Part shown: positions 1 through 64,000 of the stretch, piece after piece
Position numbering within the stretch: the stretch's first letter is position 1
Layout of the letters: each line of letters starts with the position of its first letter
Source: Bacteroidota bacterium
GTDB taxonomy: Bacteria; Bacteroidota; Bacteroidia; Chitinophagales; Saprospiraceae
DNA length: 64,000 nt
Assembly: GCA_029557915.1 (NCBI GenBank)
Contig: JAKQHS010000157.1
Span: forward strand, 1-64,000
Direction: 5' to 3'
Notes under the pieces: generated by a model
Told to the model about the DNA's origin: nothing
The model's database searches: none
What the model saw: the letters and a program-made list of their open reading frames with translations, nothing else
Translations under genes and position numbers: made by a program

Positions 1-1
1 G

Positions 2-331
2 CAGCAAGCGGCCATCGAAGAGCATTTCAGTCTCAGTGAATTCCTGGGCAAGGCTTTGCATAAAGACTATTCTTATGTATCCCGCTTGTTTTCCGGGGTT
101 GAAGGCATCACCATCGAACAATTCTTTATCCTGCAAAAAATAGAAAAGGCAAAGGAACTGCTCGTCTACGATGAACTCTCGCTCAGCGAAATTTCCTGGA
201 AACTGGGATACAGCAGCGTGGCTCATTTATCTTCCCAGTTTAAAAAATTTACCGGGCTCACACCCACCGCTTTTAAAAAAATAGGGGGATTAAGGAAGTC
301 CATTGATAAGGTGATCGTCAGTGGTCAATAG
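2..331 (+). CDS. AraC-family transcriptional regulator, C-terminal part (5' end outside window)
   Basis: The reading frame is open from the first bases and encodes about 109 residues of an AraC-type DNA-binding domain. Two helix-turn-helix units can be seen, the second around SEISWKLGYSSVAHLSSQFKK followed by TGLTPTAFKK, which is the classic AraC signature. Genes of this subgroup often sit beside heavy-metal transport genes in Bacteroidota, and a copper cluster follows at 1171, so a role as its regulator is a reasonable inference. The last codons and the stop lie inside a heptanucleotide repeat, so the C-terminal tail has probably been altered by repeat slippage. The sensory N-terminus is missing from the window. 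Confidence 0.85.
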   Translation, partial: QQAAIEEHFSLSEFLGKALHKDYSYVSRLFSGVEGITIEQFFILQKIEKAKELLVYDELSLSEISWKLGYSSVAHLSSQFKKFTGLTPTAFKKIGGLRKSIDKVIVSGQ

Positions 332-385
332 TCAATGGTCAATAGTCAATGGTCAATAGTCAATAGTCAATAGTCAATAGTCAAC
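323..385. repeat. heptanucleotide tandem repeat (ggtcaat/agtcaat, 9 copies)
   Basis: Nine consecutive 7-bp units alternate between ggtcaat and agtcaat, the last being agtcaac. The repeat supplies the last two sense codons and the TAG stop of the AraC-type gene. Seven-base tandem repeats of this type are prone to copy-number change. Confidence 0.9.
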
Positions 386-603
386 ATTCGCCCGCCTAAC
401 CGCCTTCTTGTCAAATACAGTCGGGCAGGCCTTAAACAGAGCAAAACGTTAGGAAGGGAAACAAAAAGTTTGGCAACTTTCATATCCTTTATTTCATCCA
501 GGCATTTTGCTAAAAAGTTTCAGGCGGGACACCTGAAGCCCACCTCATAATTTGCCCGCTTACCTTTATAATCAACACTTAGAAATTTGCAATCCATCAT
601 CCC

Positions 604-872
604 GGCTTCGAAGCACAACCTTTCTAAGTCCAACCACAACACTGGTCAAGGCTTCGCAGAAGCCCAACCCTTCTAAGTCCAACCACAACACTGATCAAGG
701 CTTCGCAGAAGCCCAACCCTTCTAAGTCCAACCACAATACTGATCAAGGCTTCGCAGAAGCCTAACCTTTCTAAGTCCAACCACAATACTGATCAAGGCT
801 TCGCAGAAGCCTAACCTTTCTAAGTCCAACCACAATACTGATCAAGGCTTCGCAGAAGCCTAACCTTTCTAA
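604..872. repeat. tandem array of 49-bp units, each with a small hairpin
   Basis: The word ttctaag recurs at 622, 671, 720, 769 and 818, exactly 49 bp apart, with a partial copy at 867. Each unit carries the perfect inverted repeat GGCTTC-gca-GAAGCC (650-664, 699-713, 748-762, 797-811, 846-860). A diverged half-unit starts at about 604. The units touch each other without unique spacers, so this is not a CRISPR. Copies differ mainly by C/T changes. Function is unknown. Confidence 0.9.
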
Positions 873-1170
873 CATAATCCATTGAGCAAAGACCGGAATA
901 AACTGGGGGAATTCAATCCTTGCTCTTAAATGCGCCTTGACTTGAGGAACCCTTTTATGCTCATTGTGCCGTTGTGGGGAACCATCACCATGTCGTCGTG
1001 GACTAAACTTTTTGTGTCCTTCGCTTCGCTGTGCCGTCGTGGGAACCCTTTGTAGTCACCCCCCAACAATGCTCCCTACTGATCAACAATTAATTACAAC
1101 TCTTTGACGGAATAATATAACGGCCTACGGATCAGTTCCTCTCAATTTTGTATCATAAAAACTATTATTC
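873..1170. other. intergenic region upstream of copper cluster
   Basis: No gene is seen here. Two similar short stretches (gtgccgttgtgggg near 967 and gtgccgtcgtggg near 1030) suggest a further decayed repeat. The promoter of the copper cluster is expected here. A TTTG at 1103-1106 could be a -33 element, but I found no clear TAnnTTTG partner. Confidence 0.4.
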
Positions 1171-1887
1171 ATGACACAAACTTATACCGTCACCGGAATG
1201 ACCTGCGGATCCTGTGAACTAGCTGTCAAAAATGCCTTGCAGTCCCTGCCCCATGTAAAATCGGCTGAAGTATCCAAAACAGCGCAACAGGCAAAACTGG
1301 AATTGGAAAAAGCCATTCCGTTGTCTGAACTACAGCAAGCCCTGGGCCCCAATAAATACAAAATCACCCCCCACCCATCCGCTCATGAGGCTACTCCGGA
1401 AAAATCCTGGATCCAGACCTACAAACCCATCCTGCTGGTTTTCGCCAACCTCCTGGGGCTTACCCTTTTTATCGAGGCGTACCGGGGGTCCTTTGGCTGG
1501 ATGCGCTGGATGAATCATTTTATGGCCGGCTTTTTCCTGGTTTTTTCGTTTTTCAAACTGCTTGACCTGAAAGGATTTGCGGAAAGTTACGCCCGCTACG
1601 ATATCCTGGCGAAAAGATGGGCTCCCTGGGGATATGTATATGCCTTCGTCGAATTGGGCCTTGGTCTTTTATACCTCGGCGGATGGTTCCCCCTGGTAAC
1701 CAACACGATCACCTTTGCCGTGATGAGCCTGAGCCTGGTGGGTGTGCTTCAAACCGTGCTGAACAAAAGGGTCATTCAATGCGCCTGCCTGGGCAAGGTT
1801 TTTGATTTACCCATGAGCACAGTGACCATCGCGGAGGACGCCCTGATGATTGGAATGAGCCTGATCATGCTCCTATACATGATTTAA
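1171..1887 (+). CDS. HMA domain fused to MauE/DoxX-like membrane domain
   Basis: This 238-residue protein has two parts. Residues 1-70 form a heavy-metal-associated (HMA) domain with the metal-binding motif GMTCGSC (Cys12 and Cys15), which binds Cu(I) in related proteins. Residues about 85-238 form a four-helix membrane domain of the MauE/DoxX type, with a Cys-Ala-Cys-Leu-Gly motif near residue 206 that is typical of redox-associated MauE-like proteins. The fusion suggests that copper is bound at the membrane next to a thiol redox site. It is the first gene of a long plus-strand metal-resistance cluster. The domain assignments are seen in the sequence; copper as the ligand is inferred from the neighbours. 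Confidence 0.85.
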   Translation: MTQTYTVTGMTCGSCELAVKNALQSLPHVKSAEVSKTAQQAKLELEKAIPLSELQQALGPNKYKITPHPSAHEATPEKSWIQTYKPILLVFANLLGLTLFIEAYRGSFGWMRWMNHFMAGFFLVFSFFKLLDLKGFAESYARYDILAKRWAPWGYVYAFVELGLGLLYLGGWFPLVTNTITFAVMSLSLVGVLQTVLNKRVIQCACLGKVFDLPMSTVTIAEDALMIGMSLIMLLYMI

Positions 1888-1997
1888 ATGCCTGCAGGCC
1901 CTTTTTGTGCGGGAATGTTCGGGAGGAGCTTAGCTCCCTTGAATTTTATTATAAAAGCCGTTCAGAATCCTATAACCTTTTGACTACAAATCAGGCT

Positions 1998-2005
1998 TAT
2001 CTTTG
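1998..2005 (+). promoter_or_regulatory. TAnnTTTG -7 element upstream of HYC_CC_PP gene
   Basis: TATCTTTG fits the Bacteroidota -7 consensus TAnnTTTG and lies 10 nt before the ATG at 2016. A TTTG at 1979-1982 could be the -33 element, although the 15-nt spacing is shorter than usual. Confidence 0.45.
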
Positions 2006-2015
2006 TAATGCAGTC

Positions 2016-2417
2016 ATGAAAAAACTATTATCCAGTTTTTTATTGATCCTCTACCTTGGAACCTCCTCGGGCCTGACCTTACATACCCATTATTGCATGG
2101 GGCGGCTGGCCGGTTGGAGCCTGGGTTATGAACTCCCGGATATCTGCGGCAAATGCGGCATGAATAAGTCCGAAGGAAAGGACAAGGGCTGCTGCAGGGA
2201 TGAACACCATGTACTGAAAACCAGCGTAGACCAAAAAACACTCGGTTCTTCCTTCTCCCTGAACCTGGCCCTGGCCGAAACGGTACTGCCTGCGCTGCAT
2301 CCCGAACCCGTTTATTTACACTTCCAGGACCGCGCCTTGCCGGCCCCGGTGAACGCGGTACCTCCTCCCTTAAATACCGTCGCGGTTTATATCCGCAACT
2401 GCGTTTTCAGGATTTAG
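2016..2417 (+). CDS. HYC_CC_PP family small secreted protein
   Basis: The 133-residue protein begins with a signal peptide (MKKLLSSFLLILYLGTSSG). It shows the three landmarks that name this Bacteroidota family: His-Tyr-Cys just after the signal, a Cys-Cys pair in the middle (preceded by CGKCG), and a Pro-Pro-Pro near the C-terminus. The many Cys and His residues suggest metal binding, but the family has no proven function. An upstream in-frame extension from 1905 is possible but has no signal peptide, and the TAnnTTTG element at 1998 favours the start at 2016. It sits between the HMA-MauE and DUF3347 genes. Confidence 0.8.
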   Translation: MKKLLSSFLLILYLGTSSGLTLHTHYCMGRLAGWSLGYELPDICGKCGMNKSEGKDKGCCRDEHHVLKTSVDQKTLGSSFSLNLALAETVLPALHPEPVYLHFQDRALPAPVNAVPPPLNTVAVYIRNCVFRI

Positions 2418-2496
2418 CCTGTCCCTTCCCAGGTTTGACTCCGGTTCCTCACCGGATGTTCAATAATTTATTTTTCTAAATCCTATCTTTTTTATT

Positions 2497-3009
2497 ATGA
2501 AAACCATCAATCCTATCCTGATCCTGGCTGTAATATTCATTGGAACCGCTTTCAGGTCCCGTGCACAAGCCGGAAGTGAATTATTTAAAGACCTCTTCCA
2601 ATCTTATTTCCAAATAAAAGACGCCCTGGTAAAATCCGAGGCCGAAAACGCATCCCTCCATGGAGGCCAATTGGTCGCCGCGCTCGACAAAATGGAAATG
2701 AATAAACTGGGCCATGAAGAACACCTGGCCTGGATGAAGGTGGAAAAGGAACTGAAGCAGGATGCCAAAGACCTGGCCGGCACAAAAAAAATCACCCGGC
2801 AACGCGAAATTTTTATCCGGCTTTCTGAAAATATCTACTCCCTGATTAAATCCTCGAAACCCCTGGAAGCCGTTTATTATCAGCATTGCCCCATGGCCAA
2901 TGGGGGCAAAGGAGCCCATTGGCTGAGTAAGGAAAACCCCGTAAAAAACCCCTATTACGGGGCTTCGATGCTCAGCTGCGGGCGCACCGTTGAAACCATT
3001 CAGCAATAA
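2497..3009 (+). CDS. DUF3347 domain-containing secreted protein
   Basis: This is a 170-residue periplasmic protein with an N-terminal signal peptide ending near residue 23. The rest matches DUF3347, a helical domain found alone or at the C-terminus of CusB-like adaptors in Bacteroidota. The conserved tail contains HCPMANGGKGAHWLS and NPYYGASMLSCG, with Cys, His and Met residues suited to copper binding. The domain call rests on this tail. The copper-handling role is inferred from the Cus and multicopper oxidase neighbours. It is about 490 nt downstream of the HYC_CC_PP start and 39 nt upstream of the oxidase gene. Confidence 0.85.
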   Translation: MKTINPILILAVIFIGTAFRSRAQAGSELFKDLFQSYFQIKDALVKSEAENASLHGGQLVAALDKMEMNKLGHEEHLAWMKVEKELKQDAKDLAGTKKITRQREIFIRLSENIYSLIKSSKPLEAVYYQHCPMANGGKGAHWLSKENPVKNPYYGASMLSCGRTVETIQQ

Positions 3010-3048
3010 ACCAGGGGCTCGTTTTTTATTTCAAATCCACTGCTGTTT

Positions 3049-5322
3049 ATGAAATTCCAATGCTCTGTGCACGGCTTGAGATCTTCGATCTTTCACCTGT
3101 ATTTTGGTAAAATCGGGTTGCCGTTGATAAGTTTTCTATTGCCGGTTCTGGGGTTTGCAGCCGGGGCAAAAATCGTACGCTACGACTTATTCATCACGGA
3201 TACCCTGGTCAACTATAGCGGCAAAACGAGGAAGGCCATCGCCGTCAACGGAACCATCCCAATGCCCACTCTTGAATTTACCGAAGGGGACAGCGCGGTC
3301 ATTTATGTCCACAACCGGCTCAAAGAAGAAACCTCCATTCACTGGCACGGCCTGATCCTGCCTAACCAATATGACGGAGTACCTTATCTCACAACCCGTC
3401 CGATACTGCCCGGACAAAGCCACCTCTATACCTTCAGGCTGATACAAAACGGCACTTACTGGTACCACAGTCATACCAAACTCCAGGAACAAAGTGGCAT
3501 GTACGGGGCCTTTATCATCCGTAAAAAATCCGGGGACCCGACCTGGAGGGAGGAAGATCAAATACCGGATTATGCCCTGGTGCTCAGCGACTGGAGCGAT
3601 GAAAAGCCTTTTGAGGTTCACCGTAAACTGCATAATGCCACCGACTGGTATGCCATCAAAAAAGGTGCCACCCAGAGTTATGCCGAAGCCATCCGCGAAG
3701 GCCATTTCAAGACAAAACTGGTCAATGAATGGAAGCGGATGCTGGCCATGGACGTGAGTGATGTGTATTATGACCGTTTCCTGAGCAATGGGCAAGCGGA
3801 ATTGGAAGCTGCGGAATTTAAGGCCGGGGATAAAATCCGGCTCAGGATCATCAACGGGAGTTCTTCCACCTATTTCTGGCTGAACTATGCGGGAGGGAAA
3901 ATAACGATCATCGCAAACGATGGGCCGGATGTCGTACCGGTGGAGGTTGACCGGATGATCATTGCCGTCGCAGAAACTTATGATGTGGTCGTGACCGTTC
4001 CGGAATCAGGCCTTGCCCATGAGTTTTTAGCCACCTCCGAAGACCGGGTAAAATCGACCTCTCTCTGGTTGGGGAAGGGGACCAAACAACCGGCCACCCC
4101 CCTACCCCGGTTAAAATATTTCGAAGGCATGAAGATGATGAATGAGATGATGAAAATGAACGGTGACCTTGACGATATGGGCATGAATATGAGCCTGCAG
4201 CAAATGGATATGAATGTGGTCATGTACCCCGAAATCACTGGCCCGGGAAAGGACAGGAAAAAACAAGAGCATCAGCACGGCCAGCCGGAACAAAACCAAA
4301 ACGACGCCACGCCGGAAATCGTAACCCTTAATTATGCCCAGTTGCGCTCCCCGTTTAAAACAACACTGCCCCAGGCGCCTGTGAAAACCATGCGTTTTGA
4401 ATTGAGCGGCAACATGAACCGGTATGTCTGGAGTCTCGACAATAAAACAGTTTCGGAAACCGATAAAGTCCTCATCCGCAAAGGCGAAAACATCAGGATC
4501 ATCCTGTACAACGGGTCCATGATGCGCCATCCCATGCATTTGCACGGGCATTTTTTCAGGTTGTTGAACGGTCAGGGCGATTATGCACCCCTTAAAAACG
4601 TAGTGGATATCTTTCCCATGGAAACCGATACCATTGAATTTGCAGCGACTGAAACCAATGATTGGTTTTTCCATTGCCATATTTTATATCATATGATGAG
4701 CGGTATGGGCAGAATATTCAGTTATGAAGATTCTCCGCCCAATCCCGAGATTCCCGACCCTGCCGCCTCTCTCAAAAAATTGTATCGCGACGACCGGGAG
4801 TTTCATTTTATGTTTCAAAATGATTTTGCCAGCAACGGCAATGACGGGGAAATGATGTTGCAAAACACCCGATGGAGCCTGGGAGCGGAATGGCGCCTGG
4901 GTTACCACGACGACCACGGCTACGAAACGGAAACCCACATCGGCCGGTATCTCGGAAAAATGCAATGGCTAATGCCTTACCTGGGTTTTGACTGGAGATA
5001 CCGGAAGTCGGATGAACGTGAAAAAAACTGGTTTGGCCAGGTCAATACCAAAGATCAGCGTGGAGCTTTATGTCTTGGCCTCCGGTACACGCTTCCCCTG
5101 CTTTTCAAGGCCGATGCCCGTGTTGATATGGACGGCAGGCTCCGCCTTCAGCTCATGAGGGAAGATATTCCCTTAAGTAAAAGATTCAGAATGGCCCTGA
5201 TGTACAATTCGGACCGGGAATATATGGCCGGCCTGCAGTATATATTGACTAAAAACCTGGCTTTGTCCACTCATTATGACAAGGATATGGGTTGGGGTGC
5301 CGGGATTACTATGACTTATTGA
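3049..5322 (+). CDS. multicopper oxidase (CopA/CueO type) with C-terminal barrel-like extension
   Basis: The 757-residue protein has an N-terminal signal region and cupredoxin domains carrying all copper-ligand motifs: HWHG (98-101), HSH (140-142), HPMHLHGH (494-501) and HCHxxxHxxxxM (542-553). Between them lies a methionine-rich stretch at about residues 360-395, similar in kind to the Cu(I)-binding segments of CueO and CopA. It is followed by a His/Gln-rich linker. Residues from about 575 to the end leave the oxidase fold. They look like alternating amphipathic strands rich in Tyr, Trp and Arg, as in outer-membrane barrels such as CopB. The predicted role is oxidation of periplasmic Cu(I), with the tail possibly anchoring the enzyme at the outer membrane. 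Confidence 0.9.
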   Translation: MKFQCSVHGLRSSIFHLYFGKIGLPLISFLLPVLGFAAGAKIVRYDLFITDTLVNYSGKTRKAIAVNGTIPMPTLEFTEGDSAVIYVHNRLKEETSIHWHGLILPNQYDGVPYLTTRPILPGQSHLYTFRLIQNGTYWYHSHTKLQEQSGMYGAFIIRKKSGDPTWREEDQIPDYALVLSDWSDEKPFEVHRKLHNATDWYAIKKGATQSYAEAIREGHFKTKLVNEWKRMLAMDVSDVYYDRFLSNGQAELEAAEFKAGDKIRLRIINGSSSTYFWLNYAGGKITIIANDGPDVVPVEVDRMIIAVAETYDVVVTVPESGLAHEFLATSEDRVKSTSLWLGKGTKQPATPLPRLKYFEGMKMMNEMMKMNGDLDDMGMNMSLQQMDMNVVMYPEITGPGKDRKKQEHQHGQPEQNQNDATPEIVTLNYAQLRSPFKTTLPQAPVKTMRFELSGNMNRYVWSLDNKTVSETDKVLIRKGENIRIILYNGSMMRHPMHLHGHFFRLLNGQGDYAPLKNVVDIFPMETDTIEFAATETNDWFFHCHILYHMMSGMGRIFSYEDSPPNPEIPDPAASLKKLYRDDREFHFMFQNDFASNGNDGEMMLQNTRWSLGAEWRLGYHDDHGYETETHIGRYLGKMQWLMPYLGFDWRYRKSDEREKNWFGQVNTKDQRGALCLGLRYTLPLLFKADARVDMDGRLRLQLMREDIPLSKRFRMALMYNSDREYMAGLQYILTKNLALSTHYDKDMGWGAGITMTY

Positions 5323-5352
5323 TTATTTTAAATCTTATTTAATTTTTTTAAA

Positions 5353-5766
5353 ATGAAAAAGACATCGAATTATTTACACAGTGTATTATTCTGTGCAAGC
5401 AGCCTGTTATTGGTTATTCAAAGTTGTTCTTCTACTCAAAAAGGGGAAGTTACTGCTAAAATCGCTTCTTCATCGAAAGAATACTCGGTCATCAACACGG
5501 GAGAATCCATACTGCTGTACAAGTACATGCATAAGGCACATTCGGCCAAGGAGGTGGATAAATATGCTCCTAAATATTATTTCACCACCGCATCGTCAGA
5601 TGTGCTGAAGGATCTGACTAAAGAAAACCTGAAAAAAGCCTTTCCAACCAACCATGCTTTTCACAATGCCCTGGATGCTCATTTTAATTCCGATGCAGAG
5701 CTTATAAATTACGATACTTTCCATAAAATGTATAAGCTGAACTGGCTTTTAAAAAACAATCCGTAA
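5353..5766 (+). CDS. small lipoprotein of unknown function in copper cluster
   Basis: The 137-residue protein has a signal peptide with a likely lipobox ending at Cys in the string VIQSCSS, so it is probably a lipoprotein. The C-terminal half has a conserved-looking pattern (LTKENLKKAFP, then a FHNALDAHF segment and a YDTFHKMYKLN segment), which I have the impression of seeing in other small Bacteroidota proteins but cannot attach to a named domain. It lies 30 nt after the oxidase and 92 nt before the pump gene, on the same strand. No function is proposed. Confidence 0.7.
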   Translation: MKKTSNYLHSVLFCASSLLLVIQSCSSTQKGEVTAKIASSSKEYSVINTGESILLYKYMHKAHSAKEVDKYAPKYYFTTASSDVLKDLTKENLKKAFPTNHAFHNALDAHFNSDAELINYDTFHKMYKLNWLLKNNP

Positions 5767-5858
5767 AACTCAAAAAAAAATCCTGATATAACCGCTTTAA
5801 ATACGTACGCATCAATTGGGTTGCATTTTGTAAAAATCATTAACTTATATAATTACCA

Positions 5859-7124
5859 ATGATTGATAAACTCATAGAAGGCGCGCTCCGAAACCGGATC
5901 ATCGTCTTGCTTGTTGCCGCCATCATCGCGGCCTATGGATTTTATTCGGTCAGAACCACCCCGGTGGATGCCATTCCGGATCTTTCTGAAAACCAGGTGA
6001 TCATTTTCACAGAATGGATGGGACGGGGACCCCAGATCATGGAGGACCAGGTAACCTATCCGTTGGTCAGCAACCTACAGGGCTTGCCTAAAGTCAAAAA
6101 CATCAGGGCCAACAGCATGTTCGGGATGAGTTTCGTTTTTGTAATCTTTGAAGACCAGGTCGATATTTATTGGGCCAGAACCCGGGTATTGGAGAGATTA
6201 AATTCAGCCCAACAACTCTTGCCCAAAGGGGTGGTTCCCACGCTGGGGCCCGATGGAACCGGCCTGGGCCATGTTTATTGGTACACCCTGGATGCGCCAG
6301 GGCATGATCTGGGCGAACTTCGTGCCTTGCAGGATTGGTACATCCGATTTGCTTTGCAAACCGTGGAGGGGGTGAGTGAAGTGGCTTCCTTCGGAGGCTT
6401 TCAAAAACAATATCAGGTCGTGGTAAATCCATTGAAACTCCAGTATTACAGGATTCCGATAATGGATGTTGTCCGCGCCCTGGAAGCAAACAATAAAGAT
6501 GTCGGCGGACGAAAATTCGAACAGGCGGATATGGGCTATATCATCCGGGGTCTGGGTTATATACAGAACATCAAACAAGTTGAAGACATCGCGGTAACCC
6601 ATATCAATTCCATTCCGGTCAGGATAAAGGACCTTGCAGATGTTCAAATGGGGGGTGAATTGAGACTGGGTATAGTCGAGGAAAATGGAGAAGGAGAAAA
6701 AGTCGGGGGGATCGTGGTGATGCGGTATGGAGAAAATGCAAACGATGTGATTGCCCGGTTAAAATCACGCATGCAGGAAGTCGAAAAAGGATTACCCCAG
6801 GGGATTCGGTTCAAAATGGCTTACGATCGTTCGGAGTTGATTCAGGCGACCATCGCAACCTTGAAGGAGGCGGTGCTGGAAGAAATCCTGGTCGTCTCCC
6901 TGGTACTGTTTGTCTTTCTGCTCCATCTGCGCAGCGCATTGATTGTGGTGATCACCATTCCTATGTCTGTCCTGATCGCCTTCATCCTGATGAAGTGGTT
7001 TGGCATTACTTCCAACATCATGTCTCTGGCAGGTGTAGCCCTTGCCGTCGGGGACTTGGTCGATGCCGGAATCGTCATGGTTGAAAATACCATGAAATCA
7101 TTAAGCGGAGAATTAGAACAATAA
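5859..7124 (+). CDS. cusA: CusA/CzcA heavy-metal RND pump, N-terminal part (split gene)
   Basis: These 421 residues align with the first 40% of CusA/CzcA pumps (full length about 1040): TM1, the first periplasmic porter domain and TM2-TM4. The TM4 motif GDLVDAGIVMVEN is intact, including the Asp of the proton relay. The frame ends shortly after TM4, within the cytoplasmic loop, at TAA (7122-7124). The next frame starts with an ATG sharing the last A of that stop (TAATG). No residues seem to be missing between the halves: a -1 shift at the junction would give a loop of normal length. This is either a natural split gene with coupled translation, a recent frameshift, or an assembly error. Confidence 0.85.
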   Translation: MIDKLIEGALRNRIIVLLVAAIIAAYGFYSVRTTPVDAIPDLSENQVIIFTEWMGRGPQIMEDQVTYPLVSNLQGLPKVKNIRANSMFGMSFVFVIFEDQVDIYWARTRVLERLNSAQQLLPKGVVPTLGPDGTGLGHVYWYTLDAPGHDLGELRALQDWYIRFALQTVEGVSEVASFGGFQKQYQVVVNPLKLQYYRIPIMDVVRALEANNKDVGGRKFEQADMGYIIRGLGYIQNIKQVEDIAVTHINSIPVRIKDLADVQMGGELRLGIVEENGEGEKVGGIVVMRYGENANDVIARLKSRMQEVEKGLPQGIRFKMAYDRSELIQATIATLKEAVLEEILVVSLVLFVFLLHLRSALIVVITIPMSVLIAFILMKWFGITSNIMSLAGVALAVGDLVDAGIVMVENTMKSLSGELEQ

Positions 7125-9019
7125 TGTCTATGCTGGATCCAAAAGAACGGATGCGACGGGTAGAGGAATCTTCCAAGCTGATAGCGAAAGCAGTAGTCAG
7201 TTCAATACTGGTGACCCTGGTTTCATTTAGCCCGATTTTGTTTTTATCCGGTCAGGAACATAAACTGTTTTCCCCCCTGGTTTGGACAAAAACATTTGCC
7301 ATGGCCGGGTCGGCCCTGGTCGCCGTCTTCCTCGTGCCGGTCCTGATGGTCGTCCTGTTGAAAGGAAAGGTGTATTCAGAAAACAAGCATCCCATATCCC
7401 GTTTTATTATCTCTTTGTACTCACCCGTGATTCGCTGGTGCCTGAAATGGAAAAAACTAACGCTGTTTTTCTGTATCGCCCTGGTCGCGGGCAGCATCCC
7501 TTACCTATTAAGACTCGGCCGTGAATTTATGCCCCCTCTGGACGAGGGCTCTCTTCTGTTCATGCCCGTCACCTTACCGGACATCTCCAATGCGGAGATA
7601 AAACGGATCATGCAGGTCCAGGATAAACTCATGCTCACGGTGCCGGAAGTACAAAACGTCCTGGGAAAAGCCGGAAGAGCCAGCACGGCAACGGATAATG
7701 CTCCGATTTCCATGATTGAAACGATTGTCCTTTTAAAACCCCAGGCGCTGTGGCGAAAAGGAATCACTAAAAATGACATCATCAATGAATTGAACGCAAA
7801 ACTGCAAATACCCGGGGTCATCAATGGCTGGACTCAACCCATCATCAACCGCATAAATATGCTTTCCACCGGAATCCGCACAGATGTAGGAATAAAAATT
7901 TTCGGCCAGCACCTCGATTCCATAAACCAATTGGCCCAATTGTTTAAAAAAACCCTGGAAGGCCTCGATGGAGTTAAAGATCTGTATGTGGAACCCATCA
8001 TCGGAGGCAAATATCTGGATATCCGGATCAAACGCGAAGAATTGGGCAAGTACGGTCTGACTATCGACGATGTCAACATGTTCATTGAAAGTGCCCTGGG
8101 TGGTATGACGCTGTCTCAAACGGTTGAAGGCCGCCAGCGCTTTTCAATTAACCTGCGCCTGGGTCAGGATTTCCGGAATTCCATTGAAAAAATGAAACAA
8201 ATACCGGTAATGACCATGGATTTTGGCCCAGTCCCGCTTGGAACCTTAGCGGATATAGAACTCACGGAAGGCCCTCCCATGATTGCCTCCGAAAACGCCA
8301 TGTTGCGGGGAACACTGTTGTTCAATGTCAGAGGCAGGGACCTTGGAAGTACGGTTGACGAAGCCAAAAACAAATTGGCAGAGGCCATGAATAAGCTTCC
8401 CAAAGGATATTTCCTTCAGTGGAGCGGGCAATATGAAAATCAAATCCGTGCTGAACAAAGGCTGAAACTAATAATGCCTGTCGTATTGGCCATTATTTGC
8501 ATCATTTTGTATTTTACTTTCCGGTCCTTCAGGGAAGTGCTCGTCGTATTATCCGCCATTCCGGTTGCGCTGGTGGGCGGGGTTTATTCCCTTTATTATT
8601 TTGACATTAATTTTTCCGTTGCCGTTGCTGTCGGTTTCATCGCCCTGTTTGGGATTGCCGTTGAAACAGGGGTGCTGATGCTGGTGTATCTCAACCATTC
8701 CTGGGAGAAAAAAATAAAGACTTTCCGTGAACAAAATCTTAAACTCAACCCCCATGCCCTGGAAGAGGCCATCTACGACGGCGCCGTATTGCGGGTCAGG
8801 CCCAAATTGATGACGGTCATTGTGGATATCCTGGGTTTGTTGCCCGTCTTGTTGGCAACGGGAACCGGAAGTGATGTCATGAAACCCATTGCCTACCCCT
8901 TTGTATTTGGATTGATCACTTCCACTTTGTTTGTTTTGATCGTCTTGCCGGTCCTGTATGCGTTGATCCGAAATGCCGATTTGAAAAAAGATCTTCAGGA
9001 ACCTGAAGATTTAACCTAA
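7124..9019 (+). CDS. cusA: CusA/CzcA heavy-metal RND pump, C-terminal part (split gene)
   Basis: The 631 residues cover TM5 to TM12 and the second porter domain. Recognisable blocks are the post-TM4 loop, FLSGQEHKLFSPL, GREFMPPLDEGSLL, MLSTGIRTDVGIKIFG and the TM segment FGIAVETGVLMLVYL, which keeps the relay Glu. Of the three methionines that line the copper path of E. coli CusA, the first two appear kept (PISMIET, INMLSTG). The third position seems to be Leu (KYGLTIDD), by mental alignment only. The start ATG overlaps the stop of the N-terminal half, which allows translational coupling. Both halves must assemble for a working trimeric pump. Confidence 0.85.
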   Translation: MSMLDPKERMRRVEESSKLIAKAVVSSILVTLVSFSPILFLSGQEHKLFSPLVWTKTFAMAGSALVAVFLVPVLMVVLLKGKVYSENKHPISRFIISLYSPVIRWCLKWKKLTLFFCIALVAGSIPYLLRLGREFMPPLDEGSLLFMPVTLPDISNAEIKRIMQVQDKLMLTVPEVQNVLGKAGRASTATDNAPISMIETIVLLKPQALWRKGITKNDIINELNAKLQIPGVINGWTQPIINRINMLSTGIRTDVGIKIFGQHLDSINQLAQLFKKTLEGLDGVKDLYVEPIIGGKYLDIRIKREELGKYGLTIDDVNMFIESALGGMTLSQTVEGRQRFSINLRLGQDFRNSIEKMKQIPVMTMDFGPVPLGTLADIELTEGPPMIASENAMLRGTLLFNVRGRDLGSTVDEAKNKLAEAMNKLPKGYFLQWSGQYENQIRAEQRLKLIMPVVLAIICIILYFTFRSFREVLVVLSAIPVALVGGVYSLYYFDINFSVAVAVGFIALFGIAVETGVLMLVYLNHSWEKKIKTFREQNLKLNPHALEEAIYDGAVLRVRPKLMTVIVDILGLLPVLLATGTGSDVMKPIAYPFVFGLITSTLFVLIVLPVLYALIRNADLKKDLQEPEDLT

Positions 9020-9041
9020 CAAACCATCCTTGGATAAATAA

Positions 9042-10310
9042 ATGCAGCTTCTCATGAAAACCCGTTTAACCCTCATTCCTGTACTGAGTTTCCTCTTCCT
9101 TCGGGCTCTTTCAGCCCAGGAAATATACACCCTGGATCGGATCCTGGATTCCATTCGTCAAAATCACCCGGTTGTAAAAATGTACACCCGCGAGATCAGA
9201 TCCATGGATGAAGCGGCTGAAGGGGCCCGCAGTTGGATGCCTCCACAGTTTGCCATCGGGTCATTTATGACCCCCTACAACATCAATCGATGGAGCAGGG
9301 AAGGAGAAATGACCGGGATGGGATCCATCATGATTTCAGGCGAACAAATGTTGCCCAATAAAAAGAAACTGGATGCAGAGGAACGATATATGAAGGCCAT
9401 GTCCTCTGCAGAATATGACCAAAGAAACAACGTGTTGCATGAATTGGTACACGACGCCAAAAGTTTATTTTTTGAAACCATGATTTTAAATAAAAAACTC
9501 GCCGTGCTTGGTTCAAACCGGCAGATCCTTGAATTCATGGTGCAGAATGCAGAAAGCCGCTATCAATTCGGATTGGGCAAAATCGGAGCCTATTACAAAG
9601 CCAAAGCAGCCCTGGGCAATCTTAAAAACATGCAATGGATGATTGAAAGCGAGATCCGGGATAAACACTTCCGCATCAATACGCTGATGGGCCGAAATCC
9701 CACCATACCCTTGGAATTAGACACTTTGTTTCATTTGAATGATTTTAGTCTTTGGGTTTTTGACCAGGCCCTTTTCTTTTCCAACCGTTCCGATATCAGA
9801 GCGCTGGACCAACGCATTCGCCTGAACTGGCTTCGGCAGGATGCGGAGAAGCAGACCCTCAGACCCCAGTTTGGCCTTCGTTATGAACATATGTTTGGAT
9901 TCGGGGGCCAGCCCCTTTTATTTAACCTTATGGGCATGGTCAGCATTCCAATGGTAAAATGGTCTTCCAAAATGACCCGCGCTAATATAGAAAGTCTCAA
10001 ATGGCAGGCCATGTCTTATGAAGCCAAAAAAGAAATGCTGGCGAACGAATACAGCGGGATGGCCTATGCCATGCGCAATGAGTTGCAACTTAAAATCAGG
10101 CAACTGTCGGGATATGAAGAAACGATTATTCCGGCTCTGAAAAACAATTTACAAACCATGCAATTGGGTTACGAACAAAATACCGAGGAACTATTCATGT
10201 TGTACGACGCCTGGGAAGCCCTAAATATGAAGCAACTGGAATACTTCGATTTGTTAAACCAAGCCCTCCGGTCTCAGGTTGAACTGGAACGGTTAATACA
10301 ACAAAAATGA
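9042..10310 (+). CDS. TolC-family outer-membrane efflux channel (CusC-like)
   Basis: The 422-residue protein has a signal peptide ending after ALSAQ. Two long helical, coiled-coil-like repeats rich in Gln, Glu, Lys and Ala are typical of TolC/CusC channels. An alternative start at 9054 (MKTRLTL) gives a cleaner signal peptide. It follows the pump gene by 22 nt and overlaps the next gene by 4 nt (ATGA), so it is co-transcribed with its partners. It should form the outer-membrane exit duct of the tripartite metal pump. Confidence 0.85.
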   Translation: MQLLMKTRLTLIPVLSFLFLRALSAQEIYTLDRILDSIRQNHPVVKMYTREIRSMDEAAEGARSWMPPQFAIGSFMTPYNINRWSREGEMTGMGSIMISGEQMLPNKKKLDAEERYMKAMSSAEYDQRNNVLHELVHDAKSLFFETMILNKKLAVLGSNRQILEFMVQNAESRYQFGLGKIGAYYKAKAALGNLKNMQWMIESEIRDKHFRINTLMGRNPTIPLELDTLFHLNDFSLWVFDQALFFSNRSDIRALDQRIRLNWLRQDAEKQTLRPQFGLRYEHMFGFGGQPLLFNLMGMVSIPMVKWSSKMTRANIESLKWQAMSYEAKKEMLANEYSGMAYAMRNELQLKIRQLSGYEETIIPALKNNLQTMQLGYEQNTEELFMLYDAWEALNMKQLEYFDLLNQALRSQVELERLIQQK

Positions 10311-11662
10311 AAATTTTAAAAGGCTGTCTTTTTCTGTTCGTCATGCTGCATGTTATAGCCTGCAAGCTTCAGCCAGATCGACCTTCGGTTCAGGAAATTC
10401 CGCTAACCTATACTTGTCCCATGCCGGAGGATTCCTTCTATAGCCCGGAGCCCGGGCAATGTCCCAAATGCGGAATGGACCTGGTGCAAACAAACTTTGC
10501 TCTGCATAAAGGTCATCCGCCCGTCTTCACTTGTCCTATGCATCCTGAAATCATGGAGGATGAACCCGGCAGTTGTCCGATCTGCAATATGAAACTGGTG
10601 CAAAAAAATCAAACCGAACAAGATCCTTCCATTCCACGTTTGGAAGATTTGTTAAAACCCACTCATGAATTCATCATTTCGACAGTCCGGGATACTACCC
10701 TTCTAAAAAAGGAAGTCTCCCTGATTGGAGAAGCTACCGGCGTGATTGACTACGATACCCGGGAAGTGTACCGGATTTCATCCAATACAGAAGGCCGTAT
10801 AGAAAAATTATATATCCGGTATAGGTTCCAGAAAATCCATGAAGGACAGCGGATCATGGATGTCTACAGCCCCGAGCTGGTCACTGCTCAACAAAATCTG
10901 CTTTTTAACTTGCGGCAGGATCCGGACAATGAAAGTTTGGTCCGTGCGGCAAAACAAAAATTAATCCTGTTGGGAATGCAAACATCCCAGATGGAAGAAG
11001 TCATCAAGTCAGGTGAACCCTCCCTTACCGTTGGCGTGTACAGCAAACGAAACGGTTACGTCATCGAAACCGAAAGGATGGAGGGCCGGTCAGAGGGCGC
11101 GATGGCCAATAAAGAGGGGGAGGAGGAGCCCTTAACCCTGAAAGAAGGGATGTATGTCCAAAAAGGCCAGCCTGTGTTGAGTGTTTACGATCCCAAACGT
11201 ACATGGGCTATAATTAATATCCACGGAGAAAACCAGGGATGGATTAAAATAGGAAATGAGGCCATCCTCCGGGCAGAAACCTCACCTCAAACCATCCTCC
11301 GCGGAAAAATCAATTTTATAGAACCCTTTTACCAGAAGGGAAGTAAAACCCTTACCGCCAGGATCTATTTGGACCATCGTTACGGGCAATTGCCCATTGG
11401 CAGTCGCATAACTGCAAAAATCACAGGGCCTTCAAAAACCTCTTACTGGTTACCTAAATCAGCAGTACTCTCCTCGGGCCTCCAGAAAGTGGTTTTTCTT
11501 AAAAAAGAAGGCGGCTTTAAAGCTATTCCGGTGCAGACCGGTTTAGTAATGGAGGACCTGGTTGAATTCAAGGATGGTCTTTCGATACATGACCGGTTCG
11601 CCATAAATGCCCAGTACTTATTGGACAGCGAGAGTTTCATCACCGTCAAAAACAAGCCATGA
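10307..11662 (+). CDS. CusB-type periplasmic adaptor with two heavy-metal-binding ribbons
   Basis: This 451-residue membrane-fusion protein is a predicted lipoprotein (lipobox ending at Cys19). Two tandem heavy-metal-binding domains follow. The first has TCPMPEDS then CPKCGMDL (residues 36-59); the second has TCPMHPEI then CPICNMKL (75-98). The body shows the barrel-sandwich and beta-barrel regions of CusB-like adaptors, with a helical hairpin around residues 200-260. It overlaps both the TolC gene and the second adaptor gene by ATGA, so the three are coupled. It links the RND pump to the channel and probably delivers or senses metal. Confidence 0.88.
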   Translation: MKILKGCLFLFVMLHVIACKLQPDRPSVQEIPLTYTCPMPEDSFYSPEPGQCPKCGMDLVQTNFALHKGHPPVFTCPMHPEIMEDEPGSCPICNMKLVQKNQTEQDPSIPRLEDLLKPTHEFIISTVRDTTLLKKEVSLIGEATGVIDYDTREVYRISSNTEGRIEKLYIRYRFQKIHEGQRIMDVYSPELVTAQQNLLFNLRQDPDNESLVRAAKQKLILLGMQTSQMEEVIKSGEPSLTVGVYSKRNGYVIETERMEGRSEGAMANKEGEEEPLTLKEGMYVQKGQPVLSVYDPKRTWAIINIHGENQGWIKIGNEAILRAETSPQTILRGKINFIEPFYQKGSKTLTARIYLDHRYGQLPIGSRITAKITGPSKTSYWLPKSAVLSSGLQKVVFLKKEGGFKAIPVQTGLVMEDLVEFKDGLSIHDRFAINAQYLLDSESFITVKNKP

Positions 11663-12855
11663 AATCCCTTATTTTTTCCGTAATCCTTCTTTTCCTGCTG
11701 GCCTGTAACCAAAAAACCGGGCCCGTGAAAGACCCCGAGCTTTATTATACCTGTTCCATGGATCCTCAGGTCGTGGAATACAAACCTGGAAAATGTCCAA
11801 TATGTAAAATGGAATTGACCCCGGTAAAAATCAGCAAGGGGAACCGCCGGGATGAATTGGAACTCAGTGACCAGCAAATCCTCCTGGGTAATATTCAAAC
11901 CGATACGCTGGCAACCTCCAGGATCGGTAAAAAGATATTATTAAACGCAACATTGAATTTTGACCAAAGAAAAATCAATTCAGTCAGTTCAAGGATCATG
12001 GGCAGAATTGAAAAGCTGTATTATAAAAATCTGGGAGACTATGTGGTGTCCGGAAAACCATTGTACGAACTTTACAGCGAAGAACTGAATACCGCCAGAC
12101 TCGAATATCTCCAGGCCCTTGAAAATAAAAACACCTACCCGAAGGACGGCCAGATAAACATGGATCACCTGATTCAGAATGCAAAAAACAAATTGATTCT
12201 TTGGGGCATGAGTGAACGTCAAATTTCAGAATGGACGATTTTATCAAACCCCCTGGCGACGACCTTCCTCAGTCCATCCAGCGGATATATTACCGAACTC
12301 AACGTGCTGGAAGGGGATTACGCCATGGCTGGAAGCCTGATCGTCAAATTGGCTGACCTCTCCACCTTGTGGGCTGAAGCGCAAATATATTCCTCGCAAA
12401 TGGCTGATGTGAATTTGAAGAGCAAAGCCTTAGTCCGCTTCCCCGATTTATACAACAGGGATGTTTCCGGAACTATTGAGTTCATGACTCCGGAGCTCAA
12501 AGCAGACAGTCGTATCCTTCTGCTGCGCGTATCCATTCCCAATCCGGATCATACTTTGAAACCCGGCATGCAGGCCCAGATCTTGCTCACAAGCCCCCTG
12601 GATCAGGTCCTGACCTTACCCCTGGAGGCGGTGCTTAAAGACAGCAGGGGTTCTACGGTCTGGGTTCGAAGTGGAAAAAATAAATTCAGACCCCGAATGG
12701 TGCAGGAAGGCCGGGAATCTGAAGGTAATCTGGAAATTCTGTCCGGAATAGCTCCCGGAGAAGAAGTGGTGACCCGGGGCGCCTATTTATTAAACAGTGA
12801 ATACCTTTTCAAAAAAGGAGCGGATCCCATGGCTTCGCACACTCACGACCAATAA
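11659..12855 (+). CDS. second CusB-type periplasmic adaptor with one heavy-metal-binding ribbon
   Basis: The 398-residue protein is a lipoprotein with Cys16 as the likely anchor. One heavy-metal-binding domain (TCSMDPQV then CPICKMEL, residues 31-53) precedes a full adaptor body: a biotinyl-lipoyl-like half (MGRIEKLY), a helical hairpin and the C-terminal barrel. It starts within the stop of the first adaptor (ATGA overlap). The two adaptors differ in length and in ribbon number, so they are paralogues rather than a recent duplicate. A mixed adaptor ring on the pump is possible, as in systems with two non-identical partners, but that is inference. Confidence 0.88.
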   Translation: MKSLIFSVILLFLLACNQKTGPVKDPELYYTCSMDPQVVEYKPGKCPICKMELTPVKISKGNRRDELELSDQQILLGNIQTDTLATSRIGKKILLNATLNFDQRKINSVSSRIMGRIEKLYYKNLGDYVVSGKPLYELYSEELNTARLEYLQALENKNTYPKDGQINMDHLIQNAKNKLILWGMSERQISEWTILSNPLATTFLSPSSGYITELNVLEGDYAMAGSLIVKLADLSTLWAEAQIYSSQMADVNLKSKALVRFPDLYNRDVSGTIEFMTPELKADSRILLLRVSIPNPDHTLKPGMQAQILLTSPLDQVLTLPLEAVLKDSRGSTVWVRSGKNKFRPRMVQEGRESEGNLEILSGIAPGEEVVTRGAYLLNSEYLFKKGADPMASHTHDQ

Positions 12856-12871
12856 TTAAAATTTTATAATC

Positions 12872-13429
12872 ATGATCAAATTCCAGCAGATTTTTGTTTT
12901 TTGTTGTCTTTCAGGCATAGGTTGGGGTCAGTCCGGTGAAATCAATTATAACCCGAATCAGAAATCGGACACCACCAGGAAAAGCATCCCTGCCAGGGCT
13001 ATCCTGCGCCTCGAGCAGGACAGCATCACCATTGATTACCATTCACCCGGAGTTCGTCGCAGAATCATTTGGGGAGGTTTGGTTCCGTTTGGTGAAGTTT
13101 GGGTCACCGGTGCACATAATGCCACTAAACTCAGCATCCCTTTTGATTTCGTGATGGGTGGCAAACGTCTACCCGCCGGTGAATATGCCATATTTTCCAT
13201 TCCCGGCAAGAAAGAATGGACCGTTATTCTGAATAAACACTGGGAACAACACCTGACCTCCGAATATGACCCAAAAGATGATTTGATAAGAATCCGGGTC
13301 AAGCCGAGAAAAACAGAACATACAGAGCGTCTCCAGTATTTCATGGAAACACATCAGGATGGAAAGATCGACATCGCCATTGTCTGGGAAAAAATTCGGA
13401 TTCCGTTTAATTTAACCATTCAACGTTGA
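12872..13429 (+). CDS. DUF2911 domain-containing secreted protein
   Basis: The 185-residue protein has an N-terminal signal peptide (cleavage near GIGWGQS) followed by a DUF2911 domain. The block SITIDYHSPGVRRRIIWG and the string GEVWVTGAHNATKL are diagnostic for this family of Bacteroidota secreted proteins of unknown function. The gene starts 16 nt after the second adaptor and ends 3 nt before the ATPase gene, so it belongs to the same transcription unit. Members are often encoded outside metal clusters, so a specific copper role is not established. Confidence 0.85.
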   Translation: MIKFQQIFVFCCLSGIGWGQSGEINYNPNQKSDTTRKSIPARAILRLEQDSITIDYHSPGVRRRIIWGGLVPFGEVWVTGAHNATKLSIPFDFVMGGKRLPAGEYAIFSIPGKKEWTVILNKHWEQHLTSEYDPKDDLIRIRVKPRKTEHTERLQYFMETHQDGKIDIAIVWEKIRIPFNLTIQR

Positions 13430-13432
13430 GAT

Positions 13433-15472
13433 ATGGAACATAAACACCACCATCAACCGCTTCATCAAGAAACCCCTCCGGTCCACGGCAATCCCAATCC
13501 ACCCATGGGTCATGCCGGCCACGACCACCATTCCATGATGATGGACGATTTCAAAAAACGTGCCTGGGCCGTCCTTCTGCTGACCCTGCCCATCCTGCTC
13601 TTGTCGGAAATGATCCAGCACTGGCTGGGTTTCCATTTGGTTTTTGCAGGCTCAAAAGGTTTGCTCTGGTTATTATCTTCTGTAGTGTTTTTTTATGGAG
13701 GCTGGCCTTTTTTGAGGGGATGGCTTGATGAAATGAAATCCTGGCAGCCCGGGATGATGACCCTGATCGGTTTTGCCATCACGGTAGCCTACATCTATTC
13801 CTCCGCCACGGTGCTGGGTTTACAAGGGATGGATTTTTTCTGGGAACTGGCCACCCTTATCCTGATCATGCTCCTGGGCCATTGGATAGAAATGAAATCG
13901 GTGGCCGGGGCGTCCAGGGAACTGGACTTGCTGGTCCGGCTGATGCCGGATGATGCCCATCTGGTGCACGGAAACCATATCATGGAGGTCCAAACCACCA
14001 GTCTCAAAACAAACGATATCATTCTCGTCAAACCCGGTGAAAAAGTTGCTGCCGACGGCCTGATTACGGAAGGGGAAACGTATGTGGATGAATCCATGCT
14101 CACCGGGGAATCCCGACCCGTAGCCAAAAAGCACGGAGACCAGGTCATTGCAGGATCTATCAATGGAAACGGGGCGATAAAAATCAGGGTATCGCACGGG
14201 GCAAAGGACTCTTACCTGGCCCGGGTGGTCAAACTGGTACAGGATGCCCGGCAATCCAAATCAAAAACCCAATTGCTGGCCGATCGTGCAGCGCGCTGGC
14301 TCACCCTGATCGCCATCGCCGCGGGGCTGATCACTTTTGCGGTATGGTATTTCTCAGGAAACGGCCTTGCTTTTGCCATGGAAAGGATGGTCACCGTGAT
14401 TGTGATTTGTTGTCCCCACGCGCTGGGCCTTGCCGTACCTCTGGTGGTGGCCAAATCCACCGCCCTTTCCGCAAAACATGGTTTATTGATTAAAAACCGG
14501 ACGGCCTTTGAAAACGCGCGAAAAATAAGCACCCTGGTTTTTGATAAAACGGGAACCCTGACCCTGGGCCGATTCGAAGTTTCACGTGTGGTGCCTGTGC
14601 TCCCGGAGTTAAACGAGTATGAATTAATCCGTCTGGCCGCAGCCCTCGAACAAAATTCAGAGCATCCGATTGCTTCCGGCATCATGGACAAAGCCAAAAG
14701 CATGGGCATCCCTGTGCCGTCGGTACAAAAGTTTAATGCCATCACGGGCAAAGGCATCGAAGCCCACGTGGAAGGAAAAGACATCAAAGTGGTAAGCCCG
14801 GGTTACCTTAAGGAAAATCAAATTCCTTTTCCCCCGGATTATACCGCAGATTTGAGCGAGACCGTGGTATTTGTCCTGGGAGGGGATGAAGTATCCGGTT
14901 TTATTTCACTTTCCGATACCCTTCGTCCGGAGTCTGCCGGCGCCATCCGGGACCTGCGCCGGGAAAACATAAAACCCGTTTTGCTGACCGGGGACCGCCT
15001 CGAGGTCGCTGCCGCCATTGCCCAAACCCTGAATATGGAACACTATTTTGCAGAAGTATTACCGCATCAAAAACTCGACAAAATCAAAGAACTTCAGCAG
15101 GAGGGGGAATTTGTGGCGATGACGGGAGATGGGGTCAATGATGCCCCTGCGCTTGCCCAGGCCCAGGTCGGTATTGCAGTCGGTTCGGGTTCTGATATTG
15201 CTGCTGAAACGGCGGACATCATCCTCGTCAACAGCAATCCCGCGGATGTGGTCTCCCTGATCCGTTTTGGCAAAGCCACCTACCGGAAAATGATTCAAAA
15301 CCTGGTCTGGGCAACGGGGTATAATATTGTCGCCCTGCCATTGGCTGCAGGGATCCTGTATCCCCAGGGATTCTTATTGAGTCCCGCAGCCGGTGCGGTA
15401 TTGATGAGCCTGAGCACGGTAATCGTGGCCATCAACGCGGGCATGCTCAAAATAAAGGGAAGGCAACCTTAA
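13433..15472 (+). CDS. copB: copper-translocating P1B-type ATPase, CopB (CPH) subtype
   Basis: The 679-residue P-type ATPase has a His/Met-rich N-terminus (residues 1-40) instead of HMA domains. All core motifs are present: TGES (224-227), membrane metal site CPH (327-329), phosphorylation motif DKTGTLT from Asp371, and GDGVND (565-570). The CPH motif marks the CopB/P1B-3 subgroup, which exports copper, and in some cases silver, from the cytosol to the periplasm. The gene lies 3 nt after the DUF2911 gene and closes the copper cluster. Its cargo would be taken over by the oxidase and the RND pump encoded upstream. Confidence 0.92.
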   Translation: MEHKHHHQPLHQETPPVHGNPNPPMGHAGHDHHSMMMDDFKKRAWAVLLLTLPILLLSEMIQHWLGFHLVFAGSKGLLWLLSSVVFFYGGWPFLRGWLDEMKSWQPGMMTLIGFAITVAYIYSSATVLGLQGMDFFWELATLILIMLLGHWIEMKSVAGASRELDLLVRLMPDDAHLVHGNHIMEVQTTSLKTNDIILVKPGEKVAADGLITEGETYVDESMLTGESRPVAKKHGDQVIAGSINGNGAIKIRVSHGAKDSYLARVVKLVQDARQSKSKTQLLADRAARWLTLIAIAAGLITFAVWYFSGNGLAFAMERMVTVIVICCPHALGLAVPLVVAKSTALSAKHGLLIKNRTAFENARKISTLVFDKTGTLTLGRFEVSRVVPVLPELNEYELIRLAAALEQNSEHPIASGIMDKAKSMGIPVPSVQKFNAITGKGIEAHVEGKDIKVVSPGYLKENQIPFPPDYTADLSETVVFVLGGDEVSGFISLSDTLRPESAGAIRDLRRENIKPVLLTGDRLEVAAAIAQTLNMEHYFAEVLPHQKLDKIKELQQEGEFVAMTGDGVNDAPALAQAQVGIAVGSGSDIAAETADIILVNSNPADVVSLIRFGKATYRKMIQNLVWATGYNIVALPLAAGILYPQGFLLSPAAGAVLMSLSTVIVAINAGMLKIKGRQP

Positions 15473-15540
15473 CCGTTGCAGCACAAACTGCATGGGGCTT
15501 CCATTCTCCCAACCCCTTTCAATTCACAGGCTCTCCCCGA

Positions 15541-15579
15541 CAGAAAAATAAAAAAGGGCTGCAGAAAGGTGCAGCCCTT
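15541..15579 (-). terminator. intrinsic terminator of the HEIGH metalloprotease gene
   Basis: A perfect 9-bp stem (AAGGGCTGC / GCAGCCCTT, 15554-15562 and 15571-15579) with an 8-nt loop is followed on the minus strand by a T-rich run. It lies just beyond the stop of the minus-strand gene at 15602 and may also stop reading from the copper cluster. Confidence 0.85.
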
Positions 15580-15601
15580 GTAAAATTTATTGGCTTTGAT
15601 A

Positions 15602-16393
15602 TCAATAAAGATAATCCAGTGCCACTTTATCGTCGGCATTGAAGGGGCGGTCATGGCCTGAACCGATGCAGGAAAGCATCCAGGACTGGGCGGCCTGGGT
15701 GGCATCCGTAGGAGTACCCGGGATGTGAATGGCGCCTCCACTGCTGCTTTCGCCTAAGGCGGATCCTCCGCAACTTATCGAACGGTTGAAATAATCCGTG
15801 TGGCGGAAACCAATGCAATGGCCGATTTCATGAGCCAGTACGGTCGCGATCGTTCCAAACGGCTGGGCACCCAGAAGGGTCAGGTTCACAGAGATATTGC
15901 TGTACGGCCTGCCGCTGGACGGGAACCCGGAATTTGCCAGGTAAGTGGCCGAAGAGGCGGCTTTGGAAATCTTGATGTTTCCGCTGCTGCTGACCCGCTT
16001 GAATTTAAGGGTCAGGTTTTCAGCATTGTAACGTGCGATGGCGGAATCCAGGGCCTGCGTAAAACTGGCCACGTCCTTGTTTACGCTGATCGAAATCGTC
16101 TTGGTTCCATTAACGGTCACCAGGTTGGTGGTACGGTATTGCTCCAGTACAGGGATACGGTTGTTGGGCAGGGAATGGAGCTCCTCTTCGGTCAAAAAAA
16201 TATCCCCCTCGACCATGTAACCTCCTTCCATTTTGAAGGAGTTTTCAGGATTAAATCCGAGGTTGATGATTTTTTGTTTGACTTCAGCAGTGATTCCGGT
16301 GAGTTCTTCTTCTGTGGTTCTGACTTGTGGATCTTGTTGGCAGGAGATGATAAATAATGCCAATAGGATAGTAATAAAATGTAGCAGCTTCAT
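15602..16393 (-). CDS. secreted HEIGH-type (M57-like) zinc metalloprotease
   Basis: The 263-residue protein has a lipoprotein signal (FIISC, Cys18). Its zinc-binding motif is HEIGHCIGFRH at residues 188-198, which fits the metzincin pattern HExxHxxGxxH and the dual-action HEIGH peptidase family. The conserved N-terminal block around residues 30-70 is typical of the Bacteroidota M57-like proteins. It stands alone on the minus strand, convergent to the copper cluster. It probably acts at the cell surface or in the periplasm; the substrate is unknown. Confidence 0.85.
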   Translation of the reverse strand: MKLLHFITILLALFIISCQQDPQVRTTEEELTGITAEVKQKIINLGFNPENSFKMEGGYMVEGDIFLTEEELHSLPNNRIPVLEQYRTTNLVTVNGTKTISISVNKDVASFTQALDSAIARYNAENLTLKFKRVSSSGNIKISKAASSATYLANSGFPSSGRPYSNISVNLTLLGAQPFGTIATVLAHEIGHCIGFRHTDYFNRSISCGGSALGESSSGGAIHIPGTPTDATQAAQSWMLSCIGSGHDRPFNADDKVALDYLY

Positions 16394-17023
16394 AAAAAGG
16401 TTTTAAAAAATTAAATAATCAAGTTTGCAAAGAGCCTGATTTTTAATCCCTCACCCCCTTTATTTTTTATTTAGTGATGGTTTAAAACCGGGTCCTTTGA
16501 TAAAACAAAGATGCGATCAGACTCACCGGACTTTGAATGATGGCAGTCAAACCTCAAGATGAAGCTGATCAGATAAGTTTTATTCATCCGGGAGCCCTAA
16601 AAATGTACCCTTGCGGAGGACTTGTTCTGTTTTCCAAGGCAGGCATCGGCCGGCATTCCGAAAACAGCGAGCCGGATGCTTACGATACCAGGCCATGGCC
16701 GGAAACCCTTTTCTGAAAAGGCCTCCGGGGATTTTCCAGCGGCAAAACTTTTATAGGGGATGGTTCGGGCAAGGCGTCAATTCAATAGCTATTCCCCTTT
16801 TAAATAAGACCATCCGATCCACAATACACAAACTGCCTGCGATGATGGAGGTCATCCTTCCTGCTGAGGATGGTCATGAATACGCGCCCTGAAGGGGGCT
16901 CCTTTCAAATCACCTTTTTTTGTTCCCATCTGTCTAAATGGGAGGAAGTGCCAATATTTGCAGGCATTCTGGCTTTTAATAGAAAATCTATTGCATGGTT
17001 TTGAATCCTATTCCCATTGCCCC
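16394..17023. other. 630-nt intergenic stretch without a convincing gene
   Basis: The region separates two minus-strand genes and must hold the promoter of the metalloprotease gene. A weak 93-codon frame at 16611-16892 (+) has no recognisable features. No RNA gene, repeat or mobile element was seen. Confidence 0.5.
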
Positions 17024-17470
17024 TCATTTCATGCGTTCCATATGCAGTATCGGATAGGGCTTCTCGCTGCCGTCCAGTTCAGAACGCCCAACAACCCTGA
17101 AGCCAAACTTATTATAAAAACCGATCGCCTCCGGATTGTCTTCATTCACATCCACCTTGTTGATCTGACGGGTGCGGATCGCTTGCGTAATCAGTTGTCT
17201 CCCCAATCCTTTTCCCCGCTGGTCCGCATGGATAAACAACATTTCCAGACTTTGACCGTGGATTCCCGAAAAACCCCAGAGCTTTCCCTCTTCATCCCGG
17301 ATGCCCGATAATTCCACAGCTTTCAGATAATGCAGCGGAATCCATTTCCTGAATAATTGAATATCCTCTTCCTTTAAAAAATGATGGGTGGCCCGGACGG
17401 AGGATTCCCAGATTTCCAGGATACGGGGATAGTCGGATTCGTTCAGGGCGGTTATCGTGTATACAGCCAT
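17024..17470 (-). CDS. GNAT-family N-acetyltransferase
   Basis: The 148-residue GNAT domain has the acetyl-CoA loop QRGKGLGRQL after the strand LEMLFIHAD. The C-terminal part NEDNPEAIGFYNKFGF is the common GNAT helix-strand that covers the cofactor. It resembles YjaB/ElaA-like acetyltransferases. The frame is open further upstream to 17629, but that part overlaps the neighbouring gene and has no GNAT character, so the ATG at 17470 is preferred. The substrate is not known. Confidence 0.85.
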   Translation of the reverse strand: MAVYTITALNESDYPRILEIWESSVRATHHFLKEEDIQLFRKWIPLHYLKAVELSGIRDEEGKLWGFSGIHGQSLEMLFIHADQRGKGLGRQLITQAIRTRQINKVDVNEDNPEAIGFYNKFGFRVVGRSELDGSEKPYPILHMERMK

Positions 17471-17516
17471 CTTAATTCCCTTAATTCTTAATTCTTTAAT
17501 TTTTAATAGTTCCCCA

Positions 17517-19556
17517 TTACCACCATATCTGCTTACCCCCCTCATAAGTAAAGGGTCTTTCCTCCAGATTGTTGCAGTCCCAGCAACGCAACAAATAAAC
17601 GGTTCCCTGCGGTACTTTTTGATATTCAAGCGAATCGCTCAGGGCTTTCTGCTTTCCCGCCGATACCCACTTGTCTTTCCAGTAAAACAATTCATACGTT
17701 TGGCCGGCCTCCACAAAATTGTCATCATCCGCCGGTATAAAACGGATCTTTTCAACTGCCGTTTTTTTCCCGAGATCCAACCCCACCCAGCGGGCTTGAG
17801 AGGTGTCTTTTGGCAGTTTGATGCATTTCCCGGGGAAACCATCAAAGGCCAGGGGGGCTTGAGGAATATTACCAAGGATTTTGCCCGACAGAGGTCGGGT
17901 CTTCCCATCTGCATAAAATTCGATCTCCCCAAGCCTGAATTCATTTCCTTTTTTGAATAACAACCGGACGTATTGGAAACTATCCTTATGACGCACCGGC
18001 GCCTCTCTCCAGAGTGAATCATATAACCATTGGTCCTTGAGAGCCAGGTTATTCACCCGGGCCCCCCGATAAGGCCTTACATTTCGAAGTACATAATATA
18101 ATAAAGCAGGCTTGGTGAATTCCGGATCATGGCTTCCCTCAAACCGTGCATTCTGCAGGGAATGTTCCCGAAGCCATTCCTCCGTTCTTTTAAAGGGATA
18201 TTTGCGTTTCAGGACCAGATTTCCTTCGCCGCCTGGCCGGTACACCTGTATTTTATTATCTGCCATCAGACCGACCGGCGGGCCTGCGGGCCGGTAACGC
18301 CCGTTTTGGTAAAACATAGGCATGTACAGCACGGCCCTTCCCATCTGCGGAAACCGCACTTTGTCCTGATCAATCAGTCCCCCGGCAATGGCCTCCCAGT
18401 CCCAGTTTTTAAACACACACAGGTACAGGGGCATACCCGGGTCGCCTTTCACTTCAAAGCTCAGATCAGACACCAGCGTGTAATGGGCGGTCACATCTTT
18501 TATCCTCGGGTCTTCAAGATACGGGGGGATGGCTTTGATCCCGGCCTTTCGGGCCTTGACCGCAAAACTTTCCGGATCAGCCCCCAACCGCCACCGGAAA
18601 ACTTTGGCAAACTTGGTTTCCCCCTCCCGGATCGGGGCATGGTCCCCTGGCCGGCTTTCCGCGCCGAGGAATGAAAGAAAGGAGGTGTCCGACAGGACCA
18701 GGGCGTTCCATTTGTGCGTAGAATACCGGTTACCATATTGAGGCACATAATCAATGGCCACTGGTATGCCAAAGGCCCGTGCCGCTTCCGCTCCGTATGC
18801 TGACCATTCCACGCAGGATCCTTTTTGCAGTTTGAGAATGGAGCTGATGCTTAAGGCTCCCGGATAACCCCGCGGTTCCTCAGAATATTTGAGCCATTTT
18901 TTTTCCTCATCGACCAGTGCGCAACAAATGTCTTCCATGGCTTGGGGAACCCCGTTTTCCAGGAGCAAATTATTATAACGGGCCCGAAGCAAGGGCCTCC
19001 AGTTTTCAGGATATTCATTATACGATTTGTAAGGAAGGATATAATTGCAAAAAGCGTCAAAACTGACCGCCTCTTTCCAGGGAGCCTTTTGCCAGGATTC
19101 AAAGGCATCCTCTATGTTTTGAATTAAATAGGAGGAGGTCAGGTGCTGCAAATCCTGGATTTTACGGATGTCCGCGTGGGCCGGGCTTCCTATGAGTCCA
19201 TAAACGCTGTCCCGGAGTAACTGCAGATCTTCTTCTCCAAGCCCCCCTTCACGGCTGAAGAAAAGGGAGTCTGCCTGCCTTAACCATTCCCCGGAATAAT
19301 GAAATTTATCCTCCATATTGCTCAGCAGCAAAAGGGTCGCTTTGAGTTTCAGGCTGTCCGGATCTTTTCGGAAATGGTCGATTACTTTTTCCAGCTCAGG
19401 CCGGTTGCCGGCAGCTAAAACAAGATTTCTTTCAAGGGGGTCCCTGATTTCTGCCGGCTGATTTGAACATTCAAAGGCAATGCCTGCAATACAAAGAACC
19501 GCGGTCAGATAATAAATCGTCCGCTTGACATTCCGGCCAGTCCCTGACAGGTTCAT
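17517..19556 (-). CDS. secreted transglutaminase-like protein with C-terminal discoidin-like domain
   Basis: The protein has about 679 residues, beginning with a signal peptide. In the middle is a transglutaminase-like core with KGSCVEWSAYGAEAARAFGIP (catalytic Cys) and YSTHKWNALV (catalytic His). The C-terminal 180 residues, with Trp- and Tyr-rich strands and WVGLDLGKK, look like a discoidin/F5-8-type carbohydrate-binding fold. The start at 19556 is chosen because a TAnnTTTG promoter element lies at 19578-19585, which would exclude the upstream TTG at 19580. The target substrate is unknown. Such proteins are common in Bacteroidota and appear to act on peptides or glycans outside the cell. 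Confidence 0.78.
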   Translation of the reverse strand: MNLSGTGRNVKRTIYYLTAVLCIAGIAFECSNQPAEIRDPLERNLVLAAGNRPELEKVIDHFRKDPDSLKLKATLLLLSNMEDKFHYSGEWLRQADSLFFSREGGLGEEDLQLLRDSVYGLIGSPAHADIRKIQDLQHLTSSYLIQNIEDAFESWQKAPWKEAVSFDAFCNYILPYKSYNEYPENWRPLLRARYNNLLLENGVPQAMEDICCALVDEEKKWLKYSEEPRGYPGALSISSILKLQKGSCVEWSAYGAEAARAFGIPVAIDYVPQYGNRYSTHKWNALVLSDTSFLSFLGAESRPGDHAPIREGETKFAKVFRWRLGADPESFAVKARKAGIKAIPPYLEDPRIKDVTAHYTLVSDLSFEVKGDPGMPLYLCVFKNWDWEAIAGGLIDQDKVRFPQMGRAVLYMPMFYQNGRYRPAGPPVGLMADNKIQVYRPGGEGNLVLKRKYPFKRTEEWLREHSLQNARFEGSHDPEFTKPALLYYVLRNVRPYRGARVNNLALKDQWLYDSLWREAPVRHKDSFQYVRLLFKKGNEFRLGEIEFYADGKTRPLSGKILGNIPQAPLAFDGFPGKCIKLPKDTSQARWVGLDLGKKTAVEKIRFIPADDDNFVEAGQTYELFYWKDKWVSAGKQKALSDSLEYQKVPQGTVYLLRCWDCNNLEERPFTYEGGKQIWW

Positions 19557-19577
19557 GGTTTTACAGGAGCAGGATTC

Positions 19578-19585
19578 CAAAGTTA
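19578..19585 (-). promoter_or_regulatory. TAnnTTTG -7 element of transglutaminase-like gene
   Basis: On the minus strand the site reads TAACTTTG, a full match to the Bacteroidota -7 consensus. It is 21 nt before the ATG at 19556 and supports that start. Confidence 0.55.
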
Positions 19586-19695
19586 GTGTTTTGACTCATT
19601 CCCTTCCTTCCTCCATTTCTCCCTTCCTCCCTTCCTCCTGTCTCCTTTTTCAATCCTTTTTCTCCCTTTCCCCTTAACCTTTACCCTTTGACCCT

Positions 19696-21246
19696 TCAAT
19701 ACTTCGCCGGCTGCCCCGGTTTTGTACCCGCCATTTTCAGAAACTGGCGGATGTCCTCATTGCTGCTCGCCAGGTCTTCCTTGCGCAGGTACATCATATG
19801 TCCGCTCCGGTATCCCTTCCAGCTGACCCGGTCCTTGAATTTGCCCGCCGGATCGATCTGCCACATATTGTACTGGGCGCTGAAATAATCGCAGGCCCCG
19901 TCGTAATAACCGGACTGGACCATCACGTGGAGGTAAGGATTGGAAGACATGGCCTTGCCGAGGTTCATCCCGGTATTGTTGTTACTGTCGTCCCAGGGAC
20001 GCACGGGGCCAAACATATTGTATTTCAGGTCGGTCTTATAATTGAGCTTTTCCCTGAGGTACATATTGATCGGCGGGGTGAAGGCGTGGAGCCAGCTGGT
20101 GAGTTCTGAATTGTAATCGGGCCGCTCACCGGCGTCTTTGAGGTCCATCCCCTTATACCGGGAATCCAGCCTGCCCACGGTGTACCCTTCGTCCCTCAAC
20201 AATTCTTTCCAGAACAGGGAAGTGGATACGTCCAGGTTGTTTTGCAGGTAGACTTCCGCGTCGATGCCGGAAAAACGAGCCATTTTCTGGGCGATGTTTT
20301 TTCTTTCCACATCCGGAAGCATGCTTCCTTTATTAATGGCCGTCAGCAATTCGTTCATCGTGAAGTGTTCCACTTCCGGAAGCATGGCCGTAAGATCCTT
20401 TTGCTGCAGATCAGCCGGCAGTTTTTTATGGTACCAGGCCGTGGCGGCAAAATAAGGCAGGCGCAGGGCGGCGGTTTGCGGAGCGCTGCGCACCAATCCC
20501 AGGTTGGTGGGCGACACCAAAATAACCCCGTTGAAATACATCCACTGGCTTTCCTGAAGTTCCAGGGCCAGGCCGGAGACCCGGGTGGTTCCATAACTTT
20601 CTCCAATCAGATATTTGGGAGAAGCCCATCGCTGATAACGCGTCATAAAGGTCCCGATCCATTCCGCCAGATATTTGATGTCGGCGTTTACCCCGAAAAA
20701 CCGGTTTCTGGGAATATCCTTGCTGACCGGCCGGGAGTATCCGGTATTGACCGGGTCCACATAGACGATGTCTGCCACATCCAGGATGGAATGCGGATTG
20801 TCTTTAAATCCATAAGGCTGCACCGGATACCCTTCATCGTCTATATTCAGCACCACCGGACCGGTGTAGGCGATGTGCATCCATACGGAAGCGCTGCCGG
20901 GTCCGCCATTGAACGAAACAATGATGGGCCGGCTGTCCCGGTCACGGACATCGGTGCGCTCATAATAGGTGTAAAACAATCCGGCAAGGGTTTTGCCCTC
21001 CTCATCCCAGACCGGAAGGGTGCCGGCAGTGGCCTTAAAGGGCACCCGCTGGCCCTTGATGGTGATCTCATGCTGGGTGACTACCGAGGACTCCGGATGG
21101 AAGACGATGTCGGTGGATTGTTTTTTTTCCTCTTTTGGCGCGGGAGCGGATGGCGCGGGTGGTGGCGGGCCCGGCGCAGGTCGATTCTGAGTAAAAGCGG
21201 CAAACATCATTAAAGAAAAAAGCGTGGAGATGGTGGTCTTTTTCAT
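19696..21246 (-). CDS. serine carboxypeptidase, peptidase family S10
   Basis: The protein has about 516 residues with a signal peptide and a Pro-rich linker (residues 25-45). It contains the S10 hallmarks FNGGPGSASVWMH (oxyanion region), GESYGT with the nucleophile Ser217, and the C-terminal RSGHMMY with catalytic His483. The ATG at 21246 is chosen over the frame extension to 21267 because of the promoter element at 21265-21272. It probably trims C-terminal residues from peptides in the periplasm or outside the cell. Confidence 0.9.
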   Translation of the reverse strand: MKKTTISTLFSLMMFAAFTQNRPAPGPPPPAPSAPAPKEEKKQSTDIVFHPESSVVTQHEITIKGQRVPFKATAGTLPVWDEEGKTLAGLFYTYYERTDVRDRDSRPIIVSFNGGPGSASVWMHIAYTGPVVLNIDDEGYPVQPYGFKDNPHSILDVADIVYVDPVNTGYSRPVSKDIPRNRFFGVNADIKYLAEWIGTFMTRYQRWASPKYLIGESYGTTRVSGLALELQESQWMYFNGVILVSPTNLGLVRSAPQTAALRLPYFAATAWYHKKLPADLQQKDLTAMLPEVEHFTMNELLTAINKGSMLPDVERKNIAQKMARFSGIDAEVYLQNNLDVSTSLFWKELLRDEGYTVGRLDSRYKGMDLKDAGERPDYNSELTSWLHAFTPPINMYLREKLNYKTDLKYNMFGPVRPWDDSNNNTGMNLGKAMSSNPYLHVMVQSGYYDGACDYFSAQYNMWQIDPAGKFKDRVSWKGYRSGHMMYLRKEDLASSNEDIRQFLKMAGTKPGQPAKY

Positions 21247-21264
21247 TTGGACTGAATTTGGGAT

Positions 21265-21272
21265 CAAACTTA
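21265..21272 (-). promoter_or_regulatory. TAnnTTTG -7 element of S10 carboxypeptidase gene
   Basis: The minus strand reads TAAGTTTG, matching TAnnTTTG, 18 nt before the ATG at 21246. Confidence 0.5.
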
Positions 21273-21369
21273 AGGAAAAGATGGGTCCGCAGTGCGGAGG
21301 CCTCCGTTTGAGCGTACCTTTCCGCCAGCTCAGATCTGTTTGTTAATTTCATCTCTTTACCGCTCCATC

Positions 21370-21726
21370 ATGCTGTCAGCCACTTTCATAAAATCCATTG
21401 CACTCTCCTTCCCCGAAACAGAACAGCATCCTCATTTTGACCTGGTCTCCTACCGCGTCAATAAAAAAATATTCGTTACCGTCAATGCCCCTCAAAAAAG
21501 ATGCACGCTCAAGTTTGATAAGGAATACCAGGATCTCTTCACTTCTGTCGGCCGGGGCGCCATTTACCCCGTGCCCAATGCCTGGGGCCGCCTGGGCTGG
21601 ACCACGGCAGAACTGGAAAAATTAAATCCGGAAATACTGAAAGATGCCCTGCTGATCGCCTGGAGATGTGTAGCCCCGAAAGCTTTTAAAAAAAAATACC
21701 CGCAGATGTATATTGACGAAGAATGA
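21370..21726 (+). CDS. MmcQ/YjbR family protein
   Basis: The 118-residue protein matches the MmcQ/YjbR family, small proteins with a CyaY-like fold. Typical features are the N-terminal ALSFPETEQHPHFDLVSYRV, the KRCTLKF strand and the WGRLGWTTAEL segment. The ATG at 21370 gives the usual family length, while the longer frame from 21292 has an unrelated N-terminus. The biological role of this family is poorly defined. Its neighbours, a carboxypeptidase and a stress protein, do not help. Confidence 0.85.
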   Translation: MLSATFIKSIALSFPETEQHPHFDLVSYRVNKKIFVTVNAPQKRCTLKFDKEYQDLFTSVGRGAIYPVPNAWGRLGWTTAELEKLNPEILKDALLIAWRCVAPKAFKKKYPQMYIDEE

Positions 21727-21825
21727 GGGAAAGGGCATTGGCCTGACGGAAATCAGGTGGTCATCTTGTTGGGGTCAGAAGATTCCCTTTCTAAGGATTT
21801 AACTTTATAGTCACAATTTTTATTT

Positions 21826-22665
21826 ATGAAAAAGATCCTGTCTGCTTTTGATGGGCTGAAATATTCGGTATCCACCCAGGATTATTCCGTGGACCTGGCC
21901 CATAAACTCAATGCCCATATCGTGGCGGTCTTCCTGGACGACCGGGAATACCACGGTTATAAGATCTACGACCTGATCACGGAGGACGGCGTGTCGGAGA
22001 AATTAAAAAAAGAGCTGGACAACCAGGACCGCGCCCACCGAAAAGCCAGCGCCGAAAAGTTGGACGAGGTGTTTAAAAAAGGGAAGCTGCAGTTTACCAT
22101 TCACCACGACAAAAACAACGCGTTGAAGGACCTCCTTCATGAAAGCATCTATGCCGATCTCCTGGTGATCAACGGCACGGAAACCTTTAAACCACGAAAT
22201 GAAAAAGCGCCGACTTCCTTTATCCGTCACTTGCTGGAAGACGTACAATGTCCGGTGATCGTCGTGCCTTCAAAATTTAAAGCCATCGAACAGGTGGTGG
22301 TCCTTTACGATGGCCAGACCGTATCGGTTTTTGCCCTTAAAATGTTCAACTACATTTTTGGCAAAAATGACGGGTCCAATGTGGAGATCCTTTCCATCAG
22401 CACCGGCGGACAAACCATGCACACGCCCGACAGCCGGTTTATAAAAGAATACCTGAAACGCCAACTTCCAAAAACCAAATACACGGTATTAAAAGGATAC
22501 CCCGATGAGCAAATCGTCAATCACCTCAAAGAAAAACCGGCGGGGACCCTGGTGGTTTTGGGCGCTTATCGCAGGGGAAAGGTTTCCAGATGGTTCAGGG
22601 AGAGCATGGCGGATGTGCTGATGAGTGAATTAAAATTGCCCTTGTTTATCGCGCATAACAAGTAG
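21826..22665 (+). CDS. universal stress protein with two USP domains
   Basis: The 279-residue protein has two tandem UspA folds. Domain one begins MKKILSAFDG and ends with CPVIVVPSK near residue 147. Domain two runs from about 150 to 279 and ends PLFIAHNK. The nucleotide-binding G-2x-G-9x-G-S/T pattern is not clear in either domain, so ATP binding is uncertain. Tandem USPs of this length are common in Bacteroidota and are linked to stress survival. TAACTTTA, one base off the -7 consensus, lies about 20 nt upstream. Two hairpins follow the gene. Confidence 0.85.
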   Translation: MKKILSAFDGLKYSVSTQDYSVDLAHKLNAHIVAVFLDDREYHGYKIYDLITEDGVSEKLKKELDNQDRAHRKASAEKLDEVFKKGKLQFTIHHDKNNALKDLLHESIYADLLVINGTETFKPRNEKAPTSFIRHLLEDVQCPVIVVPSKFKAIEQVVVLYDGQTVSVFALKMFNYIFGKNDGSNVEILSISTGGQTMHTPDSRFIKEYLKRQLPKTKYTVLKGYPDEQIVNHLKEKPAGTLVVLGAYRRGKVSRWFRESMADVLMSELKLPLFIAHNK

Positions 22666-22750
22666 GGGACGAATTTATTCGTCCCGGACGACGCACGGTT
22701 AACCCGTCAGTTACACGAGTGTCCAGGACGACGGACGGTTAAAACCGTCC
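22666..22750. terminator. two hairpins and a degenerate 40-bp direct repeat between convergent genes
   Basis: The first hairpin is GGGACGAA / TTCGTCCC (22666-22673 and 22678-22685). The second is GGACGGTT-aa-AACCGTCC (22733-22750). The second lies in a copy (from 22726) of a degenerate 40-bp direct repeat whose first copy is 22686-22725. They sit between the stops of the stress-protein gene and polX and probably serve as a bidirectional end of transcription, although no long T-run follows. Confidence 0.5.
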
Positions 22751-22751
22751 G

Positions 22752-23744
22752 CTACACGCGTTCTTCCGGTTCCAAATATTCCAATCCCAGCGCCTTGTAC
22801 ACCCCTTCCTCGGTTTCCCCGGCCAGCTTTTTCCCGCTTCCCACTTCAAACAAACCATATTCATTCAGTTTCAGGCCCATTTTCTGAGCCTGGCGGCGCA
22901 ACTGAAGGGTATGCTCCCTGGAACCGGTAAAATACAGCAAGCTTGAACCAAATGCATCTTTGTTTACCACCCGGATATCCACCTGGACGTGCCCCGGGTT
23001 GAGGACCATGCTCACCCGGGTAGGGCCCCGGGCGATCACCTCCGCCACCAGGGGGTATGCCACGATGCGGTTGGTGATGGCATTGCGGTGACGGTCCTCC
23101 GCCTGGATGACCAGGTCGATATCCCCTACCGTCTCCTTTCTCCTCCTCAGGCTACCTGCGAGTTCGGCCCTTTCGACCTGCGGGATCTTAAGCACATATT
23201 CCAGAAGGGCTTTCCCGACCCGGCCGGCTTCAGCCAGCGGCATCCGCCGGTCTCCCTTGAATATTTTTAATGCCTTCTTCAAATTTTCAATTTTTCGCGG
23301 GCCGAAGTTTTCAAGATCCGACAGTTTATTTTCCTCCAGGGCCTTTAAAAGTTCTTCCTTGTTGTTTATATGCAGCTTTTCATGCAGGAGCCTTATGGTC
23401 GAGGGGCCTATTCCCCTCACCTGCATGAGTTCCAGCAAGTCGACCGGCACGATCTTTTTCAGTTCTTCGTACCTCGAGATCTTTCCGGTATCCGCATATT
23501 CCAGGATATTTTCGGCTATGCTTTCCCCGATGATTTTAAGCTGGCTGAGTTTTTTGACATCGTGATCCAGGGCGAGGACGGATGTTTTCATCTGCCCGAT
23601 GGTTTTGGCGGCGGCGCTGTATGCGTTGGCGCGGAAATGCTGGGCGGGGCCGAGATAGCGGTAGCATTCGGCGATTTGATTTAATAAAATGGACAAGGAT
23701 CGGTTGAACTCACCTGGGGCACTATTATTCTTTTCCCTGACCAT
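22752..23744 (-). CDS. DNA polymerase X family protein lacking the PHP domain
   Basis: The 330-residue protein holds the polymerase X part of bacterial PolX: an N-terminal HhH-containing 8-kDa-like domain (residues 1-95), helix-hairpin-helix segments around 108-160, and the nucleotidyltransferase core. Core residues are GS at 197-198 with Asp208 and Asp210, and a third Asp at 256, all needed for metal binding. Bacterial PolX proteins are usually about 570 residues with a C-terminal PHP exonuclease; that domain is absent here. It probably acts in base-excision or gap repair. A truncated second copy of its first 40 codons lies at 25776-25940. Confidence 0.85.
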   Translation of the reverse strand: MVREKNNSAPGEFNRSLSILLNQIAECYRYLGPAQHFRANAYSAAAKTIGQMKTSVLALDHDVKKLSQLKIIGESIAENILEYADTGKISRYEELKKIVPVDLLELMQVRGIGPSTIRLLHEKLHINNKEELLKALEENKLSDLENFGPRKIENLKKALKIFKGDRRMPLAEAGRVGKALLEYVLKIPQVERAELAGSLRRRKETVGDIDLVIQAEDRHRNAITNRIVAYPLVAEVIARGPTRVSMVLNPGHVQVDIRVVNKDAFGSSLLYFTGSREHTLQLRRQAQKMGLKLNEYGLFEVGSGKKLAGETEEGVYKALGLEYLEPEERV

Positions 23745-24122
23745 ACTTTATAAAGTTAGTCATTGGTTTGAATTTAATCCATTCAGGGACAAGGAGGATG
23801 GAGGTTAACCGGGTTCGCTATCTGGATAACTGATTTTCAATCTCTTAGGGATCATAGGTTTTGAAAAGGTTGCAGACGAACCAATGTATTTAGGATACAG
23901 TAAAGACTCAATGTGATTAAGTTTATATTAGGGATCGGATGAACTTTGCAAAACAATTTATTAATTTCGTTTATGTGTTCTTGAATTGATGGTTAAAAGA
24001 TTTGTGCATAACGGACACTTTCCTTTTTTACAAATTTTAAACAATCAGTCTTTATGTGCGACCTATGGGAATGCACATAACAAACCAAATTATTTGTGAA
24101 TTGAGCTTAAAAATGTTCAACT
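23745..24122. other. intergenic region between divergent polX and T9SS-protein genes
   Basis: The 378 nt are rich in A and T and should hold the two divergent promoters. A near-match TAACTTTA on the minus strand at about 23750-23757 lies close to the polX start. No gene or repeat was recognised. Confidence 0.45.
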
Positions 24123-25658
24123 ATGAAATATTTATTCAGATGCCTGTTGATGTTCCTTTTTGTCAGTCATGCTCCTGCGGTCCAGGCCCAGATAATTGAA
24201 ACCACATACAACTGGGGTTCCTTCGATCATTCCTGCTGGAAGGTGCAACCCAACGAATACGGATACGTCATGGTGGGCTCGAAATTTTTTGAACCCAACA
24301 ATACGAGTTTATACGTCCAGGGATTTGATCACCAGGGTAAATCCTTGTTTCTGAAATCGCATACCGCCTCAGGATTTTCAAGACTTGATGTATTTTGGAA
24401 AAGTTTTGTATTGAGTCATGACAAGAGTAAAATCTTTGCAGTTTCTTCAGGCAGCCAATCCGGCCAAAAGGCCTATGCCCTCCTGACCGACAGCGAGGGC
24501 CGTAAAATCTGGGACCGGGTGTCCGATCTGCCCAACGGCATTACTTTTGGCGGAGTGACCAACGCTAAAAATGGCGGCTGGGTGGCTGTTGGTTCCAGCA
24601 ACTTTTACGATTTGGCTGTTGTGAAATTCGACCCTCAGGGCCGCATAGAATGGACAAAAATTATTCCCATTTCCGGTTTTGGATGGTCCATCGTGGCTTC
24701 TTGGGACGGTGGATACTTTATAGGAAGTACCGGCAGCAGGATCACCAAAATCGATCATTCGGGCAATCTGGAATGGTCCACGGCCGTTGTCCTGCCCCCC
24801 TCACCGAGCGGTGCATATACGTATACTGAATTTGAAGAATTGTTCGAATATATCCTTCCGGCCGGAGGAATTTCCCTCCCGGTGGGAATTATTTTGACCG
24901 GTTCCTGTTTTTCCAATAGTCATTCCGGCGCTTATACCGCCATGATTAATCATGGTGGCACCGTAAAGTGGAGCATGGTACATGCCCCTCAGAATACTGC
25001 TTTGGCCGGGACTCCGGTTTCCTGGATCTCAAATGCAATTTTGGAAGGCCCCTATGTGACGACTTCCTGGCGCACCGGGCCGGTCAGCAGCGGTGGGACG
25101 ATGCATTATGCGCGTCAAGTATTTTATAATGGTGCGGTGGCGGAGAGTGGCAGCCTCGACAATACCATCCCTGTTCAGGAAGCCTTTTTGATAAAATCCA
25201 AGGATAAGTATATTGTAGGCGGGACCAGGGGCGGCTATTCTGCGGCCTATTCATATATTAATGACCAACTGTCCCCTTGGTGGCTGGAGGGATTCAGGAG
25301 GTCTGAAGGCGAAAACCTGCCCATTGCTGAGGCCTCTCGAATAACAGAGACTCTTGTCCGAGTCAATTTTAATAATACAAAACCAATCTACAAATACCAT
25401 CCCGCCAGCCGGGTGTTTAATTCGGAAATGCAAGTATTCCCAAATCCCAGCACCGGCCTGGTCAAAGTGGGCGGCAGAATTGAACACGGGGCCTTGTTGC
25501 GCGTGACCGACATCACTGGGCGCATCGTTTTAGAAAAACAAATTAGACCTGGAGAGGCCCAGGTTGAACTTGATCTTAAAAACCAGGGTAAGGGTCTGTA
25601 TAATGTGGAAATGATTGGCTCGGATCATATAATTTCCCAAAAAATCATCCTGCAGTAA
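24123..25658 (+). CDS. secreted protein with type IX secretion sorting domain
   Basis: The 511-residue protein has a signal peptide (cleavage near VQAQ). It has a long beta-rich body with repeated motifs such as GGWVAVGSS and GGYFIGSTGS that suggest a propeller-like repeat. The C-terminal domain, from about residue 437, begins VFPNPSTGLVKV and ends with IISQKIILQ, a typical T9SS type A sorting domain. It is therefore exported across the outer membrane and probably attached to the cell surface. No enzymatic motif was recognised. Confidence 0.85.
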   Translation: MKYLFRCLLMFLFVSHAPAVQAQIIETTYNWGSFDHSCWKVQPNEYGYVMVGSKFFEPNNTSLYVQGFDHQGKSLFLKSHTASGFSRLDVFWKSFVLSHDKSKIFAVSSGSQSGQKAYALLTDSEGRKIWDRVSDLPNGITFGGVTNAKNGGWVAVGSSNFYDLAVVKFDPQGRIEWTKIIPISGFGWSIVASWDGGYFIGSTGSRITKIDHSGNLEWSTAVVLPPSPSGAYTYTEFEELFEYILPAGGISLPVGIILTGSCFSNSHSGAYTAMINHGGTVKWSMVHAPQNTALAGTPVSWISNAILEGPYVTTSWRTGPVSSGGTMHYARQVFYNGAVAESGSLDNTIPVQEAFLIKSKDKYIVGGTRGGYSAAYSYINDQLSPWWLEGFRRSEGENLPIAEASRITETLVRVNFNNTKPIYKYHPASRVFNSEMQVFPNPSTGLVKVGGRIEHGALLRVTDITGRIVLEKQIRPGEAQVELDLKNQGKGLYNVEMIGSDHIISQKIILQ

Positions 25659-25818
25659 CCATTTGGTGAAAATCTGAATTGTAGACTAAGCTCAGGCTCC
25701 AGTTCAATTGTTCAATCGCTTTCTGAAGGGTCTTGTCCCCTCCGGCAGCTAATTCTGCCGGGCTGTTCTTGACCATTACTCCCGGAGCCAGGCCCTTCCC
25801 TTTATAAGATTTCCCGAA
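25645..25818 (-). pseudogene. relic: C-terminal tail of an S41/tricorn-type peptidase
   Basis: One minus-strand frame reads GKGLAPGVMVKNSPAELAAGG followed by DKTLQKAIEQL. This matches the last 40 residues of tricorn-like S41 peptidases (the GKGxxPDVxVxNxP then LxKAIE pattern). No protease domain precedes it. Instead the frame runs into the polX relic. Its end overlaps the stop of the T9SS gene. It is best read as a gene remnant. Confidence 0.45.
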
Positions 25819-25940
25819 GCGTTGGCGCGGAAATGCTGGGCGGGGCCAAGATAGCGGTAACATTCGGCGATTTGATTTAATAACCGGGAAAGCGACCGAT
25901 TAAATTCGTCCGGAGGGATTTTTTTCTCTTCGTCTGACAT
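25776..25940 (-). pseudogene. relic: first 40 codons of a second polX gene
   Basis: From the ATG at 25940, the frame encodes 54 residues. After nine divergent residues, EFNRSLS, LLNQIAECYRYLGPAQHFRAN follows the N-terminus of the intact PolX at 22752-23744 nearly residue for residue. The similarity stops abruptly at the sequence gcgttggcgcgg (25819), where an S41-peptidase tail begins. The matching DNA is 23623-23744. The copy has diverged in its first codons, so it is not a very recent duplication. Confidence 0.75.
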
Positions 25941-26118
25941 GGTTGTACCCGCCCTTGTATGTCATCCGGGTGAGCGGTCCATCAAAATTATATATTTAAC
26001 CCATTGGCATTCTCCCCATGATGGATTTGTATTAATGCGGTTTTATAGGGAAACCCGTATACCTGTTCTGTATATTTAACCCATGACAGCCTCTTAATAT
26101 AGTATTTGTAAAATAATC

Positions 26119-26256
26119 ATGAAAGCTTTAAGTGTTCTTCTTTGTGCACTGAATTTCCTTGTCATGGATCAACTCCTTTCGCAGGATCCTTGCCCCTTGG
26201 ATCTCATCCGCCAGCACTCCCGTTTGAACATTTTCCAAACCGCATGTATGCCGTGA
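26119..26256 (+). CDS. short frame holding a signal peptide, out of frame with the next gene
   Basis: From the ATG at 26119 the frame encodes MKALSVLLCALNFLVMDQLL followed by SQDP, a good signal peptide. It stops at 26254-26256 after 45 codons. The large protein in the next frame lacks any export signal of its own. The two probably formed one gene, broken by a small indel between about 26180 and 26220. Confidence 0.6.
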   Translation: MKALSVLLCALNFLVMDQLLSQDPCPLDLIRQHSRLNIFQTACMP

Positions 26257-28406
26257 TATGGCGCAACTGGAATCTGGTTGACCCGGACCGGATCGCACAA
26301 ACGATAGGCTGTACGGCTGAAGACATTCACTCCATTGCCGCCTCTATGGGTCTTCCGCCGGCCCAACCTATACCACCAGGCTTTAGAAAACAACTTTACA
26401 TCACCGTCCTGAGGCGAAACTGGCATCTCCTCCCTTATGATCAATTGCTTAACCTGGCTGATATGACTCCTCAGGAATTGGAATTTTCGCTCAAAGAGGA
26501 TGACTTTTTATTTCATAAGTTTGGAAATCTCAAACCGGCCTGCCTCCCCCTGAAATATTCTGCACCCAATCCACAGGAACGGGCCATAGCCTGGGAAATT
26601 AAACAACTTGTCGGAAAAAAATTTAAAAAATCGTTTAAGATTCCGGCCGAACCCCTTTTCGGTTTTATACAGGATATGCGTAACCGGGATTTGTCTGTCC
26701 CGATCCCGGTCGCTGACCTTTCGGCAGCAGAGGGTTTGCGTTTTATCTATTCTTATTTTGGTGTTTTTGGAGATCCTCTCATCGATGACCACAGCGATCC
26801 CTATCCGGAAGGACTGCTTGCCAAGCTGGCGTCTAAAGGGATAAACGGCGTCTGGATGCACATCGTCCTGAACCAGTTGGCTCCTGGCGGTAAGGAATTT
26901 CCTGAATTCGGTGCAGGACATCAAACCCGCCTGGCGAACCTCAAACGGATTTCACAACAAGCCAAAAAATACGGCATCAAAATATCCCTCTACGTAAACG
27001 AACCGCGTGCCATGCCTTTGGCTTTTTTCAAAAACCGGTCGTCCCTGGCAGGAGTACAACAGGGAAATTATATGACGATGTGCACAAGCAATGAAACAGT
27101 CCTGAACTGGATCACCCATTCTCTGGCCTATGTATTTAAAGAAGTGCCGGATCTGGGTGGCATTTTTACCATTACGGCCTCAGAAAATTTAACTCATTGT
27201 GCTTCGCATGACCATCAGGCTGGCTGTCCGCGATGCAGCAAACGCGACTATGCAGATATTATTGCAGAAGTAAACCAAGCCATGGAACTTGGGGTCCACC
27301 GGGCCAATCCGGACGCTAAAGTCATCGCCTGGGACTGGGGATGGCATGGCCATGGGGATGCACCGGATATTATTGCCCGTTTGCCGAAATCGGTCTGGCT
27401 GATGTCGGTGAGCGAATGGGCCAAACCCATTGAAAGGGGAGGGATCGTTTCGCAGGTCAATGAATATTCCATGTCTGCTGTTGGCCCGGGGCCAAGGGCG
27501 CAAAGGCATTGGGCGCTGGCCAAAGAAGCAGGTCTTAAAACGGTGGCAAAAGTCCAATTCAACAACAGTTGGGAGCTCTCGTCTGTTCCCTGGATCCCCG
27601 CCCTGGATCTGGTGGCACAACATGCCTCAAATTTGTCCAGGGTGGATGTTGACGGCTTTATGCTCAGTTGGACTTTAGGCGGTTATCCTTCACCCAACCT
27701 GGAAATTGCACAGCGATTTTCACAGGACCCCGGTGCGGATCCAAAAGCCGTGCTGGACAGCCTGGCCATTTCCCGTTATGGGAGCCAGGCCGCTCCCTTT
27801 GCCCGGAAAGCATGGACTTCCTTCAGCAATGCCTTCCTGGAATTTCCATATCACCAAAGTGTGCTCTATTCAGGCCCCCAGCAATATGGACCTTCCAATC
27901 TTCTGTATCCCAAGCCTACCCATTACCTTGCTTCCATGGTCGGTTTCCCTTATGATGATCTCAATAAGTGGAGGGGCCCCTATCCGGCAGATGGGTTCGC
28001 AAAACAATTCGAAAAGGTTGCCGCCGGATGGAAGAAGGGGCTCGATCAGTTTAAAAAAGTATTAATAACGGTCCGCAGAGAAAATAAGGAAACGGCGCTC
28101 AAAGACTGGGGTATTGCCAAAGCGGCCTGGCTGCACTTCGCATCCTCTGCCAACCAGGCCCGGTTTATCCTGTTGCGGGATTCCCTGGGCAAAGCAAGCC
28201 TCTCTTCGGCCAATAAACAAATGTTGAAAAAACAAATAAACCATCTGTTGGATGAAGAGATTAAAATGGCCGTTCAATTGTTTGAGATTATCCGGCGGGA
28301 TTCCCGTATTGGATTTGAAGCGTCCAACCTATATTATTATGTGCCTCAGGACCTGATGGAAAAAGTAATCAATGGCGAGTTTGTGCGTAAAACCTTAACC
28401 CATTAA
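26142..28406 (+). CDS. large glycoside-hydrolase-like protein of unknown specificity (probable N-terminal frameshift)
   Basis: The frame encodes up to 754 residues. Real protein character begins at about residue 25 (ALPFEHFPNRMYAVIWRNW). The N-terminal 130 residues repeat a WRNWxLVxxDxI motif. The middle, residues about 220-520, reads like a TIM barrel of glycoside hydrolase type, with ENLTHCASH and a CPRCSKR cysteine pair, and VIAWDWGWHGHGD. I cannot name a family. The secretion signal lies in another frame at 26119, so the protein may not be exported as it stands. The nominal TTG start at 26142 is not credible as a natural start. Confidence 0.7.
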   Translation: MCTEFPCHGSTPFAGSLPLGSHPPALPFEHFPNRMYAVIWRNWNLVDPDRIAQTIGCTAEDIHSIAASMGLPPAQPIPPGFRKQLYITVLRRNWHLLPYDQLLNLADMTPQELEFSLKEDDFLFHKFGNLKPACLPLKYSAPNPQERAIAWEIKQLVGKKFKKSFKIPAEPLFGFIQDMRNRDLSVPIPVADLSAAEGLRFIYSYFGVFGDPLIDDHSDPYPEGLLAKLASKGINGVWMHIVLNQLAPGGKEFPEFGAGHQTRLANLKRISQQAKKYGIKISLYVNEPRAMPLAFFKNRSSLAGVQQGNYMTMCTSNETVLNWITHSLAYVFKEVPDLGGIFTITASENLTHCASHDHQAGCPRCSKRDYADIIAEVNQAMELGVHRANPDAKVIAWDWGWHGHGDAPDIIARLPKSVWLMSVSEWAKPIERGGIVSQVNEYSMSAVGPGPRAQRHWALAKEAGLKTVAKVQFNNSWELSSVPWIPALDLVAQHASNLSRVDVDGFMLSWTLGGYPSPNLEIAQRFSQDPGADPKAVLDSLAISRYGSQAAPFARKAWTSFSNAFLEFPYHQSVLYSGPQQYGPSNLLYPKPTHYLASMVGFPYDDLNKWRGPYPADGFAKQFEKVAAGWKKGLDQFKKVLITVRRENKETALKDWGIAKAAWLHFASSANQARFILLRDSLGKASLSSANKQMLKKQINHLLDEEIKMAVQLFEIIRRDSRIGFEASNLYYYVPQDLMEKVINGEFVRKTLTH

Positions 28407-28481
28407 CCGCGTCATCCGCACCCTGATTTCCGTCACCCTCCCGTCTGATCTCCTTCAATCTCTATTCTCGGCACAAAAACC

Positions 28482-28489
28482 TATTTTTG
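28482..28489 (+). promoter_or_regulatory. TAnnTTTG -7 element of the mlaE-like operon
   Basis: TATTTTTG matches the -7 consensus and lies 13 nt before the ATG at 28503, implying a leader of only a few bases. Confidence 0.5.
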
Positions 28490-28502
28490 AACACGATAGC
28501 CT

Positions 28503-29273
28503 ATGGCCACCGACACCACACTGAAAAAATTTCTGGACGAAACCGGAAGGATCGCCGTATTTACGGGCCGGTTCCTTAATGAATGGTTCAGGCCCCGTTA
28601 TGAAATTTCCGAGTTTTTCAGGCAATGTTATATCATCGGTTACAAATCCCTGCCCCTGATCGGATTGACCGGGTTTATCATAGGCCTGGTGATGACTATG
28701 CAATTGCGGCCTTCGATGGTCAATTATGGCGTGGAGTCCCAGATCCCGGCCATCGTGGGCATTTCCATTATAAGGGAAATCGGCCCCATCATCACCGCCC
28801 TCATATTTGCCGGCAAAATCGGAAGCAGCATCGGAGCAGAACTGGGCTCCATGAAGGTCACCGAACAGATCGATGCCATGGAGGTCAGCGGCACAAACCC
28901 TTTTAAATACCTGGTGGTATCGCGGGTGCTGGCCACCACCTTTATGTTGCCGGTGCTGGTCCTCCTGAGCGATTGCATCGCGCTCTATGGGTCCTATCTG
29001 GGGGTGAACATTAAAGGGATCACCAGTTGGTCTCTGTTTTGGAACAAGGTTTTTACCAACCTGATCTATGCCGATATTTTCCCCGCTTTTATTAAAACCT
29101 TCTTTTTTGGCTTTATCGTGGGAATCATAGGTTGTTATAAGGGTTACCACAGCAGCAAGGGTACGGAAGGGGTGGGCCGGAGCGCCAATTCCTCCGTAGT
29201 TGTTTCTTCCGTGCTTATTTTTATCACTGACCTCCTCGTGGTTCAGGTCACGGATTTAATAGGATATGGCTGA
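28503..29273 (+). CDS. mlaE: MlaE-family ABC transporter permease
   Basis: The 256-residue membrane protein has five or six hydrophobic segments and the MlaE signature. GLTGFIIGLVMTMQL is followed by EIGPIITALIFAGKIGSSIG and MKVTEQIDAMEVSGTNPFKYL, the conserved coupling region. In characterised systems MlaE is the inner-membrane permease of a phospholipid transporter that maintains outer-membrane lipid asymmetry. It overlaps the ATPase gene by 8 nt and is followed by an MCE gene, giving the minimal E-F-D set. The usual periplasmic MlaB/MlaC genes are not present here. Confidence 0.9.
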   Translation: MATDTTLKKFLDETGRIAVFTGRFLNEWFRPRYEISEFFRQCYIIGYKSLPLIGLTGFIIGLVMTMQLRPSMVNYGVESQIPAIVGISIIREIGPIITALIFAGKIGSSIGAELGSMKVTEQIDAMEVSGTNPFKYLVVSRVLATTFMLPVLVLLSDCIALYGSYLGVNIKGITSWSLFWNKVFTNLIYADIFPAFIKTFFFGFIVGIIGCYKGYHSSKGTEGVGRSANSSVVVSSVLIFITDLLVVQVTDLIGYG

Positions 29274-30072
29274 CCCGGATTCAAACGATACCGTCATTTC
29301 CGGTGTGGCGCCGGGGATTTCCCGGTCTGCTCCGCAGTCCAAGGAGGAGGTGATCGTCATTTCCCATCTTTACAAATCGTTCGGGTCCAACCGGGTCCTC
29401 CAGGATTTTAATCTCACTCTCTATAAAGGCCAAAACATCGTCGTGCTCGGTAAATCCGGTTCCGGCAAATCGGTTTTGATCAAATGCATCATCGGCTTGC
29501 TCAGGCCGGATGCGGGAGAGATTTTCGTATTTGGAAAAAATGTTCCCGAACTGAACCATTTCGCCCTGGATGAACTGAGGGCCAGGATCGGATTTTTGTT
29601 TCAAAGCAATGCCCTCTATGACTCCATGACCGTAAGGGACAACCTCGAATTCCCCCTGCGACGCCACTGGATCCAGGTGACCCAGGCTCAGGTAAACGAC
29701 ATGGTGATGGAAGCCCTGGAAGATGTAGGACTGGCCCATACCGTGGATATGATGCCGGTGGAACTGTCCGGGGGCATGCGCAAAAGGATAGCCCTGGCGC
29801 GCACCCTGATCCTCAAACCCGATATTATCCTCTACGACGAGCCGACTACGGGATTGGACCCGATCACGGGAAAGGAAATCATCGACCTGATCGTGGAAAT
29901 CCAAAATAAATACAACACCGCCTCCCTCATCATTTCCCACGACATGAATTGTGTGCGGCTGGCCAGCGACCTGGTAGCCGTTCTGATTGAAGGGAAATGT
30001 TATGCCCTGGACACCTATGACCGCCTGAAGTCGAGTACGGACCCGAACGTGAAACCGTTTTTTGAACAATAA
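29266..30072 (+). CDS. mlaF: MlaF-family ABC transporter ATP-binding protein
   Basis: The 268-residue ATPase has Walker A GKSGSGKS (62-69), the signature LSGGMRKR typical of MlaF rather than the common LSGGQ, and Walker B ILYDEPTTGLDP. The N-terminus carries about 28 extra residues before the domain. It drives lipid movement through the MlaE permease encoded just upstream; the two genes overlap by 8 nt. An MCE protein gene follows after 17 nt. Confidence 0.9.
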   Translation: MADPDSNDTVISGVAPGISRSAPQSKEEVIVISHLYKSFGSNRVLQDFNLTLYKGQNIVVLGKSGSGKSVLIKCIIGLLRPDAGEIFVFGKNVPELNHFALDELRARIGFLFQSNALYDSMTVRDNLEFPLRRHWIQVTQAQVNDMVMEALEDVGLAHTVDMMPVELSGGMRKRIALARTLILKPDIILYDEPTTGLDPITGKEIIDLIVEIQNKYNTASLIISHDMNCVRLASDLVAVLIEGKCYALDTYDRLKSSTDPNVKPFFEQ

Positions 30073-30089
30073 TGAGCTAATGCATCGAG

Positions 30090-31091
30090 ATGGCAAAAAC
30101 GATTTTTAATTATGTCAAGCTGGGTATTTTCGTCATTGCCGGTATGGCCTTCCTGGTCATCCTGCTCTATTATATCGGAAAAAACCGGAATATTTTTCAT
30201 CCTTCCTTCCTGCTGAAAACCCATTTTCAGCATATCCAGGGCCTCCAGCCGGGCAACAATGTGCGGTATGCCGGCATCCAGGCCGGAGCGGTGAAAAGCA
30301 TCAACATCCTCAACGATACCCTGATCGAAGTAGTCCTGGATATAGACAATAAATTTAAAAACATCATTCGCCAAAATGCCCGGGTCTCTATCGGGAACGA
30401 CGGTTTTGTCGGAAATAAAATCGTCAACATCGAACCGGTGAAAGAAGAGGCGGCCCTGGTGGAAGAGGACAACGTCCTGGCCTCCAAAGAAGCGCTGGAT
30501 ACCGACGCCGCCCTGCGCACCTTGTCCGGAACCAACCAGGACATCGCGGACATCGCGCGGGAATTGAAAACCCTGCTCACCAATATCAACCAAAACCCGG
30601 CCCTGGTCAAACTGGTCACCTCTGACGAAATCCCAAACGACATCAGAGCCGCCCTCGCTGACATTCGCCGGGCAGCCCATCAATTGCAACTTTCCGCCGC
30701 TGAGGTCAATACCCTGCTTGACAGCGTGAGCCGGGGCAAAGGAAGCCTGGGCGCACTGTTCCAGGACACCTTGATCTATGCCAACCTGCTGAATACCTCT
30801 GAAAAAATAAAGCTGGCCGGAGAAGAGAGTAACCGCATCACCCGGCAGGTCAGCCAGGTCGTGCAATCGCTGAAAGACCATATTGACCAGGGTAAAGGGC
30901 CTGTCCAGGCCATCCTGCGGGATTCCTCCATGACCCACTCTCTTCAAAATTCCCTGGAGAATATTGAAAAAGGGACCTCTTCTTTCAACCAGAATATGGA
31001 AGCGCTGAAAACCAATTTTTTATTCCGCGGATATTTCAGAAGATTGGATAAAAAAGAGAAAAAAGACAGTTTAAGGGCCGTCCGGGAGTAA
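30090..31091 (+). CDS. mlaD: MlaD-like MCE domain protein
   Basis: The 333-residue protein has one N-terminal membrane helix (residues 9-29). It then has one MCE domain at about residues 38-115 (GLQPGNNVRYAGIQAGAVKSI), which in MlaD forms a hexameric lipid-binding ring. The rest is a long helical, probably coiled-coil tail. The tail resembles single-MCE proteins that reach into the periplasm, and is longer than in E. coli MlaD (183 residues). It is the last gene of the mlaE-mlaF-mlaD set. Confidence 0.88.
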   Translation: MAKTIFNYVKLGIFVIAGMAFLVILLYYIGKNRNIFHPSFLLKTHFQHIQGLQPGNNVRYAGIQAGAVKSINILNDTLIEVVLDIDNKFKNIIRQNARVSIGNDGFVGNKIVNIEPVKEEAALVEEDNVLASKEALDTDAALRTLSGTNQDIADIARELKTLLTNINQNPALVKLVTSDEIPNDIRAALADIRRAAHQLQLSAAEVNTLLDSVSRGKGSLGALFQDTLIYANLLNTSEKIKLAGEESNRITRQVSQVVQSLKDHIDQGKGPVQAILRDSSMTHSLQNSLENIEKGTSSFNQNMEALKTNFLFRGYFRRLDKKEKKDSLRAVRE

Positions 31092-31131
31092 CCCGTTTAT
31101 CCCGTTGCGGCTGAAAGGAGATATTAATAAA

Positions 31132-32151
31132 ATGGAATCAGATCATTCTTCCCCGGCGATCTCCCTCTTGCCAAAAGTTGAATTGCATCTCCACCTGGAT
31201 TGCTCCCTGAGTTATCATGCCCTGCACCTCCTGGACCCGCAAATCACCCGGGATCAATACCACCGCCAGTTTATGGCTCCGGCCAAATGTTCAGGCCTGA
31301 TGGAATTGATCACCCCCGTATTTCAGTCCCTTAAATACATGCAGACGGCGGAACAACTTGAAGTGGTAGTCCTTGACCTTTTTGAACAGTTAAAAAAGGA
31401 CAAGGTCTTTTACGCGGAAATCCGTTTCGCCCCCCTGCTGCATACCGAAAAAGGTTTGACTCCGGGAGAAGCCGTGAGCATTGTCGAACAAGCCACCGCT
31501 TCCGCGATCAAGCATTACGGCATCCACGCCCGGCTTATATTATGTACCCTGCGGCATTTTACGGAAGCCCAGAGCATGGAGACGGTGGAACTGGTACAGA
31601 CCTTTAAAAACAGTCATGTGACTGGCTTTGACCTGGCTGCGGACGAAGCCGGTTACCCGGTGGACCAACACCGTAAAGCTTATGACTATGCCCATCAAAC
31701 CGGCATCCCCTGCACCTGCCATGCCGGCGAGGCAAGGGGGGCGGACAGCGTATGGGAATGCCTGCGCGAACTCCGGCCTTCCCGGATCGGCCATGGGGTC
31801 AGGAGCATAGAAGATCCGGCCTTGATTCAATACCTCAGGGATCAACACATTCACCTCGAGATCTGTCCTTCCAGCAATGTTCAGATGAATCTCGTCGAAA
31901 CCTACGGGGAGCATCCGGTCGATAAATTATACCGGCTGGGAGTCTCCCTGGGGATCAATACGGACAACCGGACCCTGTCGGATATCACCCTTACCCGGGA
32001 ATATGAAAAACTGCAAAGCCACTTTTCCTGGGGAATCCGCCACTTCCTGGATTGCAATCTCCATGCCATCCGGGCTGCGTTTATCCCTGAACCCTTAAAG
32101 CAGGAGCTTGCGGAGCGTATTATGGCCGAATATAAATCCATGAATGTATGA
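31132..32151 (+). CDS. add: adenosine deaminase
   Basis: This 339-residue enzyme of purine salvage converts adenosine to inosine. Zinc ligands and catalytic residues are visible: HLHL at His19/His21, CHAGE (His and catalytic Glu), RIGHGVRS, and GINTDNR, which carries the Asp ligand. The start at 31132 is supported by an AAAGGAG Shine-Dalgarno-like sequence 11 nt upstream. An in-frame TTG at 31105 is less likely. The gene lies between the MCE gene and a LolA-like gene, whose start it overlaps (ATGA), although its function seems unrelated to lipid transport. Confidence 0.9.
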   Translation: MESDHSSPAISLLPKVELHLHLDCSLSYHALHLLDPQITRDQYHRQFMAPAKCSGLMELITPVFQSLKYMQTAEQLEVVVLDLFEQLKKDKVFYAEIRFAPLLHTEKGLTPGEAVSIVEQATASAIKHYGIHARLILCTLRHFTEAQSMETVELVQTFKNSHVTGFDLAADEAGYPVDQHRKAYDYAHQTGIPCTCHAGEARGADSVWECLRELRPSRIGHGVRSIEDPALIQYLRDQHIHLEICPSSNVQMNLVETYGEHPVDKLYRLGVSLGINTDNRTLSDITLTREYEKLQSHFSWGIRHFLDCNLHAIRAAFIPEPLKQELAERIMAEYKSMNV

Positions 32152-32990
32152 ATTCCCTGACCCGAAATATTGTTGAATCATCAGAATGTTGCATTTCAAA
32201 ATATTTAATCCTTAAATCTTTCCCCATCCTGCGAATCCTACCCTTCATACGAATCCTATCAATCCTACCAATCCTATTAATCCTACCCATCCTATCAACG
32301 GGCCAGACTGCACTGGAAATCGTAAAAAAGGCGGATGCTAAAATGAGGGGCAATACTTCCCAGGTTGAAATGAACATCAAAACCATCCGCCCCTCATGGT
32401 CCCGCGAAATGGACCTCCGGGTATGGAGTAAGGGCAATGATTTTGCAATGATCCTGATCCAATCCCCGGCCCGGGACCGCGGCATTACTTTTCTGAAAAG
32501 AGGCAAGGAAGTATGGAATTGGATACCCACCCTGGAAAAAACCATTAAACTGCCCCCGTCCATGATGAGCCAGAGCTGGATGGGGACCGACTTTACCAAC
32601 GACGACCTGGTCCGGGAATCTTCCGTGATCCGTGATTTTGAACACAGCCTGGGGACGGATACCCTGATCCTGGGTCGACCCTGTCATACCATCTGGATGG
32701 TCCCTAAACCCGAAGCCGCTGTAGTCTGGGGAAAACTGATGGTATGTATTGATAAAAAGGACTTTATGGAATTGCATACCCGGTTTTACGACGAAGAAGG
32801 ACAACTGGTCAATATCATGAATGCCTATGATCCCGCCCTCCTGGGCGGGCGTCTGATTCCCACGCGATTTGAAATCATCCCCGTCGAAAAAAGGAACCAG
32901 AAAACCGAGATGCGCTACAAAAAAGTGGTTTATGACCAACCGATCGCCGATGGCTTTTTTTCAATTAACAATATGAAAAACATCCGTTGA
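32148..32990 (+). CDS. LolA-like outer-membrane lipoprotein-sorting protein
   Basis: The 280-residue protein has a LolA/LppX-like beta-sheet fold after residue 52. Examples are RITFLKRGKEVWNWIP-like strands and the segment PSMMSQSWMGTDFTNDDLVRES, which is typical of the outer membrane lipoprotein-sorting family. The first 50 residues are a strange hydrophobic segment built from repeated Ile-Leu-X units encoded by a 9-bp DNA repeat, which likely serves as the signal peptide. The start overlaps the adenosine deaminase stop. Two FtsX-type permeases, an ATPase and a barrel protein follow, so it probably carries lipid or lipoprotein across the periplasm. Confidence 0.85.
   Translation: MNSLTRNIVESSECCISKYLILKSFPILRILPFIRILSILPILLILPILSTGQTALEIVKKADAKMRGNTSQVEMNIKTIRPSWSREMDLRVWSKGNDFAMILIQSPARDRGITFLKRGKEVWNWIPTLEKTIKLPPSMMSQSWMGTDFTNDDLVRESSVIRDFEHSLGTDTLILGRPCHTIWMVPKPEAAVVWGKLMVCIDKKDFMELHTRFYDEEGQLVNIMNAYDPALLGGRLIPTRFEIIPVEKRNQKTEMRYKKVVYDQPIADGFFSINNMKNIR
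32252..32296 (+). repeat. in-frame 9-bp tandem repeat encoding the signal-peptide core
   Basis: Five adjacent 9-bp units of the type aatcctatc/aatcctacc occupy 32252-32296, with two related units upstream (from 32224). In the gene's frame each unit encodes Ile-Leu plus Ser, Pro or Leu. Slippage by one unit would change the hydrophobic core by three residues without a frameshift. Confidence 0.85.
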
Positions 32991-34207
32991 TGTGGCTGAT
33001 CAAACTGGCTTGGAAAAACATCTGGCGCAACCGCAACCGCACCCTGATCTCCATGTCGGCCATTTTTTTTGCAGTGATCTTTTCCGTGGTGGCCAACAGC
33101 CTCTGGAAAGGGACCTTCGGCGCCCTGATCCAAAACCTGGTAGGCTATTACTCGGGGTATATCCAGATCCAGCAGGCTGGGTATTGGGATGAGCAGGTGC
33201 TGGACAACAGCCTGGAATGGTCGGATTCCCTGAAAGCCGAAATTTCCGGAGAAAACAATATCGATGCCTTGAGTCCAAGACTGGAGTCCTTTGCCCTGAT
33301 GTCGTCGGGGGATATTACCAAGGGATGCCTGGTGGTAGGGATCGACCCCATGAGAGAGTCGGAAGTCACCCAACTCCAGGAACGTTTAAAAAAAGGGCGG
33401 TACCTTGAATCCGGAGACCAGGCCATCCTTCTCACCGAAGGCCTTGCCGAACAACTGCAACTCAGCCTGGAGGATACCGTATACATCATCGGCCAGGGTT
33501 TTCATGGCGCTACGGCTGCGGGGAAGTACCCGATAAAAGGGATCCTCAAATACGGCGCACCGGACCTCAATAACCGACTGGCTTTTTTGTCCCTTCCCGC
33601 GGCCCAGGAACTTTATGGCGCCGAAAACCGGGCCACCTCCGTTGTAATTTCCCTGCATGACCAAAACCTTTTGGAAGAAACTGTACTCGGATTGAAAAAG
33701 CGCCTTGATTCCGGGCTGGTGGCAATGACCTGGAAGGACATGATGCCCGAAATCGTCCAGCACATGAAGACCGACCATTTCACCATGCAAATCATCCAAT
33801 ACCTCCTTTACCTGCTGATCGCTTTCGGGATCTTCGGTACCCTGACCATGATGATGGTGGAAAGGCAGTTTGAAATGGGTATGCTGATCGCGCTCGGCAT
33901 GAAAAAAGGAAATATGATCCTGCTGATGGTGATTGAATCGGTATTCACGGTGATCACCGGTTGCCTGGCCGGACTGGCGGCAAGCATCCCGGTGGCTTTT
34001 TATTTTAAAAATAATCCCATCCGCTTTGGAGGTGAATTTGGAAAGGCCTATGAACGATTTGGTTTTGAAGCGGTCATGCCGGGATCGACCGAACCGGGCA
34101 TTTTCTGGTCCCAGGGCCTGATCGTTTTATGCCTTGGACTCCTTCTTTCACTCTATCCATTGTATAAAATCCTGCGGATGGACCCCGTCAAAGCCATGAG
34201 AAGATAA
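32990..34207 (+). CDS. FtsX/LolE-type ABC transporter permease
   Basis: The roughly 405-residue permease has the MacB/LolC/LolE layout: one N-terminal helix (KNIWRNRNRTLISM), a periplasmic domain of about 220 residues, then three C-terminal helices. Loop ALGMKKGN and the ending DPVKAMRR are typical of FtsX-domain proteins. The ATG at 32990 overlaps the stop of the LolA-like gene (TGATG). A second permease follows 1 nt downstream, and an ATPase after that, so the two permeases probably form a heterodimer like LolC-LolE. Confidence 0.88.
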   Translation: MWLIKLAWKNIWRNRNRTLISMSAIFFAVIFSVVANSLWKGTFGALIQNLVGYYSGYIQIQQAGYWDEQVLDNSLEWSDSLKAEISGENNIDALSPRLESFALMSSGDITKGCLVVGIDPMRESEVTQLQERLKKGRYLESGDQAILLTEGLAEQLQLSLEDTVYIIGQGFHGATAAGKYPIKGILKYGAPDLNNRLAFLSLPAAQELYGAENRATSVVISLHDQNLLEETVLGLKKRLDSGLVAMTWKDMMPEIVQHMKTDHFTMQIIQYLLYLLIAFGIFGTLTMMMVERQFEMGMLIALGMKKGNMILLMVIESVFTVITGCLAGLAASIPVAFYFKNNPIRFGGEFGKAYERFGFEAVMPGSTEPGIFWSQGLIVLCLGLLLSLYPLYKILRMDPVKAMRR

Positions 34208-34208
34208 G

Positions 34209-35450
34209 ATGAACCACAAAAGCAGGCCGGCCTATCTGATTTTTTCCATGGCATGGAGAAATATCTGGCGCAATAAAATGCGAAGCCTGATCATCATGGC
34301 TTCGGTAGCCCTCGGCGTTTTTTCCGGAGTTGCGATTCTTGGCATTTATAAAGGAATACTCAAGTCCCGGGTCAGGACGGTCATTGACCAGGAAGTCGGG
34401 CACCTTCAAATTCACCACCCGGAATTTAAAAAAGACTTCGGCGCAGCCTATATCATTCCGGGTTCCGACAGCCTGATTCAGCAACTGCTTGGCTGGACTG
34501 AAATCCGGGCTCTTGCCGCGAGGACGGTATCCACAGCCATGCTTTCGGCCGCCACCGGGACCTCCGGCGTCCAGGTAACGGGCATCCGGCCGGAGGAAGA
34601 AGAACAGGTATCCCATATATCCCGTAAAATCGTGGAAGGCAGCCTGTTTGATCCTGCAAAAAAGAACCAGATCCTCATCAGCCGGAAACTGAGCGATAAA
34701 TTAAAGCTCAAACTGGGCAACAAAATCGTACTGACCCTTACAAACAAGGACAACGATATCCAGGCCGGCGCCTTCCGCATATGCGGTTTGTTTCAAACCA
34801 TCAATACCCCGCTGGATGAACGTACCGTCTACCTCAGGCAGGATGAACTCAATGACCTCCTGGCCATTCCCGGGCAATCCCATGAAATCACCCTGATCCT
34901 GCAATCCGATGACCAGCTCGATACCATTCATCAAAGGCTAAAAAGCCGCTTCCCCGCCCTGCTCACCGAAAACTGGAAAGAAATATCCCCCGAAACCAAC
35001 CTGATGGTGGTTTCGCTCGATGAATACATGTTTATCTATATCATCATCATCATGCTGGCCCTGGCCTTCGGCATCATCAATACCATGCTGATGGCCGTTC
35101 TCGAGCGTACCCGGGAAGTCGGTATGATGACCGCCCTGGGATTGACCAAGGCCCGGCTGTTCGGGCTCATTTTATCAGAAACCATATTGTTGACCCTCGC
35201 CGGAGTGCCCGTTGGCATGGGATTGGCCTGGATCCTCATCTGGTATTTTGCCCGCCACGGGATAAATATCGCTGCCGTTGCAAAAGAAGCCATGTCCAGT
35301 TTTGGTTTTGAAAGTTGGATTTTCCCCGAATTTCCTTATGATCAACTGGTGATGGTTTTGTCCATCGTCGCGATCACCGCCTTGCTTTCCTCCATACTCC
35401 CCTCTCTCAAAGCCGTGAATATGCGGCCTTCCGAAGCCTTAAGAAGATAA
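34209..35450 (+). CDS. FtsX/LolC-type ABC transporter permease
   Basis: The 413-residue protein is a paralogue of the permease just upstream, with the same topology. The N-terminal segment is MAWRNIWRNKMRSLIIM. The loop LERTREVGMMTALGLTKARL before the third helix and the ending MRPSEALRR are the FtsX-domain hallmarks. It starts 1 nt after the previous stop and ends 18 nt before the ATPase gene. Together they form a LolCDE-like exporter, which in Proteobacteria extracts lipoproteins from the inner membrane. Confidence 0.88.
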   Translation: MNHKSRPAYLIFSMAWRNIWRNKMRSLIIMASVALGVFSGVAILGIYKGILKSRVRTVIDQEVGHLQIHHPEFKKDFGAAYIIPGSDSLIQQLLGWTEIRALAARTVSTAMLSAATGTSGVQVTGIRPEEEEQVSHISRKIVEGSLFDPAKKNQILISRKLSDKLKLKLGNKIVLTLTNKDNDIQAGAFRICGLFQTINTPLDERTVYLRQDELNDLLAIPGQSHEITLILQSDDQLDTIHQRLKSRFPALLTENWKEISPETNLMVVSLDEYMFIYIIIIMLALAFGIINTMLMAVLERTREVGMMTALGLTKARLFGLILSETILLTLAGVPVGMGLAWILIWYFARHGINIAAVAKEAMSSFGFESWIFPEFPYDQLVMVLSIVAITALLSSILPSLKAVNMRPSEALRR

Positions 35451-35468
35451 ACCCTTGATGAAAAAAGT

Positions 35469-36173
35469 ATGAATCAGACCGTAATTGATGCGCACGATGT
35501 CAGTAAGACCTACAACCCCGAAGCCATCCCGGTACCGGCGGTCAATCATGTCCATTTGCATATTGAACAGGGTGAATTCACCGCCCTGGTGGGACCCTCG
35601 GGTTCAGGAAAAACCACCCTGCTCAACCTGATCGGGGGACTGGACCGGCCCACGGGGGGAAAGATTTTCATCAACGGGGTGGACATCACCCAGCTTTCCG
35701 ATAACCAGCTCATTGATTTCAGGCTTCATCATATTGGATTTGTATTTCAGTCCTTCAACCTCATCCCTGTCCTCACGGCCAAAGAAAACATAGAGTTTAT
35801 CCTGCTGCTTCAGGGCGTTGACAAAACAACCCGTGAAAAAAGGGTCCTGCAATTGCTCAAAGAGATCGGCCTGGAGGACAAAATGAATGTACGGCCCTCA
35901 CAGCTTTCCGGCGGCCAGCAACAGCGCGTGGCCGTGGCCCGCGCGCTGGCTTCCAAGCCCCAGTTTATCCTGGCGGATGAACCTACCGCCAATCTCGATT
36001 CTAAAGCCGCCGCCAACCTCCTCGATATCATGTACAAACTCAACCAGGAAGAAAATATGACTTTTATTTTTTCAACCCACGACAAACGCGTGATCGACCG
36101 GGCCCGTCGGGTGGTCACCCTGGTTGACGGCCGGATAGATTCTGATACCGCCTTTAAACCACTGGAGCATTGA
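35469..36173 (+). CDS. LolD/MacB-type ABC transporter ATP-binding protein
   Basis: The 234-residue ATPase has Walker A GPSGSGKT (42-49), signature LSGGQ (146-150) and Walker B FILADEP (167-172). The layout and length match the LolD/MacB/FtsE group that pairs with FtsX-type permeases. It lies directly after the two permeases and is followed, with no gap, by a barrel-like outer-membrane protein that starts with GTG immediately after its stop. Confidence 0.9.
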   Translation: MNQTVIDAHDVSKTYNPEAIPVPAVNHVHLHIEQGEFTALVGPSGSGKTTLLNLIGGLDRPTGGKIFINGVDITQLSDNQLIDFRLHHIGFVFQSFNLIPVLTAKENIEFILLLQGVDKTTREKRVLQLLKEIGLEDKMNVRPSQLSGGQQQRVAVARALASKPQFILADEPTANLDSKAAANLLDIMYKLNQEENMTFIFSTHDKRVIDRARRVVTLVDGRIDSDTAFKPLEH

Positions 36174-37328
36174 GTGAAAAAAGTACTGTTTATATTATTT
36201 CTGATGTTACCGGCCGGACTGGCCGCCCAGGACAGCCTTGAGGAAAAATCCGGAAAATTTACCGCAGGAGGCTATCTCAAGGAACTGGCCTACCTGACCC
36301 TCGACGAAATCAATCAGGAAGAATATATCACCTCGATCCTCCATCACCGGCTCAATATGCAATGGATGCCTAATGAAAGGTTTAGTGCCTCGGTTTCATT
36401 CCGAAACCGCCTCATCTGGGGCGACGAAGTCAGGCTGATACCGGGTTATGTGGCCCTGCTGCGAAATAAAAACGAAGGACTTGATCTGCAGAAAGCCTGG
36501 ATCAGCGGCAAATCCATGGTGCTCCATACCAGTGTGGAACGGCTGAATGTTGAATACACCGGGACCCGCTGGAATTTCAGGCTGGGCAGGCAGCGCATCA
36601 ACTGGGGCATGACCACCACCTGGAACCCAAACGACATTTTTAATACCTACAATTTCCTGGATGTGGATTATGAAGAAAGGCCCGGCAACGATGGCGCCCG
36701 CATTCAGTATTTCTCCGGGGGAAACTCAAATGTGGAGTGGGCCATAGCCTACAACCATTTTAAGGACAAACCGGTCACCGCGATAAAATATACTTTCAAT
36801 CGTTGGAAATACGATTTTCAGTTAATCGGCGGCTGGTATTTCGACCGGCCTTCCCTGGGCATGGGTTGGGCGGGTAATATCAGGAACCTGGGTTTTAAAG
36901 GCGAAGCCCAGTTTTTTTTCAATAAAAACAACAGTCCCTCCAACCTCAACCTCTCCATGGAATGGAATTACCTCACGGACAATAATTGGTTTTTTAACCT
37001 GGGGATCTTATTCAACAAACAGGGAAAATACAAACCCATTCAAAACTGGGCAGAAATCGACCTCAACCTCTCCGCCGAAAACCTGATGCCAACCCGTTAT
37101 AACGTCATCGGAACCGTATCCCGGGAATTCACCCCCCTGTTTTCGGGAAATGCCGGGATCCTTTTTGCTCCGGGCACCAACCTGCTGATCCTGCTTCCAT
37201 CCCTGCGATACAGCCTGGCCAACAACTTGGATGCCGACCTGGTATGGCAAAGCTTTTTTGTGGAAGACCAAAACCGGTTTTCTTCCATGAGCCATGTGGC
37301 TTTTGTTCGGCTGAAACTCAGCTACTGA
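36174..37328 (+). CDS. predicted outer-membrane beta-barrel protein at the end of the LolA/FtsX operon
   Basis: The 384-residue protein begins with GTG directly after the ATPase stop and has a signal peptide (cleavage near GLAAQ). The rest is a series of amphipathic strands with many Trp, Tyr, Phe and Asn residues, ending in VRLKLSY, with the final aromatic residue expected for an outer-membrane barrel. The segment LGRQRINWGMTTTWNPNDIF resembles DUF1302-like porins found beside LolA/MMPL-type lipid exporters. It may be the outer-membrane end of the transport chain. The family assignment is uncertain. Confidence 0.75.
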   Translation: MKKVLFILFLMLPAGLAAQDSLEEKSGKFTAGGYLKELAYLTLDEINQEEYITSILHHRLNMQWMPNERFSASVSFRNRLIWGDEVRLIPGYVALLRNKNEGLDLQKAWISGKSMVLHTSVERLNVEYTGTRWNFRLGRQRINWGMTTTWNPNDIFNTYNFLDVDYEERPGNDGARIQYFSGGNSNVEWAIAYNHFKDKPVTAIKYTFNRWKYDFQLIGGWYFDRPSLGMGWAGNIRNLGFKGEAQFFFNKNNSPSNLNLSMEWNYLTDNNWFFNLGILFNKQGKYKPIQNWAEIDLNLSAENLMPTRYNVIGTVSREFTPLFSGNAGILFAPGTNLLILLPSLRYSLANNLDADLVWQSFFVEDQNRFSSMSHVAFVRLKLSY

Positions 37329-37734
37329 TAAACTGCTGAACTGTTGAATTTAATTTCACCCCAGGGACTAATCTTTCTTTCCGTGAATTCGTTCGCTAAC
37401 TCGTGCATCTTTTGTGTGTATCATAGTTCGTCCCATTAAGATAGCAATACCGGGGATTGCCACCAATTTCAAGCTATCCTATTGTAGGTTTTGGGTTTAA
37501 CACAAATTGAGGTTTGTGAATAAATGAAAAATGACCTATTCCTGATGTTATATTCCACGAGGACTGTGAATTACCAATACATGGAATTAGGTAAAGCTAT
37601 AGTGATATTATTCTTTTTGAATTCATTTTTAAGAATAACAGCCTTTTTTTAACACATTAAAATTATTTTGATTTAAGTAGACTTCATTAAAAATTATTCA
37701 TTTAACAAAGTCTACTTAAAGTTTTAAAAAAGAT
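37329..37734. other. AT-rich intergenic region
   Basis: About 400 nt with a clear drop in GC mark the start of an accessory stretch. No gene was recognised. The only structure seen is the inverted repeat listed at 37672-37720. Confidence 0.5.
37672..37720 (-). terminator. 13-bp inverted repeat, likely terminator of the lipoprotein gene
   Basis: TTTAAGTAGACTT (37672-37684) and AAGTCTACTTAAA (37708-37720) are perfect complements with a 23-nt AT-rich loop. They lie 14 nt beyond the stop of the minus-strand gene at 37735. There is no long T-run. Confidence 0.55.
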
Positions 37735-38799
37735 TTAGTTAGCAGAATAATTGTTGCAAGAAAGATTTATTGTATTACATTCATCTCTTTTCACAATATG
37801 TGTGCTGGTATGTTGAGAAACGGTAAATGGGTGGGCAAAAGGAAGGGGATTGGCATATGCAATGGCTAGTTTTGAATTTGTTCTCACATCACTTCCAGAA
37901 AAGATATCACTAAAAGGTGGGCTTACTATATCTATTCTATGAGAAACTGTAGCATTAATTGTATCAGCGTCTCGATTTAACCATACTATACTTAAATATT
38001 GATATCTTGTAGTTGATTGAGAATTGAATGTATAGGCTGTTGGCAATCCCGGTTCATCAAAAACTTCTGATTCCCAGTCTAAAAATCCTTGTATTCTTCT
38101 TTTGTTGCAGCCACTTGGATTAACTGTATACACGCAGGATATACTACCATCGTTTGCCCTACTTCCTGATCTTGGTATATTACAAGAATTTTTGATTTCA
38201 TATACAGTAACATTTTGTGATACTTTATATCTATCCGTTTCTTTATAATTCACAAGTAAATTTAATTCATTGGATGAAGCATAGAAGTCATCAAAATATT
38301 TATGGTATTTATTTCCAATTTTTAATATGCCATTTAAATTGCACAAAATATTCTTGGAATACATTAAATACTTTGGATCTATTGAATGATCCCTTATTGT
38401 CACTTTTTCACTCCATTTATTTTTAAAAACAAACCAATCTTCTTCGCTTTTAATTTTATTCATTTCTATCTCAGCCATAATGAAATCTCTAAAAGGAGAT
38501 TCAAAAATAATTTCACCATTTTCTATTTTGCCTGTTAATAAGTCGATGTTATCTATACAAAATTTAGCTACTCTTTGAAATTCTTTATATCCCTCAAATT
38601 CTATAATCTTTTTATTTTCAAATATCTGTGCTAGTTTATAATGTGTTTCTAAACTTTGACTTGCCTCAGGCTTGATTTCTAACTTAATTATGCTGTCACT
38701 TTCTTTTTGACAAGCAAATAATGTAAGAAAAACAATAAAACAGGTCAATAAAAATTTGTAATCAAAAGAATAATTACATTTTCGCCCTAAATAATTCAT
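37735..38799 (-). CDS. lipoprotein of unknown function (low-GC)
   Basis: The 354-residue protein has a signal peptide with a lipobox ending at Cys30 (LTLFAC). The body has no family I can name. The C-terminal half contains eight or more cysteines in spaced pairs (for example SCVYTVNPSGC and ECNTINLSC), suggesting disulfides in an exported protein. Codon use is strongly A/T-rich, unlike the flanking genes, so recent acquisition is likely. The gene stands alone between a hairpin and the DUF5683 gene. Confidence 0.75.
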   Translation of the reverse strand: MNYLGRKCNYSFDYKFLLTCFIVFLTLFACQKESDSIIKLEIKPEASQSLETHYKLAQIFENKKIIEFEGYKEFQRVAKFCIDNIDLLTGKIENGEIIFESPFRDFIMAEIEMNKIKSEEDWFVFKNKWSEKVTIRDHSIDPKYLMYSKNILCNLNGILKIGNKYHKYFDDFYASSNELNLLVNYKETDRYKVSQNVTVYEIKNSCNIPRSGSRANDGSISCVYTVNPSGCNKRRIQGFLDWESEVFDEPGLPTAYTFNSQSTTRYQYLSIVWLNRDADTINATVSHRIDIVSPPFSDIFSGSDVRTNSKLAIAYANPLPFAHPFTVSQHTSTHIVKRDECNTINLSCNNYSAN

Positions 38800-38893
38800 A
38801 ATTGTTAAGTATTTAAATTGTTATAAAATTCTGCTTAGAAGCTTTAGGGTAATTTGAGGTTGACCTTAGCTGATATAAGGATTTTTAAACATT

Positions 38894-39448
38894 TTAGTGA
38901 AGATTGTATGTAAAACAGAGTGATAATCCAGGAACCGAAGGTGAATAGAAATGAACTCCAAGATCATCATCAATATTGAAATTTTTTAGATGGGCATCCA
39001 CAAATGCTTCCAATGCACTTAATCCATGGATGCCAATCATTAAAAAAACAGCCCTATCTTTGTTATCACGAGCTTGGTCACGAATAAGTTTTATTTGCCG
39101 TGAATCAAATTCGATTCCAGGAGCCACTTCAACCTTTTTGCCTGTTCTTACTGCTTGATTAAAGTTATTATTCCAAACTCTGTAAGTCTTTCTTGTCGAA
39201 CTAATCATATAAAAGGAGAAACCGTATGCTCCATATGCTAATGGAATTTTCCACCACCTACCATTATAGGCTTGGCCTGCTCCAGGTAATAATAGTCCAA
39301 GAAATAAAGCTGTGCGTGGTCTCTTATCGAGATTTAATGAAATACTGTCATCTTTAAAGACTCTATCTTTAAGCGGAGCTGATTGTGCATTTAATTTAAA
39401 TATACATCCGAGAAGTAAACCTAAAATGAGAATGAAGTTTTGCATCAT
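38894..39448 (-). CDS. DUF5683 domain-containing protein
   Basis: The 184-residue protein has an N-terminal signal segment and the DUF5683 pattern. KRPRTALFLGLLLPGAGQAYNG leads into two hydrophobic segments, then GLSALEAFVDAHLKNFNIDDDLG. The family is widespread in Bacteroidota, usually encoded near parB or dacB genes, and its role is unknown. Here the codon use is A/T-rich and the typical neighbours are missing, so this may be an extra, transferred copy. Confidence 0.85.
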   Translation of the reverse strand: MMQNFILILGLLLGCIFKLNAQSAPLKDRVFKDDSISLNLDKRPRTALFLGLLLPGAGQAYNGRWWKIPLAYGAYGFSFYMISSTRKTYRVWNNNFNQAVRTGKKVEVAPGIEFDSRQIKLIRDQARDNKDRAVFLMIGIHGLSALEAFVDAHLKNFNIDDDLGVHFYSPSVPGLSLCFTYNLH

Positions 39449-39501
39449 TAGTAATATTGCTTGAATTTCACGTTCGTAACTAATTAGTTACATAGGTTTC
39501 A

Positions 39502-39509
39502 CAAAAATA
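39502..39509 (-). promoter_or_regulatory. TAnnTTTG -7 element of DUF5683 gene
   Basis: The minus strand reads TATTTTTG, a match to TAnnTTTG, 53 nt before the ATG at 39448. Confidence 0.4.
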
Positions 39510-39901
39510 CAATAATTCACTCCTTATTGCCTTCAGTATACTAAACGCATTCAAATAAGCCATGGGAGAAGTGAATGGGGCTTATGGTGTTAGCTAGCTT
39601 TCAAAGGAGCAGTAAGTTTTTAACCAGTACAGTATCGAATAGGCAATTTTTTGTATTCCTTTCTCTCTTCTCGATTGGCTCACATTCTATGAAGAACTCA
39701 ACATACTATGCGTTTATTATTTCAAATATAAAAATAACATTCACCTTAGCACATGACATAAATTAAAATCGCCAGATATTGTGAATTGAAATTCAGGTTT
39801 TTAAACTTAAATCTCACAGATATGGCGACGAAAGTTCAAGATAGTAAATTCATTAACATTTTCCGCTTATTTTTCATTGGATTCCATCTTGCCCGAATCA
39901 A

Positions 39902-40141
39902 GATGCTGGAGATCTCTGGATAAAATATCTGATAGAACAGGAGATCCCCTTCGATATCAGGATCCGGGCGAACATGAAGGTGGGTATCAAGGAACAAATA
40001 ATACGTGTTAGTAAATTGTTTAGAAGATCAAATCCGGATCAACCGGTGACCATTTCCCAGCCATTGATGATGGGAACCAATTTGGTCTGTCTTCGGGGAC
40101 AGTGGATCTTCAATTCAAAAAAGAAATACACAGAGTTGTAG
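39902..40141 (+). pseudogene. IS4-family transposase fragment
   Basis: The frame GDLWIKYLIEQEIPFDIRIR followed by ANMKV resembles the segment after the second catalytic Asp in IS4-type transposases. The frame ends at TAG 40139-40141 after 79 codons, and neither terminus of the transposase is present. A short unrelated frame starting at 39822 precedes it. The fragment directly abuts the repeats of the IS21 relic, so the IS21 insertion may have cut the older element. Confidence 0.55.
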
Positions 40142-40440
40142 ATTCCTGACCATGTTGACCCACCATTCTTGTTTAAGCTGACCCACCATTCCTGCATGTT
40201 GACCTACCCTTTGGAGGACTGAGCAGGGGTATCACCGGGAGATTCTTGCATGTTGACCCGCCTATAAGGGATCAGATCCAGGTCTAAAAGGGAGGATTCC
40301 TGCATTTTGACCCACCTGCTGGGAGTCAGATCTGGGGTCTCCAAGGGAGATTCTTGCATGTTGACCCACCCCTTTTGGGTCTGATCTAGGGTGCCCCTGG
40401 GAGATTCCTGCTCCCGAGGCTTCGGGATTGACCCCCCTTA
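40142..40440 (+). repeat. regularly spaced terminal repeats of the IS21 relic
   Basis: A 21-23-nt motif of the type attcctgcatgttgacccacc recurs at 40142, 40165 and 40188 (23 bp apart), then at 40242, 40296, 40350 and 40404 (exactly 54 bp apart counting from 40188). The intervening segments share weaker similarity (tctgatct and ccctggga words). IS21 elements are known for multiple end repeats bound by the transposase IstA, which explains this array better than a CRISPR. Confidence 0.8.
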
Positions 40441-40493
40441 TTCGGCAATTAGGAAAGGGCTTTTGTAGTCATTTGCTTCTAAAAACCAGAAGC

Positions 40494-42031
40494 ATGGCAC
40501 AAAAACCGATACCAATGGAAAAATTAAAACAAGTTTTTCAACTTCATCGTGACGGTATCCCCATCCGGGAGATAGCGCGTCGAGTAGGTATCAGCCGTAA
40601 TAGCGTTCGACAGTACCTTTCGTTGCTTTCTGATTGTCAGGGGCCAGATGATGTAGAACTAGCCTCGAAGGTCTACTCCAATGACTTATTGGAGATGGAA
40701 GCCGAACTGATGCGACAAGTCACTGTTCATTTCAGCACGACAGGCCATGAACTGACTAAAACCGGTGTCACAAGACAGCTTTCGTGGCGGGAATACTTGG
40801 ACACTCATCCGGACGGATACAGTTATAGCCGGTACTGTTTCCATCTGAAGCAATACCTCAAGAACCGTGATCTGTCCATGCACCTGGAATATTCACCAGG
40901 TGACATGACCATGATTGATTTTGCCGGAAAAAAACTATACTACACTGATCTGGAAACAGGAGAACTTATTAAGTGTGAAGTATTTATATCAATTCTTCCT
41001 TTCAGTGGTCTAATTTATTGTCAGGCGGTTCACACCCAACAAACTGCAGACTTTACCCACTTGACCAACTCGATGACTAAGTTTTATGGTGGAGTCACAT
41101 CCACAATTATATGTGACAACATGAGAACCGCGGTAAAACGGTCAGACCGCTATGAGCCGGAATTTGCCGATATCTGCCTCCAACTCAGTGAACATTACGG
41201 AACCACCTTCAGCGCTACACGTCCTTATAGCCCGAGGGATAAAGCCATGGTGGAACGTGCTGTAAATATATTGTGTACAATCATATTTATGGGCCATTAC
41301 GCCACCGAAATTTTACCAGCTTGAAGGACCTGAACAAAGCCCTGTTCGAACAACTGGAGCTGCTCAACGAAAAGCCCTATAAAAACACCCCCTATAGCCG
41401 CCGGTATTTTTTTGATCAGCAGGAAAAACTCCTGCTTAAACCTCTGCCGGCTCTGCCATTCTTACCTAAAAAAGCCGTTCGATTGACCGTGCAACGCAAT
41501 TACCATGTGCAACTCACCGAGGACCATCACTACTATAGTGTTCCTTATCGGTATGTAGGGAAAAAAGTATAAGTACTTTACGATGCAACCACCGTGGAGA
41601 TCTATCTGGACCAGGAGAGAATCGCCTTGCATTTGCGAAAGGTCCGGAATAAAGCATACACGACCCTGAGAGATCATATGCCTCCGCATCATCAACGCAT
41701 GGAACAAATTAAAGGGTGGAACCGGGATGATATACTGGAACAGGCTTTGAGGATCGGATCCTCCGCTTATCAGGCCGCAAGACTCATGATGGATAACTGT
41801 ATCTATATCGAACAAAATTATAAAGCCTGCTTCGGCATGATTGTGCTTCAAAAAAAATATGGTTCAGACCGCCTGGAAGCACCCTGCAAAAGATCCTTGC
41901 AAGGTTCTCGGGTCAACTATACGCTGATCAAAAATATACTGGAAAGAGGCCTTGACCGACATGCCACCCAAATCTCGCCTTCCGTTTTCTTTGACCATGA
42001 CAACATCCGCGGCAAGGAGCATTATCCGTAA
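40494..42031 (+). pseudogene. istA: istA transposase pseudogene (frameshift and nonsense mutation)
   Basis: From the ATG at 40494 the first segment encodes a helix-turn-helix (GIPIREIARRVGISRNSVRQ) and an rve/DDE integrase core (MTMIDFAGKK, IICDNMRTAV, SPRDKAMVERAV). Near 41268-41274 the frame shifts: the continuation VYNHIYGPLRHRNF is in another frame. An in-frame TAA at 41570-41572 then interrupts the C-terminal domain, which continues to 42031. All regions of IstA can be recognised, so the gene decayed recently rather than being rearranged. Confidence 0.9.
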
Positions 42032-42058
42032 ATCTTCTCACATGAAATTCAAATCACA

Positions 42059-42317
42059 ATGAATACAAATCAAACTTTACAACAAATGCAGCAACTTCGC
42101 CTGCAAGGCATGTATCTGGCTTATCGCTCCCAGTTGGAGCTACCTATGGACCATCAACTTGAAGGACATGACCTGATAGCCCACCTTTTACAATCCGAAG
42201 AACTTAACCGTGCCAATGAAAAAACAGCCTACTAATTCAAGCTTGCCAAGCTCCGGTTACCGGCCTCGGTAGACCAAATCGAATGCAGTGCTTACATGCA
42301 GTTTTCCAGCCTTTAAA
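42059..42317 (+). pseudogene. istB: istB helper ATPase, truncated N-terminal remnant
   Basis: The ATG at 42059 opens a frame with the IstB N-terminus (LQQMQQLRLQGMYLAYRSQL, then EELNRANEKTAY). It is stopped by TAA at 42233-42235. The same frame continues with FKLAKLRLPASVDQIEC, the next part of IstB, until similarity ends near 42317. The AAA+ ATPase motifs are missing. Confidence 0.8.
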
Positions 42318-42372
42318 AGCTAGTCTATTGCATGATTACGGTTCAATTGCTGAATTGTAGGACATCCAACCC

Positions 42373-42414
42373 ACTGACTGCTGACTGCTGATTGCTGACT
42401 CCTGATTGCCGACT
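42373..42414. repeat. heptanucleotide tandem repeat (ctgactg type, 6 copies)
   Basis: Six 7-bp units (ctgactg, ctgactg, ctgattg, ctgactc, ctgattg, ccgactc) lie just upstream of the polyprenyl synthase start. They share the 7-bp period of the array at 323-385 but not its sequence. Confidence 0.8.
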
Positions 42415-42439
42415 CCCCATTTCTCCTTATTTTTCCGCC

Positions 42440-43399
42440 ATGCTTTATGTAGAACAGTTGTTAACCCTTTTTGAAGCTTACCGGAAGGACCACCCCTTCA
42501 GGGGACCCGTTCCCGAACTGTACGAACCCGCGCGTTATCTCATGGAGCTTGGCGGCAAAAGGCTGAGGCCGGTATTTACCCTTGCCGTCCATCAACTTTT
42601 CAGAAACCAGTTGAACGAGGCCTTACCGGCCGCACTGGCCATAGAGGTTTTTCACAATTTTTCCCTGATGCACGACGACATTATGGACCAGTCTCCGCTG
42701 CGCAGGGGCAAGCCGACCGTTCACTCCAAGTATAATATCAATGCCGCGATCCTTTCCGGGGACTGGATGCTGATCCACACCTATGAGATTCTGAATCAAT
42801 ACAAATCCAAACTGGCTCAATCCATCATCCGCCTGATGAACGAAACCGCCATTAAAATTTGCGAAGGCCAGCAAAGGGATATCAATTTCGAAACGCGGAC
42901 CACTATAAAAAAGGAAGAATACCTGGATATGATCCGCGACAAAACGGCGGTTTTACTGGCCGCCGCCGCCCGGATGGGCGCCATGACGGCCGGCGCTTCT
43001 GAGGAAGATCAGAAACACCTGTACCATATGGGTTTAAATGCCGGTCTTGCCTTCCAGTTGATGGACGATTACCTCGATGCTTTCGGGGACCAGACGGGAA
43101 AAATGAACGGAGGAGATATTTTACAGAACAAAAAGACCCTGCTTTTTATCAAAACCCTGGAAAAAGCCAATGACGAAGACCGGAAAGCCCTGCTCGATCT
43201 TTACGAAGGCCGGGAGGAGGACAAGGTTCCTAAAGTGCTTGAACTTTTTACTCGATATGGGGCCGGCGATAAGCTCAAAGCCCTGAGCCAGGAATACAAC
43301 CAGAAGGCTTCCGACGCCCTGGCCGCCGTGGAGGCCAGTTCTTCCAGGAAAGAAATTTTAAATTCGTTGCTGACGGAATTGCTGAAAAGGAATATCTGA
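42440..43399 (+). CDS. polyprenyl diphosphate synthase (geranylgeranyl/octaprenyl type)
   Basis: The 319-residue trans-isoprenyl diphosphate synthase has both Asp-rich motifs (DDIMD and DDYLD), the GGKRLRP start of the substrate site and the KTAVLL segment. It condenses isopentenyl diphosphate with an allylic diphosphate in the cytosol. Chain length cannot be read safely. The ATG at 42440 gives the family's normal N-terminus; the frame upstream is the heptamer repeat. The gene ends 2 nt before the next start, so the two are probably co-transcribed. Confidence 0.9.
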   Translation: MLYVEQLLTLFEAYRKDHPFRGPVPELYEPARYLMELGGKRLRPVFTLAVHQLFRNQLNEALPAALAIEVFHNFSLMHDDIMDQSPLRRGKPTVHSKYNINAAILSGDWMLIHTYEILNQYKSKLAQSIIRLMNETAIKICEGQQRDINFETRTTIKKEEYLDMIRDKTAVLLAAAARMGAMTAGASEEDQKHLYHMGLNAGLAFQLMDDYLDAFGDQTGKMNGGDILQNKKTLLFIKTLEKANDEDRKALLDLYEGREEDKVPKVLELFTRYGAGDKLKALSQEYNQKASDALAAVEASSSRKEILNSLLTELLKRNI

Positions 43400-43401
43400 A
43401 T

Positions 43402-44535
43402 ATGTCCGTGCGCCTGGTCGAAATCAATCCCTCAAACCGCTCAGATCTAAAAAAATTCATCGGCTATCCGTTTGAATTGTACAGGAAACACCCCGTATGG
43501 GTCCCTCCGCTTTGGGGCGATGAATTGGATATTTTTTCGCCGGTGCACAATCCGGTTCTCAAATACTGCAAACTTCGCCTGCTTCTTGCTTACCGGGACG
43601 GCCGGGCGGTGGGACGCATTGCGGGCATCATCAACCAAAGGGAAAATCAATTGTACCATAAGGCCAAAGCCCGGTTTGGCTGGTTTGATTTTGAAGACGA
43701 CGAGGAAGTCAGCCGGACCCTCCTCCGCGAAATTGAAGACTGGTCGAAGGCAAGGGGAATGACCGAACTCGAAGGCCCGATGAGTTTCACCAACCTGGAC
43801 AAAGCCGGCCTGCTCGTGGAAGGTTTTGAAGAACTGCCTACCTCCGCCACCTGGTATAATTATCCTTATTATGCAAAGCACCTGGAGAAACTGGCTTATG
43901 TCAAGGCGGCAGACTGGATCGAGCACGAACTGGATTGCCCGACGGAAGTTTCTGAACGGTTCATCCGCTTCAACGAATTACTCAAGGAAAAATATAAAAT
44001 CCATTCGGTGGAAATCCGCTCCCGGGCGGACATCAAAAAATACGCCCTGGAAGTATTTGAGCTGATCAATAAAACCCATAACGCGCTCCATGGTTTTGTG
44101 GCTTTCGAACCCGAGCAGGTCAATCTCTATGTGCGGAAGTATTCAAAAATCCTGAGGCCTGAATTTCTTTCCCTGGTGGCCGATCAAAACAACCGGCTGA
44201 TCGCTTTCGGCATCAGCCTGCCTTCGATCAGCCGGGCGCTGCAAAAAAGCGGGGGCCGGTTATTCCCTACGGGCTGGTACCACCTCTTGCAAGCCTTAAA
44301 ACAAAACGACCGGCTCGATCTCTATCTGATCGGCACGGATCCGGCCTGGCGCAACAAAGGGGTGCACGCCACCATTTTTTATGAAATCACCCGAAGCGCA
44401 GTCAAATTCGGAATCAAAAAAGTGGAGTCCAATCCCGAACTGGAATCCAACGTGCAGGTGCAGTTGCTCTGGAAAGGTTATGAGTACCGTCAGCATAAAA
44501 GAAGGAGGACGTATAAGAAGGAACTGACGCCATAG
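43402..44535 (+). CDS. GNAT-like acetyltransferase family protein (conserved in Bacteroidota)
   Basis: The 377-residue protein has an N-terminal half starting NPSNRSDLKKFIGYPFELYR and a C-terminal acetyltransferase-like domain (LYLIGTDPAWRNKGVHATIF with the acetyl-CoA-binding RNKGV turn, then VESNPELESN). It matches a large group of uncharacterised Bacteroidota proteins annotated as GNAT or hypothetical. It follows the polyprenyl synthase by 2 nt. The substrate is unknown. Confidence 0.8.
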   Translation: MSVRLVEINPSNRSDLKKFIGYPFELYRKHPVWVPPLWGDELDIFSPVHNPVLKYCKLRLLLAYRDGRAVGRIAGIINQRENQLYHKAKARFGWFDFEDDEEVSRTLLREIEDWSKARGMTELEGPMSFTNLDKAGLLVEGFEELPTSATWYNYPYYAKHLEKLAYVKAADWIEHELDCPTEVSERFIRFNELLKEKYKIHSVEIRSRADIKKYALEVFELINKTHNALHGFVAFEPEQVNLYVRKYSKILRPEFLSLVADQNNRLIAFGISLPSISRALQKSGGRLFPTGWYHLLQALKQNDRLDLYLIGTDPAWRNKGVHATIFYEITRSAVKFGIKKVESNPELESNVQVQLLWKGYEYRQHKRRRTYKKELTP

Positions 44536-44562
44536 ACCTTTATTTTGAAATCCCATACGGGT

Positions 44563-44607
44563 GGCCGATCCGCAACGGGAAAATTTCGTCCCGTTAAAAA
44601 TTCGGCC
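44563..44607. terminator. interrupted hairpin between convergent genes
   Basis: An outer stem GGCCGA (44563-44568) / TCGGCC (44602-44607) encloses an inner stem AACGGGA (44574-44580) / TCCCGTT (44589-44595). The structure fills the gap between the two converging genes and may end transcription from both sides. Confidence 0.5.
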
Positions 44608-44614
44608 AGATGCC

Positions 44615-45148
44615 CTATCTGTTTTTCAATTCCAGCTTCATCATGAGGTCGGTCTGCTCGTCCTCGCCCAATTTGAAAATATGTTTATCAAATTCCATGA
44701 AGCCCTTTTTCTTATAAAAATTTATCGCTCTGTGATTTTCTTCCCAAACCCCCAACCAAACATATTCTACTTTCTTCCGTTTTGCAATCTGGAGGGCCTT
44801 GTCAAAAAGCAATGGTCCCACCTTTTTCCCCTGGAATTCCTTTAACACGTAAATCCGCTCAATTTCAAGGGCTTTGTGGTCTTTCAAATCGGTCTGCGAA
44901 GATCCGGAATTGATCTTTAAGTACCCGATGACTTTACCCTCTAGTTTTGCAAAATAAAATTCAGAGTCCTTGTTGTTTATTTCAGCAGCCAGTTTTTCGG
45001 ACGAAAACCCTTCATCCATGTATTTATTCATATTCTCCTCGGTGTTCGCCGGTGAAAAAGTATCGTAAAACGTTTGCCTGCCAATGGTCTGCAATAGGTC
45101 AAGGTCGTCAATCCTGACTCTTTCTATTTCAATTTCCAGGCTGTTCAT
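44615..45148 (-). CDS. GNAT-family N-acetyltransferase
   Basis: The 177-residue GNAT protein has the cofactor segment IYVLKEFQGKKVGPLLFDKAL and the C-terminal WLGVWEENHRAINFYKKKGF. The pattern resembles the PaiA/spermidine acetyltransferase-like group, with YDTFSPANTEENM in the N-terminal part, but the substrate is not proven. The ATG at 45148 is preferred over the frame extension to 45190, which has no family similarity. It converges with the acetyltransferase gene at 43402. Confidence 0.85.
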   Translation of the reverse strand: MNSLEIEIERVRIDDLDLLQTIGRQTFYDTFSPANTEENMNKYMDEGFSSEKLAAEINNKDSEFYFAKLEGKVIGYLKINSGSSQTDLKDHKALEIERIYVLKEFQGKKVGPLLFDKALQIAKRKKVEYVWLGVWEENHRAINFYKKKGFMEFDKHIFKLGEDEQTDLMMKLELKNR

Positions 45149-45197
45149 TTTTATTTCGTGTCGCGGGTGGTCCTTTTCTGAGCAGGACAAGGGCGGA

Positions 45198-46418
45198 TCA
45201 CTTTATCATCAGTTTTCCCCTTTCCCTGCGGTTTCCTTCATAAATGAGTTCCAGGACGTATAAGCCGGGGGAAAGCCGGCCGGGAAGAAAATCAATACGG
45301 CTGCCTCCCCCTATAAATTCAACACTACGCCCCATGGCATCCGTGATACGGAGGTATTGGGGAGGTCGGTTGTCTTTCAGGATCAACTGGATATGGTCGG
45401 TCGCCGGGTTGGGATAAAAACCAGCCGTTTGGACCTGTTGTTCCCTGAGCCGGGTGCTGACCTCGCCGCAGACGATCGGATGGAACAGGCGGGCGGCTAC
45501 CTGGATAAAACTGTCGGTATAGGGCAGAAACCGGGGTTCATCATAAATATTGGAATGTCCTCCTCCGGGCACTGAAATCAGTTGGTTTTTAATTTTTTTA
45601 TCTTCCAAAGCCGGGTGGATCAGGCTGCTACCGTAAAGATGAACCAGGCCGGCGGCAAGGCCATAAGCATAAGGAACAAAGTCGTCGGCCGTCCCGTGGA
45701 TGCTGGCCAGGATCGGTTCCCCTTCATCCAGCCAGGAAAGATCCAGCATGGCTCCGGAGAGATTCAGCACTCCGCGTACCCGGCTGCTGAAGGAGAGGGT
45801 TGCCGGATTGCTGCTGCCTTCCAGGCCGCCGTTTTGTTCAATCACTTCCTTCAGATAAGGCTGAACGCTGTCCGCAGGGTCGAGGTAGGCGGAAATCAGG
45901 GCGGTGATGGAGCCGGAGGATACCCCGCCGCTGAATACCAGGCTGGTATCGATCCGGTATTGGTCCGCCGCGGCCTTCATGTACCGAACGGCGGCCTTCA
46001 TATCGCCCATGGCTTTCACGCTGATGTCCACGATGTCGGCCGAATCCGGAAAACCCAGTACAAAAAAAGGCCAGATCCGGTAATCGATGGAGGAAACCAC
46101 ATACCCTCTCCTGGCAAATTCCAGGGCCAGGGGCCTGAGCTGGGTCCGGTCGCCGGTGATAAAAACCCCTCCGAAAGCCAGGACGATAGCCGGCCGGGCC
46201 GCTGCAGGATCTCCTGCCGGCTGGTATACATCCATCCGGAGCGTGATGCTGTCTCCTGCCGGTCCTTTGTTTTTGCCAAACTGGACCGTACTTACACTGA
46301 TGGAGTCAAAAACCGGTTGAAGGTAACGCGTACCGTCGCAGCGAAGCCCATATTGGGCGGCCGCAGGAAAAACAAAAAACAATATCGTGAGGACCGCAAA
46401 ACAAACGCTTCGAATCAT
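45198..46418 (-). CDS. secreted alpha/beta hydrolase with T9SS sorting domain
   Basis: The roughly 406-residue protein has a signal peptide (cleavage after FPAAAQ). The alpha/beta-hydrolase domain has an oxyanion-type strand PAIVLAFGG, the nucleophile elbow GGVSSGS, and ISVPGGGHSNIYD near its end with the likely catalytic His. The last 75 residues (GFYPNPATDHIQL to the Lys at the end) form a T9SS type A sorting domain. The ATG at 46418 gives the signal peptide, and a TAnnTTTG element sits 5 nt before it. The enzyme is likely a surface carboxylesterase; the substrate is unknown. Confidence 0.85.
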   Translation of the reverse strand: MIRSVCFAVLTILFFVFPAAAQYGLRCDGTRYLQPVFDSISVSTVQFGKNKGPAGDSITLRMDVYQPAGDPAAARPAIVLAFGGVFITGDRTQLRPLALEFARRGYVVSSIDYRIWPFFVLGFPDSADIVDISVKAMGDMKAAVRYMKAAADQYRIDTSLVFSGGVSSGSITALISAYLDPADSVQPYLKEVIEQNGGLEGSSNPATLSFSSRVRGVLNLSGAMLDLSWLDEGEPILASIHGTADDFVPYAYGLAAGLVHLYGSSLIHPALEDKKIKNQLISVPGGGHSNIYDEPRFLPYTDSFIQVAARLFHPIVCGEVSTRLREQQVQTAGFYPNPATDHIQLILKDNRPPQYLRITDAMGRSVEFIGGGSRIDFLPGRLSPGLYVLELIYEGNRRERGKLMIK

Positions 46419-46423
46419 GGCTG

Positions 46424-46431
46424 CAAAACTA
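46424..46431 (-). promoter_or_regulatory. TAnnTTTG -7 element directly before the T9SS hydrolase start
   Basis: The minus strand reads TAGTTTTG, which fits TAnnTTTG. Only 5 nt separate it from the ATG, so transcription would begin at or near the start codon. Confidence 0.4.
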
Positions 46432-46624
46432 TGTTTTATTGACGAAGTGGTAGGTTGGTAAGATGTCTGTTCTAAAACAATGGTGGTGTTAGAGGGCATC
46501 CGAACCCCTTGAAAATTCCCTCTCCCCTTAAACGTCTGAAGGTCGTACATTCCGGTGAAGCTCCTGCTCACGGGAGAAACTAATCTTTCGCAACGGATAC
46601 TGAAAGAGAGAAAAAATGATTATA

Positions 46625-47524
46625 CTATTGTTTCTTAATCGAAACGATTACTTGTTTTTCCCCTTTCTCATCTTGAAAAACCTCCATCATTTTCACTGCG
46701 CCAGAAGGCATGAACTCAAAAACAAAAGAAAAATTATACTTGGGTGGAATGCCTGGTATGATAAAGGTATTATTGGAAACATATTCAAGGTTCTGGCCAA
46801 AAGGCATCCCATTGGATTTGAACCACAACTGGTTATCTTTTTTGAACAACTCCTTTGCTTTGCCTGCTTCTTTTTCTTCAATATAAATGCCCTCCAACCG
46901 ATGGAATATTGCAGGGTCGGCAGCAAGTTTTTTTGACATACTGATGTCGAAAGCCACTTTTTTACTCCCGTCTTTAAGATTTTTTACTTCTAAAATCCTT
47001 CTTTTGGCAGTTGGAGAGGAAGCCATCTCGTCCTTCCCGATCCAGGGGTCGCCCACGAAATAGAGCTGGGTCACCAAAGGTTGATACCCTTCAGCAGAAA
47101 TCATCAGGTGAAAATGTGCAGGCCGATAGTTGTTGCCCTCACCATAGGGAACCGGCAAAATAGTTTTGAACGAATAATTCCCTTCCTCATCGGAATAGAC
47201 CGTGCCACGATATTTGAAATCGGGGGATTCGTTGTCATACAGGCCGTTGTGGTCGCAATGCCAAAGTTCTACTTTTGCATTTTGGTATGGCGTTGTGCAA
47301 TCTTCGTGTTTGATTTTACCCGAAAGTTCAATCGGCTCGCCTTTCTCACCCTGAATTACAAAGTTGTTTCGAAGGGGGCTATCGGGGCGGTAAAATGGTC
47401 CCAATACATCAGAAGTCGTTTCGCAATCCCCGACATATCTTTTGCCGTCAAAACGAATAAAGCCCGATGTGCTTATGGCTACTGCCAATAAGGCGGAGTT
47501 TTTAATAAAGTCCTTTCGTTGCAT
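46625..47524 (-). CDS. intradiol ring-cleavage dioxygenase family protein, exported
   Basis: The 299-residue protein has a Tat-like N-terminus (MQRKDFIKNSALLAVA) and a catechol/protocatechuate dioxygenase-like beta-sandwich. Possible iron ligands are Tyr in GLYDNES and in NNYRPAHFHL, and the His-x-His of the same segment. The family opens aromatic rings between two hydroxyl groups. Exported members in Bacteroidota have unclear substrates. No other aromatic-degradation gene lies near it, so its pathway cannot be inferred from the context. Confidence 0.85.
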   Translation of the reverse strand: MQRKDFIKNSALLAVAISTSGFIRFDGKRYVGDCETTSDVLGPFYRPDSPLRNNFVIQGEKGEPIELSGKIKHEDCTTPYQNAKVELWHCDHNGLYDNESPDFKYRGTVYSDEEGNYSFKTILPVPYGEGNNYRPAHFHLMISAEGYQPLVTQLYFVGDPWIGKDEMASSPTAKRRILEVKNLKDGSKKVAFDISMSKKLAADPAIFHRLEGIYIEEKEAGKAKELFKKDNQLWFKSNGMPFGQNLEYVSNNTFIIPGIPPKYNFSFVFEFMPSGAVKMMEVFQDEKGEKQVIVSIKKQ

Positions 47525-47758
47525 AAAATTCAATTTATTGAACGAATATACCTAATAGTTAAGATCACTTGCTGTATTTAAACCTGTCACCCAGCCTTAT
47601 ATTACTTTCTTTTCATGGACCTTTTGGGTTACGCACTGCCGCTCGATGATGCGTTTTGAGTTTTTGGCCCTTCACCCATTTCAATGCAGAAACTCCCTGT
47701 TGTGGCTGGTTGATTTTCGTCCATGAGCAGGTATCCCCGTATTTATTTGATCCATGCC

Positions 47759-48811
47759 TTACCTTCCCATCCTTCTTTTCCTTGCAATCAAAAACAACAT
47801 CCCGCTCAATAAGGTGGCGAAGGCAAGGATCACCAGCAATAAATTCAGGGTGCCGATTTCCTGCAGGGACCAGACCATAAAAATAAACAGGAGGTTGACG
47901 GCCACCAGGATGCCCGTGGCCTGCATGTGATTGAGGCCGGAATCGATGAGCAGGTGATGGATATGATTGCGGTCGGGGCTCATCGGGGAGCGGCCCCTCA
48001 GGATCCGCATGGTGAAAACGCGCAGCGTGTCGAATAAAGGAAGGATCAATATCCCAATGGCGACTGCCGGCACCGCTTTGAAGGAATAGGCGGAATCGGT
48101 CAGTTCGCGGTGCAATTCAATGAACTTAATGGTCAGCGTCGAACAAACCAGGCCGATGAGCAGGGAGCCGGTGTCCCCCATAAAAATCCTGGCCGGAGTA
48201 AAATTGTATTTCAGGAAAGCAATGACTGCACCCGCAAGGGAAAAGGCCAGTACCGCAATTTCCAGACGGTTGATCAGCAAATACCAAATGCCCAGGGTGA
48301 GGGAAATCAGCGCGGAGATGCTCCCCGACAGTCCATTGATGCCATCGATCAGGTTAAAGGCGTTGATGATCACGATGATGGTAAAAATGCTCAGCGCGAT
48401 AGAGGCCAGCTCCGGCAACTGGTAAATACCGAAAATCCCATACAGGCTGGTCAGTTTGATATCTGCCTTAAATACCAGGATAAAGGCCGCCAGGACCTGA
48501 CCTATCATTTTATAGACGGCGGATACCGGCTGAATGTCATCGTGAAAACCTACCAGAAAAATAATGACCAGGGCGCAAAGAATATATTGAAGACCGGCAA
48601 ATACCTGAAAAGGCGTCCATAGGGTCACCGACAAAACCACTCCGGCAAAAATGGCAATACCGCCGAGTCGTGGGACGGGAGCGTCGTGGGACCGGCGGAA
48701 CTCATCCGGTTCATCATAAATATGTTTTGATTTGGCTACCCGGATGATGCTGGGGATGACCAGGTAAGTAAGCGAAAAAGCGGTAATAAAACTCAGGATG
48801 ACGTCATACAT
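47759..48811 (-). CDS. MraY/WecA/TagO-family glycosyl-1-phosphate transferase
   Basis: The 350-residue membrane enzyme has about ten helices and the family motifs DEPDEFRRSHDAPVPRLGG, DDIQP, NAFNLIDGINGLSG, FMGDTGSL and RNHIHH. These match WecA/TagO-type enzymes, which transfer a sugar-1-phosphate to undecaprenyl phosphate to begin surface polysaccharide synthesis. The sugar is probably N-acetylglucosamine, which is inference. The ATG at 48811 fits the first helix; the frame upstream overlaps the neighbouring gene's end. Confidence 0.9.
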   Translation of the reverse strand: MYDVILSFITAFSLTYLVIPSIIRVAKSKHIYDEPDEFRRSHDAPVPRLGGIAIFAGVVLSVTLWTPFQVFAGLQYILCALVIIFLVGFHDDIQPVSAVYKMIGQVLAAFILVFKADIKLTSLYGIFGIYQLPELASIALSIFTIIVIINAFNLIDGINGLSGSISALISLTLGIWYLLINRLEIAVLAFSLAGAVIAFLKYNFTPARIFMGDTGSLLIGLVCSTLTIKFIELHRELTDSAYSFKAVPAVAIGILILPLFDTLRVFTMRILRGRSPMSPDRNHIHHLLIDSGLNHMQATGILVAVNLLFIFMVWSLQEIGTLNLLLVILAFATLLSGMLFLIARKRRMGR

Positions 48812-48821
48812 GGGTTCTTTT

Positions 48822-49304
48822 CTATTGATCTTCTTCCGCAATGGAATCCCTGGCTGCCTTCAGGGCTTCGTCAAATTTTAATCCGGTCATTTCCTGAAAA
48901 ATCCGGGTGAAGGCTTCATCCGGATTGGCCCAGTTGGACCTGATCTGGGTTTGAAGAATGACCGAATTGGGATTTTTATTGTTCAATAATTCCGTGGTTA
49001 CCCGGTTGTCATATCTTTTAAAATAATACCGGAGCGCATCGCTCCAAAACCGCTGTTTGTCATCCAGGTAAAAGGTCGTATCCAGCAAGGGATAACAATC
49101 CTGAAGGTATCCGGAGAATTCCTTGTCTTTGGCCTCCCATTCGCGGATGGAATAAAATTCCTTGTCCCTGACCGTGCTGCTGACAAATTGGTTGAAGTGG
49201 CTGATCAGTTCTTTCTTCGTTTTCGGACAGGATACCGGATTGCAGGCCGGATAGAGGCACCAGGCCAGGATCAGGCCAATGCCCGATTTGATCAAATACT
49301 TCAT
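48822..49304 (-). CDS. lipoprotein of unknown function next to the WecA-like gene
   Basis: The 160-residue protein has a signal peptide whose lipobox ends at Cys21 (CLYPAC). The remaining 140 residues are mostly helical and charged, with no domain I recognise. It ends 10 nt before the WecA/TagO-like start and is probably co-transcribed with it. A near-match TACTTTTA lies just upstream of the start. Confidence 0.7.
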   Translation of the reverse strand: MKYLIKSGIGLILAWCLYPACNPVSCPKTKKELISHFNQFVSSTVRDKEFYSIREWEAKDKEFSGYLQDCYPLLDTTFYLDDKQRFWSDALRYYFKRYDNRVTTELLNNKNPNSVILQTQIRSNWANPDEAFTRIFQEMTGLKFDEALKAARDSIAEEDQ

Positions 49305-49436
49305 TGGGATAAAAGTAGAGAGATTTCAGCCATCAGCCATCAGTTTTCAGCAATGGTGCTGAAGGCCGTCCCGATGTTCTCGATAGCTGACAGCTGATTG
49401 CTCAAAAATTTATCGGCTAACTTGTTGGATTTTAAG

Positions 49437-49444
49437 TACTTTTG
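49437..49444 (+). promoter_or_regulatory. TAnnTTTG -7 element of uppS
   Basis: TACTTTTG matches the -7 consensus and lies 22 nt before the ATG at 49467. It excludes the longer frame start at 49398. Confidence 0.5.
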
Positions 49445-49466
49445 CACCCAATTTTGTAAACTTGCC

Positions 49467-50228
49467 ATGGATCTAAAATCCGGGATCGACGTTTCCAGGC
49501 TTCCCCAGCATGTCGCCATCATCATGGATGGCAACGGACGATGGGCCAAGGGGCAGGGCATGCCCCGCATTTACGGGCATCACAACGGGGTCAAGGCCGT
49601 AAGGGCCTGCACCGAAGCCGCTGCTGAAATAGGTATCCGTTACCTGACCCTCTATGCGTTTTCCACAGAAAACTGGAACCGCCCGGAACAGGAAGTCAAT
49701 GCCCTCATGGCCCTCCTGGTCGAAACCATTGGCCAGGAAGTCAAAACCCTGAATGAAAACAATATCCGCCTGGAAGCCATCGGCGATATTTCCGCCCTGC
49801 CTGCCGCTTCCCTCCAGGCCTTGAAAAAAGGAATGCGGGATACGGCCCAGAATACCGGCATGACCCTGATCCTGGCCCTGAATTACAGTTCAAGGTGGGA
49901 GATTACCCGCGCCACCCGGCAGATCGCCAGCCGTGTAAAACAAGGCCTGCTCCATCCCGACCAAATTGACGAACATACCGTCCAGTCAGAACTCGAGACC
50001 CATAACTATCCCGACCCGGATCTTTTGATCCGGAGCAGTGGAGAACAACGGCTAAGCAACTTTTTGTTGTGGCAATGCGCTTATACTGAATTTTATTTTA
50101 CCCCTGTGTTTTGGCCGGATATCCAGAAAAAGGACTTCTGGCAGGCTATCCTGGAATACCAGCAAAGGGAAAGGCGTTATGGCATGACTTCCGATCAGTT
50201 GATGATGGACCATACCCCCAACATTTAA
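49467..50228 (+). CDS. uppS: isoprenyl transferase (undecaprenyl diphosphate synthase)
   Basis: The 253-residue cis-prenyltransferase makes the C55 lipid carrier for cell-wall and polysaccharide synthesis. The catalytic motif MDGNGRWA near the start, the TLYAFSTENWNRP segment and the C-terminal RSSGEQRLSNFLLWQ region, which ends with the metal-binding Glu in YTEFYF, are all present. The gene is followed by bamA, the usual order in Bacteroidota. The carrier would also be used by the WecA-like enzyme on the other strand. Confidence 0.95.
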   Translation: MDLKSGIDVSRLPQHVAIIMDGNGRWAKGQGMPRIYGHHNGVKAVRACTEAAAEIGIRYLTLYAFSTENWNRPEQEVNALMALLVETIGQEVKTLNENNIRLEAIGDISALPAASLQALKKGMRDTAQNTGMTLILALNYSSRWEITRATRQIASRVKQGLLHPDQIDEHTVQSELETHNYPDPDLLIRSSGEQRLSNFLLWQCAYTEFYFTPVFWPDIQKKDFWQAILEYQQRERRYGMTSDQLMMDHTPNI

Positions 50229-50304
50229 AACATTGTTAAACGAAACAAAAACGAGTGATGAGCGTTTGCCGGCATTCGTTAATAATAAACTCAGGAAGAA
50301 CAAC

Positions 50305-52836
50305 ATGAAGTGGATGTGGAAAGGTTTGCTTTTAATCCTTGGCCTGGTCCTGACTACCGGCCTGCGGGCCCAGCAGGATACGGTACTGCCTTTCATTGAT
50401 TATGACCTGCCGAAAGCTTATGAAGTCGGCCAGATCAGCGTCACCGGTACCTTCAACAGCGATGCCAACGCCCTGATCGGGGTCACCGGCCTTAAAAGCG
50501 GTTCGAAAATAAATATTCCCGGGCCGGAAATCCAGAAAGCCATACGCGCGCTCTGGAAGCTCAAACTGTTTACCCAGGTGGAAATCATCCAGGCCAGGGT
50601 TACGGACAATATCGTCGACCTGGAAATCCGCCTCCTGGAAAGGCCCCGCCTGGCCCGCTACAGCTATACCGGCATCAAAAAATTATACCACGAGGACCTT
50701 AATGAAAAACTGAAGCGGTTCATCAACCGCAACGACGTGGTCACGGAAAACAAAAAACAAACCGCCGTCAATGAGATCAAGCAGTTTTTTAAAGACAAGG
50801 GATTTTATGATGTGGATGTGAAAGTGCTTGAAAAAAGAGATACCAAAATGCGCAACGGCCTGGTCCTGGAATTTGACGTTTCGCCCAACGACCGGGTAAA
50901 AATCGACCAGATTATTTTTGAAGGCAATCAGCTCGTATCCGACAAAAAACTGCGCGGCAAACTTTCCGAAACCAAACAAAAGGGGAAAATTTTCGGCAAA
51001 TCAAAGCTGGTTAAGGAAGACCTCGAAAAGGACAAGGTCAAAGTCATCCAGTATTACAATACCGTGGGTTTCCGCGACGCCCGGTTTGTCCGGGACAGCA
51101 TCTGGAGGAACGAAGACGGCACCCTCAACCTGAAACTGGTGGTGGAGGAGGGGCCCCGCTTTTATATCGGGGACATCACCTGGAAAGGCAATTCCATCCA
51201 CGACGAAAAACAGCTCAATGCCTATCTCGGCATTAAGAAGGGCGATGTGTACAACCAGGAACTGATGGACCAGCGGTTGAAATACAGCCAGGATGGCCGT
51301 GACGTGAGCAGCCTCTACATGGATGACGGATATCTTTTTTTCCGCGTGGAACCGATCGAGGTATCCATCGAAAACGACAGCATCGATTTTGAAATGCGCA
51401 TTTACGAGGGCCCCCAGGCCACCATTGACAAAGTCAATATATTGGGCAATGACCGGACCCATGAACACGTCATCCGGCGCGAACTCCGCACCCGGCCCGG
51501 TGAAAAATTCAGCCGCTCCGACATCATCCGGAGCCAGCGGCAAATCATCAACCTCGGTTATTTTGACCAGGAGAAAGTTGGCATTGATACCGACGTAAAC
51601 CCTCAAAGGGGCACGGTGGACATTACCTATTCCGTGGTGGAAAAACCTTCCGATCAATTGGAGCTCTCCGCCGGCTGGGGCGGTTTCCAGGGAGTGATCG
51701 GAACCCTCGGGGTGACCTTCAACAATTTTGCCATGCGCAATTTGTTTAATAAAAAACAATGGGACCCCCTGCCTACGGGCGACGGCCAAAAACTCTCCCT
51801 CCGGGGCCAGTCCAACGGCAAATTCTATCAATCCTACAATTTTTCTTTCACCGAACCCTGGCTGGGAGGGAAGAAAGCAAACTCCTTTACCTTAGGCGCC
51901 TTCCTTACCAAATTTAACCAGGAATTGTTTGGTCTCGGGAAACTCCAGATCGCCAGGGGTTATATCGGGCTCGGTTCCCAGTTGAAATGGCCGGATGACA
52001 ATTTTGTCACCAACACCACGCTCAACATAGAAAACATCAGGCTGGACGGAAGCCTTGGCAGCGACCGGTCCTTTATCGATCCGCGCACCGGCCAGCCCAT
52101 CATCGGGGGGAGTTACAACAACTTCAGCATCAAACAAACCTTTGCCCGCAGCACCATCTACGATCCTCTTTTCCCAAGGTCTGGATCCAATATCTCGCTG
52201 ACCGTGTCCCTTACTCCGCCCTATTCCCTTTTCCGTAAAAACCTGAACACGGACGGGACGCCCCAGGAGGTTTTTAAATACGTGGAATACCACAAATGGA
52301 GGCTGGACGCCCAGTGGTATTCGACCCTGGCGGGTAAACTGGTCCTGAAAATGCAGGCCAAGATGGGCTTGCTGGGCTTTTACAATAAAAAAATCGGCCT
52401 GGTGCCCTTTGAGCGGTTTGAACTTGGGGGGGATGGCCTTTCAAACCAAAACTATGGGATCACCGGTCGGGACATTCTTGCCTTGAGAGGTTATGAAGTG
52501 GCCGACCTGGCTGCCAATGCCGCTACCAGCGGGGGCGCCACCATATTCAACAAGTTTACCATGGAACTCCGGTATCCGCTGACCCTCAATCCCAATTCAT
52601 CCATCTTTTTGCTCACCTTCCTGGAGGGCGGAAATGCCTGGATCGGGAGTAAAAATTACAATCCCTTTGACCTCAAGCGTTCGGCGGGTCTCGGCATGCG
52701 CGTATTCCTGCCCATGTTTGGTTTGCTTGGTTTTGATTATGGCTTTGGTTTTGACAAAGATCTTCCGGAAAACGATAAAAAACGGTTCGGCAGTTATGGC
52801 AAATTCAGCATCATTCTTGGTTTTGAACCGGATTAG
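50305..52836 (+). CDS. bamA: outer-membrane protein assembly factor BamA
   Basis: The 843-residue protein has a signal peptide (cleavage near GLRAQQ). Five POTRA domains follow to about residue 420, and then the 16-strand Omp85 barrel. The barrel carries the conserved loop-6 motif as ALRGYEVADL. The start at 50305 is chosen because a purine-rich AGGAAGA lies just upstream and the longer frame from 50233 would hide the signal peptide. It inserts barrel proteins in the outer membrane. The usual Skp/OmpH genes do not follow. Confidence 0.93.
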   Translation: MKWMWKGLLLILGLVLTTGLRAQQDTVLPFIDYDLPKAYEVGQISVTGTFNSDANALIGVTGLKSGSKINIPGPEIQKAIRALWKLKLFTQVEIIQARVTDNIVDLEIRLLERPRLARYSYTGIKKLYHEDLNEKLKRFINRNDVVTENKKQTAVNEIKQFFKDKGFYDVDVKVLEKRDTKMRNGLVLEFDVSPNDRVKIDQIIFEGNQLVSDKKLRGKLSETKQKGKIFGKSKLVKEDLEKDKVKVIQYYNTVGFRDARFVRDSIWRNEDGTLNLKLVVEEGPRFYIGDITWKGNSIHDEKQLNAYLGIKKGDVYNQELMDQRLKYSQDGRDVSSLYMDDGYLFFRVEPIEVSIENDSIDFEMRIYEGPQATIDKVNILGNDRTHEHVIRRELRTRPGEKFSRSDIIRSQRQIINLGYFDQEKVGIDTDVNPQRGTVDITYSVVEKPSDQLELSAGWGGFQGVIGTLGVTFNNFAMRNLFNKKQWDPLPTGDGQKLSLRGQSNGKFYQSYNFSFTEPWLGGKKANSFTLGAFLTKFNQELFGLGKLQIARGYIGLGSQLKWPDDNFVTNTTLNIENIRLDGSLGSDRSFIDPRTGQPIIGGSYNNFSIKQTFARSTIYDPLFPRSGSNISLTVSLTPPYSLFRKNLNTDGTPQEVFKYVEYHKWRLDAQWYSTLAGKLVLKMQAKMGLLGFYNKKIGLVPFERFELGGDGLSNQNYGITGRDILALRGYEVADLAANAATSGGATIFNKFTMELRYPLTLNPNSSIFLLTFLEGGNAWIGSKNYNPFDLKRSAGLGMRVFLPMFGLLGFDYGFGFDKDLPENDKKRFGSYGKFSIILGFEPD

Positions 52837-52876
52837 CGTCCTTTGACAATTGATGATCTAACAATCCCAGGCCACC

Positions 52877-53671
52877 TTGTCGAAATCCGATCAGCCCAAA
52901 CGCCCATCATCCATTCCTGATACCCCGGAAGAGGTCCGCCTCAACAAATATGTGGCCTCCTGCGGCATTGCTAGCCGCCGGGCTGCGGACGAACTCATCA
53001 GGGCGGGCAAGGTCTGGGTCAATGGAAAAGCCGTATCGGAACCCGGGCTGCGCATTGGTCCCAAAGACCGGGTAACGTATCAGGGCAAATTGCTCAAACC
53101 GGAATCCAATTTGGTATACCTGCTTATGAACAAGCCCAAGGATACCATCACGACCGCCTCCGATGAAAAAGGCCGCCTGACCGTCCTGGACCTCGTGCGA
53201 AAAAAAGTGAAAGAAAGGGTTTATCCGGTCGGCCGTCTGGACCGGATGACCACCGGCTTGCTTCTGCTGACCAATGACGGCGACCTGGCCCGGATGCTCA
53301 GCCATCCCAGCAGCGAAGTGCGTAAAATTTACCATGTGGTTTTGGATAAGCCCCTCGATCCCGAGGAACTTCTTAGAATCAAAAAAGGCATCCTCCTGGA
53401 AGATGGCAGGGCGGAGGTGGATGGAATCAGTTATATTGACGGGGCAGGCCCCAATGAAGCGGGTATCACCCTGCATTCCGGTAAAAACCGGATTGTCCGT
53501 CGCATTTTTGAACACCTGGGTTATAAAATCATCAAACTGGACCGGGTGGCTTATGCCGGTTTGAATAAAAAAGACCTGCCCCGGGGCCATTTCCGTCATC
53601 TCAGCCCCAGGGAAGTGACCTTGTTAAAAAATTTCGGCAACCGGAAAAAAAACAAGCAAGTGAAGGGATGA
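52877..53671 (+). CDS. RluB/RsuA-family pseudouridine synthase
   Basis: The 264-residue protein has an N-terminal S4 RNA-binding domain (VRLNKYVASCGIASRRAADELI) and the catalytic motif GRLDRMTTGLLLLTNDGD, with Asp as the nucleophile. The C-terminal core contains NRIVRRIFEHLG. It modifies rRNA, most likely 23S as RluB does. The start is a TTG, since no in-frame ATG lies near. The gene begins 40 nt after bamA. Confidence 0.9.
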   Translation: MSKSDQPKRPSSIPDTPEEVRLNKYVASCGIASRRAADELIRAGKVWVNGKAVSEPGLRIGPKDRVTYQGKLLKPESNLVYLLMNKPKDTITTASDEKGRLTVLDLVRKKVKERVYPVGRLDRMTTGLLLLTNDGDLARMLSHPSSEVRKIYHVVLDKPLDPEELLRIKKGILLEDGRAEVDGISYIDGAGPNEAGITLHSGKNRIVRRIFEHLGYKIIKLDRVAYAGLNKKDLPRGHFRHLSPREVTLLKNFGNRKKNKQVKG

Positions 53672-53692
53672 CCTCAAGTCACCCCTTCACTT
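53658..53692 (+). terminator. hairpin at the end of the pseudouridine synthase gene
   Basis: A 10-bp stem AAGTGAAGGG (53658-53667) / CCCTTCACTT (53683-53692) starts inside the last codons of the gene and spans its stop. A short T-rich run follows after about 10 nt. It probably ends the uppS-bamA unit. Confidence 0.55.
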
Positions 53693-53735
53693 TGGTATCG
53701 GTTTTTGTATTTTGCCGCTAAATCTCCCGGATAGC

Positions 53736-54647
53736 ATGAAAAAATACGCGTATACCATTTTCATTGTATTTGCAGTCATTGTCGCTTACTTTTTCCCCCA
53801 GTTGTTCATTGAAGTGAACGGCGTCAAGCTGACCACCCTGGTACTGCCCATGCTCCAGGTGATCATGTTTGGCATGGGGACCACCATGACTACCGAGGAT
53901 TTTATGGGGATTATTAAAAATCCCAAAGGGGTTTTTATCGGGCTGGTCTGCCAGTTTTCGATCATGCCTTTTGTCGGACTGGCCCTGACCCTGATTTTTA
54001 AATTTCCCCCCGAGATCGCGGCCGGCATCATCCTTATCGGAAGCAGTCCGAGCGGGCTGGCTTCCAACGTGATGGCTTATATCGCCAAGGCCAATGTACC
54101 GCTTTCCATCACCATCACCTCCTGCGCCACCCTGCTGGCTCCCTTCCTGACCCCCTTTTTTATGAAAACACTCGGGGGCGGATATATTGAAATCGATTTC
54201 TGGAAAATGATGTGGGACATCACAAAAATCGTGATCCTTCCCGTAGCCCTTGGTTTTCTCATTAATACCTATCTCAAGGTGGTAGCCCAGAGGCTGCAGA
54301 AAGTATTGCCCCTCTTGTCCATGGCGGGCATCGCTTATGTAATCGTGGTGGTCACGGCCGCAGGGCACGATTCCCTCGTTACGGTCGGCGGCATGTTGTT
54401 GATCGCTGTGCTGCTGCATAATTTGTCCGGTTTTTTCCTGGGCTACAATCTGGCCAGGTTGTTCAAACTGCCGGTGCAGGATTGCAGGACGGTGGCCATA
54501 GAAGTCGGACTGCAAAATGGCGGACTTGCTTCCGCTCTGGCCATCCAGATGGGAAAAGGCGCTACGGTCGGGCTTGCAGCTGCCCTCTTTGGCCCGCTAA
54601 TGAATATCACCGGTTCCCTGCTTGCGAGTTACTGGAGCAAGAAATAA
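53736..54647 (+). CDS. bile acid:sodium symporter (BASS) family transporter
   Basis: The 303-residue membrane protein has nine to ten helices. GSSPSGLASNVMAYIAKANVPLS is the BASS family's conserved crossing region, and VGLQNGGLASALAI is the second one. These contain the sodium-site residues. Bacterial members carry a variety of organic acids, so the substrate here is open. The ATG at 53736 fits the first helix. It converges with the hydrolase gene, with a gap of only 4 nt. Confidence 0.88.
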   Translation: MKKYAYTIFIVFAVIVAYFFPQLFIEVNGVKLTTLVLPMLQVIMFGMGTTMTTEDFMGIIKNPKGVFIGLVCQFSIMPFVGLALTLIFKFPPEIAAGIILIGSSPSGLASNVMAYIAKANVPLSITITSCATLLAPFLTPFFMKTLGGGYIEIDFWKMMWDITKIVILPVALGFLINTYLKVVAQRLQKVLPLLSMAGIAYVIVVVTAAGHDSLVTVGGMLLIAVLLHNLSGFFLGYNLARLFKLPVQDCRTVAIEVGLQNGGLASALAIQMGKGATVGLAAALFGPLMNITGSLLASYWSKK

Positions 54648-54651
54648 CGGA

Positions 54652-55521
54652 TTATAGCCGGAGGATGGCCCGTTGAAGGGCCTGGTTAAATTCCCGGGGT
54701 TTTTCTAACATGGGATAATGGCCGGTGCCTTTCACCGTATACAGTTTTACCCCTTTTGCACAATATTTATTCAGGCTTTCGAGGTCTGTAGGGAAGACAT
54801 CTGAATTCACCAGGCAGAGGGGCACCTGCAGTTGTTGCATCATGGCCTGTTCGGCCTGGGCCATTTTTGTCATGCCCATCAGCACTTTCACCGCAATGAC
54901 CGAATCGGCGGCAAATACATCATTCATAACCCTCTGTACAATGGAATCCGGTGTGGAAGGCTGGAACAAATTGGTTTTCATGGTTTTGACCACGGTGGAG
55001 TCGAAATCCTTCAGCATCATTGCAAAAAAGCCCTCCGCCTCCGCGACCTGGGCTGAGTCCATGGGGCCGCCGGGCTGATGAAGATTGTCAATGCCTATAA
55101 GGCCAATGATGGGTTCGGGATAGATAGTAGCCACCCGGAGAATCAGGTCCCCCGACATGGAGTGCCCTACCAGGATCACTTTTTTGAGGTCCAGTTGATC
55201 CATCAGTGTTTTTACATCCCCGGCGTATTGGTCAAAGGTCCAGTCGGTACGGTCCTTTCCGGACTGCCCAAAGCCGGGCAGATCGATCGCCACCACCTGG
55301 TATTGAGGACAAAAAGCATCCAGCTGGGCTTTCCAGTAAGATTTGTTGATCCCCCATCCGTGTATAAACAGGAGGGTGGTATCTCCCTGTCCGCAACGGT
55401 AGTAGGACATCTTCATCCCGGGTTCGAGAGAGACCTGCCCTTCCGTGAAATCCGGAGCTGACTTTTTGCAGGACGCCAAAGAAAGAACGGCCAGGAGATA
55501 AATGGGAATATTCCATTGCAT
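54652..55521 (-). CDS. lipoprotein alpha/beta hydrolase
   Basis: The 289-residue protein has a lipoprotein signal (LSLASC, Cys18) and a complete alpha/beta-hydrolase domain. The oxyanion HGWGINKSYW, nucleophile elbow GHSMSGD and terminal GTGHYPML, with the catalytic His, can all be seen. The cap has conserved MGMTKMAQAEQ. It is probably an esterase-like enzyme of the periplasm or outer-membrane surface with unknown substrate. Confidence 0.88.
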   Translation of the reverse strand: MQWNIPIYLLAVLSLASCKKSAPDFTEGQVSLEPGMKMSYYRCGQGDTTLLFIHGWGINKSYWKAQLDAFCPQYQVVAIDLPGFGQSGKDRTDWTFDQYAGDVKTLMDQLDLKKVILVGHSMSGDLILRVATIYPEPIIGLIGIDNLHQPGGPMDSAQVAEAEGFFAMMLKDFDSTVVKTMKTNLFQPSTPDSIVQRVMNDVFAADSVIAVKVLMGMTKMAQAEQAMMQQLQVPLCLVNSDVFPTDLESLNKYCAKGVKLYTVKGTGHYPMLEKPREFNQALQRAILRL

Positions 55522-55566
55522 AAACGAAAACTTTTAAGAATACCGGATATCAATAAGCCCTCCGGA

Positions 55567-55574
55567 TATCTTTG
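55567..55574 (+). promoter_or_regulatory. TAnnTTTG -7 element of YciI-like gene
   Basis: TATCTTTG matches the -7 consensus and lies 14 nt before the ATG at 55589. Confidence 0.5.
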
Positions 55575-55588
55575 TATAAAAATACGAT

Positions 55589-56065
55589 ATGAACCTTCAT
55601 TTTTTATTCGCCTTATCCCTGATTGCGGCATGCCATACTACGGGGCCCAAAGTGCCTTCCGATGATCATGACCTTTCTTCTTCGCAGGACAGCGCGAGGG
55701 CCGCGTCCTGGGGAGCAGACCCTTATGGCATGAAGCAGTATGTGCTGGTCTTGCTCAAGGCAGGACCGAACCGGTCGCAGGATTCCCTTACCCGGGCGAA
55801 CCTTCAAAAAGCCCATATGGAAAACATCACCCGTCTTGCAAATGAAGGAAAACTGATCCTGGCCGGTCCGATGATGGATGACGGGGAGATCCGCGGAATT
55901 TATGTCTTTGATGTGCGCAGCCTCGAGGAAGCCAGGGCTCTCACCGAAACCGATCCGGCCATTCAGGCAGGTTCCCTGGTGCTCGAAATGCACCCCTGGT
56001 ATTGTACGGCCGCACTCATGGATCTGCCCCGTTTACATAAACTGATCGCTAAAAAGGATATATGA
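55589..56065 (+). CDS. YciI-like domain lipoprotein
   Basis: The 158-residue protein has a short lipoprotein signal (IAAC, Cys15). A YciI-like domain occupies residues about 50-140, with QYVLVLLKAGPNRSQ, AHMENITRLANEGKLILAGPM and DGEIRGIYVFDV. YciI-like folds are dimeric alpha-beta barrels of mostly unknown function. An exported form is unusual but is known in Bacteroidota. The gene converges with the DUF202 gene with a 3-nt gap. Confidence 0.85.
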   Translation: MNLHFLFALSLIAACHTTGPKVPSDDHDLSSSQDSARAASWGADPYGMKQYVLVLLKAGPNRSQDSLTRANLQKAHMENITRLANEGKLILAGPMMDDGEIRGIYVFDVRSLEEARALTETDPAIQAGSLVLEMHPWYCTAALMDLPRLHKLIAKKDI

Positions 56066-56068
56066 TGC

Positions 56069-56383
56069 TCATTGGGCTTTATCCAGGAATTCGTCCTGAT
56101 AATGGCCAATATGTCTTTTGCTTTCTTCAATCCTTTTGCGATGATGGAAATAACTGATCAGACCAAGCCCCAATATGATTCCGGAGGCGACAAAAAATCC
56201 CAGTTCCAGATACCAGCCGTTTTCAATTCGAAGCAGGTTCTGAATACTGAGGGCTGCGACTACAAAATAGAGGGAGGTGCGGATATAGGCTAAAAATGTA
56301 GTTTGGTTGGAAAGGGCGGTCCTTTGAAGGGCCAATTTCTCCCGGAGGATCAGGTCTTTGTTGAGGTTTTTTTCAATATTCAT
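56069..56383 (-). CDS. DUF202 (YidH-like) membrane protein
   Basis: The 104-residue protein has the DUF202 signature LALQRTALSNQTTFLAYIRTSL followed by two or three membrane helices, and a short charged C-terminus. The family is small and widely distributed; no function is established. Confidence 0.85.
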   Translation of the reverse strand: MNIEKNLNKDLILREKLALQRTALSNQTTFLAYIRTSLYFVVAALSIQNLLRIENGWYLELGFFVASGIILGLGLISYFHHRKRIEESKRHIGHYQDEFLDKAQ

Positions 56384-56420
56384 GGGTTTCCGGTTTCTGT
56401 GTTTTATTGTTCAATTGAGT

Positions 56421-57293
56421 TTAGCTCCCCCGGGACTTCGTGACAAGTTGCTTCAAAATTAATCCTGTATTGACCAGGGTGAGGGTCAGAAATACCGGGA
56501 TAATAAAAACAACGGGAAAAATGGAATAGCCCAGGAGACCCATGGCAATGATTTTGGCCATCAGGGCGGTCAGCAGGATCGATAAAAACACATAATATAC
56601 CGGGGTCAGCAGGTCGCCGGTCTTTTGTTTTTTCCAAAAAAGCCAACCCAATACAAAGGCCGAGGGCAATAAAATGGCCAGGTCAAGCCCCTGCACGACA
56701 AGGGTGGTATAGTGCCGGGTTTCCATGGGAATAAGGGTGCCGTCCATCAGCGGAGGAACGACGATTCCCATCCAAAGCAGGGCTATGGCCAGGGCATTAA
56801 ACATCAGAAACCCACCGGTAAACTTCCTGTAAGGATAGGACTCAAACCGGTTTGTCAAGGGGCGGTCCATGGCGTTTAATGAAATGATAAAAGCAAAAAA
56901 GGAAGAACCCAGGAGGGCCGCATACACAAGAAACAAACCGTTGTACATGGCCATCATCAGGTAAAAAAGATAGGTGACCAGGAAATAAGCCAGGCAACCG
57001 GTGTGCAAGACCCTGTATGCCAAAGAACCTCTCCAACTTTTAAATAGAGAAACCAGGAGAAGGGGCAGGGCGATAAAAAGGGTTACATAATCCTGGGCTA
57101 TTCCCTGGGGAGCGACTTCGGCGGACATGTGGCGGTATATCCCCTTGCCATAGATCATCACCGTCTGGCCTCGGATGGAAAGGAATTCATAGGGTCCCGG
57201 CCCCTCTGAAAAAAATATGGAGGATACGGTAGCCGATGCCGCCATGACGGCAATGCTAAAAGTGAGAAGGGTGACCGCATTTATCTTTTTCAC
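56421..57293 (-). CDS. multi-helix membrane protein of unknown function
   Basis: The 290-residue protein has eight predicted membrane helices and a periplasmic loop after the first one (residues 28-60). I do not recognise a family. No catalytic motif or ligand site stands out, though PLTNRFESYPYRK in a cytoplasmic loop may be conserved. It lies 37 nt upstream of the DUF202 gene on the same strand and may be co-transcribed with it. Confidence 0.7.
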   Translation of the reverse strand: MKKINAVTLLTFSIAVMAASATVSSIFFSEGPGPYEFLSIRGQTVMIYGKGIYRHMSAEVAPQGIAQDYVTLFIALPLLLVSLFKSWRGSLAYRVLHTGCLAYFLVTYLFYLMMAMYNGLFLVYAALLGSSFFAFIISLNAMDRPLTNRFESYPYRKFTGGFLMFNALAIALLWMGIVVPPLMDGTLIPMETRHYTTLVVQGLDLAILLPSAFVLGWLFWKKQKTGDLLTPVYYVFLSILLTALMAKIIAMGLLGYSIFPVVFIIPVFLTLTLVNTGLILKQLVTKSRGS

Positions 57294-57401
57294 CGGGATT
57301 TTAAAATTATCAGCCAGGACTTTGTCCGCTTCTGACCAAGGGCATCCTTCGGCCTGACCTTACTCACCGGGCCCTTATTCCTTTTTTAACAAATTTGAGA
57401 G

Positions 57402-58079
57402 ATGTCTGAACGGGTTCGGATCGCGATCTGGATTTCATTATTGGGATTTATCCTTTCCGGACCGGTTGGATTGGTTTTAGTAACTTGGTTCGGGCCACAG
57501 CCCGAATGGACCTCGGCGGTTATTTTTGCAGAGCATTACCGGGAAATACAGGCCCTGCCCTATTATTTCGGTTTCTTCCTGATCGGGGGAATGGTAATGT
57601 TGGTGCTGGCCCATTTTTTGGATTACCGGCAGAAGAAGGACCCGATCGCCTGGAAACCGGGCCTATCCCTGGGGCTTGTCCTGGTTTTTGCCACCCTGAT
57701 CACTTTTAATTATATCTGCCAGACCACCTTCGTCCGCCAGATGGCAACTCATTATCAACCCCTTTACGAACCGCTCCTGGCGGCCTTTTCCATGTCCAAT
57801 CCCTTTTCCCTGGCCTGGGCCATTGAAATGTGGGGCTATGGCATTCTCGGTATTTCCCTTTGGCTGCTCTCAGACCAGTACCGGGAAAAAAACAGGTGGA
57901 TCCCGCCTTTGCTCCTGCTCAATATGATCCTGAGCCTGGCCAGCCTGGCCTGGACTATCGTGGATGCCCGTTGGGTGCTGACGGGAGTGGGCCTCGGCCT
58001 GTATTTAGCCTGGAATGTGCTTATGATCTTGATTCTGGCAATGATATTAAAGCAGTCCGGTAAATTTTCCTCCACATGA
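57402..58079 (+). CDS. membrane protein of unknown function
   Basis: The 225-residue protein has six predicted helices and no clear family motif. It overlaps the next gene by 4 nt (ATGA), so the two are translated together. A conserved-looking pattern ITFNYICQTTFVRQMA lies in the middle. A gene encoding a DUF6544-type protein follows. Confidence 0.65.
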   Translation: MSERVRIAIWISLLGFILSGPVGLVLVTWFGPQPEWTSAVIFAEHYREIQALPYYFGFFLIGGMVMLVLAHFLDYRQKKDPIAWKPGLSLGLVLVFATLITFNYICQTTFVRQMATHYQPLYEPLLAAFSMSNPFSLAWAIEMWGYGILGISLWLLSDQYREKNRWIPPLLLLNMILSLASLAWTIVDARWVLTGVGLGLYLAWNVLMILILAMILKQSGKFSST

Positions 58080-59197
58080 GAATCCTGCTATTTATTCTTA
58101 TTCTGGTTCATGGATTGATCCACCTGATGGGCTTTACAAAAGCCTTTCAACTGGCAAGGCTGGACCAGCTTTCGATGCCTGTTTCCCGGTTCTCCGGATT
58201 GATCTGGGGCTTAAGCGCCTTCCTGCTGGTCGCGGCAGCTGTTTTATACCTGTTCTGGTTGAATGCCTGGTGGATCCCCGGTACCGTAGGGGTTTTGTTA
58301 TCCACAGGCCTTATCCTGAATTACTGGAAGGACAGCAAGTGGGGCATGATCCCAAACCTGGTCCTGATGACCGTGTTGTTTGTAGCTGTTGCGGGATATT
58401 TTTTCAGACACCGTTTTGTGAAAGACGCGCGGCATGTCCTTTCAACCCTGGACTCCCGCCCGGGAAACCCTCTGACACTGGAAGACCTGGCCGGGCTCCC
58501 TGATGCAGTGAAAAACTATATTGTGTATTCCGGCACGGTGGGAAAACCAAGGATTCAAAGTTTCCGGGCTGTGCTGGACGCACAAATCAGGGCGGACCGG
58601 AATGCAGCCTGGATTCCGCTTGAAGTCGAACAATACAACCGTATCGGGCCGCTCAGCCGCCTGTTCTTTATGAACGGTAAAATGAAAGGTTTGCCGGTTT
58701 CCGGCTACCACCGGTTTAAAGACGGGCATGCCACCATGGACATCCGCTTGTTTTCCCTGTTGAAGGTCCAGCGCCAGGAAGGGAAGGAAATGGATATTGC
58801 CGAGACCGTAACCTTTTTCAATGATCTTTGTATCCTGGCCCCCGGAGCCCTTATTTCAAAAAAAATAGAATGGGAGGAAATCGCCCCCCTGCAGGTTAAG
58901 GCCAAATTCACCGAAGGCGGAACCAGGATTGAAGCCCTTTTATTTTTTAATGAACAAAATCAGCTGATTTCATTTGAATCCGAAGACCGGTATTATATTT
59001 CAAAGGAAACAGGGCCGGGAAAGGTCCGGTGGGTGACCCCGGTATCGGATTATAAGGATTACCATGGTTACCGGCTGGCCTCCAGGGGAGAAGCGATATG
59101 GTATTTGCCGGACGGACCTTTGGCATACCTCCGCGTTGAATTAAGGGACCTGAGGTATAATTCCCCGTATCATCCGGTCTCCCGGGAAGACCTATAA
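58076..59197 (+). CDS. DUF6544-like protein with N-terminal membrane helices
   Basis: The 373-residue protein has three or four helices in residues 1-110, then a soluble domain of about 250 residues. Features such as LPDAVKNYIVYSGTVGKP, RFKDGHATMDIRLFSL and SRGEAIWYLPDGPLAYL match the DUF6544 group seen in Bacteroidota. Its fold may resemble LolA-type lipid-binding sheets, but that is inference. Its start overlaps the previous gene, and its last 6 nt overlap the end of the convergent gene at 59192. Confidence 0.75.
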   Translation: MRILLFILILVHGLIHLMGFTKAFQLARLDQLSMPVSRFSGLIWGLSAFLLVAAAVLYLFWLNAWWIPGTVGVLLSTGLILNYWKDSKWGMIPNLVLMTVLFVAVAGYFFRHRFVKDARHVLSTLDSRPGNPLTLEDLAGLPDAVKNYIVYSGTVGKPRIQSFRAVLDAQIRADRNAAWIPLEVEQYNRIGPLSRLFFMNGKMKGLPVSGYHRFKDGHATMDIRLFSLLKVQRQEGKEMDIAETVTFFNDLCILAPGALISKKIEWEEIAPLQVKAKFTEGGTRIEALLFFNEQNQLISFESEDRYYISKETGPGKVRWVTPVSDYKDYHGYRLASRGEAIWYLPDGPLAYLRVELRDLRYNSPYHPVSREDL

Positions 59198-59599
59198 GGT
59201 GACTTCCCGGTCGCCTCTTAATTCGCTTTTCCGTTGAAAGAGGTAATAATAAGCCAGGATCAGCATACCGATGGCAAAGGGAATCACGGATAAATGCCTC
59301 CCGTCCACTCCTTTCCAGATCTCCTGCTCATCGATACCCATGAATTCAACGATCATCCAGGTGCTGTTGGCCGTGATCCAGAAGATAACCGCCAGGTTGT
59401 GGGCCAGTTCGGATTTAATGCTCCGGTTTTTATGGGTGATGTAGATGGCGACGAGCAGGGTGGGAAATATCATCAATACGCCCAAGGGCCTGAAATCCAG
59501 GCACCAGCTGATATCCTTAAATAACCAGAATACTATATGCATGTTTTCCAACCGCCTCAACCTGGAGGGGATGGAATAAAGAGAGGCGGCTTCAGCCAT
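59192..59599 (-). CDS. small membrane protein of unknown function
   Basis: The 135-residue protein has three helices. The pattern ENMHIVFWLFKDISWCLDF and HNLAVIFWITANSTWMIVEF belongs to an uncharacterised family of small membrane proteins found in Bacteroidota. The stop lies inside the end of the convergent DUF6544-like gene. No function is known. Confidence 0.75.
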   Translation of the reverse strand: MAEAASLYSIPSRLRRLENMHIVFWLFKDISWCLDFRPLGVLMIFPTLLVAIYITHKNRSIKSELAHNLAVIFWITANSTWMIVEFMGIDEQEIWKGVDGRHLSVIPFAIGMLILAYYYLFQRKSELRGDREVTL

Positions 59600-59706
59600 G
59601 TTTATTGAAAATTTGGGCGTGAATATAATACAGAGAGGTGGATGGTGGGTGGTCTTGGAGATTTGGCAGATCCGGCCTAACTTATCGTCTTAAGTCAAAA
59701 CCAAAT

Positions 59707-60690
59707 ATGAAACCCGGTCCTTTTACAGCCTCTCGGCGGAATTTTCTTAAAACATCCGGATGGGCTGCGATCAGTCTCGGTTCCCTGCCAATGAAAACTT
59801 TATCTGCCAGAAAAAAACAATACGGCGCCCAGTTATTCACCATGCCCGGAATGGTCAGCAGGGATTTTCGGGGAACCCTGGAGCTGCTCAGTAAAATCGG
59901 ATACCGGGAAATTGAGTTTTTCGGGCCCTACCCGTTCAGCGCTCCGGAAACCATTGAGTCCTGGAAGCCCCTGCGTGCCCAATTGGGTATCCAGGACAAT
60001 GCCTTCTATGGATTTTCTGTGAAACAAACCCGCGACTTGCTGAAAGAATTTGGCCTCAGCACCCCCTCCATTCACCTGGACCTGGCTACTTTGCGGAAGA
60101 ACCTAAAACCCATGTTGGATGCAGCGGCCGAATTGGGTGTAAAATACGTGACCAACCCCGCTCTCTGGGAAGAGGAGCGGCGGACCCTCGATGATTATAA
60201 AAAAAGGATTGATGAATTCAATGAATTCGGAAGACAAATGAAACCCTATGGAATATGGTTTGTCTACCACAACCATGGGTATGAAGAAGCGAAAAAAGAA
60301 GGAAAGGTCCCCTTTCACCTGTTGTTGGAGAATACAGATCCCGGCTTGGTAAAGTTTGAGCTCGATGTATTCTGGATGAATGCCAGCGGGGCCAGTCCTA
60401 TGGACTATCTCAAAGCCTGGCCGGGCCGGTTTAAATTATTACATCTCAAAGACGCCTCTGAACCCATCCGTTTTTCAGGCGATGGAGGAAGCCCCGACCA
60501 GTGGATGAGCCTCTTCCCTAAAATGACCGATCCGGGGGATGGGGTATTCAATATTCCGGCCATTGTCCGTCAAGCCCTTAAATCCGGGGCGGAACATTTT
60601 TTCCTGGAACGCGATCTTGCACCCGACCCGGATAAAACACTCCGCCATTCATTTGAAAATTTACAAGCTATTGAATGGCCTGAGGATTAA
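59707..60690 (+). CDS. sugar phosphate isomerase/epimerase-like protein, Tat-exported
   Basis: The 327-residue protein has a Tat signal (SRRNFLKTSG) and a xylose-isomerase-like TIM barrel. Metal-site residues can be seen in YHNHGYE, VKFELDVFW and LLHLKDA. Such exported proteins are common in Bacteroidota and are annotated as sugar phosphate isomerase/epimerase, though most act on unphosphorylated or unknown sugars. The ATG at 59707 is chosen because it places the Tat motif close to the N-terminus. It precedes the GH99-like gene by 24 nt and may share its carbohydrate context. Confidence 0.88.
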   Translation: MKPGPFTASRRNFLKTSGWAAISLGSLPMKTLSARKKQYGAQLFTMPGMVSRDFRGTLELLSKIGYREIEFFGPYPFSAPETIESWKPLRAQLGIQDNAFYGFSVKQTRDLLKEFGLSTPSIHLDLATLRKNLKPMLDAAAELGVKYVTNPALWEEERRTLDDYKKRIDEFNEFGRQMKPYGIWFVYHNHGYEEAKKEGKVPFHLLLENTDPGLVKFELDVFWMNASGASPMDYLKAWPGRFKLLHLKDASEPIRFSGDGGSPDQWMSLFPKMTDPGDGVFNIPAIVRQALKSGAEHFFLERDLAPDPDKTLRHSFENLQAIEWPED

Positions 60691-60714
60691 TTAGATTTTC
60701 ACCAGCCCCGATCC

Positions 60715-63081
60715 ATGACTGCAATAACCTACTTGAAACCCTCTTTGATCATTTTTTTGCTGGGTTTCCTGTCCTTTTCAATCCATTCTCAGAAAGCCAT
60801 CCGTTTCGGTCAGCCCGGGTCCTACCTGGAGGTGGAGGATCATGCCAGCCTGCGGCTGCCGGTGATGACGCTTGAATGCTGGCTGAAGATCAACCAAACC
60901 GGCAACCCCGCTTTTGCCGACGGCGAACAAACTTTGTTTGATAAAAGAGGAAACGGAGGTGGTTTTAATCTCCGGCTTGCAGGGACCCGGTTTCCCCTGC
61001 CTGTATTTGGGTTTTTTGATCCGGAAGTACAGGGGCACCTCCCGGCTTTGATCAATCAAAAGAGATGGATCCACCTGGCTTATGTGCTTTCTTCAGATTC
61101 GGTCTTTATTTATCTGAACGGAAACCGGCAAACGGCTGTAAAAAAACAAGGCAATTACCAGGAAAATTCCGGGTCCGCCTTACGTATCGGGGAGTTTCTC
61201 GGCTATCCGGGAGCCTCTCTGGGCTTACAGGGAGATATGGATGAACTCCGGATTTGGAATCATGTCCGCAGTGCTGCCCAGATCCAGGCCGATATGCATA
61301 AAACCGTGCAAACCTCTTCCGGCGGGCTCAGGTTGTATTTGAATTTCGAGACGATCAGCAATCAAAGGATCCTGGACCAGAGCGGCAATGGGAATCATGC
61401 AAAAGTCCAGGGCAACGCCATGCTGATTGATTCCAAAGCGCCCATCGGTTATGTCCCGCTGCCTGCGCCGGCAGGATTGAGAATGATTGGAGCAACGGCA
61501 AATATCCTGCTGGAATGGGAACCCGTCCAGGGCGCTTCCGCTTACCGGATCTACCGGAGTGAATCCCCTGAATTTTCCACTGAAGACAGTCCGGTGTTTG
61601 CTGCCGTGGGGAACACCGGGACTTATACTGACGTATCCGCCCAAACCGGTAAAACTTATTTTTATACGGTCACGGCCGTCGATGCTAACGGCAGGGAGGG
61701 CCTGGCCGGGGCCGTTGCTGCGGCAAGGAGGATTTTGCCTGAAGACTATACCACGGGGGTCTATTATTATCCCTGGTATATTCCTGAGGAAAATCATCAC
61801 CCCTGGCCGGAACAATACATCCGTTATTTTCTTAAACCCGCCCAAGCCCCGCTTCTGGGACATTATTCGGTTAAAAACCCGGAAACGGTGAAAAAACATT
61901 TCCACTGGATGACCGCTTCCGGGATCGATTTTATCGTAAGCAGCTGGTGGGGGCCTTCTTCCTTCGAAGACCTGGTATTGAAAAACACCCTGCTTCAGCA
62001 ACTGGAATCGTCGTCATTAAAATTCTGTGTTTATTATGAATCCGCCATCCTGGGATTTGGCCCCAATGGCATTGATATCAGCGGAAACAAGGAAAACGAC
62101 CTGCTCGACCATTTTAACTACCTCGAACAAACTTATTTCAAATCCCCGGCCTACCTGCGCATTGATAATAAGCCCGTGGTCTTCCTTTACCTTGCCGGCA
62201 TATACTCCGGCAATTATCTCCAGGCCTTTCAAAAGGTACGTACGGCCATGGCTTCCAAAGGGGTCTCGCTTTTCCTGATCGGCGATGTGGACGGCTGGAC
62301 CCAAACGGATTCGGTCCGGCTCAGTTTCATGGATGGCATCTCCCCCTATGTCACCCTGGGCAAAACGGGATACCCGGTGGAAACCAATTTTCCCGCCGAT
62401 GTATCCATGGCCCACTACCACAGACAGCAGGAGTTGATCAATTACAATAAACTCTACATTCCCAATATCACTCCCGGATTCAATAATATCTGCGTACCCT
62501 GTGATAAAGGATTTAACTGGCCAAGGCAAATTTCTTCAACGGCGCCCGCCGAATCCACCCTGGAATACGCGATCAAAGCGGCCCGGCCTTTTATTGACCC
62601 GGCCCGAAAAATGATCCTCATCACCAGTTGGAATGAATGGCATGAAGACAGCCAGATCGAACCCACCGTTACTGCTCCCCCCACCTCCCTGGACAACAGC
62701 CCGGGCGGCATGGGTTATACCCGTGGTTATTCCTATGCCGGCTATGGATTCAGGCCCCTGAGCCTGGTAGCCGAATTGTTGGGTAATCAGAAAATGGTGG
62801 TGCCCGTAAATACCATCCCCGCAATAGCTCCGGGATTTAATATTTATCCCTCTCCGGCCCGGGATAAAATCGTGGTTGAATTCTATCAGGCTTTAAAAAA
62901 GAAAACAAAGATCCGGATTACCGACTTGCAGGGAAGAACCCTTTCTGCGGCAGCGGATCCCTTGAATCCTGTTGCAGAATTCAAATATGTTTATTCGATA
63001 CAAAATTTACCCCCCGGTTTGTATACCTTTTATGCGGAGGGTTATGGCAGCCGGAAGTTTATAAAAGTGAACCAGGAATAA
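60715..63081 (+). CDS. secreted LamG-FN3-GH99-like protein with T9SS sorting domain
   Basis: The 788-residue protein has four parts after its signal peptide (cleavage near SIHSQ). A LamG/concanavalin-like domain spans about residues 27-235. An FN3-like domain spans about 250-342 (ASAYRIYRSESPEF). A GH99/GH71-like barrel spans about 345-700, marked by YYYPWY at its start and ITSWNEWHEDSQIEP near its end. A T9SS sorting domain covers the last 75 residues (FNIYPSPARDKIVV). Related barrels cleave alpha-mannans or other glycans. The specificity here is unknown. The protein is expected on the cell surface. Confidence 0.88.
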   Translation: MTAITYLKPSLIIFLLGFLSFSIHSQKAIRFGQPGSYLEVEDHASLRLPVMTLECWLKINQTGNPAFADGEQTLFDKRGNGGGFNLRLAGTRFPLPVFGFFDPEVQGHLPALINQKRWIHLAYVLSSDSVFIYLNGNRQTAVKKQGNYQENSGSALRIGEFLGYPGASLGLQGDMDELRIWNHVRSAAQIQADMHKTVQTSSGGLRLYLNFETISNQRILDQSGNGNHAKVQGNAMLIDSKAPIGYVPLPAPAGLRMIGATANILLEWEPVQGASAYRIYRSESPEFSTEDSPVFAAVGNTGTYTDVSAQTGKTYFYTVTAVDANGREGLAGAVAAARRILPEDYTTGVYYYPWYIPEENHHPWPEQYIRYFLKPAQAPLLGHYSVKNPETVKKHFHWMTASGIDFIVSSWWGPSSFEDLVLKNTLLQQLESSSLKFCVYYESAILGFGPNGIDISGNKENDLLDHFNYLEQTYFKSPAYLRIDNKPVVFLYLAGIYSGNYLQAFQKVRTAMASKGVSLFLIGDVDGWTQTDSVRLSFMDGISPYVTLGKTGYPVETNFPADVSMAHYHRQQELINYNKLYIPNITPGFNNICVPCDKGFNWPRQISSTAPAESTLEYAIKAARPFIDPARKMILITSWNEWHEDSQIEPTVTAPPTSLDNSPGGMGYTRGYSYAGYGFRPLSLVAELLGNQKMVVPVNTIPAIAPGFNIYPSPARDKIVVEFYQALKKKTKIRITDLQGRTLSAAADPLNPVAEFKYVYSIQNLPPGLYTFYAEGYGSRKFIKVNQE

Positions 63082-63120
63082 ACTTCGATCAGGATCGCTG
63101 ACCACTGTTCGCGGATTCCT

Positions 63121-63837
63121 CTAACTTCTTTCCTCTTTCCTCAACCCTCTTTCCTCAACCCTTAAAATAAACCCTACCCTGAACACATTGTCAATGTGAA
63201 TGCCCGGATCGTCCTTCAGGATTTTTCTCAATCTCGAAATAAATACATCAAAGCTCCTGCCGAGAAAATAATCGTATTTGCCATAAACCCGGGTTACGGC
63301 ATCTTCCCTTCGCACAATTTTATTTTGGTTGCAGGACAACATCAAAAGGATCTGGTTTTCTTTTTCCGTTAGTTTGATGGCTTTTGCCCCAAAAGTCAGT
63401 TCCTGCATGGAAGTATGAAAGGTAAATTGGCCGACCTGCATGGTTTCAGGTATATGTTCCTGTTGTTTTCTCCGGAGAATGACTTTCAGCTTACAGGCCA
63501 GTTCATCAGGGTCAAAAGGTTTGGTGATAAAATCTTCCGCTCCCAGTTCATAGGCTTTCAGTTTATCTTCCTTCAGGCTGCGGGCCGTAAGAAAAAGAAA
63601 GGGCAGTTGTTTAAACTGATTTTTGATCTGGCGCGCCAGGTTAAACCCGTCCAGGCCGGGCATGGCAATATCGAGCAGGCAGAGATCATAAGCCTGTTTA
63701 CGGAGTTGGTCCAGGGCGGTCATTCCATCTCTTTTCCAGCTGACCTGATAATCCTCCGATTCCAGGTAATCCAGGAGCAAAGGGCCGAGCGAGGTATCGT
63801 CTTCCACCAATAAAATCTTATTCCTGTTCATGGTCAT
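63121..63837 (-). CDS. OmpR-family response regulator
   Basis: The 238-residue protein has a receiver domain with the acidic pair EDD near the start, phosphorylation Asp in LLDIAMPG, and Lys in FITKPFDPDEL. The C-terminal winged helix-turn-helix contains LTEKENQILLML and RSFDVFISRLRKILKDD. The start ATG overlaps the kinase stop (ATGA), so the pair are coupled. In Bacteroidota this type often responds to envelope or nutrient signals. Confidence 0.93.
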   Translation of the reverse strand: MTMNRNKILLVEDDTSLGPLLLDYLESEDYQVSWKRDGMTALDQLRKQAYDLCLLDIAMPGLDGFNLARQIKNQFKQLPFLFLTARSLKEDKLKAYELGAEDFITKPFDPDELACKLKVILRRKQQEHIPETMQVGQFTFHTSMQELTFGAKAIKLTEKENQILLMLSCNQNKIVRREDAVTRVYGKYDYFLGRSFDVFISRLRKILKDDPGIHIDNVFRVGFILRVEERGLRKEERS

Positions 63838-64000
63838 GCTTTCGGAAAATACATTTCAAAACAGGTTCCCTGGCTTGGTGCGGCTTCTACCCGGATCTGG
63901 CCCTGGTGGAGGTCCAGTATTTTTTTTACGTAAGCCAGGCCCATCCCAAATCCGCGGATAGGGCTTTCCGTGGCCCCTCCCCGGTAAAAGGGCTGAAATA
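63834..64000 (-). CDS. sensor histidine kinase, C-terminal end (cut by window edge)
   Basis: The minus-strand frame encodes the end of a HATPase_c domain: FYRGGATES, then GFGMGLAYVKKILDLHQGQI with the G2 box GFGMGL, then GTCFEMYFPKA and the stop at 63834-63836. It is the kinase partner of the response regulator next to it. The sensing part is outside the window. Confidence 0.9.
   Translation of the reverse strand, partial: FQPFYRGGATESPIRGFGMGLAYVKKILDLHQGQIRVEAAPSQGTCFEMYFPKA

Follow-up and report, generated by a model that had tools for sequence, protein, structure and literature searches.

To our knowledge, efflux permeases of the RND superfamily are treated as single chains of 12 transmembrane helices (TM), and a pump of the CusA type is one 12-helix protein in other bacteria. 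The pump investigated here has in common with E. coli CusA (CusCBA; HME-RND, TIGR00914; PDB 3k07 and 3ne5) the methionine triad, the Asp/Glu/Lys relay, the partner genes and the copper context. Unlike CusA, which is one chain, it consists of 421 and 631 aa encoded by two genes, and it has two different CusB-like adaptor genes.

Within the RND superfamily the known two-chain precedent is SecD/SecF, a 12-TM unit whose two chains may also be fused, as SecDF is in T. thermophilus (PMC8277102). The pump described here resembles them in that an RND-type 12-TM unit is made as two chains. However, SecD and SecF are cut 6+6 at the pseudo-repeat boundary, between TM6 and TM7, and are no efflux pump, whereas here the break comes after TM4 and divides a tripartite metal pump 4+8, inside the first repeat. 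The MdtBC heterotrimer is an RND pump of two gene products (PMC8277102), yet MdtB and MdtC are full-length paralogues, whereas the halves described here are parts of one protomer. The NolGHI RND pump, formerly under three gene names, is a single gene according to the same review (PMC8277102), in contrast to the present split, which is conserved and real. None of the open-access papers searched describes an efflux RND permease that is split, whether 4+8 or otherwise. ExsFGH was checked and proved to be ordinary, and no RND cluster is mentioned in the main text of the GeneTack paper on frame transitions.

In the stretch of DNA analysed (the window, 64,000 nucleotides), the pump is encoded on the forward strand by two open reading frames, 5859..7124 (421 aa) and 7124..9019 (631 aa), which meet at a TAATG (7122..7126) where the stop of the first and the start of the second overlap by one base. 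The second frame is open from 7085 onward. Of the 1051 positions of the TIGR00914 CusA/CzcA profile, the N-half covers 1-422 and the C-half 431-1043, with scores of 469.9 and 624.4 bits; the whole-protein cut-off of 701.45 is exceeded only by both together. Against E. coli CusA (45% identity) the halves align to residues 1-418 and 429 onward, and only a loop is absent. Transmembrane helices, assigned from this alignment and the established RND topology, place TM1, the first periplasmic domain and TM2-TM4 in the N-chain, and TM5-TM12 with the second periplasmic domain in the C-chain. The break is thus in the cytoplasmic TM4-TM5 loop, past the relay Asp, between CusA residues 418 and 429. The residues of the CusA proton relay, D405, E939 and K984, correspond to D402 of the N-chain and to E514 and K561 of the C-chain, and the relay is complete across the two chains. 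The copper-binding methionines of the Cu/Ag type (CusA M573, M623 and M672) are all in the C-chain, as M147, M197 and M246. Read one after the other, the two reading frames make up a single RND copper pump of the CusA type. Coordinates and alignment confirm what the first-pass annotation of this DNA had read from the letters, namely a pump in two frames joined at TAATG in the TM4-TM5 loop, with the relay Asp and Glu both kept on separate chains. Sequence and residues place the pump in the CusA/CzcA HME family, and it would work as CusA does; members of this family are, however, single 12-TM polypeptides of about 1040 aa; the window, and the whole clade to which its pump belongs, has two genes instead, and we therefore class this pump as a two-chain variant of the family and not as an ordinary member.

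The partner genes expected of the family are found downstream of the C-half and are kept in most relatives. A TolC/CusC-like outer membrane factor (OMF, 9042..10310, forward strand) has a weak match to TIGR01844, follows the C-half in most relatives and is annotated as a 'TolC family protein' in plasmid relatives. It is followed on the same strand by two CusB-like adaptors, MFP1 (10307..11662) and MFP2 (11659..12855), both identified by profile matches and synteny. The commonest order in relatives is N-half, C-half, OMF, MFP1, MFP2. Also on the forward strand of the window are a CopA-type multicopper oxidase (3049..5322), so named from a best match to TIGR01480 that is under the curated cut-off, and a copper-translocating P-type ATPase (13433..15472; TIGR01511, 595 bits, over the cut-off). 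In relatives the split pump genes often adjoin genes for a copper ATPase, a multicopper oxidase or DUF3347. Both tandem adaptors (10307-12855) start with Cys-Pro-x-Cys heavy-metal-binding motifs, and the pair is kept in most relatives. Immediately upstream of the N-half, 5353-5766 is a lipoprotein-like open reading frame of 137 aa with no Pfam match, which has relatives at the equivalent position in three other loci (L111, L112 and L121).

Is the division of this pump peculiar to the window genome? Or, is it shared by related pumps? In 150 same-family genomes, the six closest homologues (64-67% identical) comprise five that are split at this loop and one that is intact. When 84,980 species genomes were scanned and the best 80 loci, in named genomes, were taken, 77 were split and three intact, a proportion that does not allow the arrangement to be put down to chance. 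The N-half precedes the C-half in 74 of the split loci; two are permuted and one meets the end of its contig just past the start of the C-half. Of the matches in 395 genomes from the phylum, each of the top 28 (>714 bits) has an open frame of 423-475 aa, and among the matches listed under 714 bits nearly all are intact. The pair is present as two adjacent RefSeq genes, each its own coding sequence (CDS), on finished plasmids, namely pHALHY01 of Haliscomenobacter hydrossis, pRUNSL02 of Runella slithyformis, and plasmids of Pontibacter, Adhaeribacter, Hymenobacter and Mucilaginibacter; genomes of one to three contigs show this split too. Public annotation lists the halves as two genes, each an 'efflux RND transporter permease subunit'.

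In a tree of 104 concatenated proteins (maximum likelihood, quick search, LG+G4, SH-aLRT support), all split pumps fall in one clade with a support of 100, which includes 75 split and four intact rows. The sister group is intact. It contains the closest single-chain relatives, pumps of approximately 1045-1145 aa from the same phylum and from plasmid pPRO1 of Pelobacter propionicus, which are 57-60% identical in the N-half and are encoded by one uninterrupted gene, in contrast to the split of the window clade. Parsimony on this tree requires four changes: the gene was split once and re-fused three times (L057; L084 with L099; L043). The number was also four in an earlier tree built with a different set of outgroups. 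Members of the clade belong to the Chitinophagaceae, Saprospiraceae, Cyclobacteriaceae, Hymenobacteraceae, Spirosomataceae, Flavobacteriaceae, Sphingobacteriaceae and others; the tree is one of genes, and horizontal transfer is likely, some copies being on plasmids. The comparison shows one cut of a single-chain ancestor, in the cytoplasmic TM4-TM5 loop, after which strong purifying selection has kept both genes across the Bacteroidota, with few re-fusions. Two re-fused copies have a loop of 19 residues; the junction tails of the split pumps, with medians of 16 and 26 residues, add up to more than this, which is what a TM4-TM5 loop tolerant of chain ends would lead one to expect.

In some lineages the halves are no longer next to one another. 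The most telling case is the permuted order C-half, OMF, MFP1, MFP2, N-half, found in two loci, L165 (genome G353) and L166 (G540, which is also the genome of L120). In these the C-half has its own start codon, and its end is separated by 3.6 and 4.3 kb from the N-half downstream. In L116, the contig of which begins inside the OMF gene, the order is OMF, MFP1, MFP2 and lastly the N-half. These three form one lineage, with a support of 100, nested inside the split clade. With this gene order a single polypeptide is impossible, and the chains of the permuted lineage are made as separate proteins; we infer the same for the other split pumps. In L156 a complete gene (3042-3737, in reverse complement coordinates), which reads as a putative SAM-dependent methyltransferase, is located between the halves, and in L117 two small open reading frames of 140 and 96 aa with no Pfam match are found there (11315-12031). 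The halves of the second pump of L157 are approximately 200 nt apart, with no obvious gene between.

Several explanations other than a two-chain pump could be offered for the break. The window genome is a draft of 209 contigs and the two frames are one base apart, as might be left by a recent frameshift mutation, making the locus a pseudogene, or by an error of sequencing or assembly. The relatives rule this out and we give it next to no credence, since 77 of the 80 closest loci, finished plasmids and one- to three-contig genomes have the same split, purifying selection on both halves is strong, and the nearest relative, L047, is split at a different junction, in frame with an ATG 9 nt after the stop. 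The split is, on this comparison of loci, a real two-part pump and neither a broken gene nor a sequencing error. A programmed -1 frameshift or read-through of the stop would yield the pump in full length, on its own or together with the halves, and in the window there is indeed a stretch of 40 nt (7085..7124, forward strand), the only one, in which both frames are open together. However, this overlap has no X_XXY_YYZ slippery heptamer, and instead of the conserved slippery site and fixed -1 relation of a programmed -1 frameshift, all three frame relations are found among 76 relatives, the second frame being 0 relative to the first in 12, +1 in 26 and +2 in 38. Where genes intervene or the order is reversed, as in several lineages, a fusion product is impossible. 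Programmed frameshifting is rejected on these grounds; minor read-through is compatible with the sequence data, and we regard a full-length product by either route as very improbable. Of the possibilities raised in the first-pass annotation, the simple frameshift mutation or assembly error is accordingly refuted and the regulated -1 frameshift giving both forms is not upheld, while the two-chain RND pump is strongly supported by a split that is clade-wide, with halves separated or reversed in some lineages. The same annotation had proposed comparing the junction in close relatives, where intact genes throughout would have spoken against two chains; most of them are split too. It had also read TAATG as consistent with translational coupling. 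This is plausible in the window, but it is not a conserved feature: the ATG nearest to the first stop is from -14 to +58 nt away (between -14 and +15 in 74 of 75 relatives), and the -1 spacing of the window TAATG is present in four of 75 as well.

It might also be that one half alone is functional, in an altered role, and that the other is a relic. In general, a split gene may keep one of its parts as a relic, although nothing of the kind was seen here. Where the synonymous sites of a pair are unsaturated, omega is 0.009-0.05 for the N-half and the C-half alike, and in the permuted lineage nonsynonymous change is far under synonymous change (pN 0.045 against pS 0.71 for the N-halves of L116 and L166). 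Pairwise distances of the N- and C-halves are correlated over 77 loci with r = 0.957; for the pump halves against the OMF and adaptors r is 0.68-0.78, values which may be lowered by paralogue matches. The halves being equally constrained and coevolving, the relay residues being divided between the chains, and re-fusion occurring inside the split clade all argue against a relic. We found no split locus with one half lost, apparent losses being contig ends or permuted order, and we hold this explanation to be very improbable. For L120 and L154 the C-half was located upstream in the same operon, L118 is cut short by the end of its contig, and in L116 the N-half comes last, matching the permuted order. 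What may be a second split RND, in G093:C2, and a match in a same-genus genome (G024:C185) were set aside, both being at contig ends. As an addition to the two-chain explanation, the split may permit unequal amounts of the chains, or an exchange in which an N-chain pairs with the C-chain of another split pump in its genome, giving hybrid RND pumps of mixed character. Genomes with more than one split pump would provide the opportunity, and there are two such pumps in G406 and three each in G398 and G293, those of G293 being on a single contig; the agreement of N and C distances (r = 0.957) suggests instead that each N-chain keeps its own C-chain, and we think such hybrids unlikely. The three split CusA pumps of L157 (G293:C8) and L158 are within about 36 kb of one contig and are candidates for it.

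We consider it highly probable that the locus encodes an ancient, stable and functional two-subunit CusA, the chains of which come from separate genes and are assembled non-covalently. That the chains assemble together is suggested by the retained residues, selection and coevolution. Where the genes are adjacent, termination-reinitiation or coupling may let a ribosome that ends the N-chain start the C-chain. The chains, of 4 and 8 TM, would insert separately, each with its two termini in the cytoplasm, and join into one 12-TM protomer, three of which (three N-chains and three C-chains) would make up the CusA trimer. The proton relay would be completed between the two chains, and the trimer, docked with the two adaptors and the OMF, is predicted to use the proton gradient for the export of Cu(I)/Ag(I). 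For the chains modelled singly, AlphaFold gives pLDDT values of 60.9 and 69.7, a low to modest confidence, and the best PDB matches of these models are CusA structures, with an rmsd of about 10 A; such models support the family only and say nothing on assembly.

An RND protomer can thus be cut inside its first repeat, with the relay Asp on one chain and Glu and Lys on the other, and the cut protomer can persist across a phylum, even with its genes apart and reversed. This provides a natural two-part pump for the study of membrane-protein assembly and RND coupling. It is also a warning to annotators that split CusA genes are not frameshifted pseudogenes. On plasmid pSLIN02 of Spirosoma linguale, the split pump locus (L131, 1524-4845) has no listed gene; the locus tag Slin_6876 is absent from the table, possibly because it was handled as a pseudogene. 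In Hymenobacter sp. HDW8 (L130), the C-half is listed as two short CDS past a gap and is matched by tblastn in three pieces, and is perhaps a degraded or mis-sequenced copy.
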